From Thermodesulfovibrio sp. N1 (lineage in GTDB: Bacteria > Nitrospirota > Thermodesulfovibrionia > Thermodesulfovibrionales > Thermodesulfovibrionaceae): a DNA stretch of 45,487 nucleotides. The position numbers and the translations under genes were made by a program. The notes below the pieces were generated by a model. The model did no database searches. It had not been told where the DNA came from and saw nothing but the letters and a program-made list of their open reading frames with translations. Of this stretch, positions 1-45,487 are shown piece after piece. The number at the start of each line of letters is the position of its first letter. Position 1 is the stretch's first letter. The stretch spans positions 1-45,487 of the forward strand of contig NZ_MAVV01000010.1 of NCBI RefSeq assembly GCF_001707915.1, given 5' to 3'.

Positions 1-1
1 A

Positions 2-211
2 AATAATCAAGAAAATGCCGTAATAATTTTTGGATTATCACCTTATAACTTTCCTCAATTTATTCAAACTTGGGAAATGATAAAAGCAAAGGCGCCTAAA
101 ATTAGAATTTTTATATCCGATGAGAATTGGGAGGATTTTTACAGAATTAATAAATATGGTGAATTATTTTCTCACCCAAAAGAAATTCTGGAGGTTTTAA
201 AAAATGATTGA
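2..211 (+). CDS. C-terminal end of an unrecognised protein (5' partial)
   Basis: An open frame enters from the left edge and reads 69 codons to a TGA at 209-211. The visible tail includes IIFGLSPYNFPQF and FSHPKEILEVLKND. I do not recognise a family from this fragment. The stop overlaps the start of the next gene (ATG at 204) by 8 bases, so the two are probably translationally coupled and co-transcribed. That hints at a shared signalling role with the PAS/GGDEF-like protein, but this is only inference. Confidence 0.55.
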   Translation, partial: NNQENAVIIFGLSPYNFPQFIQTWEMIKAKAPKIRIFISDENWEDFYRINKYGELFSHPKEILEVLKND

Positions 212-1172
212 CAAATATATAAAAAAAATATTTGAAAAAACAGAGATAATTGAAGAGAAAAAATTATCCGGTGAGATTGCTGATATCTTGAAGATGAATT
301 TAGAGTTTTTATTCAACTATATTGAAAATTTTGGCAAAATAGTCTTTGTAGTTACAGATAAAGATTTAAACATAAAACATGCTAATAAAGCCTTTTTAAA
401 AATGATTAACTTAGATGATGTTCAAGATAAAAATTTTAAAATTTTCTTACCCCCTTATGTTAAGTATATTTCAATACCTGAGGATGGAAAGGCAGAAAAG
501 GTTATTATCCATTTAAAATGTAGAAGACCAGATGTTAATATAACCTTATCTGGTTATGTCTTAGCCCAAAAGGAAGTTTTATTATTTTTCCTCGAAAAAA
601 GAAATTTCAATTATCATGAACTATATGAAAAAATATCTGATTTAAACAATGAAATAGCGAAGTTATTGAGAGAAAATCAGAAAAAAGATTATCTAATAGA
701 AAAATTAAAAAATGAAATAAATGAAACTATGAGAAAAGATCAGCTTACTGGAGCCTACAACAGAATTTATCTTAAGGAAGTAACAGAAAGAGAACTTGCA
801 AAAGTCAAAAGATATAAAGTTCCATTGAGCATTGTTTTAGTTGATATTGAAAATTTTAAACTAATTAATCAAAATTATGGTAGGACAACAGGAGATAAAA
901 TCTTAAAACAGTATGCTAATCTATTAATGGAATACACAAGAATTGTAGATATGGTTTTTCGTTACGAAGAAGATAATTTTCTATTACTTTTGCCTAATAC
1001 TAATATTGAAGGTGCAAAAATTGTGGCAAAAAAAATTGAAAATATTACAAATACTACATTATTTGAAAACGGTATTAGCATAAATGTAAAAACTGCCACT
1101 GTTGAGTGCAAGGAAGATGATTCTTTAGAATCCCTTATTGATAGATCCTATATGTTGCTTAAGGGAATTTAA
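204..1172 (+). CDS. PAS-like sensor with degenerate GGDEF domain
   Basis: This is a 322-residue soluble protein. Residues about 40-130 look like a PAS-type sensor (IVFVVTDKDLNIKHANKAF). A charged coiled linker follows at about 140-175, then a GGDEF-fold domain from about 180 with the typical entry motif DQLTGAYNR. The catalytic GGDEF loop reads RYEEDNFLLLLP where an active diguanylate cyclase would have RYGGDEF, so c-di-GMP synthesis is unlikely. The domain may bind a nucleotide or serve as a protein interface. The start overlaps the end of the upstream gene by 8 bases. The gene converges on ffh with 13 bases between their ends. Domain calls are by eye; the loss of the motif is seen directly. 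Confidence 0.8.
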   Translation: MIDKYIKKIFEKTEIIEEKKLSGEIADILKMNLEFLFNYIENFGKIVFVVTDKDLNIKHANKAFLKMINLDDVQDKNFKIFLPPYVKYISIPEDGKAEKVIIHLKCRRPDVNITLSGYVLAQKEVLLFFLEKRNFNYHELYEKISDLNNEIAKLLRENQKKDYLIEKLKNEINETMRKDQLTGAYNRIYLKEVTERELAKVKRYKVPLSIVLVDIENFKLINQNYGRTTGDKILKQYANLLMEYTRIVDMVFRYEEDNFLLLLPNTNIEGAKIVAKKIENITNTTLFENGISINVKTATVECKEDDSLESLIDRSYMLLKGI

Positions 1173-1185
1173 TTTGTTTTTATAA

Positions 1186-2508
1186 CTAAAATGGAAAAAT
1201 TTTTGGAAGTTTAAACCCTTTACCGTGTTTGAATTTTTTCATCATTTTTTTCATCTCATTAAATTGTTTGATTAGTCTGTTTACATCTGTAACTGTTGTA
1301 CCGCTACCCTTTGCAATTCTTATTCTTCTACTTGCATTTATAATTTTAGGATTTTTTCTTTCTTCAAGAGTCATGGAGTTAATTATTGCTTCAACTTTTA
1401 CAAATTCTTTTTCATCTATTTTTATATCCTTCAATAATTTATTTGCTCCAGGAAGCATAGAAAGAATATTTTCAAGAGGACCCATTTTTCTCATCTTTCT
1501 TATTTGTTCTTTAAGGTCATCAAAGGTAAAATCCTCTTTTTCAATTTTTTCTTTTAGTTTTTCAGCTTCCTTCTGATCAAAGGCTTTTTGAGCTTGCTCA
1601 ATGAGAGATAAAACATCACCCATTCCTAATATTCTTTTAGCAATTCTGTCTGGATAAAACTCTTCCAAAGCATCTAATTTTTCACCTACTCCTATTAATT
1701 TAATTGGTTTGCCCGTAACTTCTTTAATTGAAAGAGCTGCTCCACCTCGAGCATCACCGTCCATTTTTGTAAGAATTATTCCATCAATTCCAATTTTGTC
1801 ATTAAAGCTTTTAGCAATATTAACAGCATCCTGCCCTGTCATCGCATCGGCAACAAACAATACTTCATTGGGATTAAGAATTTCTTTAACATATTGAAGT
1901 TCTTGCATAAGTTCTTCATCAACATGCATTCTACCAGCAGTATCCACTATAACAGGATCCATTCTATCTATTTTTGCCTTTTTTAGGGCTTCTTGACATA
2001 GTTTTCTTGGATCTTTTAAATCAAATGAATGAAAAACAGGCACATCTATTTGTTTACCTAATGTAATAAGTTGTTCTATGGCAGCCGGTCTTTGTAAATC
2101 TGCAGCAACAAGCATAGGACGTCTGCCTTCCTTTTTAAAAATTCTTGCTAACTTTGCAGATGTTGTTGTTTTTCCTGAACCATGAAGTCCTACCATCATA
2201 ATAACTGTAGGTGGATTTGGGCTTAACTGTATTTTCGCACTGCTACCACCAAGTAATTCACAAAGTTCATCATATACTATCTTTATTACCTGTTGGGCAG
2301 GCGAGAGACTTTCAAGTATTTCTTTTCCTATTGACTTTTGTCTTACTCTATCAATAAAAGACTTCACTACTTTGAAATTCACATCTGCCTCTAATAGGGC
2401 AATTCTTATCTCTTTCAAGGCAACATCAACATCTTCTTCTTTTAGAATTCCTTTACCTTTAAGTTTTTTAAATATTGCTTCTAATTTATCTGATAGTGCT
2501 TCAAACAC
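1186..2508 (-). CDS. ffh: Signal recognition particle protein Ffh (SRP54 GTPase)
   Basis: Ffh binds 4.5S RNA and signal sequences and, with FtsY, targets membrane proteins co-translationally. The 440-residue protein has an N-terminal helical bundle (about 1-90). The NG GTPase domain shows the P-loop GLHGSGKTTTSAKLA, DTAGRMH, and TKMDGDARGGAALS. A methionine-bearing M domain follows with MRKMGPLENILSMLPG and SGTTVTDVNRLIKQF. The length is normal for the family. The start is GTG at 2506-2508, preceded by a strong GGAGG site. It lies 2 bases downstream of the TlpA-like gene on the same strand, so trxA-tlpA-ffh form one operon. Confidence 0.97.
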   Translation of the reverse strand: MFEALSDKLEAIFKKLKGKGILKEEDVDVALKEIRIALLEADVNFKVVKSFIDRVRQKSIGKEILESLSPAQQVIKIVYDELCELLGGSSAKIQLSPNPPTVIMMVGLHGSGKTTTSAKLARIFKKEGRRPMLVAADLQRPAAIEQLITLGKQIDVPVFHSFDLKDPRKLCQEALKKAKIDRMDPVIVDTAGRMHVDEELMQELQYVKEILNPNEVLFVADAMTGQDAVNIAKSFNDKIGIDGIILTKMDGDARGGAALSIKEVTGKPIKLIGVGEKLDALEEFYPDRIAKRILGMGDVLSLIEQAQKAFDQKEAEKLKEKIEKEDFTFDDLKEQIRKMRKMGPLENILSMLPGANKLLKDIKIDEKEFVKVEAIINSMTLEERKNPKIINASRRIRIAKGSGTTVTDVNRLIKQFNEMKKMMKKFKHGKGFKLPKIFPF

Positions 2509-2510
2509 CT

Positions 2511-3023
2511 TTATTGTCCTCCTTTATTAAGAATTTTTTCGATCTCTCTATTAAGCAAGCCAAAAGTATCCTTTGTTATTCCTCTGTATATCTGTCTTAT
2601 TTGTTTTTTTTCATCTAAAATAACAAAATTTGGAAAGCCATAAACATTGTAAAGTTTTTTAACTTTTACATCTGCTATGAATAGAGGATATTTTATCACT
2701 TTATTTTTTGAAAATTCTTTGAGTTTATTTATATCTTCAACTTCATCGTTAAAAAGAATCCCTATTACCATCAAATTTTCATTAGAAAATTGTTCATGGA
2801 TTTGATTTATGTCTGGAATAACCATATCGCAGGCAAAGCATTTAGTTGAAAGAAATTCGATTAGAATAACCTTGCTTTTAAACTGATTGAGAGAATAAGT
2901 TTTTCCATCATGACCAGTTAAATAAAAATTAGGTGCAGGGTCTCCGGTTTTTAAAGCTCCCTGCACATTATTGATATAAATTAAGAGAAAACATATAGAA
3001 ATTAAGAAGAAAAGTTTTTTCAC
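2511..3023 (-). CDS. TlpA/ResA-like exported thiol-disulfide oxidoreductase
   Basis: This is a 170-residue thioredoxin-fold protein with an N-terminal hydrophobic signal or anchor (MKKLFFLISICFLLIYINN). It acts outside the cytoplasmic membrane. The AhpC/TSA-like entry GDPAPNFYLTGHDGKTYSL is followed by a CxxC active site, STKCFACDMVIPDI. A cis-proline region (YGFPNFVILD) lies near the C-terminus. Such proteins keep apocytochrome c haem-site cysteines reduced or reduce other exported thiols, which would fit the multiheme cytochrome nearby, although the exact substrate cannot be read from sequence. It sits between trxA and ffh with gaps of 3 and 2 bases. Confidence 0.85.
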   Translation of the reverse strand: MKKLFFLISICFLLIYINNVQGALKTGDPAPNFYLTGHDGKTYSLNQFKSKVILIEFLSTKCFACDMVIPDINQIHEQFSNENLMVIGILFNDEVEDINKLKEFSKNKVIKYPLFIADVKVKKLYNVYGFPNFVILDEKKQIRQIYRGITKDTFGLLNREIEKILNKGGQ

Positions 3024-3026
3024 TAT

Positions 3027-3362
3027 TTAAACATTATTTAAGAGGGTATCTAATTTGCTCTTTAAAGTTGACTTTGGCACAACTCCTACAATCTGGTCTA
3101 CTCTTTGCCCATCCTTAAAAAACATTATTGTAGGGATACCCATAATACTATATCGAGTTGCTATCTCTGGATTTTCATCTGTATTAAGTTTTCCAATTTT
3201 AACCTTATTAGAATATTCTTTTGCTAATTCTTCAATAGTAGGAGCTATTATTCTACAAGGTCCACACCATGGAGCCCAAAAATCCACCATTACTACTCCT
3301 TTAGAGTTTAATACCTCTTTTTCCCATGAAGTAGTTGTAAGCTCTAAAATTCCTTCTGTCAT
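3027..3362 (-). CDS. trxA: Thioredoxin
   Basis: This is a 111-residue cytoplasmic thioredoxin with the canonical active site DFWAPWCGPCR and the cis-proline region GIPTIMFFKDG. It reduces protein disulfides using electrons from thioredoxin reductase. I chose ATG at 3360-3362 because GGAGGT (minus strand, 3367-3372) lies just upstream. An upstream in-frame TTG would place that ribosome site inside the coding region. It is first in the minus-strand run trxA-tlpA-ffh and has a promoter-like pair upstream at 3402-3431. Confidence 0.95.
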   Translation of the reverse strand: MTEGILELTTTSWEKEVLNSKGVVMVDFWAPWCGPCRIIAPTIEELAKEYSNKVKIGKLNTDENPEIATRYSIMGIPTIMFFKDGQRVDQIVGVVPKSTLKSKLDTLLNNV

Positions 3363-3401
3363 TATTACCTCCAAGAATTTTTATTCATGCAATATATTTA
3401 T

Positions 3402-3431
3402 AAAATAAATCTTAATTAATTATTTTGTCAA
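3402..3431 (-). promoter_or_regulatory. Likely sigma-70-type promoter of the trxA-tlpA-ffh operon
   Basis: Read on the minus strand, TTGACA (3426-3431) is followed after 18 bases by TATTTT (3402-3407). The expected start of transcription is roughly 30 bases before the trxA ribosome site. The -35 is perfect and the -10 is imperfect. Confidence 0.5.
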
Positions 3432-3533
3432 TTTATCGACATTTCTTAAAAAAATAATCTTCTTTAAAAAGTATTGTCCAATCTTTAAGAATTATATATG
3501 GAATATTTTTATGTTGTAAACACAAACATCTGG

Positions 3534-3711
3534 CCTGAAATTGCCGATAGAGATAAAAGCAATATAATATTTATGCAGTCATTCCGAAGGGTTATATACC
3601 CCGAGGAATCTCTCATTAAAGAATCTATCTGGTGAAAAAGGAGGAGATTCCTCAGTCGCTTACGCTCCTTCGGAATGACAAAATCAGTGTTTTTCTATCG
3701 GCAATTTCAGG
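3534..3711. repeat. Nested palindromic repeat element, about 178 bp
   Basis: The outer arms are an exact 18-base inverted repeat: CCTGAAATTGCCGATAGA at 3534-3551 and its complement at 3694-3711. Inside lies a second exact inverted pair, GTCATTCCGAAGG (3578-3590) and its complement (3667-3679). A third pair, GAGGAATCTC (3603-3612) and GAGATTCCTC (3644-3653), lies inside that. No convincing coding frame is present. The same outer arm recurs at 26402 and 26749, and the GTCATTCC/GAATGAC core recurs at about 12.7 and 28.0 kb. It looks like a non-autonomous miniature element that can fold into a long hairpin. It fills most of the 400-base gap between trxA and tRNA-Gln. Confidence 0.85.
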
Positions 3712-3725
3712 ATCTGGTTAACTAA

Positions 3726-3755
3726 TTGACAATATAAGCTTTTTTATGATATACA
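3726..3755 (+). promoter_or_regulatory. Promoter of the tRNA-Gln/tRNA-Glu unit
   Basis: A perfect TTGACA (3726-3731) and TATACA (3750-3755) are separated by 18 bases. The -10 ends 11 bases before the mature 5' end of tRNA-Gln, as expected for a stable-RNA promoter with a short leader. Confidence 0.75.
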
Positions 3756-3766
3756 ATAAAATAATT

Positions 3767-3837
3767 TGGGGAGTCGTCTAACGGCAGGACGGCAGACTCT
3801 GGATCTGCTTGTAGGGGTTCGAATCCTCTCTCCCCAG
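3767..3837 (+). tRNA. tRNA-Gln (anticodon CTG)
   Basis: The 71-base sequence folds as a cloverleaf. The acceptor arms are TGGGGAG and CTCCCCA, with discriminator G. The anticodon arm is GCAGA-CTCTGGA-TCTGC with anticodon CTG, and the T-loop contains GGTTCGAATCC. CCA is not encoded. The leading unpaired-type U at position 1 is typical of bacterial tRNA-Gln. tRNA-Glu follows after 11 bases, so both probably share one transcript. Confidence 0.95.
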
Positions 3838-3848
3838 TTAATAAAAAA

Positions 3849-3923
3849 GGTCCCATCGTCTAGCCAGGTCAAGGACGTAGCCCTCTCAAGGCTAAAACAC
3901 GGGTTCGAATCCCGTTGGGACCG
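3849..3923 (+). tRNA. tRNA-Glu (anticodon CTC)
   Basis: The 75-base cloverleaf has acceptor arms GGTCCCA and TGGGACC, with discriminator G. The anticodon arm TAGCC-CTCTCAA-GGCTA gives anticodon CTC, and the T-arm is CGGGTTCGAATCCCG. CCA is not encoded. It is the second gene of the tRNA pair. Confidence 0.95.
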
Positions 3924-3961
3924 TTTAAATAAATTTATAATTTATAATTAAATTAAAATTT

Positions 3962-4894
3962 ATGAGAAAAATTTCATTTTTTATAATTTCAATTATTTTT
4001 ATATTTGCTATCTTTTCTAATTCATCAGCTGAAACTTTTTCAATTGGAGAAAACACTTCTGCTGTTGGAACAATTAAATATCACGTAATTCAAAAGGGAG
4101 AATCCCTTATTGAGCTTGCAAGACAAAATGCTCTTGGCTACAATGAAATTGTAGATGCAAATCCTGAATTTGATCCCTTTGTACCTACTGTGGGAAGTAA
4201 AATTATAATTCCTAAATTTTGGATTCTTCCAGATAGACCTGAAAAATTTCAAGGCATATTAATCAATCTATCTGAAATGAGACTATTTTATTTTTATAAA
4301 AAAGGGAATATTAATTTTTTAAGTACCTTCCCAATAGGGATAGGAGATGATAATCTTGAAACACCAATGGGAAAATTTAAAATATCTCATAAAGTTATTA
4401 ATCCTTCATGGTATGTTCCAGAGTCAATAAGAAAAGAAAGACCTGAACTACCTGCAGTAGTTCCCCCCGGACCAGAAAATCCTCTGGGAACGCATGCAAT
4501 GAGACTGTCAGGTACAAGTTACCTAATTCATGGAACAAATAGACCCTGGGCAGTTGGTAGAAAAGTAACTCATGGTTGTATAAGGCTTTATCCTGAAGAT
4601 ATTCCAAAGCTTTTTGAAATTGTTCCTATTGGTACAGAGGTATTAATTACAAGACAACCTGTAAAAGTTGGTAAAATCGGTGATGAAGTATATGTTGAAG
4701 TTCATCTTGATGAGCAATTAAAAGAATTCGATTATTTGGGTACTGCTATAAATCTTCTTGCTAAGAAGGGGCTTTTAAAATATGTTGATACTTTTAAACT
4801 TTATAATGTAATTAAACAAAAAAATGGTATTCCGACTTCTGTAACTGTTAAAAATAAAGAGCCACAGGTCATTACTTCTGACCCGTGGCTTTAG
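3962..4894 (+). CDS. LysM-containing L,D-transpeptidase (YkuD family)
   Basis: This is a 310-residue exported protein. A signal peptide ends near residue 23 (NSSAETF). A LysM peptidoglycan-binding motif lies at about 39-85 (YHVIQKGESLIELARQN). The YkuD catalytic domain lies at about 96-232, with His190 in LIHGTN, His204 and the nucleophile Cys206 in VTHGCIRL. The enzyme forms 3-3 crosslinks in peptidoglycan or attaches proteins to it. A C-terminal tail of about 75 residues follows. No Shine-Dalgarno site is visible before the ATG; two TATAAT boxes lie at 3936-3941 and 3943-3948, so the leader is probably very short. The coding 3' end doubles as a hairpin. Confidence 0.92.
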   Translation: MRKISFFIISIIFIFAIFSNSSAETFSIGENTSAVGTIKYHVIQKGESLIELARQNALGYNEIVDANPEFDPFVPTVGSKIIIPKFWILPDRPEKFQGILINLSEMRLFYFYKKGNINFLSTFPIGIGDDNLETPMGKFKISHKVINPSWYVPESIRKERPELPAVVPPGPENPLGTHAMRLSGTSYLIHGTNRPWAVGRKVTHGCIRLYPEDIPKLFEIVPIGTEVLITRQPVKVGKIGDEVYVEVHLDEQLKEFDYLGTAINLLAKKGLLKYVDTFKLYNVIKQKNGIPTSVTVKNKEPQVITSDPWL

Positions 4895-4895
4895 A
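4860..4895. terminator. Hairpin terminator overlapping the end of the L,D-transpeptidase gene
   Basis: AGCCACAGGTCA (4860-4871) can pair with TGACCCGTGGCT (4879-4890), giving 12 pairs with one A-C mismatch and a 7-base loop. It is followed by TTTAG. The last codons and stop lie within it. It sits between convergent genes and could end transcription from both sides. The U-tract is short, so strength is uncertain. Confidence 0.5.
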
Positions 4896-4912
4896 AAATA
4901 AAGGCTAAAGAA

Positions 4913-5221
4913 TTATTTCTTTTGTTGTAATTCAAAAGCCTTTCCAGCTTTCTGTGCAGCAGCTTCTGCTCTATTTGCTGCATCTTCTGCTTTCTTTGCA
5001 GCAGCTTCTGCTCTCTTCGCAGCATCATCAGCTTTATTACAACAATCATCTACCTTCTTCCCCAGGGCATCAACTTTTGACTCAAGGGCATTAACTTTGT
5101 TTTCAAGTTTACCGAGTCTGTCAACGATAGGGTCAATTTCTTGTTTTACATAGTCCTTTGTGGCACAACCAAATGAAAAAATAAACATTACCGCCAATAC
5201 AACTGCCATCAATCTTTTCAT
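4913..5221 (-). CDS. Small coiled-coil lipoprotein (Lpp-like architecture)
   Basis: This is a 102-residue protein with a lipoprotein signal (lipobox FSFGC, Cys19). A heptad-like helix follows (VDRLGKLENKVNALESKVD), then an Ala/Lys/Glu-rich segment with repeated AAKRAEAAAKKAEDAA-type units. The architecture resembles Braun-type lipoproteins that span periplasm and tether or space the outer membrane. There is no obvious C-terminal Lys-Tyr-Arg-Lys, but the protein ends LQQKK. It lies beside an L,D-transpeptidase, the enzyme class that links such lipoproteins to peptidoglycan, so a partnership is an attractive inference. A strong AAAGGAGGTG ribosome site precedes the start. A Cys-Cys pair near residue 59 is unusual. 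Confidence 0.85.
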   Translation of the reverse strand: MKRLMAVVLAVMFIFSFGCATKDYVKQEIDPIVDRLGKLENKVNALESKVDALGKKVDDCCNKADDAAKRAEAAAKKAEDAANRAEAAAQKAGKAFELQQKK

Positions 5222-5289
5222 ATTCTTTCACCTCCTTTCTGGAAATTTTTACTTAATTTAATAGAGTTTATAATATATTGATTAAAAAA

Positions 5290-6381
5290 TCAACCTTTTT
5301 TGAAGTATCCCTCAATTAGGATATCCTTAGATAATTTTCGTATAGACAATTTTTCTATTTCATAGGCTTCAGATAGCCTTTTATAAAAATTTCCTCCTAT
5401 ACATGGATAAGAATCTTTACCACCTATTATTTTAGGAGCTATAAAAATCATTAATTTATCAACAATATTATATTTAATTGCATAAGAATTCAAAGATGAT
5501 CCACCCTCAATCATAACTGATATGATAGATCTCTTTCCTAACTCCTCCATTAACCATGAAAGGTCAACTTTTTCTGAGTCAAATGTAATAATATCAATCC
5601 CTTTATTTATCAAAATTTTAGCTTTTTCTTCTGTTAATTTTTCTTTTTTTACTACTGTTATTGTTTTAGGTGGTGGACTATATACATGGTAGTTTAAAGG
5701 AATTTTAAGTTCAGGATCTATAATTACTCTTATTGGGTCTTTGCCTCCTTTTATTCTTGATGTAAATTGAGGATTATCCTTTAAAACAGTTCCGCAAGCA
5801 GTAAGAATTGCATCAACTTTTGAACGGACTTTGTGAACAAACTGCCGAGATTCCTCAGATGTAATCCACTTTGATTCCCCAGTGGGTGTGGCAATTTTAC
5901 CATCTAAGGTCATGGCTATTTTTAGTATTACAAAAGGTTTTTTTGTTGTTATATATTTAATGTAAAACTCATTCAAACTTTTAGCTTCCTTTTCAAGTAC
6001 TCCCTCCTTTATCTCGATCTCGTTTTTTTTTAGTAATTCAATTCCTTTGCCTGATACCATTGGATTAGGATCTCTCATTGCTATCACAACCCTTTTAATA
6101 CCAGAATTTATAATGATATCTGTGCAAGGAGGAGTTCTTTTATTCCTATGACAACAGGGTTCAAGATTTACATAGAGAGTTGCCCCCTTTACAGATTCTT
6201 TTGCCTTCATTATTGCTTCTGCTTCAGCATGAGGAAGTCCTGCTTTTTTATGATATCCTTCAGATATTACTTTACCGTCCTTTACTAATACTGCACCAAC
6301 CATCGGATTAGGAGAAGTCTTCCAATTTGCTTTTCTTGCCAAAGATAAAGCTCTTTTCATATAAACTTCATCAATATCCAT
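5290..6381 (-). CDS. ribD: Bifunctional riboflavin biosynthesis deaminase/reductase RibD
   Basis: RibD deaminates and then reduces the pyrimidine intermediate of riboflavin synthesis. The 363-residue protein has an N-terminal cytidine-deaminase-type zinc domain with HAEAEAI (His51) and LEPCCHRNKRTPPC (Cys76/77 and Cys86). A C-terminal reductase domain shows AMTLDGKIAT and MIEGGSSLN. Length is usual for the fused enzyme. Start at ATG 6381 follows ATGGAG spaced by about 5 bases. No other rib genes are adjacent and I see no FMN riboswitch upstream. Confidence 0.95.
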   Translation of the reverse strand: MDIDEVYMKRALSLARKANWKTSPNPMVGAVLVKDGKVISEGYHKKAGLPHAEAEAIMKAKESVKGATLYVNLEPCCHRNKRTPPCTDIIINSGIKRVVIAMRDPNPMVSGKGIELLKKNEIEIKEGVLEKEAKSLNEFYIKYITTKKPFVILKIAMTLDGKIATPTGESKWITSEESRQFVHKVRSKVDAILTACGTVLKDNPQFTSRIKGGKDPIRVIIDPELKIPLNYHVYSPPPKTITVVKKEKLTEEKAKILINKGIDIITFDSEKVDLSWLMEELGKRSIISVMIEGGSSLNSYAIKYNIVDKLMIFIAPKIIGGKDSYPCIGGNFYKRLSEAYEIEKLSIRKLSKDILIEGYFKKG

Positions 6382-6692
6382 TTTTTACTCCATAAAAAGA
6401 TTTTTATTCCATTTTATCATATCAGAATTTATTGTTGTATGTTATTTCTAAAGCCATTATTATAATGGAAAATCTCATATTTCTCTCTCAGTACCTCTCT
6501 TTTATATCCATAAGGGGAAGGCTAAAATACATTTTGACATTTTATTTTAGTAATTTAGTAATATAGTTGTAACCACATTATCCCAAAATTGATTTTATAA
6601 AAGTGTTTTTGAGGATTGTTTGGTAAGGCTAATATTTTTTTAAGAGGATTGTTAGCTTTGAAAGGGAGGGATATCCCTCCCTTTTTGATAAT
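6382..6692. other. 311-base gap upstream of ribD
   Basis: This stretch must hold the ribD promoter (minus strand) and the end of the rhodanese transcript. Apart from a GC-rich hairpin at 6661-6684 and a short direct repeat of AGGATTGTT (6612 and 6643 areas), I see no gene, no RNA with recognisable structure and no FMN riboswitch consensus. Confidence 0.6.
6661..6684. terminator. GC-rich palindrome downstream of rhodanese gene
   Basis: AAAGGGAGGGAT and ATCCCTCCCTTT form a perfect palindromic stem of up to 12 pairs. It is about 10 bases past the stop of the minus-strand rhodanese gene. On the minus strand the following U-run is short (TTTC); on the plus strand it is followed by five T. It is probably the terminator of the rhodanese transcript. 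Confidence 0.6.
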
Positions 6693-7190
6693 TTAATCTT
6701 TTACGTACTCTGTGGCAGTTCTTCCTATCTCTCTGGCTAACTCAACCATACCGCCCTTAAATTGAAAGGCATTGGAAAAACCAATTGCTCTTAAAGCAAT
6801 GGTTGCTGCAGCAGCTCTGTCTCCAGTGTGACATATAACCGCTATTTTTTTATCCTTTGGAAGTTTTGCGAGATTTTCGGGTTTAAATAGTTCATGCATT
6901 GGGATAAGAAGACTACCTTTCCATACAGGTGCTATAATTTTCTGTTCTGCCGGTGTTCTTATATCAAGGATTACAAAATCTTCGTTTTTCTTAATCATAT
7001 CAAGTATATCTTTTGTGGTTATCTGACAAGGTCTCATAGTAAGAACTTGAGGATTCAACTGTGAAAACATAGCATCAAATTTTTTTGCTAATTCTACATC
7101 ATAAGCAAATAGTGTGCCAGAGAAAATAAAAATTGTTAAAGCAATGCCTAATAAAATTCTCATTTGAAAAATTTGTAGATATTTACTCAT
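6693..7190 (-). CDS. Exported single-domain rhodanese
   Basis: This is a 165-residue protein with an N-terminal hydrophobic signal (RILLGIALTIFIFSGTLFA), so it is periplasmic or membrane-anchored. The rhodanese domain shows the entry FVILDIRTPAE and the catalytic loop VICHTGDRAAAA with Cys in the CxxGxR-type motif. It would carry sulfane sulfur as a persulfide. The preceding linker holds a lone cysteine in RPCQITTKD. It is divergent from the selenocysteine-type triple rhodanese with a 217-base shared upstream region, which suggests joint control of exported sulfur-transfer functions. GGAGGT precedes the ATG. Confidence 0.9.
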   Translation of the reverse strand: MSKYLQIFQMRILLGIALTIFIFSGTLFAYDVELAKKFDAMFSQLNPQVLTMRPCQITTKDILDMIKKNEDFVILDIRTPAEQKIIAPVWKGSLLIPMHELFKPENLAKLPKDKKIAVICHTGDRAAAATIALRAIGFSNAFQFKGGMVELAREIGRTATEYVKD

Positions 7191-7254
7191 TTTTTACCTC
7201 CACGATTAATTTTTATAATCCTGTTAAATAGGGTTATAAAATGCTCTTATAAAA

Positions 7255-7282
7255 TGTATAATGTCGGATTTAATTTTGTCAA
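7255..7282 (-). promoter_or_regulatory. Promoter for the exported rhodanese
   Basis: On the minus strand TTGACA (7277-7282) and TATACA (7255-7260) are separated by 16 bases, about 65 bases before the start codon. On the plus strand TATAAT boxes at 7311-7316 and 7373-7378 could serve the divergent gene, but I cannot choose between them because no good -35 is present. Confidence 0.55.
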
Positions 7283-7407
7283 TAACGGTTTAAATAAAAT
7301 GTTAGGGGAGTATAATATAGGCAAAATATATAAAAATTTTAATTAATATAGATGAAATTTATGAAAATTAGTTATAATATAATAAAATTTTTAAAAGGAG
7401 GTATATC

Positions 7408-8757
7408 ATGAAAAGGAAACGAAGTTTACTTTTGATTGTCATGGTTTTTTGTCTGACCTTTGCATTTCTAGTCTCTAACAGCATATCTCAGCAAAAACCA
7501 ATAATTGCAAAGAGTTGTTCTCTTCCAGGATGCCACACAGCTAAACCAAATGAGCTATATGGAAATCTTAAAACAGTATCAGCAAAAGCTGAAATGATTC
7601 AGATTGATACTGGTGCACTCTGGACAGTAAAATTCGATGAAAACACAAAACTTAAAAACTGGAATCAACCAATCAACAAGATTCCAAAAGAAAAAGAGAT
7701 TACAATTACCTATGTAGAGAAAAATGGCGAACTGTATGCAACATTAATTAATGTAAAGCCCCCAGTAGTAGTAGATCCAGCTAAAGTTATTAAAGTTAGT
7801 GAGATGAAGAAAATTTTTGACGACAAAAAAGGATTAATTATTGATTGTAGACCGCCAGGAAGATACCATGAAGGACATATTCCTGGATCGATAAATATTT
7901 GGTATGCAGAATTTGATAAACATATTGACAAGCTTCCTCAAGATAAAAATGAATTAATTGTATATTATTGTCAAGGTCCTACCTGAGCTTTGACTCCTTC
8001 ATCTGCTCGTAGAGCAGAAGCACTTGGTTATACAAATGTAAAACAGTTTGTAGATGGAATACCTGAATGGAAAAAACAGGGTTATCCTGTTGCCTCAACT
8101 CCAAAATACTTAAAAGACTTAATTGAAAAAGACATACCCCATGTATTAATTGATGTTCGCCCTGCTGAAAAGGCAAAACAGGAACACATTCCAGGTGCTG
8201 TAAATATTCCCCTTGCTGACCTTGAAAAAGCTAAGAATCTCTTCCCAAAACAAAAGAATGCTCCAATTTTAATTTATTGTGATTTGGACAAACTCTCCCA
8301 ACAAGCTTTCGATATAGTAAGAAAATGGGGTTATATTAACACTTCTTATGTTGTTGGAGGATTAAATGCCTGGAAACAGACTGGTGGCCAAGTAGTAAGC
8401 GATCAATTCAAAAAACAAATAGTCTATGTTCCAAAGCCAAAACCAGGTACAATAGGTGAAGAGGAATTCAAAAAGATTGTTGGTAAACCTCCTAAAAATG
8501 TTTTTATTCTTGATGTAAGAGATCCAGAGGAAACACAAATGGGAATGCTTAAGGGTGCCAAGAATATACCCGTCAATGAATTAAAAGACAGGCTCGGTGA
8601 AATTCCAAAAGATAAAGAAATAATCATTCACTGCGCAACAGGAATGAGAGCTGAAATGGCTTATAATATCCTTAAAGAAGCAGGCTATAATACAAAGTTT
8701 CTTGATGCCAATATACAAATTAGAAAGGATGGAAAATATAAAATAATCAAAGAGTAA
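7408..8757 (+). CDS. Exported haem-motif triple rhodanese, probable selenoprotein (UGA = Sec193)
   Basis: The frame reads 192 codons to a TGA (7984-7986) and continues open in the same frame to 8757, giving 449 residues if the UGA is read through. In order: signal peptide (about 1-27); haem-c-type motif CSLPGCH (37-43, CX4CH as in cytochrome c3); a beta-rich linker; rhodanese A (about 125-230) with DCRPPGRYHEGHIPGS and catalytic-position Cys188 in YYCQGPT-U; rhodanese B with Cys291 in LIYCDLDK; rhodanese C with canonical Cys409 in HCATGMRAEM. The UGA lies at the second Cys position of the CX4C form of rhodanese loop, inside an uninterrupted domain, and is followed by a SECIS-like hairpin. The remainder has no ribosome site or signal peptide of its own. 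A nonsense mutation is the alternative. AAGGAGG precedes the ATG. Confidence 0.8.
7984..8020 (+). promoter_or_regulatory. UGA codon with candidate bacterial SECIS hairpin
   Basis: TGA at 7984-7986 is followed by a perfect seven-pair stem, TCTGCTC (8002-8008) and GAGCAGA (8012-8018), closed by loop GTA (8009-8011). The first loop base is G and lies 22 bases past the UGA. Known bacterial SECIS elements sit just downstream of the Sec codon with a conserved G in a small apical loop. The stem is coding, as expected. Whether SelB would bind it is not shown. Confidence 0.65.
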
Positions 8758-8760
8758 ATT

Positions 8761-8795
8761 AAAAAAAAGGGGGATCTCTTATTCCCCCTTTTTTT
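8761..8795 (+). terminator. Rho-independent terminator after the triple rhodanese
   Basis: A-rich tract 8761-8768 and GGGGG (8769-8773) pair with CCCCC (8784-8788) and T7 (8789-8795) around a 10-base loop. It lies 3 bases past the stop, with a classical U-tract. It separates the rhodanese transcript from the cytochrome gene. Confidence 0.88.
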
Positions 8796-8800
8796 CTTGC

Positions 8801-8806
8801 TATAAT
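8801..8806 (+). promoter_or_regulatory. TATAAT box five bases before the cytochrome start codon
   Basis: A perfect -10 hexamer is followed by TTTTA and then ATG at 8812. No Shine-Dalgarno site is present. A transcript from this box would begin at or next to the ATG, that is, leaderless. No good -35 is visible because the terminator occupies that space. Confidence 0.45.
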
Positions 8807-8811
8807 TTTAA

Positions 8812-10750
8812 ATGCCCTTTAAACTCGGGAAAATCAGTGATTTAGCCAAGCCTTTAACAGTAACTGTCTTTTTTCTTCAATTTTTTCTAATAATTGGTTA
8901 TTTTGGTTACAAATACTACATGGATTCTTCAGAAAGTTGTATCCAATGCCATGGTTCAAAGGAAAAAATGGCTGAATTTGGATATCCTCAATTTTATATA
9001 ACCCTTGAAGATGTAAGAAAACAGACAGGACATAAAACAGTTTTCTTTCTGCAGCGACTGTCATCTTGGTAATGGAAGGACAAATGATAAGGAAAAAGCT
9101 CACAAAGGTATGCTTAAGCCAATATATGTTAATGATTCAATGGATGTAGAGGAAAGAAAAAAGCTTTATGACAAAAAGGATTCTGAACTTAATAGATTAA
9201 TTCCTCAAGGTGATGATGAACTCTTTAATATGCTTCCCAAAATTAAAGAAAATAGCGAACTTAACTTACATCCTAAGGTAAGAAATCTTCTCTGGCATGA
9301 TAGAAATCCTGAAAGTTTTAACTTTGACCCTGAGATAATCAAAAAAACCTGTGGGAAAAGAGGTTGTCATACAGAAGAACTTAAACAATTCAGAACAACC
9401 ATAATGGGTGTAAATTTCAGACAGAGGACAATGGTTAGTTGGCTTGAACCCTATGGCCCTCACAATTGTGGTCCTTCCTTTGCTGATGTTCCACCAGAGG
9501 AAGTCTTAAAAAAAGTTGGTTTTGATTTTACAAATACAGAAAAAATTAGAAAAGAAATGAACATTTCTTTTACCAATGAACAGGCTATGCGTAGACAAAA
9601 GATGTGTAATGTCTGTCATGCTGGTTGTCTTGACTGTCACTATGCGCCAAGTCCTGAAAAGGGTTCCCATGCATTTTTAAAAATACCAGACTCATATAGT
9701 TGTATGGGAAGGGGTAGAGGTAATTCAGTATGTCATACAGGCGCATCCCAATCAAGAAGAGGAGAAACATATATTGGTGGATTTTATTCAATTCCACAGG
9801 GTAGAAAAGGAGATATCCATTTTAAAAAGGGTATTCATTGTATAGATTGTCATCAGACAGGTAAAAAAGGTATGGGAGATATGAAGCGAAAGGCAACTTG
9901 TCAGGACTGCCATATTGAAATTGAAAGGGCTCACGCAAAATCAATTCATAAAAATCTTACATGTACTTCCTGTCATGTAACTGAAGCAGGTGGTTATCAG
10001 ATTACAATATGGGGTAGGGGGTATATTGGAGAAAATTTAACACCCTTTAAAAAATATTCCCTTTATCACGGAATTCAGAAGCCATTAATTCTTATGAAAG
10101 ATCAAAAAGGAATATGGTTTCCTGTTAAGATATTTCCCCACAGTGTAGGAAATATTAAAGAAAAAGTTTCTCCATCAGGTCTTCGCTATAGGTGGCAAAA
10201 TGGTGAAACAAGAGATATGTATTACATTGTTGGAACTGTTGATGGCCTACCCTCTGGTAATAGACATTTACTTTGGATTCAAATTGAAGAAGTTTCTCAT
10301 CCCTTTGGAAAAGCAAGGGATTGTAAAAGTTGTCATAATAATAAACAGGTTTCTGTATCTACATGGCAGTATGAAGATACTCAGGGTGCAGAGCCTTTCA
10401 AAGGGGGATATAAAATTGTAGCTGATGAGAAAGGATTAAGAATAAAGGATTTCTGGCATAGCAAAATTAATATTTTACCAGGTTTTGAATTGACTGATTT
10501 TGCCTCCTGGATTTATTTTACTGATAAGTGGTTTATTCCAGGTGATTTTTCAATAAAGATTGACTCTAATAAATATAAAAAATACCTAAATCTCCATGAA
10601 AGAAATCTAAAGTTCCTTAAAAAAATAGAAAGCAAGATTAAAGATGAAAGGGAGAGACAGAAATTAAGAGAAATTAAGGGTATTTTAATTCACAATCCTG
10701 AATTTAATATTAAAAATGAAAAAGATTTACACAATTGGTACAAGCAGTAG
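8812..10750 (+). pseudogene. Membrane-anchored multiheme cytochrome c (about 10 haem motifs), one frameshift
   Basis: A first frame (8812-9072) encodes an N-terminal membrane anchor (residues about 14-35) and the haem motif CIQCH, then shifts. Removing one T from 9046-9048 joins it to the frame ending at 10750 and restores a second motif, FCSDCH. The full protein would be 645 residues. Motifs in order: CIQCH, CSDCH, CGKRGCH (CX4CH), CNVCH, CLDCH, CMGRGRGNSVCH (CX9CH, atypical), CIDCH, CQDCH, CTSCH, CKSCH. It is probably a periplasm-facing electron carrier or oxidoreductase. Its place after two exported rhodaneses suggests sulfur-compound redox, but no exact family was recognised. The preserved haem sites on both sides of the shift make a sequencing error or very recent mutation likely. 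Confidence 0.85.
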
Positions 10751-11138
10751 AATTATTGAGGAATTTATTGAAATCTTAAAGAGATATCATATTGAGACAG
10801 CTGTTGATGTAAGAAGCTTTCCGCAGTCAAAAAGATTTCCTCATTTTAATCAGAGGAAACTTTCAGGTTTTCTTGAACGGGCTGGAATAAAATATGTTTA
10901 TCTTGGAAAGGAACTTGGTGGTTTTAAAAAAGGTGGATATGAAAGATATATGGAAACAGAAACCTTCAAAGAGGGAATTAAAAAGCTGGAAAAAATTGGA
11001 GAGAAATCAATTACTGTTTTCTTTTGCTGTGAAAAACTCTTTTTTAGATGTCACAGAAGATTTATCTCTCAAGAACTTACTATAAGGGGATGGAAGATAT
11101 ATCACATTGTTGATAGGAACATTTATTTTCAGACTTAA
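10716..11138 (+). CDS. DUF488 family protein
   Basis: This is a 140-residue soluble protein. Family features are the start IYTIGTSSRIIEEFIEIL, the VDVRSFPQSKRFPHF segment, the GIKYVYLGKELGG region, and the C-terminal Cys/His cluster VFFCCEKLFFRCHRRFIS. Biochemical function of DUF488 proteins is not established. The start lies inside the cytochrome gene (35-base overlap in another frame), so it is translated from the same message. Whether it relates to the cytochrome or is a chance neighbour is unknown. Confidence 0.85.
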   Translation: MKKIYTIGTSSRIIEEFIEILKRYHIETAVDVRSFPQSKRFPHFNQRKLSGFLERAGIKYVYLGKELGGFKKGGYERYMETETFKEGIKKLEKIGEKSITVFFCCEKLFFRCHRRFISQELTIRGWKIYHIVDRNIYFQT

Positions 11139-11168
11139 GGGGTTATAGAAAAAATTTTTAAAATCTTG

Positions 11169-11245
11169 TATAATTTATTAATTTGCGTTTTAATCTCCAA
11201 AGGGGAGAAAAATCTAATAGCTTAGGGGTTCTAAGATTACCCCTA
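11169..11245 (+). promoter_or_regulatory. Promoter and structured leader of the pyr operon
   Basis: TATAAT at 11169-11174 has only a weak -35 (TAGAAA, 11146-11151). Downstream are hairpin 1, TCTCC/GGAGA (11194-11208), and hairpin 2, TAGGGGT/ACCCCTA (11223-11245). The latter ends 22 bases before the pyrR start. There is no U-tract after hairpin 2, so classical attenuation is not evident. A PyrR-bound RNA controlling initiation of translation is possible but unproven. Confidence 0.4.
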
Positions 11246-11267
11246 TGGTTCAACAATAAAAGAGAGC

Positions 11268-11798
11268 ATGGAAAAGGAACTTCTTAACGAACAGGAAATA
11301 GAAAGAATCCTTACAAGGATTACCCACGAGATATTGGAAAAGAATAAGGGAGCAGAGAATATTTGCCTAATAGGAATTGTTACTGGAGGTGTATATCTTG
11401 CAGAAAGGATAAAAAATAAAATAAAAGAAACCGAAGGAATTGATGTCCCATTAGGTATGCTTGATATATCCTTTTACAGAGATGATATAAATATTACAAA
11501 AAATCGAAAAGCAATAAAACCTACAAACATTCCATTTAGTATAGATGACAAAAAGGTTATTCTGGTAGATGATGTTTTATATACTGGGAGATCAACAAGA
11601 GCGGCAATGGATGCATTAATGGATTTTGGAAGACCTGCAGAAATTCAACTCGCTGTATTGATTGATAGAGGTCACAGAGAACTGCCAATTATGGCTAATT
11701 ATACAGGTAAATATATTCCCACTTCAAGGGATGAAAAAATCAAAGTTAATTTTAAAGAAATTGCAGGTAAAGATTCAGTGTTATTAATTAAAAAATGA
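11268..11798 (+). CDS. pyrR: Bifunctional pyr operon regulator / uracil phosphoribosyltransferase PyrR
   Basis: PyrR binds pyr mRNA in response to UMP and also makes UMP from uracil and PRPP. The 176-residue protein carries the PRPP-binding loop VILVDDVLYTGRSTRAAMD and the N-terminal helix LLNEQEIERILTRITHEIL typical of the family. The length is normal. It is first in the pyrimidine run; pyrB starts 4 bases before its stop. Its position after a structured leader supports the regulatory role. Confidence 0.95.
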   Translation: MEKELLNEQEIERILTRITHEILEKNKGAENICLIGIVTGGVYLAERIKNKIKETEGIDVPLGMLDISFYRDDINITKNRKAIKPTNIPFSIDDKKVILVDDVLYTGRSTRAAMDALMDFGRPAEIQLAVLIDRGHRELPIMANYTGKYIPTSRDEKIKVNFKEIAGKDSVLLIKK

Positions 11799-12694
11799 AA
11801 GACCTTATTGGAATAAAAGAACTCTCAAGGCAGGATATTGAGGAAATCCTTAATACAGCCAAAGCCTTTAAAGAAGTTCTTGGAAGAGATATTAAAAAAG
11901 TACCTACTTTGAGAGGTAAGACAGCTATAAATCTTTTTTTTGAGCCTTCAACAAGAACAAGAACATCCTTTGAACTTGCTGAAAAAAGACTAAGTCTTGA
12001 TGTTTTGAATTTTTCTGTAAGCACAAGCAGTGTAGTAAAGGGAGAAACACTTTATGATACCCTAAAAACCATAGAAGCTTACAATGTTGACTATATTGTT
12101 ATCAGGCATTCCTCTTCGGGATCGGCAAAGTTTGTTGCAAAACATACTCCAGCATCAGTAATAAATGCAGGAGATGGAACAAATGAACATCCTACACAGG
12201 CATTGCTTGATGCCTTTAGTATTCTTGAGGTTAAAGGTAGACTTGATGGACTTAAAATCGCAATTGTGGGCGACATAATCCACAGTAGAGTAGCCCGTTC
12301 TAATTTGTATCTCTTAAGCAAATTTGACACAGAAATAAGATTTGTAGGTCCACCAACTCTTCTTCCTGTGGAAACTCCAGAAAATGTAAAAATTTTTTAT
12401 GACCTCAAAGAAGGGTTAAAAGATGTGGATGTGGTTATGTTATTAAGAATTCAGCTTGAAAGACAAAGTGCAGCATTTATTCCTTCTTTAAAAGAGTATT
12501 TTTATATATGGGGAATGAAAAAAGAGGTTTTTTCCCATTTAAAGGATGATACAATCATAATGCATCCTGGTCCAATGAATAGAGGAGTCGAAATTGCAAC
12601 AGAAGTTGCTGATAGCTCTCGATCAATAATTCTAAGACAGGTGACAAATGGAATAGCTACAAGAATGGCTGTTATTTATTTGTTGACTTCATAA
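11795..12694 (+). CDS. pyrB: Aspartate carbamoyltransferase catalytic chain
   Basis: PyrB condenses carbamoyl phosphate with aspartate, the committed pyrimidine step. The 299-residue chain has the carbamoyl-phosphate loop FEPSTRTRTSFELA, DGTNEHPTQALLD, and the aspartate-binding region HPGPMNRGVE. No pyrI regulatory chain is nearby, as in PyrR-regulated organisms. It overlaps pyrR by 4 bases. Confidence 0.97.
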   Translation: MKDLIGIKELSRQDIEEILNTAKAFKEVLGRDIKKVPTLRGKTAINLFFEPSTRTRTSFELAEKRLSLDVLNFSVSTSSVVKGETLYDTLKTIEAYNVDYIVIRHSSSGSAKFVAKHTPASVINAGDGTNEHPTQALLDAFSILEVKGRLDGLKIAIVGDIIHSRVARSNLYLLSKFDTEIRFVGPPTLLPVETPENVKIFYDLKEGLKDVDVVMLLRIQLERQSAAFIPSLKEYFYIWGMKKEVFSHLKDDTIIMHPGPMNRGVEIATEVADSSRSIILRQVTNGIATRMAVIYLLTS

Positions 12695-12706
12695 AAAAGG
12701 ATGGGG

Positions 12707-12800
12707 GATTCTTCGCTATCGCTCAGAATGACAAGGAAAGGAGGTTCGGAATGACAGTGAGAAGGATAAGATTTCTTTGGGTTAAAGCCCTTAGAATGAC
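12707..12800. repeat. Degraded GATTCTTC/GAATGAC palindromic repeat copies
   Basis: The 176-base gap between pyrB and pyrC contains GATTCTTCGCTATCGCTCAGAATGAC-like sequence (about 12707-12732). Two further GGAATGAC or AGAATGAC half-sites follow at 12748-12755 and about 12793-12800. It matches the right halves of the elements at 3667 and 28091. It lacks a clear intact left arm, so it looks like eroded partial copies. No gene is seen here. Confidence 0.6.
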
Positions 12801-12870
12801 AAAAAGTGTGGAAGAATTACAGTAAATGTAACATAGGAAAAAATAAAAAGGGACAAACAAGAGGTAAAAA

Positions 12871-14175
12871 ATGATTATAAAATTTTACAATGCATACATA
12901 ATTGACCCTTTTACACATAAGGAAGGAATTGCTCACATTGTAATCGAAGACGGAATTATTTCAGAGGTAAAATTTACAAAGCCTAAAAAAATAAAAAATC
13001 AAAAATCTAAACCTGAACTAATTGAAATAGATGCTTCAGGGCTTTATGTTTTTCCAGGTCTTTTAGATATGCACACTCATTTAAGAGAACCGGGTTTTGA
13101 ATATAAAGAAACAATCAAAATAGGTACTCTTGCTGCGGTAAGAGGTGGTTTTACTTCTGTTTGTTGTATGGCTAATACCAATCCTGTAAATGATAATCCT
13201 GAAGTAACCTACTATATCCTTGCAAAAGCAAAGGAAGAGGGAAGTTGTGATGTATACCCTGTGGGAGCAATAACAAAGGGACTTAAAGGTGAGGAACTCT
13301 CTGAGATGGCTTTGCTTAAAGAAGCAGGATGTGTGGCTTTTTCAGATGATGGAATGCCTGTTATGAATTCTTTAATTATGAGAAGAGCCCTTGAATATTC
13401 TAAGGCAGTTGGAGCTCCTATAATATCTCACTGTGAAGACCTTTTTTTAAGTGAAAAAGGAGCAATGAATGAAGGAAAACTCTCCTTTTATCTTGGTTTA
13501 AAAGGTATTCCACGAGCTTCTGAAGAGGTAATGGTTGCAAGAGATATAATCTTGTGTAAACATTTCCGTTCACCTTTACACATTGCTCATGTATCAAGTA
13601 AAGGCTCTGTTGAGTTAATAAAAAGAGCAAAAGAAGATGGAATTTCTGTTACAGCAGAAACATGTCCTCATTATTTCACTCTTACAGAAGATGTGGTATC
13701 CGATTATAATACAAATGCTAAAGTAAATCCTCCACTTAAAACAGATGAAGACAAAGAAGCAATAAAATCCGCTTTACGAGAAGAAGTGATTGATGTAATA
13801 GCAACAGATCATGCACCACATAGCATTGATGATAAGAATACCCCTTTCCAAGAAGCAGCAAATGGAATTTCAGGACTTGAGACAGCACTGGCATTAAGCC
13901 TAAGACTTGTTCACGATGGAGTTTTGCCACTTAATAAACTTATTGAAAAATTTACTGTAAATCCTGCAAAGATATTAAAAATTTATAAAGCTGGAATTAA
14001 AGAAGGTGCAGAGGCAGATTTAATACTTGTTGATATCAATAAAGAATGGATTGTTAAAAAAGAAGATTTTGTTTCTCTTGGTAAAAATACTCCCTTTGAT
14101 GGTTGGAATCTTAAAGGCAAGGTTTTAATGACTTTAAAAGGTAAAAAAGTTTTTGATATGAGGACGGAAAAATGA
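12871..14175 (+). CDS. pyrC: Dihydroorotase
   Basis: PyrC closes N-carbamoyl-aspartate to dihydroorotate. The 434-residue type I enzyme shows the metal site DMHTHLREPGFEYKE, ANTNPVNDNPE, SHCEDLFLSEKG, HVSSKGSVELI and ATDHAPHSIDDK, all expected zinc or substrate residues. The start follows GAGGTAAAAA. It overlaps carA by 4 bases. Confidence 0.97.
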   Translation: MIIKFYNAYIIDPFTHKEGIAHIVIEDGIISEVKFTKPKKIKNQKSKPELIEIDASGLYVFPGLLDMHTHLREPGFEYKETIKIGTLAAVRGGFTSVCCMANTNPVNDNPEVTYYILAKAKEEGSCDVYPVGAITKGLKGEELSEMALLKEAGCVAFSDDGMPVMNSLIMRRALEYSKAVGAPIISHCEDLFLSEKGAMNEGKLSFYLGLKGIPRASEEVMVARDIILCKHFRSPLHIAHVSSKGSVELIKRAKEDGISVTAETCPHYFTLTEDVVSDYNTNAKVNPPLKTDEDKEAIKSALREEVIDVIATDHAPHSIDDKNTPFQEAANGISGLETALALSLRLVHDGVLPLNKLIEKFTVNPAKILKIYKAGIKEGAEADLILVDINKEWIVKKEDFVSLGKNTPFDGWNLKGKVLMTLKGKKVFDMRTEK

Positions 14176-15257
14176 AAAAAGCAATCTTGGTTTTAAAAGA
14201 TGGAACAGTATTTGAAGGATATTCCTTTGGAGCTCATGGAGAGTCCATAGGAGAAGTTGTTTTTAATACCTCAATAACAGGATATCAAGAAATACTTACA
14301 GATCCCTCCTATAAGGGACAGATTGTTGTAATGACCTATACTCAAATAGGAAACTACGGTGTGAACAGAGAAGATATAGAATCTAATGGAGGACCAAAAG
14401 TTGAAGGTTTTGTTGTAAAAGAGTATAAAGATTATCCAAGTAACTGGCGTTCAGAGGAAAGTCTTGGTGAATATCTCAAGAAATACGGGGTTGTAGGAAT
14501 ACAGGGAATTGATACACGAGCGCTAACTAAACATCTGAGGGATAAAGGTGCTCAGATGGGAATTATATCAACGGAAGATCTTGATCCATTTAGCTTACAT
14601 AAAAAAGTTCTTGCCCATCCAGATATTTCAGAGATTGACCATGTAAGTGCTGTTATGTGTAAAGAACCTTATATTTATCATGAGGAAAAAGATGCGCCTA
14701 TCTGTGTTGTTTACGATTACGGAGTAAAATTAAACATTCTTAAAAATTTAAAAAGAGTTGGTTTTTCAGTTTATGTTGTTCCAGGTAAAATGCCAGCTGA
14801 AGCTGTCCTTGAAATAAATCCTTCATGTATTATGCTTAGTAATGGTCCAGGAGACCCGCAGATTCTTACTTACGCAGTTGAAAATATTAAAAAATTGATT
14901 GGTAAAAAGCCTCTTTTTGGCATATGCCTTGGGCATCAACTTTTAGGATTAGCTTTGGGAGGAAAAACATATAAGCTTAAGTTTGGGCATCATGGAGGAA
15001 ATCATCCAGTTAAAGATTTAAAAACAGGTAGGATTGCAATTACAGCACAGAATCATAATTACTGTGTTGATATTTCAAGCCTTAAAGGACAGGTAAGGTT
15101 AACTCATAAAAATCTTTATGATGGTACAGAAGAAGGAATGGAGCATGTGGAGTATCCAATTTTTTCAGTTCAACATCATCCAGAAGCAGGACCAGGTCCC
15201 AACGATGCATTGGATGTTTTTGACAGATTTATGGAAATTACTCGAAAGAATTTATGA
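14172..15257 (+). CDS. carA: Carbamoyl-phosphate synthase small subunit
   Basis: CarA is the glutaminase that feeds ammonia to CarB for carbamoyl phosphate. The 361-residue protein has an N-terminal CPSase small-chain domain (LKDGTVFEGYSFG, NTSITGYQEILTDPSY). A class I amidotransferase domain follows with nucleophile elbow GICLGHQLLGLALGG and HHPEAGPGPND. It is coupled to pyrC by a 4-base overlap. A 148-base gap with a small peptide gene separates it from carB. Confidence 0.97.
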   Translation: MKKAILVLKDGTVFEGYSFGAHGESIGEVVFNTSITGYQEILTDPSYKGQIVVMTYTQIGNYGVNREDIESNGGPKVEGFVVKEYKDYPSNWRSEESLGEYLKKYGVVGIQGIDTRALTKHLRDKGAQMGIISTEDLDPFSLHKKVLAHPDISEIDHVSAVMCKEPYIYHEEKDAPICVVYDYGVKLNILKNLKRVGFSVYVVPGKMPAEAVLEINPSCIMLSNGPGDPQILTYAVENIKKLIGKKPLFGICLGHQLLGLALGGKTYKLKFGHHGGNHPVKDLKTGRIAITAQNHNYCVDISSLKGQVRLTHKNLYDGTEEGMEHVEYPIFSVQHHPEAGPGPNDALDVFDRFMEITRKNL

Positions 15258-15298
15258 AAGTAAAAATTCGTTTTTAGGGTAATCAGAGGAATCTAATT

Positions 15299-15382
15299 GT
15301 GCTGAAAAAAATATTAAAAAAGACTCTTAAGAAATTTCTAAAGAAAGTGATAAAAAAACTTTTTAAAAAAATCTTTGACTAG
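15299..15382 (+). CDS. 27-residue amphipathic Lys/Leu-rich peptide
   Basis: Between carA and carB a GTG start (15299-15301) follows AGAGGA (15285-15290) at 8 bases and opens a 27-codon frame ending at TAG 15380-15382. After the first residue it is built of six four-residue units of the form hydrophobic-Lys-Lys-variable ([24 protein letters not shown]), then Phe-Asp. As a helix this gives a strongly cationic face and a hydrophobic face, with 12 lysines. I do not recognise a family. Lysine codons mix AAA and AAG and hydrophobic codons vary, so it is not a simple DNA tandem repeat. It could be a membrane- or RNA-binding microprotein, a leader peptide for carB, or a chance A-rich frame. Confidence 0.55.
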
Positions 15383-15405
15383 TTAAAAAGGAGAGATTAT
15401 CAATT

Positions 15406-18400
15406 ATGCCAAAGAGGACAGATATTAAAAAAATATTAATAATTGGTTCAGGTCCTATAGTGATTGGTCAAGCCTGTGAGTTTGACTATTCAGGTGCACA
15501 GGCCTGTAAAGCACTTAAACAGGAAGGATATGAAGTTATACTTGTGAATTCTAATCCAGCAACAATTATGACTGATCCAAGGATGGCTGATAGCACTTAT
15601 ATTGAACCCTTAACTGCAGAAATTCTCGAACTTATCATAAAGAAAGAAAGACCTGATGCTTTGCTTCCTACTCTTGGCGGACAGACTGCTTTAAACCTTG
15701 CAGTAGAGCTTGGTGAATCTGGTGTTTTGGATAAATACTCTGTTGAACTAATTGGTGCAAATCTTCAAGCTATAAAAAAAGCTGAGGACAGAGAGCTTTT
15801 CAAACAGGCAATGAAAAAGATTGGACTTGATGTACCACGTTCAGCAACTGTTCACAGTTTAAAGGAAGGTTTAGAAGTAATTGAATGGATTGGTTTTCCT
15901 GCAATTCTGAGACCTGCCTTTACCCTTGGTGGAACAGGAGGTGGAATTGCTTACAATATTGAAGAGTTTAAAGAGCTTCTTGAAAGAGGGCTTAAACTTA
16001 GTCCAATAAGTCAGGTTCTTATTGAAGAAAGCCTTCTTGGATGGAAAGAATTCGAACTTGAAGTTATGCGCGATAAAGCAGACAATGTTGTAATTGTCTG
16101 TTCTATTGAAAATTTTGATCCTATGGGAGTACACACTGGAGACTCAATTACAGTAGCACCAGTACAGACTCTTACAGATAGAGAATATCAGTTAATGAGG
16201 GATAGCGCTATAAAAGCAATTAGGGAAATTGGGGTTGATACAGGTGGAAGTAATATTCAATTTGCTGTAAATCCTAAAAATGGAAGAATGGTTATCATAG
16301 AGATGAATCCAAGAGTATCCCGTAGTTCAGCCCTTGCTTCTAAGGCAACAGGTTTTCCAATAGCAAAAATAGCTGCTCGTTTGGCTGTAGGATATACTCT
16401 TGAAGAGATTCCAAATGATATTACAAAGGTAACACCTGCAAGTTTTGAACCAGTCCTTGATTATGTTGTTGTTAAAATTCCAAGATTTACTTTTGAAAAA
16501 TTTCCAGAGGCAAATCCGATACTTACAACCCAGATGAAATCTGTTGGTGAAGTAATGGCAATTGGAAGAACTTTTAAAGAGGCTCTTAGTAAGGCAATTC
16601 GTTCACTTGAAGTAGGCTCCTATGGCTTTGAAGAAATTGAAGCTTCTAAAGAGGAAATAATATGGAGGTTGAAAAATCCAAATGCAGAAAGACTTTGGTA
16701 CATTGCTGAAGCTATTCGTAAAGGTTTTAGTATAGATGAAATATATGAATTAAGTGGAATTGATCCATGGTTTTTGAATAATATAAAAGAAATAGTTGAG
16801 ATTGAAGAAAATATAAGATTCGCTAAGAACTTAAAACTAAATGAGCATGAATTCAAAAATCTTCTTTTTGAAGCAAAACAGAGTGGGCTATCAGACAGAA
16901 GAATAGCTTTTCTTATAGGAAAAAAAGAGAAAGAAATAAGGCAGTTAAGAAGTCAGCTAAATATAACTCCCATTTATAAACTTGTTGATACATGTGCAGC
17001 TGAGTTTGTTGCATATACACCATACATGTATTCTTGCTATGAAAAACCTTACTTTAAACTTGATTCTTCATCAAGCCTTCATGATTCTGATGCTCCTCCT
17101 ACAGATAATCTTAAAAAAGTAATAATTTTAGGTTCAGGACCAAACAGGATAGGACAGGGAATAGAATTCGATTACTGTTGTGTTCATTCTGTATTTGGTT
17201 TAAGAGAACTCGGTTATGAAACAATAATGGTAAACTGTAATCCAGAAACAGTAAGTACAGACTATGATACATCAGATAGACTCTATTTTGAACCTTTAAC
17301 CCTCGAAGATGTTTTACATATTATTGAGAGAGAGAAACCTCTTGGAGTTATTTTACAATTCGGAGGTCAGACACCGTTAAAACTTGCCAAAGCTCTTGAG
17401 GCTAATGGTGTTAATATTCTCGGAACAAAGGCTGATGCCATTGACAGAGCTGAGGACAGAAAACGTTTCAAAGAATTAGTAGACAAATTAGCTCTTAAAC
17501 AGCCTCCAAGTGGTACAGCTACTTCGTTAGATGAAGCTCTTAAGATAGCCCAAAAGCTTGGCTATCCCATTCTTGTGAGACCTTCCTATGTTCTTGGTGG
17601 AAGAGCAATGGAGATAGTATATGATGAAGAATCCTTACTTAGATATATGAAAGAAGCTGTGAAGGTTGCAGAGGATCATCCTGTTTTAATTGACAGATAC
17701 TTGGAAGATGCTATAGAGGTTGATGTTGATGCAATAAGTGATGGAGAAACAGTTATAGTGGCAGGAATCATGCAACATATTGAAGAAGCAGGAATTCATT
17801 CAGGAGATTCTGCCTGTTCACTTCCTCCTTTCTCTCTTTCAGAAGAAATAATTGAAAAAATTAAGGAAGAAACAATTGCTATAGCAAAGGAACTCGAAGT
17901 TAAAGGATTGATGAATGTCCAGTATGCTATAAAAAACAATGAAGTCTATGTTTTAGAAGTAAATCCCCGTGCATCAAGAACTATTCCTTATGTCAGTAAA
18001 ACCATAGGGGTGCCTCTTGCAGCCATTGCCGCAAAAGTTATGGTAGGAAAAACTTTAAAAGAACTTGGATTAACTGAAAAAATCAAAATCCCCTATGTAA
18101 CAGTAAAGGAAGCAATCTTTCCCTTTGATAAATTCCCAGAGGTTGACGTTATTCTTGGTCCTGAGATGAAATCAACAGGTGAGGTTATGGGAATTGATGA
18201 AGATTTTGGTCTTGCCTATGCTAAATCTCAGATGAGTGCAATGGGTAAAATTCCCTTAAATGGTCGAGTTTTTATAAGTGTTAAAGATAAGGATAAACCT
18301 GCTGTAGTTTCAATTGCTAAAGATTTTATAGATCTTGGTTTTACGGTGATTGCTACTTATGGAACTGCTAAATTTTTAAGGGAAAAGGGACTGAATGTTG

Positions 18401-18666
18401 AAACAATAAATAAACTTCAGGAAGGGCGTCCCCATGTTCTTGATTTAATAAAAAACAGACAGATTAGTTTTATAATAAACACAGTATTCGGTAAACAGGC
18501 TCAGAGGGATTCAATGTACATAAGAAGAGGTGCTTTAAATTACAAAATTCCCTATACTACAACAATATCGGGGGCGAGTGCGATTGTTAAGGCTATAAAA
18601 AGACTTAAAGAAAGCGAAATTAAAGTAAAATCAATACAGGAATATCACAGAGAGGTGACGGGGTGA
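15406..18666 (+). CDS. carB: Carbamoyl-phosphate synthase large subunit
   Basis: CarB makes carbamoyl phosphate from bicarbonate, ammonia and two ATP. At 1086 residues it has the usual doubled ATP-grasp organisation. Each half opens with a GSGP motif ([37 protein letters not shown]). ATP-grasp signatures include [14 protein letters not shown] and [16 protein letters not shown], and each half has an NPRxSR motif. A C-terminal MGS-like allosteric domain follows (about 940-1086). GGAGAG precedes the ATG. The stop overlaps the purH GTG. Confidence 0.98.
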
Positions 18667-20198
18667 TAAAAAGAGCATTAATAAGTGTATCTGACAAAAG
18701 GGGATTAGTTGATTTTGCAAGAGAACTTGACAATTTAGGAGTAGAGATCCTTTCAACAGGTGGAACTGCAAAAGTTCTTAAAGAATCTGGAATAAATGTA
18801 ATTGATATCTCCCAGTATACAGGATTTCCTGAGATTATGGATGGAAGGGTAAAAACTCTTCATCCCCTTATTCATGGAGGAATTCTTGCAAGAAGAGATA
18901 ACCCAAAAGATTTAGAGGCTATTGCCTCACTTGGAATAAAACCAATTGACATGGTTGTGGTTAATCTTTATCCCTTTGAAACAACAATAAAAAAAGAGGA
19001 TGTAAAACTTGAAGAGGCAATAGAAAACATTGACATCGGAGGTCCTACACTTTTAAGAGCATCTGCTAAAAATTATAAAGATGTAATAGTAATCGTGGAT
19101 CCCGAGGATTACTCTTCAGTCATTGATGATATTAAAAAAGGTGATATTTCTCAGGAAAAAAGATTTAAACTTGCAAAGAAAGTTTTCTCACATACTGCAA
19201 GATATGATGCCTTAATAGCAGAATATTTTGATAAAATATCTCAACAAAAAAATTTTCAAGCTGAATGGACACTACCTCTTAGATTAATAAAAACTCTTAG
19301 ATATGGAGAAAATCCTCATCAGAAGGCAGCACTTTACAGTATTAATGAAGCTCCTTCATTGATAGATGCAGAGGTCCTTCAAGGTAAAGAAATGTCCTTT
19401 AATAATTATCTTGATGTACATTCAGCAGTTCTGCTTGCTTCAGAATTTAAAGAACCCGTATGTGTAATAGTAAAACATAATAATCCTTGCGGAGTTGCCA
19501 TTGCTGAAAATCTTAAACTTGCCTATAAAAAGGCTTTTGAATGCGATCCAGTGAGTGCTTTCGGAGGCATAATTGCTTTTAATAGGACTGTTGACAAAGC
19601 AGTAGCTGAAGAGATTGTTCATACTTTTTATGAAGTTATTATTGCTCCTGAATTTGATGAAGAGGCATTACAAGTTTTTTCAACAAAGAAAAATTTGAGA
19701 TTGTTGAAATTTCCTGCTCTTTTCCATGAAATTAAGCCTTCGGGCTTTGATTTAAAGAGAATTCTTGGTGGATTTATTGTTCAAAATTGGGATGCCCTTG
19801 AAGATGAATTTTCCCAGGCAAAGGTGGTAACAAAAAGAAAACCTTCTCAGGAAGAATGGAGAGCTTTAAAATTTGCATGGAAAGTATGCAAACATGTAAA
19901 ATCTAACGCTATTGTCTATGCAAAAGAAGACCGAACAGTGGGACTTGGAATTGGACAGACAAGCAGAGTTTTTTCATCTAAAGTTGGAGCAATGCATGCA
20001 TTAAGTTCCCTCAAAGGTACAGTGGTTGCATCAGATGGATTTTTCCCCTTTAGAGATAATATCGATGTACTTGCTCAGAATGGTGTAACAGCAATAATTC
20101 AGCCAGGTGGCTCTGTCCGTGACCAAGAAGTCATAGAAGCAGCAGAACAGTATGGTATTGCAATGGTTTTTACAGGAATAAGACACTTCAGACACTAA
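18663..20198 (+). CDS. purH: Bifunctional AICAR transformylase / IMP cyclohydrolase
   Basis: PurH performs the last two steps to IMP. The 511-residue protein has an N-terminal IMP cyclohydrolase (MGS-like) domain with [26 protein letters not shown] and [13 protein letters not shown]. The C-terminal transformylase domain shows [13 protein letters not shown] and [14 protein letters not shown]. Length is typical. It starts with GTG overlapping the carB stop (GTGA), joining purine to pyrimidine genes in one operon. Confidence 0.97.
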
Positions 20199-20199
20199 A

Positions 20200-21093
20200 A
20201 TGAGACCCTTTAAAGAAATAAAAGCTAATTATTATTTTACAAAGGAAGACGAAGACAGACTCTTAAGATTAAAACCTTTCATGGAAAAGAGAGTAGACCG
20301 AGTTGTTGAAGCTCTGTATCAATGGATAAACGCCACGGATGCTGCAAAAAGATTATTTAAAGACGAATCTTTAATTAAACATGTGATGAAATTAGTTCGA
20401 ATCTGGTTTATTAGTCTATTTTCAGGTAAATATGACAATGCTTACTACGATAGCCTTATTAGAATTGGACAAAGACATGAAAAAGTTGGAGTAGAGCCTC
20501 ATTTTATGAATAGGGCAATCAATATAATAAGAAATGCCTGTGTTGACATACTCTGTGATGAATTAGATTACATTGAGAGAGATCAATATATTATCTCAAT
20601 TAATAAAATTCTCGATATGAATCTTGATATAATAATCTCTGCATACATAGAAGAAGAAGTAAAGGGGTATTCAGTTGCATATAAAGCAAAAAGCAAAGTA
20701 GTTAGATTTGGAGAGTTTTTTGCTCAATTGACAAGTTTTTCACTTATCTTTGGATTAATCATGCTTACAGGAGCGGTAATTTATCTTTGTGGAAGAGATC
20801 TATACGCAATTTTTACAGGGAAATTAGAACAAACAATTATAACTGCTCTCGGTTCTATTTTAATTTTATGGGTAATGCTCGAACTTATAAATACAGAAAT
20901 AACTCGACAAAAGGGTGGTAAATTTAAAATTAGTGTTTTTGTTGGAGTAGCTCTTGTTACAACAATAAGAGAGGTTATGATTGCAACTTTAAAACATGAT
21001 ACTCTTGAATTTATTGGAGCATTAGTTGTATCTGTTCTTGTTATTGGAGTTATTTATTGGTTGGTTAAAAAAACCGAGGAGGAAAGAAAATGA
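20200..21093 (+). CDS. Globin-sensor domain fused to PsiE-like membrane domain
   Basis: This is a 297-residue protein. Residues 1-160 look like the globin of globin-coupled sensors/protoglobins: an all-helical domain with LIRIGQRHEKVGVEPHF, where His93 fits the proximal haem ligand followed by the family G-x-x-P pattern. Residues about 170-290 form four membrane helices resembling phosphate-starvation protein PsiE (LGSILILWVMLELINTEI, TTIREVMIATLKHD). It starts 1 base after purH and overlaps purD by 4 bases, so it is fully embedded in the purine operon. An O2- or NO-responsive membrane protein is an inference. The assignment is by eye. Confidence 0.7.
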   Translation: MRPFKEIKANYYFTKEDEDRLLRLKPFMEKRVDRVVEALYQWINATDAAKRLFKDESLIKHVMKLVRIWFISLFSGKYDNAYYDSLIRIGQRHEKVGVEPHFMNRAINIIRNACVDILCDELDYIERDQYIISINKILDMNLDIIISAYIEEEVKGYSVAYKAKSKVVRFGEFFAQLTSFSLIFGLIMLTGAVIYLCGRDLYAIFTGKLEQTIITALGSILILWVMLELINTEITRQKGGKFKISVFVGVALVTTIREVMIATLKHDTLEFIGALVVSVLVIGVIYWLVKKTEEERK

Positions 21094-22355
21094 AAATTCT
21101 TGTAATAGGAGGTGGAGGAAGAGAACACGCTATTGTTTGGAAGCTTGCCCAATCAAAAGTTGTTGATAAAATATATTGTATCCCTGGAAATGCAGGCATC
21201 TCAGAACAGGCTGAATGTCTGGAAATTGAAAGTAAAGATATATCAGCATTGGTAGATTTTGTGAAATATGAATGGATTGATTTAACTGTAGTTGGTCCTG
21301 AAGATCCCCTTGCAAAAGGAATTGTTGATGTTTTTCAGAAGGAAGGAAGAAGAATAATAGGTCCTACTCGGGCTGGTGCGCAGATTGAAAGCAGTAAGGT
21401 ATTTGCAAAGGATTTCATGAAAAGACATAAAATCCCCACAGCTGAATATAAGGTTTTTACATCCTATACTCATGCTGAAGAATACATTAGACTCAAAGGA
21501 ACACCGATTGTTATAAAAGCAGACGGACTTGCAGCAGGTAAAGGAGTTTTTGTATGTCAGAACTATGACGAAGCAGTAGATGCCTTAAGAATTATTATGA
21601 AAGAAAAGGTTTTTGGTTCAGCAGGAGATAAAGTAGTCATTGAAGAATGTCTCAAAGGTCAAGAGGTATCTTATTTGGTCTTTACAGATGGTAAAAGTGT
21701 TGTTCCAATGGTTACATCAAAGGATCATAAAAGGCTCCTTGATAATGATGAAGGACCAAACACAGGAGGGATGGGGACATTTAGTCCAAATCCTGCAGTT
21801 ACACCTGAGCTTGAACAAGAAATACTTGAAACAGTGATAAAGCCAACTATCAAAGGTTTAAAATCAGAAGGGATTATATATAAAGGTATTCTTTATGCAG
21901 GACTAATGATTGTTAATGGAAAACCCTATGTTCTTGAATTTAATTGCAGATTTGGAGATCCTGAAACACAGGTTATTCTACCAAGACTTGAAACAGATAT
22001 AATCGATATTTTTATGGCAATATCAGAGCAAAGACTGTCTAAAGTTAATGTAAAATGGAGCGATAAAGCATCTTTATGTGTGATTTTGGCTTCAGAGGGG
22101 TATCCTGGGAAATATAAAAAGGGACTGCCAATTACTGGTCTTGACATTGTTAAAGGACTTAAAGATGTGATCGTTTTTCATGGAGGAACCAAGTTTAACG
22201 AAGAAGGTATTATTGTTACAAATGGTGGAAGAGTTTTAGGAGTAACAGCATTGGGCAATGATTTACAGGAAGCAAGACAGAAAGCATATTCAGCAGCAGG
22301 ATTAATTAATTTTGAAGGAATGCAATACAGAAAAGACATTGGATTAAAATTTTAA
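21090..22355 (+). CDS. purD: Phosphoribosylamine-glycine ligase (GAR synthetase)
   Basis: PurD joins glycine to phosphoribosylamine, the second step of purine synthesis. The 421-residue protein shows the N-terminal VIGGGGREHAIVWKLA, ATP-grasp motifs IKADGLAAGKGVFVC, GPNTGGMGTFSP and EFNCRFGDPETQ. It is the last protein gene of the long plus-strand nucleotide operon and starts within the globin-PsiE stop region. Confidence 0.98.
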   Translation: MKILVIGGGGREHAIVWKLAQSKVVDKIYCIPGNAGISEQAECLEIESKDISALVDFVKYEWIDLTVVGPEDPLAKGIVDVFQKEGRRIIGPTRAGAQIESSKVFAKDFMKRHKIPTAEYKVFTSYTHAEEYIRLKGTPIVIKADGLAAGKGVFVCQNYDEAVDALRIIMKEKVFGSAGDKVVIEECLKGQEVSYLVFTDGKSVVPMVTSKDHKRLLDNDEGPNTGGMGTFSPNPAVTPELEQEILETVIKPTIKGLKSEGIIYKGILYAGLMIVNGKPYVLEFNCRFGDPETQVILPRLETDIIDIFMAISEQRLSKVNVKWSDKASLCVILASEGYPGKYKKGLPITGLDIVKGLKDVIVFHGGTKFNEEGIIVTNGGRVLGVTALGNDLQEARQKAYSAAGLINFEGMQYRKDIGLKF

Positions 22356-22377
22356 AAAATTTTTAAAATTAAATAAT

Positions 22378-22460
22378 GCGAGAGTGGCGGAATGGCAGAC
22401 GCGCTGGACTTAGAATCCAGTGGGGTCAAACCCGTGAGGGTTCAAATCCCTCCTCTCGCA
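22378..22460 (+). tRNA. tRNA-Leu (anticodon TAG) with extended complementary flanks
   Basis: The 83-base class II tRNA has acceptor arms GCGAGAG and CTCTCGC with discriminator A. Its anticodon arm CTGGA-CTTAGAA-TCCAG gives anticodon TAG. A long variable arm (TGGGGTCAAACCCGT) and T-arm GAGGGTTCAAATCCCTC are present. CCA is not encoded. The leader AATTAAATAAT (22367-22377) is perfectly complementary to 22460-22470, so the acceptor helix can extend to 18 pairs in the precursor. It lies 22 bases after purD and may be cut from that transcript; the trailer overlaps the stop of the convergent gene. Confidence 0.96.
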
Positions 22461-22468
22461 TTATTTAA

Positions 22469-22993
22469 TTAATAGGGTTTTTTACCAACAATGTTTCCTG
22501 CAGGATTATAGTTACAAACCCAGATTTCTTCTCCTTTACTGCATAAAGCTCTTGCACAACCTAATTCTTTGGTCTCTCTCCATATTATTTGAGTATAATG
22601 ACTGCAAATTTTATCCTGTCTGCAACTATTTGAGTAATAATCATAATTGAATCTCTCTTGTGCCCAGTAATCAACTACATATTTTGGCCTTACTGGAGAG
22701 TTTGACCAAAAGATATTTTCCCCTAATCTGTTACTGCTATGAATCATTCTGCAACTGTAATTTTTAGCTAATTTATTAGCCCAATTTTGAGCAATTTTTT
22801 CTAGTTCCTTTGACCATACCAAATTTGGAACTCCCACTTGTTTCCGCCATTGGTTGTGCGCATTAATTATTTCTGTCTTTTCTTTCTCAGTAAGCTCAAA
22901 AGAATAAACTCTATAATTTGGATAATAGGCGCATCCTAATAAATACAGTAAATTTAAAATCAAGAAAAAATTAAAAAATGTTAAATTTTTCAA
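22469..22993 (-). CDS. CAP/SCP (PR-1-like) secreted lipoprotein
   Basis: This 174-residue protein has an N-terminal signal with probable lipobox LLGC (Cys21). It then has a full CAP domain of the plant-PR-1-like type: NAHNQWRKQVGVPNLVW, GENIFW, YDYYSNSC, CSHYTQIIWRETKELGCA and VCNYNPAGN. These include the His and Glu residues of the CAP cavity and six or more cysteines likely in disulfides. Function in bacteria is uncertain. It starts immediately after the acyl-CoA dehydrogenase stop, so it is co-transcribed with it. Confidence 0.88.
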   Translation of the reverse strand: MKNLTFFNFFLILNLLYLLGCAYYPNYRVYSFELTEKEKTEIINAHNQWRKQVGVPNLVWSKELEKIAQNWANKLAKNYSCRMIHSSNRLGENIFWSNSPVRPKYVVDYWAQERFNYDYYSNSCRQDKICSHYTQIIWRETKELGCARALCSKGEEIWVCNYNPAGNIVGKKPY

Positions 22994-24157
22994 TTAAAAA
23001 CCAGCTTTTGTAAGCTCTTTTATAATAGCCTGTCCTATAACATTTCTTTGTATCTGATTTGTCCCTTCATATATTTGTAAAATCTTAGCATCTCTCATCA
23101 TCTTTTCAACAGGATAATCTTTCATGTATCCAGAACCTCCCATTACTTGAACAGCGTCAACTGTAACTTTCATAGCAACATCTGTAGCAAAGGTTTTTGC
23201 CATTGCAGAAGCTTTTGTAATATCCTTTGCACCACTGTCAATATATCTTGCTACAGAATATACAATAGCTCTTGCTGCCTCAATCTGAATTGCCATATCT
23301 GCAAGCATGTGTTGCACAGCTTGAAAACTTATTACTGGTTGTCCAAATTGAATTCTTTGTTTTGCAAACTTTGCTGCTTCTTCGAAGGCACCCTGAGCAA
23401 CTCCTACTCCCTGAGCACCTACTCCTACACGAGACTGATCAAGGGTTTTCATAGCTACTATGAATCCCATACCCTCTTTCCCCAGAATATTTTCCTTAGG
23501 GATTCGGCAGTCCTCAAAGATTAATTCTCTTGTTGCAGAGGCTCTGATTCCCATTTTGTTTTCTTTTTTGCCAAAACTGAATCCAGGAGTTCCCTTTTCA
23601 ACGATAAAAGCAGATGCTCCACGAGCTCCCTTTGATTTATCAGTTAATGCTATAACAGTGTAAATCTCTGCTTCGCCACCATTTGTAATCCACTGTTTCC
23701 TTCCATTTAGAATGTAATAATCTCCATCTTTTACAGCTGTTGTTTGAATTCCTCCAGCATCACTTCCTGCATTTGGTTCAGTAAGGGCAAAGGCAACAAG
23801 TCTCTTACCATCGGCAATATCTGGAAGATATTTTTTCTTTTGTTCTTCTGTTCCAAAAAGAAGTATGGGATAGGTTCCCAATGCATTTGCCGCATAGGTT
23901 GTTGAGACACCGAGACATACACGGGATAATTCTTCAACAACTAAACATAATTCTAATGCTCCTGTACCAAGTCCTCCGTATTCTTCGGGAATAAAAACTC
24001 TAAACATGTCAGCCTGTGCTAAAATTTTCATAATTTCCCATGGAAACTCTCCTGTTTCATCAAGTTCAGCTCTTACAGGAAGAACATGTTCTTCAGCGAT
24101 TTGTCTTGCCAAATCCTTTATCATTTTCTGGTCTTCTGTTAAAAGATAATCCATCAA
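22994..24157 (-). CDS. Acyl-CoA dehydrogenase
   Basis: This 387-residue FAD enzyme oxidises an acyl-CoA to the 2-enoyl-CoA. Signature segments are FALTEPNAGSDAGG (flavin/substrate binding), WITNGGEAEIYTV, GVAQGAFEEAAKFAKQRIQFG, and the C-terminal QIYEGTNQIQRNVIGQ, where the Glu before Gly-Thr is the catalytic base of short/medium-chain enzymes. The chain length of the substrate cannot be told. No electron-transfer flavoprotein genes are nearby. AGGAGG precedes the ATG. Confidence 0.95.
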   Translation of the reverse strand: MMDYLLTEDQKMIKDLARQIAEEHVLPVRAELDETGEFPWEIMKILAQADMFRVFIPEEYGGLGTGALELCLVVEELSRVCLGVSTTYAANALGTYPILLFGTEEQKKKYLPDIADGKRLVAFALTEPNAGSDAGGIQTTAVKDGDYYILNGRKQWITNGGEAEIYTVIALTDKSKGARGASAFIVEKGTPGFSFGKKENKMGIRASATRELIFEDCRIPKENILGKEGMGFIVAMKTLDQSRVGVGAQGVGVAQGAFEEAAKFAKQRIQFGQPVISFQAVQHMLADMAIQIEAARAIVYSVARYIDSGAKDITKASAMAKTFATDVAMKVTVDAVQVMGGSGYMKDYPVEKMMRDAKILQIYEGTNQIQRNVIGQAIIKELTKAGF

Positions 24158-24166
24158 CTTCCTCCT

Positions 24167-25483
24167 TTAACCTGATATATCTATCCCTTCAACAAGAAGG
24201 GTTGGTGTTCCAATATTTCCATAAAAGGTTAAATCTTGTCCTAAAGCTTTAATATTTTTAAATATTTGTGAAACATTCCCGGAAATTATAGCTTCTTTTA
24301 CAGGATATTTTAATGCACCTTTTTCTATGTATACACCTGCTATACCAACTGAAAAATCTCCACTTACAGGATTGGCAGTATGCATTCCCATCACTTCTAA
24401 GATATAAATTCCTTTATCAATGAATTTTAATAATTCATCAAAAGAACTTTGAGGAAGATTACTTTCAATATAAAGATTAGTTGGACCTACTGAAATTCCC
24501 CTTTCAGTTCTTATTGCATTTCCTGTTGAATTCTTCATTCCCCATCTTCTTGCTGTATAGGAGTTATGCATCAGGGACTTTAATACTCCTTTTTCAATAA
24601 GAGTCTTTTTATTGGTAGGAACTCCTTCAGCATCAAAAGGGGTTGAACCAAATCTTTCAGGAATTACTCCATTGTCAATTATATCTAAAGCCTCATTCAT
24701 TACAATTTCATTCATTTTATTTATGAATATTGACTTGCCTAATTGAAAATTTTCTGCTGAAAGAGATTGACAGATTAGTTCGAGAAATTCTGATGCAACA
24801 GAGGGTTCTAAGAGTATCCAGCCTTTAAAGGGTGATATTTTTTGAGGATTAAGCAACATTAGGGCTTTTTTGGATGCTTCTTTACCAATTTCTTCAAAAT
24901 CAATATTTTTCAGAAATCTCTCTGCTCTGTATGCCCAACCCATTTGTGAATTTTCTTCTTCTGCTATAGAAATTATATGAGCAGATATTGAAGTAAAAGG
25001 ATTGGATATCGTTAAGCCCTCTGAATTTATTATGCCTATTTCATAGGTAGACACATTAATTTCTGCATTTCTAAGTTTTTTAATTCTTTTATCAAAAAAG
25101 GCACTTCTTTGCATGGAAATTAAAAAATCTGAAATTGCTCCATTTATTTTTGCTATGTTATCATCAAAAACATTGAGAGGTTTTATCTCTGAAGGTTGAG
25201 GAATATGAATAAATTCATCTGGTTCTGAATGTTTAGAAAGTTCAAAGGCTATATTGAATGCTTCAGGGATTTTTTCAATGCTTCTACAGTTTGCAAATCC
25301 AGCTTTTGAATCTTTTACTACTCTTATTGAGAAAGAATTCCGAAAGGAAGTTTTTTTTCTGTCAATTTTTAAGTCTTTACCTTCTATAATATGAGATTGT
25401 TTTCTTAAAAAATAAATTTCCCATTGAGCATTTATTTGAGGAACCAATTTATAAAGTTCACTCAAAATAGGTTGCTCCAGCAT
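24167..25483 (-). CDS. pmbA: TldE/PmbA-type metalloprotease family protein
   Basis: The family (TldD/TldE) cleaves peptides and unfolded substrates. This protein lacks the TldD HExxxH site and has the TldE/PmbA C-terminus, for example FGSTPFDAEGVPTNKKTLIEKG and NPVSGDFSVGIAG. I chose ATG at 25481-25483 (438 residues) because GGGAG lies about 7 bases upstream. An upstream in-frame start would run 51 bases further into queD. With this start the gene overlaps queD by 26 bases. No tldD partner is in the window. Confidence 0.88.
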   Translation of the reverse strand: MLEQPILSELYKLVPQINAQWEIYFLRKQSHIIEGKDLKIDRKKTSFRNSFSIRVVKDSKAGFANCRSIEKIPEAFNIAFELSKHSEPDEFIHIPQPSEIKPLNVFDDNIAKINGAISDFLISMQRSAFFDKRIKKLRNAEINVSTYEIGIINSEGLTISNPFTSISAHIISIAEEENSQMGWAYRAERFLKNIDFEEIGKEASKKALMLLNPQKISPFKGWILLEPSVASEFLELICQSLSAENFQLGKSIFINKMNEIVMNEALDIIDNGVIPERFGSTPFDAEGVPTNKKTLIEKGVLKSLMHNSYTARRWGMKNSTGNAIRTERGISVGPTNLYIESNLPQSSFDELLKFIDKGIYILEVMGMHTANPVSGDFSVGIAGVYIEKGALKYPVKEAIISGNVSQIFKNIKALGQDLTFYGNIGTPTLLVEGIDISG

Positions 25484-25826
25484 TATCGGACTCCCATACT
25501 GTAACCGAATAAAGCTTGACAGGACCTTTTTCAAATTTTGATTTTAAGTTAAGATATATCCATCTTGCTATATTTTCGCTTGAAGGATTTATTTGATTAA
25601 AGGGCGGAATTTCATTTATAAAGGTATGGTCTAATTCAGATACAACCTCATCGGATATTTTTTTTAAATCTTTAAAATCAATAGCAATACCAATTTCATT
25701 TAAATTTTCTGCGATAACCTCTATTTCAACTTTCCAGTTATGTCCGTGAATATTTTCACATTTACCTTTATAACCCCTTAGCTGATGGGCAGCGTCAAAA
25801 TCAGTAATAATTTTTAACTTATACAT
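25458..25826 (-). CDS. queD: 6-carboxy-5,6,7,8-tetrahydropterin synthase (QueD/PTPS family)
   Basis: This enzyme makes the pterin precursor of queuosine and other 7-deazapurines. The 122-residue protein has zinc ligands His14 (FDAAHQL), His27 and His29 (CENIHGHNW), catalytic Cys23, His67 (LDHTFIN), PSSENIARWI, and Glu112 near the C-terminus (TVWESDNAGATY). No queC, queE or queF is adjacent. It is coupled to hpt (1-base overlap) and to pmbA. Confidence 0.93.
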   Translation of the reverse strand: MYKLKIITDFDAAHQLRGYKGKCENIHGHNWKVEIEVIAENLNEIGIAIDFKDLKKISDEVVSELDHTFINEIPPFNQINPSSENIARWIYLNLKSKFEKGPVKLYSVTVWESDNAGATYFE

Positions 25827-26350
25827 TATTTGGCTTCTTTTTTAAAGATTGTTAGATAAGGAATGTTTCTAAACATTTCCTGATAATCAAGTCCATATCC
25901 AACAATAAATTTATTAGGAACAGAAAAACCAACATAGTCTATGGGAACATCAACAACTCGTCTTTCCTTTTTATCCAAAAGAACACAAATTCTCAAAGAG
26001 GCCGGGTTCATTTCAAGTATTTTTTCCCTTATAAAATTCAAAGAAATCCCTGTATCAATAATATCATCAACAAGAAGAACATCTTTACCAGTTAGGTTTT
26101 CTCTTGGAAAGTAATGAATTTTTACTTCACCGGAAGAACTATCTTTCAAATAACTTGAAGCAATAAGAAAATCAATTTTCAGAGGACTTTTAATATGCCT
26201 TATAAGATCGGAAAAAAACATAAATGAGCCTTTAAGAATACCAATGACAATTAAATCTTTTTGAGAATAATCCCTTGAAATTCTATTCGCAAGCTCTTTT
26301 ACCTTCATCTGAATTTGCTCTTCTGAGATAATAGGCTTTCCAATAAACAT
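25826..26350 (-). CDS. hpt: Hypoxanthine phosphoribosyltransferase
   Basis: This salvage enzyme converts hypoxanthine or guanine with PRPP to IMP or GMP. The 174-residue protein has the PRPP loop VLLVDDIIDTGISL, the GILKGSFMFFSDLIRHI segment and the purine-site VGFSVPNKFIVGYGLDYQ. It leads a minus-strand run hpt-queD-pmbA-acd-CAP. No ribosome site precedes the ATG; a perfect TATAAT ends 7 bases upstream. Confidence 0.95.
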   Translation of the reverse strand: MFIGKPIISEEQIQMKVKELANRISRDYSQKDLIVIGILKGSFMFFSDLIRHIKSPLKIDFLIASSYLKDSSSGEVKIHYFPRENLTGKDVLLVDDIIDTGISLNFIREKILEMNPASLRICVLLDKKERRVVDVPIDYVGFSVPNKFIVGYGLDYQEMFRNIPYLTIFKKEAK

Positions 26351-26357
26351 GGTTTAT

Positions 26358-26363
26358 ATTATA
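26358..26363 (-). promoter_or_regulatory. TATAAT box seven bases before hpt
   Basis: Minus-strand TATAAT is followed by ATAAACC and then ATG at 26350. With no Shine-Dalgarno site, a transcript from this box would be leaderless or nearly so. The -35 region (TTACAA at 17 bases) is weak. Confidence 0.45.
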
Positions 26364-26401
26364 ACAAAAATAAGTTTAAATTGTAATTTTTTATGTGTCA
26401 C

Positions 26402-26758
26402 CCTGAAATTGCCGATAGGAAAAAGGTTGTCTTTTTCTTCTACTGTAATTCCGTGGGGTTAAATACTTCGAGGCGTTGTCCTGATCCCTTCTGCTTGACT
26501 TTGAGACTGCGCTGAACGAAGTGAAGGGGTAAACTCCTCGAATTAAATCTCTCAGAAAAAGGAATAAGAGAGGGATTCTTCCCCTTCGCTTAAGCTCAGG
26601 GTCAGAATGACACTTTTATTGTCACTCTTCAAAATAGTACTTTTATTGTCACCCTGAGGCGTAAGCCGAAGGCTCTCATTTTTTTAATATTATGAGATTC
26701 TTCGGGCTAATACCTTCAGAATTAAAGAATCATCAAGAATAGAAATTTCTATCGGCAA
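26402..26758. repeat. Long compound palindromic repeat, about 357 bp
   Basis: The 502-base gap between the hpt start and the cobA-hemD start is mostly this element. The left outer arm CCTGAAATTGCCGATAG (26402-26418) matches the 3534 element. The right arm CTATCGGCAA (26749-26758) is the inverted partner. Inside are GGGATTCTTCCCCTTCGC, GTCAGAATGACA and GTCACCCTGAGGCGTAAGC, giving at least two internal GAATGAC-type palindromes. A short direct repeat of ACTTTTATTGTCAC also occurs. No coding frame is convincing. It looks like a 3534-type element expanded by internal duplication or by insertion of another copy. Confidence 0.8.
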
Positions 26759-26852
26759 ATTTATGGGCTTAGTTTCATATGACATTAAAAAACAAGATAT
26801 GTGTTAAAATTTATTAATGTTTCATAAAAGAGAAAATATCAAAGGAGGACAG

Positions 26853-28544
26853 ATGAACAAGGGTAAGGTTTACCTTGTTGGTGCGGGACCAGGAGATGCA
26901 GGATTAATTACAATTAAAGGGATTAGAGCAATTCAGCAAGCTGATTGTATTGTTTATGATTTTCACATAAATCCAAGACTTTTAACTTATGCAAGGAGGG
27001 ATGCTGAATTTATCTATGCAGGTAAAAGAGGTGGTCATCATGAGATGACTCAGGATGAGATAAACAAAGTTCTTGTTGAAAAGGCAAAGGAAGGCAAAAT
27101 TGTTTGTAGACTTAAAGGTGGAGATCCCTTTGTTTTTGGGAGAGGAGGGGAAGAGATAGAGATTCTTGCAGAAGAGGGAATAGATTTTGAAATAGTTCCA
27201 GGAATTAGTTCTGTTATTGCTGTTCCAGCCTATGCAGGTATACCTGTAACCCATAGAAAAGTTGCCTCTGCCTTTACTGTAATAACAGGAAATGAAGACC
27301 TGTCAAAACAGGATAGAATTTTTACTCATATAAGGGCATCAAATGCTCCTGAAACTTTGATTTTTCTTATGTGTGTAAAAAATCTTGACACTATTACAGA
27401 GAAGTTAATACAGGAAGGGTTAACTCCTCAAACCCCTTCAGCTATTATTCGATGGGGAACAAGACCTGAACAAAAGGTAATTACAGGAGTAATTTCAGAA
27501 ATAGCAGAGCTTGCAAGACAGAATAGAATTACTCCTCCAGCAATTCTTGTAATTGGTGATGTTGTAAAATTAAGAGATAAACTCAACTGGTATGAAAAAA
27601 AACCCTTACATGGGCATAGAATTCTTATTACAAGACAATTAACTGAAGATTACCTAAAGCTCGAAGATATGGGAGCAGAGCTTTTTGTATTCCCAACAAT
27701 AGATTTTTTACCACCAGAAGATTTTTCAGAGCTTGACAGTGCAATAAAGGAGATAGAAAGTTACAATTTTATAGTTTTTCCATCTCCAAGAGCAGTTACA
27801 TTCTTTTTTGAACGATTTTTAATCCTTGTTAAAGATGTAAGAGCTCTTAAAGATATTCTTATTTGTGCCATTGGTAAAGAAACCGCGAAAAGTTTAAGAA
27901 ACTATGGTATAAATGCAGACATTGTTCCTGACGAGTTTAATTCTTCCGCATTGGTGAAATTGTTTAAAGAAAAAATGATTCATAGTTCTTATTCCTCTTT
28001 GTCATTCCGAGGGACTCAATGTCGGGGTCCCCAAAAAGTCCATGATTTTTTGGGGTGCCCTTGTCCCGAGGAATCTCTTAAAAAGGAGGAGATTCTTCAC
28101 TTCGCTCAGAATGACATATTGAGTATTCAGAAGGAAGATAAAAATATTTTTATTAATGAGCCTATACGAATCCTTTATCCCCGTTCAGATATTGCACTGA
28201 AAGATTTTGTTGAAGATATGCAAAAGCTCGGTGTAAAAGTGGATGCCCCTATTACATACAGAACTGTTAAGCCTACAGATCATGGAAAAAGACTTGCAAG
28301 ATTTTTAAGAGAGGGAAAGATTACGATTGCCACATTTACTTCTCCATCAAGTTTTAATAACTTGATTGATATTCTCAAGGAGGATGCAAAAGAAATGCTT
28401 AAAGATGTAACAATAGCAGCATTAGGAAATACAACTGCAAAGGCAATTGAAGAGAAGGGTTATAAAGTAGACATTATTCCTCAAAAATCAACAATAAAAG
28501 ACATGGTGGAGGCAATAATTAAATGGACAATGCAGAAGCAATAA
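26853..28544 (+). CDS. Fused uroporphyrinogen-III C-methyltransferase / uroporphyrinogen-III synthase, with repeat insertion
   Basis: The N-terminal half (about 1-245) is a CobA/SUMT methyltransferase: VYLVGAGPGDAGLITIKG, GGDPFVFGRGGEE and GIPVTHR. It makes precorrin-2 for sirohaem and cobalamin. The C-terminal half is HemD (uroporphyrinogen-III synthase): ILITRQL, IVFPSPRAVTFFF, ILYPRSDIALKDF and ATFTSPSSFNNL. The fusion is known in other bacteria. I chose ATG 26853 because GGAGG (26844-26848) precedes it, rather than an ATG 36 bases upstream. Between HemD lobes, bases 28001-28115 are a palindromic repeat translated in frame. The stop overlaps hemG by 22 bases. Confidence 0.93.
   Translation: MNKGKVYLVGAGPGDAGLITIKGIRAIQQADCIVYDFHINPRLLTYARRDAEFIYAGKRGGHHEMTQDEINKVLVEKAKEGKIVCRLKGGDPFVFGRGGEEIEILAEEGIDFEIVPGISSVIAVPAYAGIPVTHRKVASAFTVITGNEDLSKQDRIFTHIRASNAPETLIFLMCVKNLDTITEKLIQEGLTPQTPSAIIRWGTRPEQKVITGVISEIAELARQNRITPPAILVIGDVVKLRDKLNWYEKKPLHGHRILITRQLTEDYLKLEDMGAELFVFPTIDFLPPEDFSELDSAIKEIESYNFIVFPSPRAVTFFFERFLILVKDVRALKDILICAIGKETAKSLRNYGINADIVPDEFNSSALVKLFKEKMIHSSYSSLSFRGTQCRGPQKVHDFLGCPCPEESLKKEEILHFAQNDILSIQKEDKNIFINEPIRILYPRSDIALKDFVEDMQKLGVKVDAPITYRTVKPTDHGKRLARFLREGKITIATFTSPSSFNNLIDILKEDAKEMLKDVTIAALGNTTAKAIEEKGYKVDIIPQKSTIKDMVEAIIKWTMQKQ
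28001..28115 (+). repeat. Palindromic repeat inserted in frame within the hemD part
   Basis: GTCATTCCGAGG (28001-28012) begins and GCTCAGAATGAC (28104-28115) ends the element. Internal pairs include CCCCAAAAA (28029-28037) with TTTTTGGGG (28047-28055), and GAGGAATCTC (28069-28078) with GAGATTCTTC (28089-28098). The core matches the intergenic elements at 3.6, 12.7 and 26.5 kb. It adds about 38 residues (from SFRGTQCRG to LHFAQND) without breaking the frame. Confidence 0.85.
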
Positions 28545-29869
28545 TTGTAGGTGGTGGAATTTCAGGATTAAGCCTCGCATACTTTTTACTAAAAAGAAAT
28601 CCTGAACTCAATTTAAAACTCATTGAAGCAGAAAAAAAAGCAGGTGGTAAAATTATCACTGAAAAAGTATCAGGGTTTCTTTGTGAAGGTGGAGTTAATG
28701 GATTTTTAAGTAACAAGCCATCAACAATTGCACTGGCAAAGGAATTAAATATAGAACCAATAAAAGGAAGTGAAAGTGCAAAAAAAAGATATATTCTTAT
28801 TGATGGTAAACTTAAAGAGGTCTCTTCCAATCCTTTAAAGTTTTTCTTATCTTCATTGCTTTCTTTTTCTGGGAAAATAAGAATGATTCGTGAATACTTC
28901 ATTGTACCTCAAAAAGAAGAAATAGATGAATCAGTGGAACAGTTTGTAAGTAGAAGAGTTGGAAGGGAATTCTATGAAAAACTTATTGATGCTATGTCAA
29001 CGGGTATATATGCTGGAGACCCTTCAAGAATGAGTATGAAAAGCTGTTTCCCAAAGGTTTACTTTCTTGAAAAAAAGTATGGAGGACTTATAAAGGGATT
29101 GCTGGCTTTGAAAAAGGAAAGAAAAAGTGTACAAGCTCAACCAGACACTGTGCTTATGTCCTTTAAAGGAGGTATGTTAGAACTTATTAATTCCCTTGAA
29201 AGCAAACTTGAAGGAAGAATAATTAAAGGTAAAAAAGTTATAGGTTGTAATTATGAAAATGGAATTTACAGAGTATTTCTTGAAAGTGGAGAAACCATTG
29301 AAGCAAAAAAAGTTATTTTTGCCTGTCCAGCCCATGATACATCTCAAATACTCAAAGATTTTGATAAAGAGCTTTCGGATATTTTAAACTCAATTCCCTA
29401 TCCACCTTTAAGTGTTGTTGCTTTAGGATTTAAAACAGATCAGATAGGTTTTGGAACAGACCTCTATGGTTTTCTTGTTCCCTATAAAGAGAAAAGAAAG
29501 ATTCTTGGAGCTCTTTTTGACTCAAGTATTTTTACAAACAGAGCTCCTGATGGGTATGTACTTTTAAGGACAATGATCGGGGGAAGAAGAGCACCAGAGC
29601 TTGCTTTATTGCCTGATGAAAAACTAATTGATTTAGCTTTGTCAGAACTAAAGGAAATTCTTAAAATCAAGGGAGAACCGAATTTTATAAAAATATTCCG
29701 CTGGGGAAGAGCAATTCCACAGTATGAACTCGGACATGAAGAAAAGCTCAGAAAAATTGATCAAATACTAAAAAAATATCCAGGACTATATCTTACAGGA
29801 AATGCTTACAGAGGTGTAAGTGTAAATGATTGCATTGAAAACTCTTTGAAATTGGCTGAGAAGATATAA
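28523..29869 (+). CDS. Protoporphyrinogen/coproporphyrinogen oxidase (HemY/HemG-type flavoprotein)
   Basis: This 448-residue FAD amine-oxidase-fold protein oxidises protoporphyrinogen IX or coproporphyrinogen III in haem synthesis. The dinucleotide site is AIIVGGGISGLSLAYFL, followed by EAEKKAGGKIITE. The family motif VSRRVGREFYEKLIDAMSTGIYAGDP is clear, and the C-terminal FAD contact is LYLTGNAYRGVSVNDCI. It is coupled to cobA-hemD by a 22-base overlap, so the pair is a tetrapyrrole unit. Which of the two substrates it uses cannot be told here. Confidence 0.93.
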   Translation: MDNAEAIIVGGGISGLSLAYFLLKRNPELNLKLIEAEKKAGGKIITEKVSGFLCEGGVNGFLSNKPSTIALAKELNIEPIKGSESAKKRYILIDGKLKEVSSNPLKFFLSSLLSFSGKIRMIREYFIVPQKEEIDESVEQFVSRRVGREFYEKLIDAMSTGIYAGDPSRMSMKSCFPKVYFLEKKYGGLIKGLLALKKERKSVQAQPDTVLMSFKGGMLELINSLESKLEGRIIKGKKVIGCNYENGIYRVFLESGETIEAKKVIFACPAHDTSQILKDFDKELSDILNSIPYPPLSVVALGFKTDQIGFGTDLYGFLVPYKEKRKILGALFDSSIFTNRAPDGYVLLRTMIGGRRAPELALLPDEKLIDLALSELKEILKIKGEPNFIKIFRWGRAIPQYELGHEEKLRKIDQILKKYPGLYLTGNAYRGVSVNDCIENSLKLAEKI

Positions 29870-29891
29870 AGGAAACTGTTATAATTAACCT

Positions 29892-30323
29892 ATGAAAAAG
29901 TTAATAAAGGATTTAAAAAAAGCCCTAAAAAATGAAAAAATTCCAGGACTTGAAGCTGTTTATTTGTATGGTTCTTTAGTTAGAGGAATAGTTAGAAAGG
30001 ACAGTGACATAGACATTGCCATATTGCCTGCTCCTAATTTAAATAAAGAAAAAGTTTTAATTCTAATCAGTCATGTAGAAGACATTATCTCAAGAACTTT
30101 ATTCAAAGATGGTATAAAAATAGATATAAGCATCTTAAATATGGCTGACAAATTTGCTTCAATTTTACTTCTTTTTTCAATAATCTCACAGGGGATTTTA
30201 ATATATGAGGCAAAAAGTTTGAGACAATATAGAATAGAATTTCAGAATATGATAATCAGAGAATACCATGATTTTGCTCCTTATTACTTAAATGAGTTAA
30301 AAAAGAGATATGAATATGCATAG
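29892..30323 (+). CDS. MNT-type nucleotidyltransferase domain protein (MntA-like)
   Basis: This is a 143-residue protein with the minimal nucleotidyltransferase motif YLYGSLVRGIVRKDSDIDIAIL, in which Asp-x-Asp are metal ligands. MntA-like proteins are AMPylating antitoxins of HEPN toxins. No HEPN (HepT) gene is adjacent on either side, so it is an orphan or has another role. Perfect TATAAT (29880-29885) ends 6 bases before the ATG and no ribosome site is visible. The downstream transporter starts 9 bases after the stop. Confidence 0.85.
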   Translation: MKKLIKDLKKALKNEKIPGLEAVYLYGSLVRGIVRKDSDIDIAILPAPNLNKEKVLILISHVEDIISRTLFKDGIKIDISILNMADKFASILLLFSIISQGILIYEAKSLRQYRIEFQNMIIREYHDFAPYYLNELKKRYEYA

Positions 30324-30332
30324 AAAAATTGG

Positions 30333-31265
30333 ATGTTCCTTGATATCTTATCTTTTATAATAATCGGGCTGTTATTAAGGATTCTTTTTACATTTATTGG
30401 TGTCACCCCTGAAAAAATTGATTTTATTCGTGATAGAATAAATTATTTTGTTTTTTATTACATTATACCCTTTGTTTGTTTTAAAACAGCCTATACAATG
30501 CCTTTTAGTCTAAGTCATTTAAAAATTTCAATTGTTGCAAATCTTACAATATTAAGCTGTGTTACCATTTCATGGTTTATTTATAAAAAGATCGCACAAA
30601 GCAAAAATATCAAAACTGAGGTAATAGGCGTTCTTATTATGTGTTCTGCTTTTGGAAATGTTCTTTATATAGGTTTGCCTATTTTGACAAACCTATATGG
30701 AACAGAGGGCATGAGTTATGCATTTACCTATGATTTTTTAGCAAGCACACCTCTTACATGGACAGTTGCTGTGGCAGTTTGTATGAAATATGGTAGTGCT
30801 AAAAGTTTTAATTTAAAAAATTCATTGAAAACTATTATTAAAATTCCACCAATTTGGGGTTTAATATTCGGTTTTATTTTCAGAGAATTGAATATAACTT
30901 TACCTGAGGAATTCATATATACAACTACCAAAATTTCAATTTATATGACCTATCTTATGCTTTTAATTGTGGGACTTTCAATAAAAGCATTACAACCTCA
31001 AAGGATTACTCTTCTGTTGCCAGCAATATTTATTAAAATAGTTTTGTCTCCTCTGTTGGCATTATTTTTTGGTAGTATAATAGGATTATCAGGAATGCCA
31101 CTTAATGTTTGTATAATTGAGGCTGCAACTCCTTCAATGATTCTAAGCATGATTTTTGCAACAACTTTTGGTGTTGATTTAAGAACAGCGATTGAGATGA
31201 TTTTTTTGACTACAATATTTTTTTGTTTGATTGTTTTTTTGCTTTTTTATTTTATTTTTTCTTGA
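30333..31265 (+). CDS. AEC (auxin efflux carrier) family transporter
   Basis: This 310-residue membrane protein has about ten hydrophobic helices in two halves. Family features are the N-terminal ILSFIIIGLLLRILFTF helix, FVFYYIIPFVCFKTAY, FGNVLYIGLPIL and the C-terminal EAATPSMILSMIFATTFGVD. AEC proteins move small carboxylates such as malate or malonate in some bacteria; the substrate here is unknown. The ATG has no clear ribosome site; it lies 9 bases after the nucleotidyltransferase gene. Confidence 0.88.
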   Translation: MFLDILSFIIIGLLLRILFTFIGVTPEKIDFIRDRINYFVFYYIIPFVCFKTAYTMPFSLSHLKISIVANLTILSCVTISWFIYKKIAQSKNIKTEVIGVLIMCSAFGNVLYIGLPILTNLYGTEGMSYAFTYDFLASTPLTWTVAVAVCMKYGSAKSFNLKNSLKTIIKIPPIWGLIFGFIFRELNITLPEEFIYTTTKISIYMTYLMLLIVGLSIKALQPQRITLLLPAIFIKIVLSPLLALFFGSIIGLSGMPLNVCIIEAATPSMILSMIFATTFGVDLRTAIEMIFLTTIFFCLIVFLLFYFIFS

Positions 31266-31319
31266 AATCAATTATAATGTTAATTAGAAAGACTTTAAAA
31301 ATATAGGAACTTCAATAAT

Positions 31320-33519
31320 ATGAAAAAACTGGTTAAAAGAATTAACGATAAGATTTTAGATTTTATTAAAAATTATAGTTTTTTTAATATTAAATACTTA
31401 AAACTGATTACGTTAATAGCAGTAGTTATTGTTGTCTCCTTTGTGGTTTTTATTGGGATGATAACCCACAAAAGAATTGTGGAAACTGTTAAAGAAGATT
31501 TTAATGAACAACAATTAATTCTTGCCAGACATGGAAGTTCTCAAATAGAGAGTCTAATTAATATGATTAAAAGAGAAATTCAACTTTTAAGTTTATCCCC
31601 CCTCTGTTCAATATTTTGAATCTCCAGGATTAGTTTATAGGTTAAATATAACATATTCAACTGTTAAAGATTTAGGTGTTATGGATCTCATATACATTGA
31701 CGGTAATAAAAAAATAGCCCATAAAATTTCTGAAGAACCAGGTTATACAGTTTTGAAAATAAGTGAAATCGAGAGAAAGATTTTAGAAAGGGTAGTTTCA
31801 GAAAAAAATAGAGGAGAATTAATTTTAACTGATACATATTTCGCGAATAATCAATCTATCTTTATAGATATGATTTTTCCTGTATGGCAAACTTCTATTG
31901 ATGAAGCTCATCCTGTGGCAACTGGCAAATTTTCTGGAGTCTTAGTTTTCAAAATTGATGTTACATATTTAGTAAGTAAAGTCACAGATAAGATTCATTC
32001 AGGTAAAACAGGCTATGCTTGGGTTATAGACAATAAAGGGATATTTCTATATCATCCTGAAAAGACTTTTATTGGTCAAAATGCATTTAAAGCCAGATAT
32101 CAAAGAGAACCCACTATGTCTTTTCAACGAATAAATGAATTGCAAAAGAACATGTTAGAAGGGAAAGAGGGTAAAGATTGGTATATTTCTGGCTGGCATA
32201 GGGGTGAATACGGAGAAATAGAAAAGTTAATTGCTTATACTCCAATTACAATTGACAATAAAAAGGGAGTATTGTGGAGCATTGCTGTGGTGGCTCCTAT
32301 AAGTGAGATACAAGGAACAATAAGCGATATTCAATTTCAAAATATTTTGCTACAAGTTATTATTGTATCCTCCATAATATTAGGCGCATGGTTTTCAACT
32401 TTAATGATTGTTAAATGGGCAAATTTAGTTAAAAAATCTGAAATTCGATACAGATCACTAATAGAAAATGCGGATGATATAATCTTTACCTGTGATAATA
32501 AATATACTCTAAATTCATTAAACAAAAAGGGATTAGATTTTTTTAATATTAAAAGAGAAGAAGATCTTGTTGGTAAATTAGTTTCAGAAGTTTTTTCTCC
32601 TGAGGGAGAAATATTAATTATGAATATACAACATGTATTTAGGGAGAGAGAACCGATACAGTTAACTCATAAAGTTATTGTTAATAATAAAGAGTTTTGG
32701 TTAAATACGAGATTAAAAGAGTTACATGATGAAAAGGGGGAAATATATGCAGTTTTAGGAATTTCCCGAGATATCACAGAGAGAAAAAAAATGGAAGAAC
32801 AAAGTTATTATCTAGAAATTTTAGCATCTCTTGGAACATTAGGAGCTTGTGTAGCCCATGAAATAAATAATCCATTAGCTGTAATTCTTGGTTTTACTGA
32901 TTTGTTGCTTGAAAAGACACCTAAAGAATCTGAACAATATGAAATTTTAAAAATAATTGAAAAACAAGCATTGAATGCAAAAATTAGCGTTGAAAATCTA
33001 TTGAGTTTTGTACGAAGAAAAGAACACAAAGCAGAATTGGTAAATATCAATGAGTGTATTATAACCGTTATGAGAATATTAGAAAATACCGCTTCTATAA
33101 ATAAAATAAAAATTGTGTATAATTTACAAGATAATTTACCCTTTGTGAAAGGTGATGCAGGGGAATTGCAACAGGTTTTCTTTAATATAATTAATAATGC
33201 TATATATGCTATGCAAAATGGAGGTATATTGACTATTACTACAAGACACGAAAAAAACTGGGTAGAAATATTTATTGCTGATACTGGTCCTGGCATCAAA
33301 AAGGAGTATAGAAACAGAATTTTTGAACCTTTCTTTACAACAAAAGAGGTTGGAAAGGGAACAGGATTAGGTTTATGGATTTCGTATAATATAATAGAAA
33401 AACATGATGGAATAATAGCCTTTAAAACAGCTACTAAAGAAGAATCTGAGATAACAGGCACAACTTTTGTTATTAAATTGCCAGTAACTGAAGAGGAAAA
33501 TGGAGGAATAATTAATTAA
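31320..33519 (+). pseudogene. Membrane sensor histidine kinase (dCache-PAS-HisKA-HATPase), one frameshift in a C6 run
   Basis: The first frame (31320-31619) holds a membrane helix (about 28-50) and the start of the sensor domain, ending LLSLSP. The second frame is open from about 31600 to 33519. Dropping one C from the run at 31597-31602 joins them as LLSLSP-SVQYFESPG and gives 732 residues. A dCache-type extracytoplasmic sensor follows (GKTGYAWVIDNKGIFLYHP), then a second membrane helix, PAS (IENADDIIFTCDNKYTLNSL), phospho-acceptor GACVAHEINNPLAVILG and ATPase boxes NIINNAIYAM, DTGPGI, GTGLGLWIS. The receiver at 33576 is its likely partner. The intact reading on both sides suggests an error, slippage or recent mutation. 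Confidence 0.88.
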
Positions 33520-33575
33520 TAATTAATTATACAATTAATTTTAATCAAAGAAATTGAAAAAATTAGGAGGGATAT

Positions 33576-33995
33576 ATGAAAGAGAAAATTTTAATAGTAG
33601 ATGATGAACCAGATATGTTGAAATTGCTTTCAATGATTATTAGAGAAAAGACTCCCTATGAAGTTAATACAACAAATAATCCAATAGAGGCTGTTCAGTT
33701 AATCAAAGATAATGATTTCTCTCTTGTTATAACGGATCTTAAAATGCCTGGGATTGATGGATTACAGATTTTAGAGGAAGTAAAGAAAAAAGATGAAGAC
33801 ATACCTGTAATAATCATTACAGCCTATGGAACTATTGAATCAGCTATGGAAGCAATGCAAAAAGGTGGTTTTGACTTTATAACCAAACCTTTTAAAAAAG
33901 AGCATATCCTCTTTACAATAGAAAAGGCAATTAAATGGTTAAATTTATGTAAAGAAAACAAGTTATTAAAAGAGAAAATTAAATCGGCAGGATAA
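33576..33995 (+). CDS. Single-domain response regulator (receiver only)
   Basis: This 139-residue CheY-like receiver has acidic pocket DDEPD, phospho-acceptor Asp in LVITDLKMPGIDG, conserved Thr in IIITAYGTIES, and Lys in FITKPFKKEH. The sequence resembles the receiver of NtrC-type regulators, but the frame stops after a short coiled tail with no AAA+ or DNA-binding domain. It is either a stand-alone receiver or the trimmed remnant of an NtrC protein. AGGAGG precedes the ATG. It is paired with the upstream histidine kinase; 5 bases separate it from the convergent PEP-synthase-like gene. Confidence 0.93.
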   Translation: MKEKILIVDDEPDMLKLLSMIIREKTPYEVNTTNNPIEAVQLIKDNDFSLVITDLKMPGIDGLQILEEVKKKDEDIPVIIITAYGTIESAMEAMQKGGFDFITKPFKKEHILFTIEKAIKWLNLCKENKLLKEKIKSAG

Positions 33996-34000
33996 ACTTT

Positions 34001-36547
34001 CTATTCCTTAGGGATATGTTGTCTTATGAAATCTTCAGTAAACATTTCTGCTACTGAATCATTAAATAAAACCATATCAAGCTGTTTTGTATAAGCTGTA
34101 AGTTTTCCCAGTACTTCAAGATTTTTCTCAATTTTAAGTGAGGGATATTTTGTTGTTATGGCATCAATTACGTCTTCTTTTACTACTACCTTAAATCCTA
34201 ATTTTTTCAATATCTCTGTTATAAGTTTTACTCTTCGTAATCTTCTATCAATTGCAGCTCCTCCACCTTTGAAGAAAAATTTTATATAGTTATCATTAAT
34301 TTTATCTCCAGCATAGGCTTCAATTAATGAAAAATGATATCCGAGTCTTATGCTAAAATTCATATAATTTTTTGTAACTATGCAGAAACTTTTTTTCCCA
34401 GTCTCCCTTAGTTGTTCTTCAGGAATTGTGGCTGTGTTTGCAATCATTCCAAGAAATCCTTTTGTATCAATTGGTGGTGGGTCAGGCCATTTCATAGATG
34501 TCATCCCTTTTAGTATTGCTTTGAAGGGTATTGAAAAAATATCATCTAAAGTCGCCTTTTTAATATTTTCCTTTAATCCATCGCAAATATCAAGAACTAA
34601 AACACCAATGGGAATTCCAGCTATTAATGGTACAGCATGAATTTCACTGTCATATTTATCCCAGAGAGTAAACATTTCATACATTACCATTTCATGACAG
34701 TATCTTGTTATATCATGAAAGGTTTGACAATTTTCAATTTTAAAGTTTTCAGAGGTTGGATCAACAAGATTTAATGAGATAATTAATTTTGATACATTTT
34801 GTAGAATTCTATATATCTGTGTTTCTTCTATATCTTTTTTACTCTTTTTCGAGATTTCTAATAGCTCTTTGACTTTGCCTTCATAAACAACGCAATTGTA
34901 AGCATCAACTGTTATTTCTTGTTCAGGTTTTATGATTTTTGTTGCATTTTCAGTATTAATTATCATTGGCACTCTATATTCTCTTGCTATTGATGAAACA
35001 TGCTCTGTTTGACAACCTGAATCTATAATTATAGCAGAGGCTTTATTCATTATTAGAACATAACTTGGATCAGTATGTTTAGCTACCAATATATATCCTT
35101 CAGGGAAATTTGCAATATCTTCTTCATCTTTTAGTAAAAAAGCTTTTCCATAGCCAACACCCCTACAAGCAATAGAACCATTGTCAAGTATTACAGTGTA
35201 TCCTGAAAGTCTTGTTGGTAAAGGAGCTTTATATTCTAAAGAGGTTTCTAATACTCTAAGAAGTCTTGTCTGTAGAATAAAGATTTTTCCATTCTTATCA
35301 ATAGCCCACTCAATATCTTGAGGGTTTTTCATAAATAATTTTCTATAGTCATTCCCATCTTAGCTAACTCAATTACTTGTTCATCGGACAAGGAAAATTC
35401 GCTTATTTCTTCACTAAGAGGGATTACATCTATATCTCCATTTGTTTTGCAGATTAAAATTTTGTTCTGTTTACCCAAAAATTTCTCAGAGATATATAAT
35501 TTATCTCTATTAATAGAAAAATTATCAGGTGTTACTTCTCCATCTACTACTAATTTACCAAGTCCTTTCACAGAGTTTATTAATAAATTTCCACTTTCAG
35601 GATTATTAGGGTCTTTAGTATACATAACTCCTCCCGCATAGGCATCAATCATAGGTAAAACACCCACAGCCATAACCATTTCTTTTTCAGAAAATCCCTT
35701 TGTTTTGTAATAAAAGACAGCTCTTGGATTAAATAAACTTGCAATGACTTCCTTATACTTTTGAATTATTTCGTTTTCAGGAACATTAAGAAAAGAAGAG
35801 TACTGACCAGCAAAACTAAAATAGGAATCTTCGTGAATAGCACTACTTCTGACAGATACATTACACTTTTTGTTAATTTTATTACATAGTTTTTCATAGG
35901 AGGATTTAATTGATAATTCAATTTCCTCAGGTAATGGGGAGTTTATGATTAATTCTTTAATTTTTTGACATGTTGACTCTAATTCATCGAATTTATTGAT
36001 GTTTATTTTTTCTATTAAATCATTTATTTTGTTCTTTAAATCGTTAAATTCTAAAAATTTTAAGTAGGCATATGATGTTATAACAAAACCTTCTGGTGTT
36101 GGAATATTTAGACTTTTTTTAATTTCTGCAAGATTAGCCATTTTCCCCCCTGCAACTGTCACCATATCCTTAGAAAGTGACTCAAGAGGCAATGTAAAAT
36201 CTGTTACAGGAATTTCAATTTTATGGGAGATTGTGTTTTCTATCTTTTCTTTAATTTTTTCATAGATTTCATATAAACCATGGTATTTGTTATCTGCAAG
36301 TGAATTTAACAATTTTATAATCTTTAGAACTCCTTCAGATGTCTTTTCTACATTTGATTTTATAAATTGAATATCAAATAAATATTCTCCTGATAATTTT
36401 TCGCTTAATTCAGCCATTAAGGTAAGCACTTCATTGTTAGTGTTAAGTAGTTCTTGGAAAAGGAAATATTTTTTCTCTAAGCAAAGCCTTCATTTCTTCC
36501 TGTTTTTCTTTCCATTTTTTTGAAAAAATTGAGAATATACTACCCAT
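34001..36547 (-). pseudogene. PEP-synthase-like protein with unusual C-terminus, two frameshifts
   Basis: Three minus-strand frames make one 848-residue protein. It begins at ATG 36545-36547 (MGSIFSIFSKKWKEKQEEM), shifts at an A6 run (plus-strand T6, 36469-36474), continues as FLFQELLNTNNEVLTLM, and shifts again at about 35333-35335 where one T seems missing between IENY and MKNPQDIEWAIDK. The PPDK N-terminal ATP-binding domain shows AGGKMANLAEI and SVRSSAIHEDS. The phosphohistidine domain has GCQTEHVSSIAREYRVP, with His kept in a variant of the usual TSHAA motif. The final roughly 270 residues do not look like the PEP-binding TIM barrel of true PEP synthase. Substrate is unknown. TATAAT (36553-36558, minus strand) ends 5 bases before the ATG. 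Confidence 0.8.
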
Positions 36548-36591
36548 ATCTAATTATAAACTTTTTTAATGAGATTATTACATAATTTTTT

Positions 36592-36662
36592 TTGACAAAA
36601 TTATAAAATTTTATTATTATTTAATATCATAATAATATAATAACATTATAACATTATAACAA
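36592..36662 (+). promoter_or_regulatory. Promoter and repeat operator candidate for the gntR gene
   Basis: TTGACA (36592-36597) and TATTAT (36615-36620) are separated by exactly 17 bases. Between the -10 and the ribosome site lies a tandem repeat of ATAACATT-type units (about 36637-36660) that could be an operator for the GntR regulator. The region is shared with the divergent PEP-synthase-like gene, so one regulator could control both. Confidence 0.6.
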
Positions 36663-36682
36663 TAAAAAGGAGTATAAGAAAA

Positions 36683-37415
36683 ATGGAAGAATTTTTAAGA
36701 AGAGATGAACATGAAAAGCTGTATCTAAAGTTATATGAAATATTAAAAATGAAAATTGAAAAAGGAGAGTGGACAGTAGGAATCCAGATACCTACAGAAG
36801 AACAATTATGTAAAAATTATGATGTCAGTAGGGCAACAGTTAGAAATGCTATATCAGAACTTGTAAGAGAAGGCTATTTAAAGAGAATTCAAGGTAAAGG
36901 GACCTTTGTTGTTAAAAAAGTCACGCCAAGAGAATCAATTACTATTAATCTTAAAGATATCATGAAAGAACATGGAACTTTTTTACACAAAAGTGTTAGC
37001 TAAAACAGTAATGACACCTCCTGAAGAAATTGTTAATAAGCTTGAGTTGTCAGATCCTACAACGCATCTTATATATATAAACAGATTATGTTACCTAAAT
37101 GATGAACCTACTATTATACAGTATTCTTATATTCCCTATAAAATTTGTCCTTCTCTTATTGATGAAGACCTTGAAAAAAATTTTCTCATTGATATCATCG
37201 AAAGAAAATGTAACTATACTATTACCCATATCCATAATCATATAGGTATTTCATATCTAAATGAAAGGGAGCAGGAATTACTAAATTCCAGAGATAATCC
37301 AGTTGCTTTAACTCTTGAACAATTTTATTATTCCTATGACAAAAAGATTTATTACAATCAGACTCTTAAGAAAAATGACGATGTGAAATTATTTGTAGAA
37401 TTAAGATTGTACTGA
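36683..37415 (+). pseudogene. GntR/HutC-family transcriptional regulator, one frameshift in a T6 run
   Basis: The first frame (36683-37003) encodes the winged helix: LKMKIEKGEWTVGIQIPTEE, VSRATVRNAISELVREGYL and IQGKGTFVV. It shifts at the T6 run 36979-36984. Dropping one T joins it to the frame ending at 37415 as EHGTF-YTKVLAKTVMTPPEE, which continues as a UTRA effector-binding domain. The joined length of 243 residues is normal for HutC-type regulators. It has a strong promoter and an AAAGGAG ribosome site. It probably regulates the divergent PEP-synthase-like gene or the downstream CBS/transporter genes. Effector unknown. Confidence 0.88.
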
Positions 37416-37460
37416 AACTTTATTAAGGTTCCCTAAAATAACATTTAAGGAGGTATTAAG

Positions 37461-37985
37461 ATGAAAGAAGAAAAGAAAGTTAGAGATTTAATGGTAAGTG
37501 TCTTTGATTATCCACACATACCTTACTGGTTTACTATTAGGCAGGCAATAAGTATTATGAAAAAATCCTTTATTGAGAGTGAAAAGACAATATTACCACA
37601 GGTTATTTTTGTATTTAATGAGAAATACGATTTGCTTGGAACGATTACACCATTCGAAATTGTAAAAGGACTTGAGCCAAAGATGAAAATGGTTTCTATT
37701 AAAGATGCTGATGTAATTTATTACGACGAAAACTCTTTAACAGAAGTAGAGGCAAGCCTTTTTAGCTCTGAAGTAAAAGAAAAGGTAGAAAGACCTGTGA
37801 GTGAAATCATGGTTTCAGCAAAAGTATTCATTTCTCCCAATGCCTCTGTTATTAAGGCTGGTTTTTTAATGATTCATCATAAATTATCTGTATTGCCAGT
37901 GATTGAAAATAATAAGTTCGTTGGAGTAATACGCATGCTTGATGTGTTTAATGAGATTTCAAAAATAATTCTTGAGGAGGTGTAA
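37461..37985 (+). CDS. Tandem CBS-domain protein
   Basis: This 174-residue soluble protein has two CBS modules. The first has VRDLMVSVFDYPHIPYWF and VFNEKYDLLGTITPFEIV. The second has VSEIMVSAKVFISPNASVIKAG and LSVLPVIENNKFVGVIRMLDV. CBS pairs bind adenine nucleotides and gate partner proteins. The transporter gene starts 1 base after its stop, so it may be an energy-sensing regulator of that transporter. AAGGAGG precedes the ATG. Confidence 0.9.
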   Translation: MKEEKKVRDLMVSVFDYPHIPYWFTIRQAISIMKKSFIESEKTILPQVIFVFNEKYDLLGTITPFEIVKGLEPKMKMVSIKDADVIYYDENSLTEVEASLFSSEVKEKVERPVSEIMVSAKVFISPNASVIKAGFLMIHHKLSVLPVIENNKFVGVIRMLDVFNEISKIILEEV

Positions 37986-37986
37986 C

Positions 37987-39483
37987 ATGGCAGAAAAAGA
38001 TTTTGATAAGTCAAAAGGATTACCACCACCTCCACCTGAAATTAAAGTTGCACCAGAAGTTGAGGAGCATCCTCCGGCACCTGAAAAACCAGTGAAAAAC
38101 ATTATTTTATCTGTTATTATTTCAATAGGAATTGGTGTTCTAATAGCTTTACTTCCAACACCAGAAGGTCTTTCACCAGAAGGACACAAATTTTTGGCCT
38201 TACTGATAACTGTAATTTTATTGTGGGTTACAGAGGCTATTCCAATAGGAGTGACAGCATTACTTGCAGCTGCGGGTTTAATACTTTTTAAAATTCAACC
38301 AGGTCCACAGGCATGGATGCCCTTTGCAAGTCCTGCTGTTATGTTCGTTTTGATGATTATGATGTTTGGTGTAGTTTTGAATGAAGCAGGTGTTGCCAAA
38401 AGAATTCTTTTTCTAATCATAAGAGCTGCTGGAACAAATGTAAAAAAATTAAGTCTATTTATGGCTGTATCTGCTACCATGCTTTCAACAGTATTTCATG
38501 ATGCAACAATTACTATAATTTTAATATTCTGTATGTTACCAGTTTTAACTGCTATGGGAATTACTCCACAGAAAAGTAATAATTTTAGTAAATTCTTTAT
38601 ATTGTTAATTCCTCTTGCTGCATCTGCAGGAGGATTTGGAACACTTCTTGGTGGTGGTAGAAATCCTGTAATGGTTGAGGTTTTAGAAAAGGTTACAGGA
38701 TATAAAATGGGATTTATGGAATTTTTGGTTTGCAATTTACCTCTTGCTTTAGTAACTGGATTTGCTACATGGTTAATTGTTTACATTATTTTCCCACCTA
38801 AAGTCAAGGAGATTCCTTTGGCTGCCTTAGGAGAGAAATTGCCACCAATGGGTAAAAAGGAAAAAGGGGTTATAGGATTTTTTGCCCTTGCTTTCATTCT
38901 TTGGTCACTTACTGATATTACAAAAGTTCATTATAGCGTAGTTGCTGCCTTAGTTTTAGCTCTTATTTTTGGATTCAGACTTGTAAGTGCCTCTGAAGTG
39001 TTTAAAAAATTCCCCTGGGAGTCATGGATTGTCTTTGGAGCAGGAGTATCATTAGGAACAGCAATGCTTGATACAGGAGCTGGTAAATGGATAGCTACCC
39101 AGTTTTTACCAATGCTTGAGGGTAAACCCTGGCCCATTGTATTTGCAGGAGCCGGGTTATTAGGAGCATTTATGTCGAGTTTTATGTCTAATTCAGCAGC
39201 TACAGCTCTTATACTACCTATTACAATTCCAATGGCTCAGGCACTTGGTATTCCAGAAGCAGCTATAGCTTTATCTGCTCCTATTACAACATCATTTATA
39301 ATGCTCGTAATTGGATGCCCACCTACAATAATTGCATACAGTACTGGTTATTTCAGTCAGTTTGAATTTGTAAAGGTGGCAGTTCCTTGGGCTATATTGA
39401 TGATTATAGTAGTTACAATTAGTGCAGCTATTTACTGGCCCTTGACTGTATTTCCAGAACTACCATTTTTGGGAATTAAATAA
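37987..39483 (+). CDS. DASS/SLC13-family anion (dicarboxylate) : Na+ symporter
   Basis: This 498-residue membrane protein has about twelve helices. Family signatures are VTEAIPIGVTALLAA, TVFHDATITIILI, LLGGGRNPVMVEVL, the re-entrant SFMSNSAATALILPIT, and IGCPPTIIAYSTGYFS. DASS members import C4-dicarboxylates, citrate or sulfate with Na+. The N-terminus carries a Pro-rich cytoplasmic extension (LPPPPPEIKVAPEVEEHPPA) of about 40 residues, unusual for the family. I chose ATG 37987 because GAGGAGGTG lies upstream. It follows the CBS gene by 1 base. Confidence 0.93.
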   Translation: MAEKDFDKSKGLPPPPPEIKVAPEVEEHPPAPEKPVKNIILSVIISIGIGVLIALLPTPEGLSPEGHKFLALLITVILLWVTEAIPIGVTALLAAAGLILFKIQPGPQAWMPFASPAVMFVLMIMMFGVVLNEAGVAKRILFLIIRAAGTNVKKLSLFMAVSATMLSTVFHDATITIILIFCMLPVLTAMGITPQKSNNFSKFFILLIPLAASAGGFGTLLGGGRNPVMVEVLEKVTGYKMGFMEFLVCNLPLALVTGFATWLIVYIIFPPKVKEIPLAALGEKLPPMGKKEKGVIGFFALAFILWSLTDITKVHYSVVAALVLALIFGFRLVSASEVFKKFPWESWIVFGAGVSLGTAMLDTGAGKWIATQFLPMLEGKPWPIVFAGAGLLGAFMSSFMSNSAATALILPITIPMAQALGIPEAAIALSAPITTSFIMLVIGCPPTIIAYSTGYFSQFEFVKVAVPWAILMIIVVTISAAIYWPLTVFPELPFLGIK

Positions 39484-39491
39484 TTCCTAAG

Positions 39492-39518
39492 GGAGAGAGG
39501 GCATTTCCCCCTCTCTCC
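39492..39518. terminator. Strong hairpin between the DASS and Mrp operons
   Basis: GGAGAGAGGG (39492-39501) pairs perfectly with CCCTCTCTCC (39509-39518) over a 7-base loop, 8 bases after the transporter stop. It lacks a U-tract (followed by TAAAGG), so it may be a weak terminator or a 3'-end protecting or processing hairpin. Confidence 0.5.
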
Positions 39519-39541
39519 TAAAGGATTAAATGAGGTGATAT

Positions 39542-40042
39542 ATGAGAAGAGAAATTGTAACATTTCTGATACTTTTTCTATTATGGCTCATATTTTCAGG
39601 AATGTTTGATGCCTTTCATCTTGCTTTGGGAGTTGTATCTTGCTTAATTGTCACTTTAATATCAGGTGATTTAATTTTTCAAAATGAAAGATTTACGATG
39701 AATCACATAAAAGAGGGTATAAGATTTATTAAATATCTACCTTGGTTAATCTATCAAATAATTCTCGCAAATATTCATGTTGCCTATCTTGTTTTGCACC
39801 CAAAAATGCCAATAGAACCTATAATTATTGCATATAAGGCAAAATTAAAAAGAGATATTTCAAAGGTTGTTTTTTCTCAATCAATAATACTTACACCAGG
39901 AACTATAACAATGGATATAGTTGACGATACTTTTATAGTTCACTGCATCAGCAAAAAAGTAGCCGATGACCTCTTTACAGGAGAAATGGAACAAAGAATT
40001 GCCGATGTATTTGAACGAGAAAATACTAAAAGGAGTTTGTAA
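39542..40042 (+). CDS. Mrp/Mnh-type antiporter subunit E
   Basis: This 166-residue protein has two or three N-terminal membrane helices (FLILFLLWLIFSGMF), then a cytoplasmic domain with the MnhE hallmarks VFSQSIILTPGTITMDI and FIVHCI. It is a structural subunit of the Na+/H+ antiporter complex in the membrane. GAGGTG precedes the ATG. It leads the operon; the F subunit starts 1 base after its stop. Confidence 0.93.
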   Translation: MRREIVTFLILFLLWLIFSGMFDAFHLALGVVSCLIVTLISGDLIFQNERFTMNHIKEGIRFIKYLPWLIYQIILANIHVAYLVLHPKMPIEPIIIAYKAKLKRDISKVVFSQSIILTPGTITMDIVDDTFIVHCISKKVADDLFTGEMEQRIADVFERENTKRSL

Positions 40043-40043
40043 C

Positions 40044-40352
40044 ATGGAGAATTTCTTCATATTCACAATAATTGTTATAGGAATTCTTGTAATTTTATGC
40101 CTTTACAGGGCTATTTTTGGTCCTACTGTTATGGATAGAATTGTAGCGGTTGGTGTTATAGGGACCAAAACAACGGTTATTTTAGTTCTCATAGGTATTT
40201 ATTATAAGAGAGTGGAAATGTTTGTTGACATATCTTTAGCCTATGCTCTTTTGAACTTCATTGCCACATTAGCAGCATCAAAATTTTTTAGAACAAGAAA
40301 GAGTATTCTACCAGGAACGAAATTTATGAAAGACAGGGAGGCAGAGAAATGA
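40044..40352 (+). CDS. Mrp/Mnh-type antiporter subunit F
   Basis: This 102-residue protein has three membrane helices with the subunit F motif YRAIFGPTVMDRIVAVGVIGT. ATG 40044 is chosen because AAAGGAG lies upstream and it follows the E stop; an earlier in-frame ATG would overlap the E gene by 77 bases. It overlaps G by 4 bases. Confidence 0.93.
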   Translation: MENFFIFTIIVIGILVILCLYRAIFGPTVMDRIVAVGVIGTKTTVILVLIGIYYKRVEMFVDISLAYALLNFIATLAASKFFRTRKSILPGTKFMKDREAEK

Positions 40353-40690
40353 TAGTTGAGTATATAATAGATGCTTTTGTTATTATACTCGTTCTCTTAG
40401 GTTTATTTTTCCTCTTCACAGCAACTGTTGGACTTCTTAGATTTCCTGATTTTTATTGTAAGCTTCAGGCTACGGGTAAGGGAGATACTTTAGGAGCGAT
40501 TCTGATACTTTTAGGTGTTATTTTATATAACCTTCATGATTTTTCTTTAAATAATTTCCTTGTTTGCCTAAAGATATTATTCATCATCATATTCATATTT
40601 CATGCTAATCCTGTAGCAACTCATGCTATTACAAAGGCTGGATTAGATGCGGATGTAAAACCTTTGACAAAGGAGGATATTAGAAAATGA
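40349..40690 (+). CDS. Mrp/Mnh-type antiporter subunit G
   Basis: This 113-residue protein has three membrane helices with the subunit G signature ATVGLLRFPDFYCKLQATGKGDTLGA and HANPVATHAITKA. It overlaps F and the following subunit by 4 bases each, consistent with tight coupling and fixed stoichiometry. Confidence 0.94.
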   Translation: MIVEYIIDAFVIILVLLGLFFLFTATVGLLRFPDFYCKLQATGKGDTLGAILILLGVILYNLHDFSLNNFLVCLKILFIIIFIFHANPVATHAITKAGLDADVKPLTKEDIRK

Positions 40691-40932
40691 TATGGATAGT
40701 AGACATACTTTTATTAACTATCGTAGTAATATGCGCTATAGGCGCAATATATGTTAAGGATCTTTTAAGTTCTGCCATTCTCTTGGGTGCTTATAGCTTC
40801 TTAATGTGTTTACTTTGGACCGAGATGGGAGCTGTTGATGTTGCTTTTACCGAAGCTGCAGTAGGTGCAGGGATAAGCACAGCTTTCTTTATAGGAGCTA
40901 TATATCAAACTACAAGGAGGACTAAAGATTGA
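40687..40932 (+). CDS. MbhD-like antiporter subunit (DUF4040)
   Basis: This 81-residue protein has two or three helices with LLSSAILLGAYSFLMCLLW and GAVDVAFTEAAVGAGIST, matching the part of MrpA that corresponds to MbhD and NuoJ. Here it is a separate gene, as in membrane-bound hydrogenase-type (Mbh) and split Mrp systems. It overlaps G and the next gene by 4 bases. Confidence 0.85.
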   Translation: MIWIVDILLLTIVVICAIGAIYVKDLLSSAILLGAYSFLMCLLWTEMGAVDVAFTEAAVGAGISTAFFIGAIYQTTRRTKD

Positions 40933-41213
40933 AAGTTTTGGCATTAATAATAGTAATATTAACGGGAAGTTTATTAATTTATAGCAGTCTTGATATGCCA
41001 GATTGGGGAGATCCAAATTCTCCTGCAAGTACTCATGTTTCACCAAGGTATATTGAAAAAACAATTGAAGAAACTGCAACTCCAAATGCTGTAACATCAG
41101 TACTTGCTGATTACAGAGGTTATGATACCTTAGGTGAGACAGTTGTTATTTTTACTGCTGCTGTTGTATGCATTTTACTTTTAAGGAGGTTTGAAGATGA
41201 TAAGACTCATTGA
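40929..41213 (+). CDS. MbhE-like antiporter subunit (MrpA C-terminal part)
   Basis: This 94-residue protein has an N-terminal membrane helix, a polar loop, then NAVTSVLADYRGYDTLGETVVIFTAA, the signature of MrpA-C/MbhE. The start is TTG (40929-40931), overlapping the previous stop as TTGA and preceded by AAGGAGG. The non-ATG start is supported by this site. Confidence 0.85.
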   Translation: MKVLALIIVILTGSLLIYSSLDMPDWGDPNSPASTHVSPRYIEKTIEETATPNAVTSVLADYRGYDTLGETVVIFTAAVVCILLLRRFEDDKTH

Positions 41214-41652
41214 AGACCTTCATATCCAGTTTGTTTGTAGAATTATGGTCCCTCTAATTCAATTTTTTGCCTTATATGTTATAGCGCATGGACATTATAG
41301 TCCTGGAGGAGGATTTCAGGGTGGATGTATTTTAGGAGCTTCCTTCATATTAATGATGATTGCCTATGATATTGAATATGTAAAAAAGAGATTTCCAGAG
41401 AAGTTTAACACTTTTATGGTAGCCTTTGGTGTATTTTTGTATGCTGCAATTGGAGCACTTTGCTTGATATTAGGAGCTGAATATCTTAATTATGGAATTC
41501 TTCATAAGATTCTTCCAGCTGATCCAGTCAAGGTAAGAGCCCTTGGAACATTAGGAATAGAAATAGGTGTTGGAATTACAGTAAGTGCGGTTATGTTGTC
41601 TATTTTTCTTAATCTATCTACCTTTGGTAAACATGAAAAAAGTGAGGTTTAA
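41197..41652 (+). CDS. Mrp/Mnh-type antiporter subunit B
   Basis: This 151-residue membrane protein has the MnhB motif ALYVIAHGHYSPGGGFQGGCILGAS. ATG 41197 is chosen since AAGGAGGT (41183-41190) lies 6 bases upstream; the TTG 6 bases earlier would be too close. It overlaps the preceding gene by 17 bases. Confidence 0.93.
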   Translation: MIRLIEDLHIQFVCRIMVPLIQFFALYVIAHGHYSPGGGFQGGCILGASFILMMIAYDIEYVKKRFPEKFNTFMVAFGVFLYAAIGALCLILGAEYLNYGILHKILPADPVKVRALGTLGIEIGVGITVSAVMLSIFLNLSTFGKHEKSEV

Positions 41653-41655
41653 ACC

Positions 41656-42030
41656 ATGGAAATTATAATAGGTAAGTATAATTACTGGATTTATATTGCT
41701 TTAATGATGATAGGATTTTATGCAATGATTGCAAAAAGAAATTTAGTTAAAAAAATTGTAGGGATGAATATTTTTCAAACAGCTATAATTCTTTATTTCA
41801 TATCAACAGCCTATAAAAAAAATGCGACCATTCCGATATTGATTAAATCTCAAGAGGTTATTGATGTAACACAGTATGTTAATCCATTGCCCCATGTTTT
41901 GATGCTCACAGCAATAGTCGTTATGGTAAGTACATTTGGTGTTGCTCTGGCAGTCATAGTAATGCTCTATAAGAAATACAAAACCCTTGAAGAAGATGAA
42001 ATAATTGAAATTTTGAGGGAGAAAAAATGA
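41656..42030 (+). CDS. Mrp/Mnh-type antiporter subunit C (NuoK-like)
   Basis: This 124-residue protein has three helices. IALMMIGFYAMIAKRNLVKKIVGMNIFQTA and PLPHVLMLTAIVVMVSTFGVALAV are the NuoK/MnhC features, and the Pro-His-Ala/Val-Leu-Thr-Ala-Ile-Val motif is clear. It overlaps the D subunit by 4 bases. Confidence 0.92.
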   Translation: MEIIIGKYNYWIYIALMMIGFYAMIAKRNLVKKIVGMNIFQTAIILYFISTAYKKNATIPILIKSQEVIDVTQYVNPLPHVLMLTAIVVMVSTFGVALAVIVMLYKKYKTLEEDEIIEILREKK

Positions 42031-43508
42031 ATCTGTCAGAACATTCATCAATTTTGATTGTTGTTGTTCCTTTAATTGCTTCATTTCTAAATGTCTTTAT
42101 TGGACTGTGGAGGAGGTCTCTATGCTATCCCTTATTTTTACTGGCATTGGTAATTTGTGGATTTTTATCCATTGATCTAATTCAGAATATTATTAATAAT
42201 GGTACGATAAGATATAAACTTGGTGGTTGGATGCCTCCGTGGGGCATTGAATATGTTGTTGACCATCTTAATGCTTATGTTATTCTTATTGTCTCTTTTA
42301 TAAGTCTATTGGTAGCTATATATTCAAAGAGAAGTCTGGAAAAGGAGTTAGAGGAATCAAAACTTCCCTATTTTTATTCAACTTACTTATTACTTGTTAC
42401 AGGACTTTTAGGAATCACGGTTACAGGGGATATTTTCAATCTTTTTGTATTCTTAGAAATTGCCTCTTTGGCTGGTTATGCCCTGATAGCAATTGGAGAA
42501 AATAGGTCAGTTTTGGCAAGTTTTAATTATATAATAATGGGAACAATTGGCGCATGTTTCTATCTTTTAGGAGTGGGATATATATACATCATTACAGGCT
42601 CTTTGAATATGCTCGATATAGCTCAATTACTTCCTAAACTTTATGAATCGAAGGTTACTCTTGCAGCTTTTGCATTTTTGGTGGTAGGCGTAGCTATTAA
42701 AATTGCTCTTTTTCCTCTTCATAGATGGTTACCAGATGCTTATACCTATGCTCCTTCAGCAGTCAGTGTATTAGCTTCTGCAACTATGACAAAGGTTGGA
42801 ATATATGTTCTCATAAGAATTTCTTTTACTATATTTGAACCTAATTTTTCAAAAGATATTATTCCTGCAGGAACTATTCTTGTTTGGTGGTCAACGATAG
42901 CAATAATTTTTGGTAGTATTTTAGCTCTTGGACAAATTGATTTTAAAAGAACACTCTCATATATTTTGATTGCTGAAGTTGGTTATATGGTCTTGGGCGT
43001 TAATCTTGGGAATAAAGAAGGATTTATTGGTGCGGTCTTGCATATATTGAATGATGCATTAATGATTGCCTGTCTGTTTATGGTTACAGGAGGTATTTAC
43101 TATTACCTAAAATCGAGAAATATAGAAGACTTTGTAGGATTAAATAAAAAAATGCCACTCAGTATGGCATCCTTCAGCATCGTAGCCCTATCAATGATCG
43201 GCATTCCACCTACAGCAGGATTTTTTAGTAAATGGTACCTTATAATTGGAGCAATTAAAGCAGAACAGTGGATTGCAGTTATTGCTCTTTTGTTTAGTAG
43301 TTTAGTGAATGCCATAATTTTCTTTAGAATACTTGAAAAAATATATTTTAAAAAGGGTAATTCAACAAAAGATATAAATGTCAAAGAGGTGCCTGTTAGC
43401 ATGCTAATACCAATTCTTATATTGGCTACTTCAGTTATTCTGGTTGGTCTATTTAGTGGAAAAATTATTTCTTCAATAATTCAGTTTACTGTTCCCGGAG
43501 GATTTTAA
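42027..43508 (+). CDS. Mrp/Mnh-type antiporter subunit D, first copy
   Basis: This 493-residue, about fourteen-helix proton-channel subunit is of the NuoN/NuoM/MrpD family. Key segments are TGDIFNLFVFLEIASLAGYAL (with the conserved Glu), FPLHRWLPDAYTYAPSAVSVLASATMTKVG (the channel Lys/His region) and SMIGIPPTAGFFSKWYL. It is a proton or Na+ translocating core subunit. Confidence 0.93.
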   Translation: MNLSEHSSILIVVVPLIASFLNVFIGLWRRSLCYPLFLLALVICGFLSIDLIQNIINNGTIRYKLGGWMPPWGIEYVVDHLNAYVILIVSFISLLVAIYSKRSLEKELEESKLPYFYSTYLLLVTGLLGITVTGDIFNLFVFLEIASLAGYALIAIGENRSVLASFNYIIMGTIGACFYLLGVGYIYIITGSLNMLDIAQLLPKLYESKVTLAAFAFLVVGVAIKIALFPLHRWLPDAYTYAPSAVSVLASATMTKVGIYVLIRISFTIFEPNFSKDIIPAGTILVWWSTIAIIFGSILALGQIDFKRTLSYILIAEVGYMVLGVNLGNKEGFIGAVLHILNDALMIACLFMVTGGIYYYLKSRNIEDFVGLNKKMPLSMASFSIVALSMIGIPPTAGFFSKWYLIIGAIKAEQWIAVIALLFSSLVNAIIFFRILEKIYFKKGNSTKDINVKEVPVSMLIPILILATSVILVGLFSGKIISSIIQFTVPGGF

Positions 43509-43511
43509 GCC

Positions 43512-45020
43512 ATGGAAATAATAACATCAGCCAAACCATTATTTGCTATTTTAGTATCCCTAATAGCAACAATACTTATTATTATTACAGGAGAAAAAGC
43601 AAGAAATTTAAGAGAGGCATGGACGATTATTGCCTCAATTGTTAAGTTTACTATAGTTGCCTCAATGTTGCCAGATATTTTAAATGGAAGAGTTATTGAG
43701 TATACCCTATTAGCAATAACCTCTGAGTTAGTATTACAATTTAAAGTAGATGCTATAGGGATTTTCTTTGCTTTTACAGCCTCATTTTTATGGATTATTA
43801 CCTCTCTTTATTCAATTGGATATATGAGGGGACTGAATGAACATGCTCAAACAAGATACTTTGCCTATTTTGCTATTGCCATGTCAGCTACAATGGGAGT
43901 TGCTTTTTCAGCAAATATTTTTACAGCCTTTTTATTTTATGAGATTATAACTGTATCGACATTTCCTTTAGTTGCCCATAAAGAAACTCCTGAAGCAATA
44001 AAGGGAGCAAGAAAATATCTTGTGTATTTACTTGGAACCTCGGTAGCCTTTCAGTTGACTGCAATAATTATAACTTATAATGTTGCTGGTAATCTTAATT
44101 TTTTAACTAACGGAGTTTTTCATGATAATATTTCACACAATCTTATTACTTTAACTTTTCTTTTATATATAGCAGGTATAACAAAGGCTGCTATAATGCC
44201 CCTTCACAGTTGGCTTCCAGCTGCGATGGTAGCTCCTACACCAGTAAGCGCGTTGCTTCATGCTGTTGCAGTTGTGAAAACTGGAGTTTTTATGATTGTA
44301 AGAGTTGTCCTTTATATTTTTGGGATAGATATTCTTAAAAGTTTAGACCTTGGGACTGTTCTTGCATATATAGCATCCTTTACAATAATAGCCGCTTCAG
44401 TTATTGCCTTAAGACAAGATAATCTTAAATTAAGACTTGCCTACTCAACAGTGAGCCAACTTTCTTATGTAGTCTTAGGAGTAGCCCTTCTTAGTCCTTC
44501 TGGAGTTATGGGTAGTATAATGCATATTGTTGCACATGCCTTTGGGAAAATTACGCTCTTCTTTACTGCAGGAGCAATCTATGTAGCAACCCATAAAACA
44601 AACATAAGTCAACTTGATGGAATAGGAAGACAGATGCCCTTTACTATGGGTGCTTTTACAGTAGGTGCACTTTCAATGATAGGTATTCCACCTTTTGCAG
44701 GTTTCTTAAGTAAGTGGTATTTGACTTTTGGGGCTTTAGAGTCGGATCAGTTAATAGTTCTTGCTGTTCTTGCAGTAAGTACAATTCTTAATGCTTGTTA
44801 TTTTATGCCAATTGTTTATGCTGCCTTTTTTAAAGAACCAAAAATTGATAAACATAATTTACATGAGACTTTAGATAAGAGAACTTTAAAGGAAGCACCT
44901 GCTATAATGGTAATTGCTCTTGTTTTAACAGCAATTGGAACTATTTTGATATTCTTTTTTCCTTCTTTGTTTCTTCAACTTGCTCAGATAGTAGTAACAA
45001 ATACAACAGGAGGATATTAA
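43512..45020 (+). CDS. Antiporter-like subunit (NuoL/MrpA-D-type), second copy
   Basis: This 502-residue multi-helix protein starts 3 bases after the first D. It has AFLFYEIITVSTFPLVAHKE, PLHSWLPAAMVAPTPVSALLHAVAVVKTG, the MHIVAHAFGKITLFFTAGA segment and SMIGIPPFAGFLSKWYL. The Pro-Thr-Pro-Val-Ser and His-Ala-Val patterns resemble the NuoL/MrpA side of the family. It is a second ion-translocating core subunit, so the complex has more channels than a minimal Mrp. Confidence 0.92.
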   Translation: MEIITSAKPLFAILVSLIATILIIITGEKARNLREAWTIIASIVKFTIVASMLPDILNGRVIEYTLLAITSELVLQFKVDAIGIFFAFTASFLWIITSLYSIGYMRGLNEHAQTRYFAYFAIAMSATMGVAFSANIFTAFLFYEIITVSTFPLVAHKETPEAIKGARKYLVYLLGTSVAFQLTAIIITYNVAGNLNFLTNGVFHDNISHNLITLTFLLYIAGITKAAIMPLHSWLPAAMVAPTPVSALLHAVAVVKTGVFMIVRVVLYIFGIDILKSLDLGTVLAYIASFTIIAASVIALRQDNLKLRLAYSTVSQLSYVVLGVALLSPSGVMGSIMHIVAHAFGKITLFFTAGAIYVATHKTNISQLDGIGRQMPFTMGAFTVGALSMIGIPPFAGFLSKWYLTFGALESDQLIVLAVLAVSTILNACYFMPIVYAAFFKEPKIDKHNLHETLDKRTLKEAPAIMVIALVLTAIGTILIFFFPSLFLQLAQIVVTNTTGGY

Positions 45021-45021
45021 T

Positions 45022-45147
45022 ATGAAAAATGAAAAAAATGAATTAAAAGAGCTTAAACATGAAACAGATCCCTTTTATAGAAAAGTTTTTTATGTAGTTT
45101 TTTTTGTATGCTTGGTTTATATATTCTACATATTTTTAAAAGGATAA
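45022..45147 (+). CDS. 41-residue single-helix membrane microprotein in the antiporter operon
   Basis: An ATG at 45022 follows AGGAGG (45008-45013) and opens 41 codons to TAA 45145-45147. The N-terminal half is charged (ELKELKHETDPFYRK). The C-terminal half is one membrane helix (VFYVVFFVCLVYIFYIFLKG). It starts 1 base after the preceding gene and is followed closely by another small membrane protein, so it is likely a small accessory subunit. No family is recognised. Confidence 0.75.
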   Translation: MKNEKNELKELKHETDPFYRKVFYVVFFVCLVYIFYIFLKG

Positions 45148-45162
45148 AGAGGAGGTATTGAG

Positions 45163-45408
45163 ATGGAAAAAAAAGACTTTTTTGATAATCCAAAAAATGT
45201 TAACAAATTGTTTATTTTATTTTATCTTGTTGTTTTTATTTTTCTCTTTGCTGAATTTTTTGTTCATAAGCATATTTATTTCTCCTGGGAAGAATATCCA
45301 TTTTTTTACAGCTCCTTTGGCTTCGTTGCTTTTGTATTTCTTATCTTAATTGCCAAATATATTTTAAGACCAATAGTAAAAAGAAAGGAGGATTACTATA
45401 ATGATTAA
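45163..45408 (+). CDS. 81-residue two-helix membrane protein in the antiporter operon
   Basis: An ATG at 45163 follows GAGGAGGT. The protein has a short polar N-terminus (MEKKDFFDNPKNVNK), two membrane helices (LFILFYLVVFIFLFAEFF; FFYSSFGFVAFVFLILIA) and a basic C-terminus. Its stop overlaps the next gene's start by 8 bases. Similar small proteins occur between antiporter-like subunits in some anaerobes as far as I recall; function is unknown. Confidence 0.8.
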   Translation: MEKKDFFDNPKNVNKLFILFYLVVFIFLFAEFFVHKHIYFSWEEYPFFYSSFGFVAFVFLILIAKYILRPIVKRKEDYYND

Positions 45409-45487
45409 TTTTTTTCCTCCTGCATTAGTATTTATATTAGGCGCGATATTAATCCCATTTTTTAAAGGGAAAATTAAAAAAACATTT
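45401..45487 (+). CDS. Start of a third antiporter-like subunit (3' partial)
   Basis: ATG 45401 follows AAGGAGG (45384-45390) and reads 29 codons to the window edge (FPPALVFILGAILIPFFKG). A first hydrophobic helix with this Pro-rich turn is typical of NuoL/NuoM/MrpD proteins. The operon position supports a third ion-translocating subunit, but only the first helix is visible. Confidence 0.6.
   Translation, partial: MINFFPPALVFILGAILIPFFKGKIKKTF

Follow-up and report, generated by a model that had tools for sequence, protein, structure and literature searches.

The window analysed here, a stretch of 45,487 nucleotides from Thermodesulfovibrio sp. N1, contains a frame for an exported rhodanese that continues across a TGA inside an active-site loop. 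This raises two questions: whether the TGA is read as selenocysteine (Sec), and what a protein built in this way would do in the cell.

A rhodanese frame with one internal TGA

A single frame runs on the + strand from an ATG at 7408 to a TAA ending at 8757, and the TGA, codon 193, is its sole internal stop. The codon stands in the context YYCQGPT-TGA-ALTPSSARRAEALGY, within an active-site loop, C188-QGPT-U193, that belongs to rhodanese domain 1 of three, so that Sec193 would lie at Cys188+5, which we take to be the sixth residue of the rhodanese loop. The coordinates, the codon number and the three domains had been proposed in an earlier, sequence-only reading of this DNA, and proved correct when the frame was re-read and the protein was matched to Pfam (PF00581, E = 4.7e-55, in three stretches). 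The features of the gene are as follows.

7396..7401, + strand: ribosome-binding site AGGAGG, seen in the sequence
7408..8757, + strand: predicted exported selenoprotein with a heme-c motif and three rhodanese domains; 449 aa with Sec inserted at TGA 193
7516..7536, + strand: heme-c attachment motif C37-SLPG-C42-H43, after the signal peptide; C37, C42 and H43 show no variation across the alignment
7552..7755, + strand: small all-beta domain, residues 49-116, between the heme motif and rhodanese domain 1 (AlphaFold2 model)
7798..8076, + strand: rhodanese domain 1 (PF00581), bearing Cys188 and Sec193
7969..7971, + strand: codon of Cys188, the expected persulfide cysteine, invariant in the homologue alignment
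7984..7986, + strand: TGA very probably read as selenocysteine 193; TGA or Cys in all homologues
8098..8379, + strand: rhodanese domain 2 (PF00581)
8461..8706, + strand: rhodanese domain 3 (PF00581), with a near-invariant active-site Cys409 (HCATGMR) in the alignment

Domain 2 lacks a conserved cysteine across the alignment, and because its own Cys is kept only in part of the genus it is probably a structural domain. In the AlphaFold2 model (mean pLDDT 84), residues 49-116 form the beta domain and the remainder the three rhodanese domains; residues 24-44 are of low certainty and no heme is placed. A fold search of the PDB returned rhodanese folds only, with sulfurtransferases as the best relatives. 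The N-terminal heme-c motif was absent from the sequence-only reading, as was the sulfur-respiration neighbourhood described below. It takes the form CX4CH in Thermodesulfovibrio and CXXCH elsewhere, and one or the other is present at the N-terminus in 77 of 80 loci from named genomes; among the three without it, one (L068) is missing its N-terminus. Since a conserved CX2-4CH behind a signal peptide is the signature of covalent heme c, the protein is expected to carry one, the export signal having been judged by eye.

Decoding of codon 193

In a search of 100 relatives of the genome, the protein recurs repeatedly with one TGA inside. We compared the aligned residue in two sets of loci, which overlap partly in that several records are identical. 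Among 30 loci from these relatives (identity from 100% to about 40%), the column holds TGA in 26 and TGT or TGC in 4, and nothing else. The 80 loci from named genomes, drawn from Thermodesulfovibrio and other Nitrospirota, Desulfopila, Desulfomonile, Geobacteraceae, Betaproteobacteria, Acidobacteriota and others, hold TGA in 53 and Cys in 27, with no other residue. The sequence-only reading had suggested asking whether homologues have Cys at position 193; homologues with some unrelated residue there, and with UGA or frameshift mutations of independent origin, would have told against the Sec assignment. Wherever the position is not TGA it is Cys in both sets, and neither an unrelated residue nor a separate frame break was seen in the 80 and 30 loci. 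On a tree computed with the Sec column masked, well-supported branches force at least seven changes between Sec and Cys.

One metagenome-assembled genome (N1_Bin_METABAT__160_1) holds one Sec copy (L060) and one Cys copy (L062) of the protein. In a congeneric genome, all that is left beside the conserved single rhodanese is a piece of rhodanese domain 3 interrupted by stops (L163, G013:C20:2191-2418), an apparent loss of the selenoprotein gene.

Comparison of TGA and Cys homologues also identified a SECIS hairpin downstream of the TGA.

8002..8018, + strand: SECIS hairpin UCUGCUC-GUA-GAGCAGA, from comparison of TGA and Cys homologues

The first stem base lies 15 nt after the TGA and the loop G, defined as the G that opens the SECIS apical loop (position 25 with the T of TGA as 0), lies 22 nt after it. 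A bacterial SECIS-like hairpin is found 15 nt downstream in every TGA copy, whereas most Cys copies have it in decayed form: of 6 stem pairs, a mean of 5.89 is kept in 63 distinct TGA sequences compared with 4.04 in Cys homologues, and the loop G is present in 60 of 63 TGA copies versus 8 of 28 Cys copies. When the TGA sequences were recoded synonymously, with amino acids unchanged and codons drawn from the genes' own usage, only 4.16 ± 0.14 pairs were retained (maximum 4.57 in 200 trials), and the mean folding energy was −6.7 kcal/mol versus −11.6 kcal/mol for the real sequences. Covariation at codon third positions links alignment columns 21 with 33 (UA/CG/UG) and 24 with 30 (CG/UA), and none of 500 shuffles reached the covariation score of the hairpin. 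In TGA forms the peptide that follows Sec (SA-R/G/S-R/K-AE) varies little, whereas in Cys forms it has more freedom; a constraint from the RNA would produce this pattern. Against dinucleotide shuffles, the energy of the window's own hairpin is not exceptional (z = −0.46), so the case for a SECIS is a comparative one. On this comparative sequence evidence, we conclude that the hairpin is under selection at the RNA level.

The genome encodes the machinery that Sec insertion calls for. We found selB (contig C2), selA (C37, 614 bits), a tRNA-Sec gene, selC, with anticodon TCA (UCA in RNA; C46), and selD (C24), which itself has an in-frame TGA at the usual Sec place (SAG-U-AAK). All four genes that the sequence-only reading had suggested searching for are thus present, including selB and selC, the absence of which it had regarded as fatal to the assignment. 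SelB scored above the cut-off in 24 of the 26 genomes of relatives with the TGA form; it was partial in one (G003) and was not found in another (G082), both of them drafts. In the named set, SelB was above the cut-off in 24 of 24 TGA genomes versus 15 of 26 Cys genomes, an association with a hypergeometric probability of about 2e-4; that figure presumes independent genomes, and these are not independent. Another genome among the relatives, G008, has the Cys form (L170, G008:C24) and a tRNA-Sec match of 72.6 bits; no full SelB was found in it, and perhaps its Sec system is being lost or contigs are missing.

These observations bear on other accounts of the TGA. A nonsense mutation or sequencing error that leaves two fragments of a dead gene might be suspected because the adjoining cytochrome gene is frameshifted in the same assembly, but the same TGA recurs in most homologues across several phyla, the protein is conserved on both sides of it and the downstream hairpin is selected. 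We regard this account as very improbable, and ruled out by the TGA/Cys pattern. Reassignment of TGA, or its reading as Trp in this organism, is more improbable still. TGA is an ordinary stop here, since 8 other ORFs of at least 150 aa in the window end in it, pyrR, pyrC, carA and carB among them; homologues have Cys and never Trp, the Sec system is complete, and the exclusivity of TGA and Cys, together with the SECIS, rules out this reading. Translational restart at the TTG immediately after the TGA was rejected because it explains neither that exclusivity nor the SECIS. UGA 193 is therefore almost certainly a Sec codon, as judged from sequence comparison.

Neighbourhood and proposed role in sulfur reduction

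Three features flank the gene in the window.

6693..7190, − strand: divergent exported single-domain rhodanese, kept beside the selenoprotein gene in the genus
8768..8797, + strand: terminator-like hairpin GGGGGAT...ATTCCCCC followed by a T run, between the rhodanese and cytochrome genes, seen in the sequence
8812..10750, + strand: membrane-anchored, NrfH-like multiheme cytochrome c, a neighbour across the genus

The likeness of the cytochrome to NrfH is weak and lies in its N-terminus. Its gene has a frameshift near 9043-9050, in a T-rich stretch, and is one intact frame in the relatives L046-L049 and L051; the break is either a real mutation or an assembly error. The broken frame and the terminator-like hairpin between the two genes make it uncertain that rhodanese and cytochrome are electron partners. 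The 5 kb around the rhodanese gene contain no multiheme gene in most other Nitrospirota. The Cys form in Geobacteraceae and kin adjoins a PhsA-like thiosulfate reductase (a molybdoenzyme) and an NrfD-type membrane subunit, and the same loci hold an octaheme cytochrome of the tetrathionate-reductase family and a DUF3373 protein. The Nitrospirota-like locus L060, which has the TGA form, likewise has a tetrathionate-reductase-family octaheme cytochrome downstream. These neighbours place the protein in the periplasmic reduction of sulfur compounds.

Taken as a whole, the best explanation, to which we assign a probability of roughly 0.55, is that the protein serves sulfur respiration, either as a sulfane-sulfur reductase or as a module that delivers sulfur. 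What the sequences themselves show is the coding of Sec, with its SECIS, together with the heme motif, the three domains and the neighbourhood; we infer the substrate, the electron flow via the heme and, from chemistry, the Cys188-Sec193 selenenylsulfide. In this scheme, SelB and tRNA-Sec would decode UGA 193 owing to the downstream hairpin, and the mature periplasmic protein would consist of one covalent N-terminal heme c, the small beta domain and the three rhodanese domains. Cys188 would accept sulfane sulfur from polysulfide, from thiosulfate or from a persulfide passed on by Cys409 of domain 3. Sec193, as the resolving selenolate, would attack the Cys188 persulfide to release HS− and form the selenenylsulfide, which could then be re-reduced by electrons passing from the quinol-linked multiheme cytochrome next door through the heme to the Cys188-Sec193 pair.

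We favour this explanation over one in which the protein is a selenoprotein counterpart of the sulfur carrier Sud, handing polysulfide sulfur to a molybdoenzyme without itself being a reductase. There the heme would be a sensor or structural, and Sec would speed sulfur release or resist over-oxidation. The rhodanese fold and the sulfurtransferases found as best PDB relatives suit a carrier, as do the PhsA-like enzyme and NrfD beside the Geobacteraceae Cys forms and a weak match (E = 4e-4) to PDB chain 1qxn, annotated as sulfide dehydrogenase, which we take to be Sud. However, the window has no molybdenum reductase gene next to the selenoprotein gene, a protein that only carried sulfur would hardly be expected to bear a heme, and the C-x4-U/C pair common to all homologues suggests redox cycling. 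A carrier is thus possible but the less likely role. An improbable alternative is that the protein handles selenium or tellurium oxyanions as ExtH may do, reducing or trapping selenite in the periplasm. Geobacter ExtH is rhodanese-like and is encoded in a cytochrome-rich cluster with the cytochrome-like selenoprotein ExtKL (PMC5877670), but the N1 protein scores just 12.5 bits with the ExtH model, the cut-off of which is 200, and the neighbours found here are unlike the ext cluster as described.

Within the favoured explanation, a more specific proposal, which we hold only tentatively, is that of a self-contained periplasmic sulfane-sulfur reductase. Such an enzyme would reduce persulfide by means of a covalent heme c and a Cys-Sec pair on a single chain, would need neither an iron-sulfur nor a molybdenum centre, and would be fed from the quinol pool by the NrfH-like cytochrome. 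If true, this would be a new type of sulfur-respiration enzyme spread over several phyla. The predicted protein brings selenium, heme c and persulfide chemistry together in one exported polypeptide, and is a concrete candidate, open to testing, for how electrons reach sulfane sulfur in Nitrospirota and Desulfobacterota. The natural exchanges of Sec and Cys, at least seven, and the single genome with both forms make the family a good system in which to ask what benefit Sec has over Cys. Because standard gene calling splits such genes at TGA, many annotations probably lack this widespread family or contain it in broken form.

Comparison with known rhodanese selenoproteins

Our literature search returned nothing specific on this protein family in Thermodesulfovibrio or Nitrospirota. 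A 2026 review lists five forms of rhodanese selenoprotein, with the motifs UxxS, UxxG, CxU (NF041203), again UxxG, and UxxxxU (TsoB) (PMC13188914). Single-domain C-x4-U rhodaneses also occur among the relatives, and their genomes hold other loops. One locus (L160, G094:C52) has two in-frame TGA codons in the loop FYU-DGLT-U, a U-x4-U with the spacing of TsoB. Two rhodanese-like loci (L157 and L162, G056:C47 and G096:C87) have TGA at the apparent place of the catalytic Cys (IVxIU-MFDKRS), and L172 (G019:C25) has it at C+7 (FYCHGGTSG-U), a Sec place that, if real, is unlike the listed forms. A single-domain rhodanese of Desulfopila sp. IMCC35008 (L141) has the CxU motif (LYCAU), as in NF041203.

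Form 1 of the review is a rhodanese-like selenoprotein with a UxxS motif (WP_010941598.1; PMC13188914, table). The present protein resembles it in that Sec is followed by xxS/T, as URLS in most relatives and UALT in the N1 protein. A single-domain Geobacter protein, L140, has a C-x4-U loop (YCSGST-U-RGS) that fits UxxS. L140 has no heme motif, whereas the N1 protein has a heme motif, the beta domain and three rhodanese domains. Since L140 combines the UxxS fit with C-x4-U, the C-x4-U site is probably already known as form 1, WP_010941598.1 having been compared by motif only.

TsoB (NF045694) has the same loop spacing, its second U would match Sec193, and domain 1 aligns with its model; TsoB, however, has two Sec in a U-x4-U arrangement and a DsbD-like fusion, whereas the N1 protein has C-x4-U and scores 87.6 bits against a cut-off of 805. 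NF041203 (rhodanese_LYCAU, CxU) likewise has Sec beside the catalytic Cys in a rhodanese active-site loop, but at C+2 instead of C+5, and the N1 protein reaches 81.3 bits against a cut-off of 115. The pairing of Wolinella Sud with Psr is similar in that a periplasmic rhodanese goes together with a reductase of the Psr/Phs type and with NrfD, as in the Geobacteraceae relatives. Sud is a single-domain protein and is not known to have heme or Sec. ExtH (NF040901), rhodanese-like and of about 49 kDa, belongs to the cytochrome-rich selenite/tellurite cluster of Geobacter; the accessible part of its description mentions no Sec for it (PMC5877670), and its model score lies far below the cut-off, as noted above.

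In NCBIfam 20.0, no model spans the heme and three-rhodanese protein: the TsoB, LYCAU and ExtH matches fall below their cut-offs, and PspE is above its cut-off as the sum of single-domain matches. The site itself is thus probably that of a known form, and what is new here is the heme-carrying, three-rhodanese architecture of a rhodanese selenoprotein.
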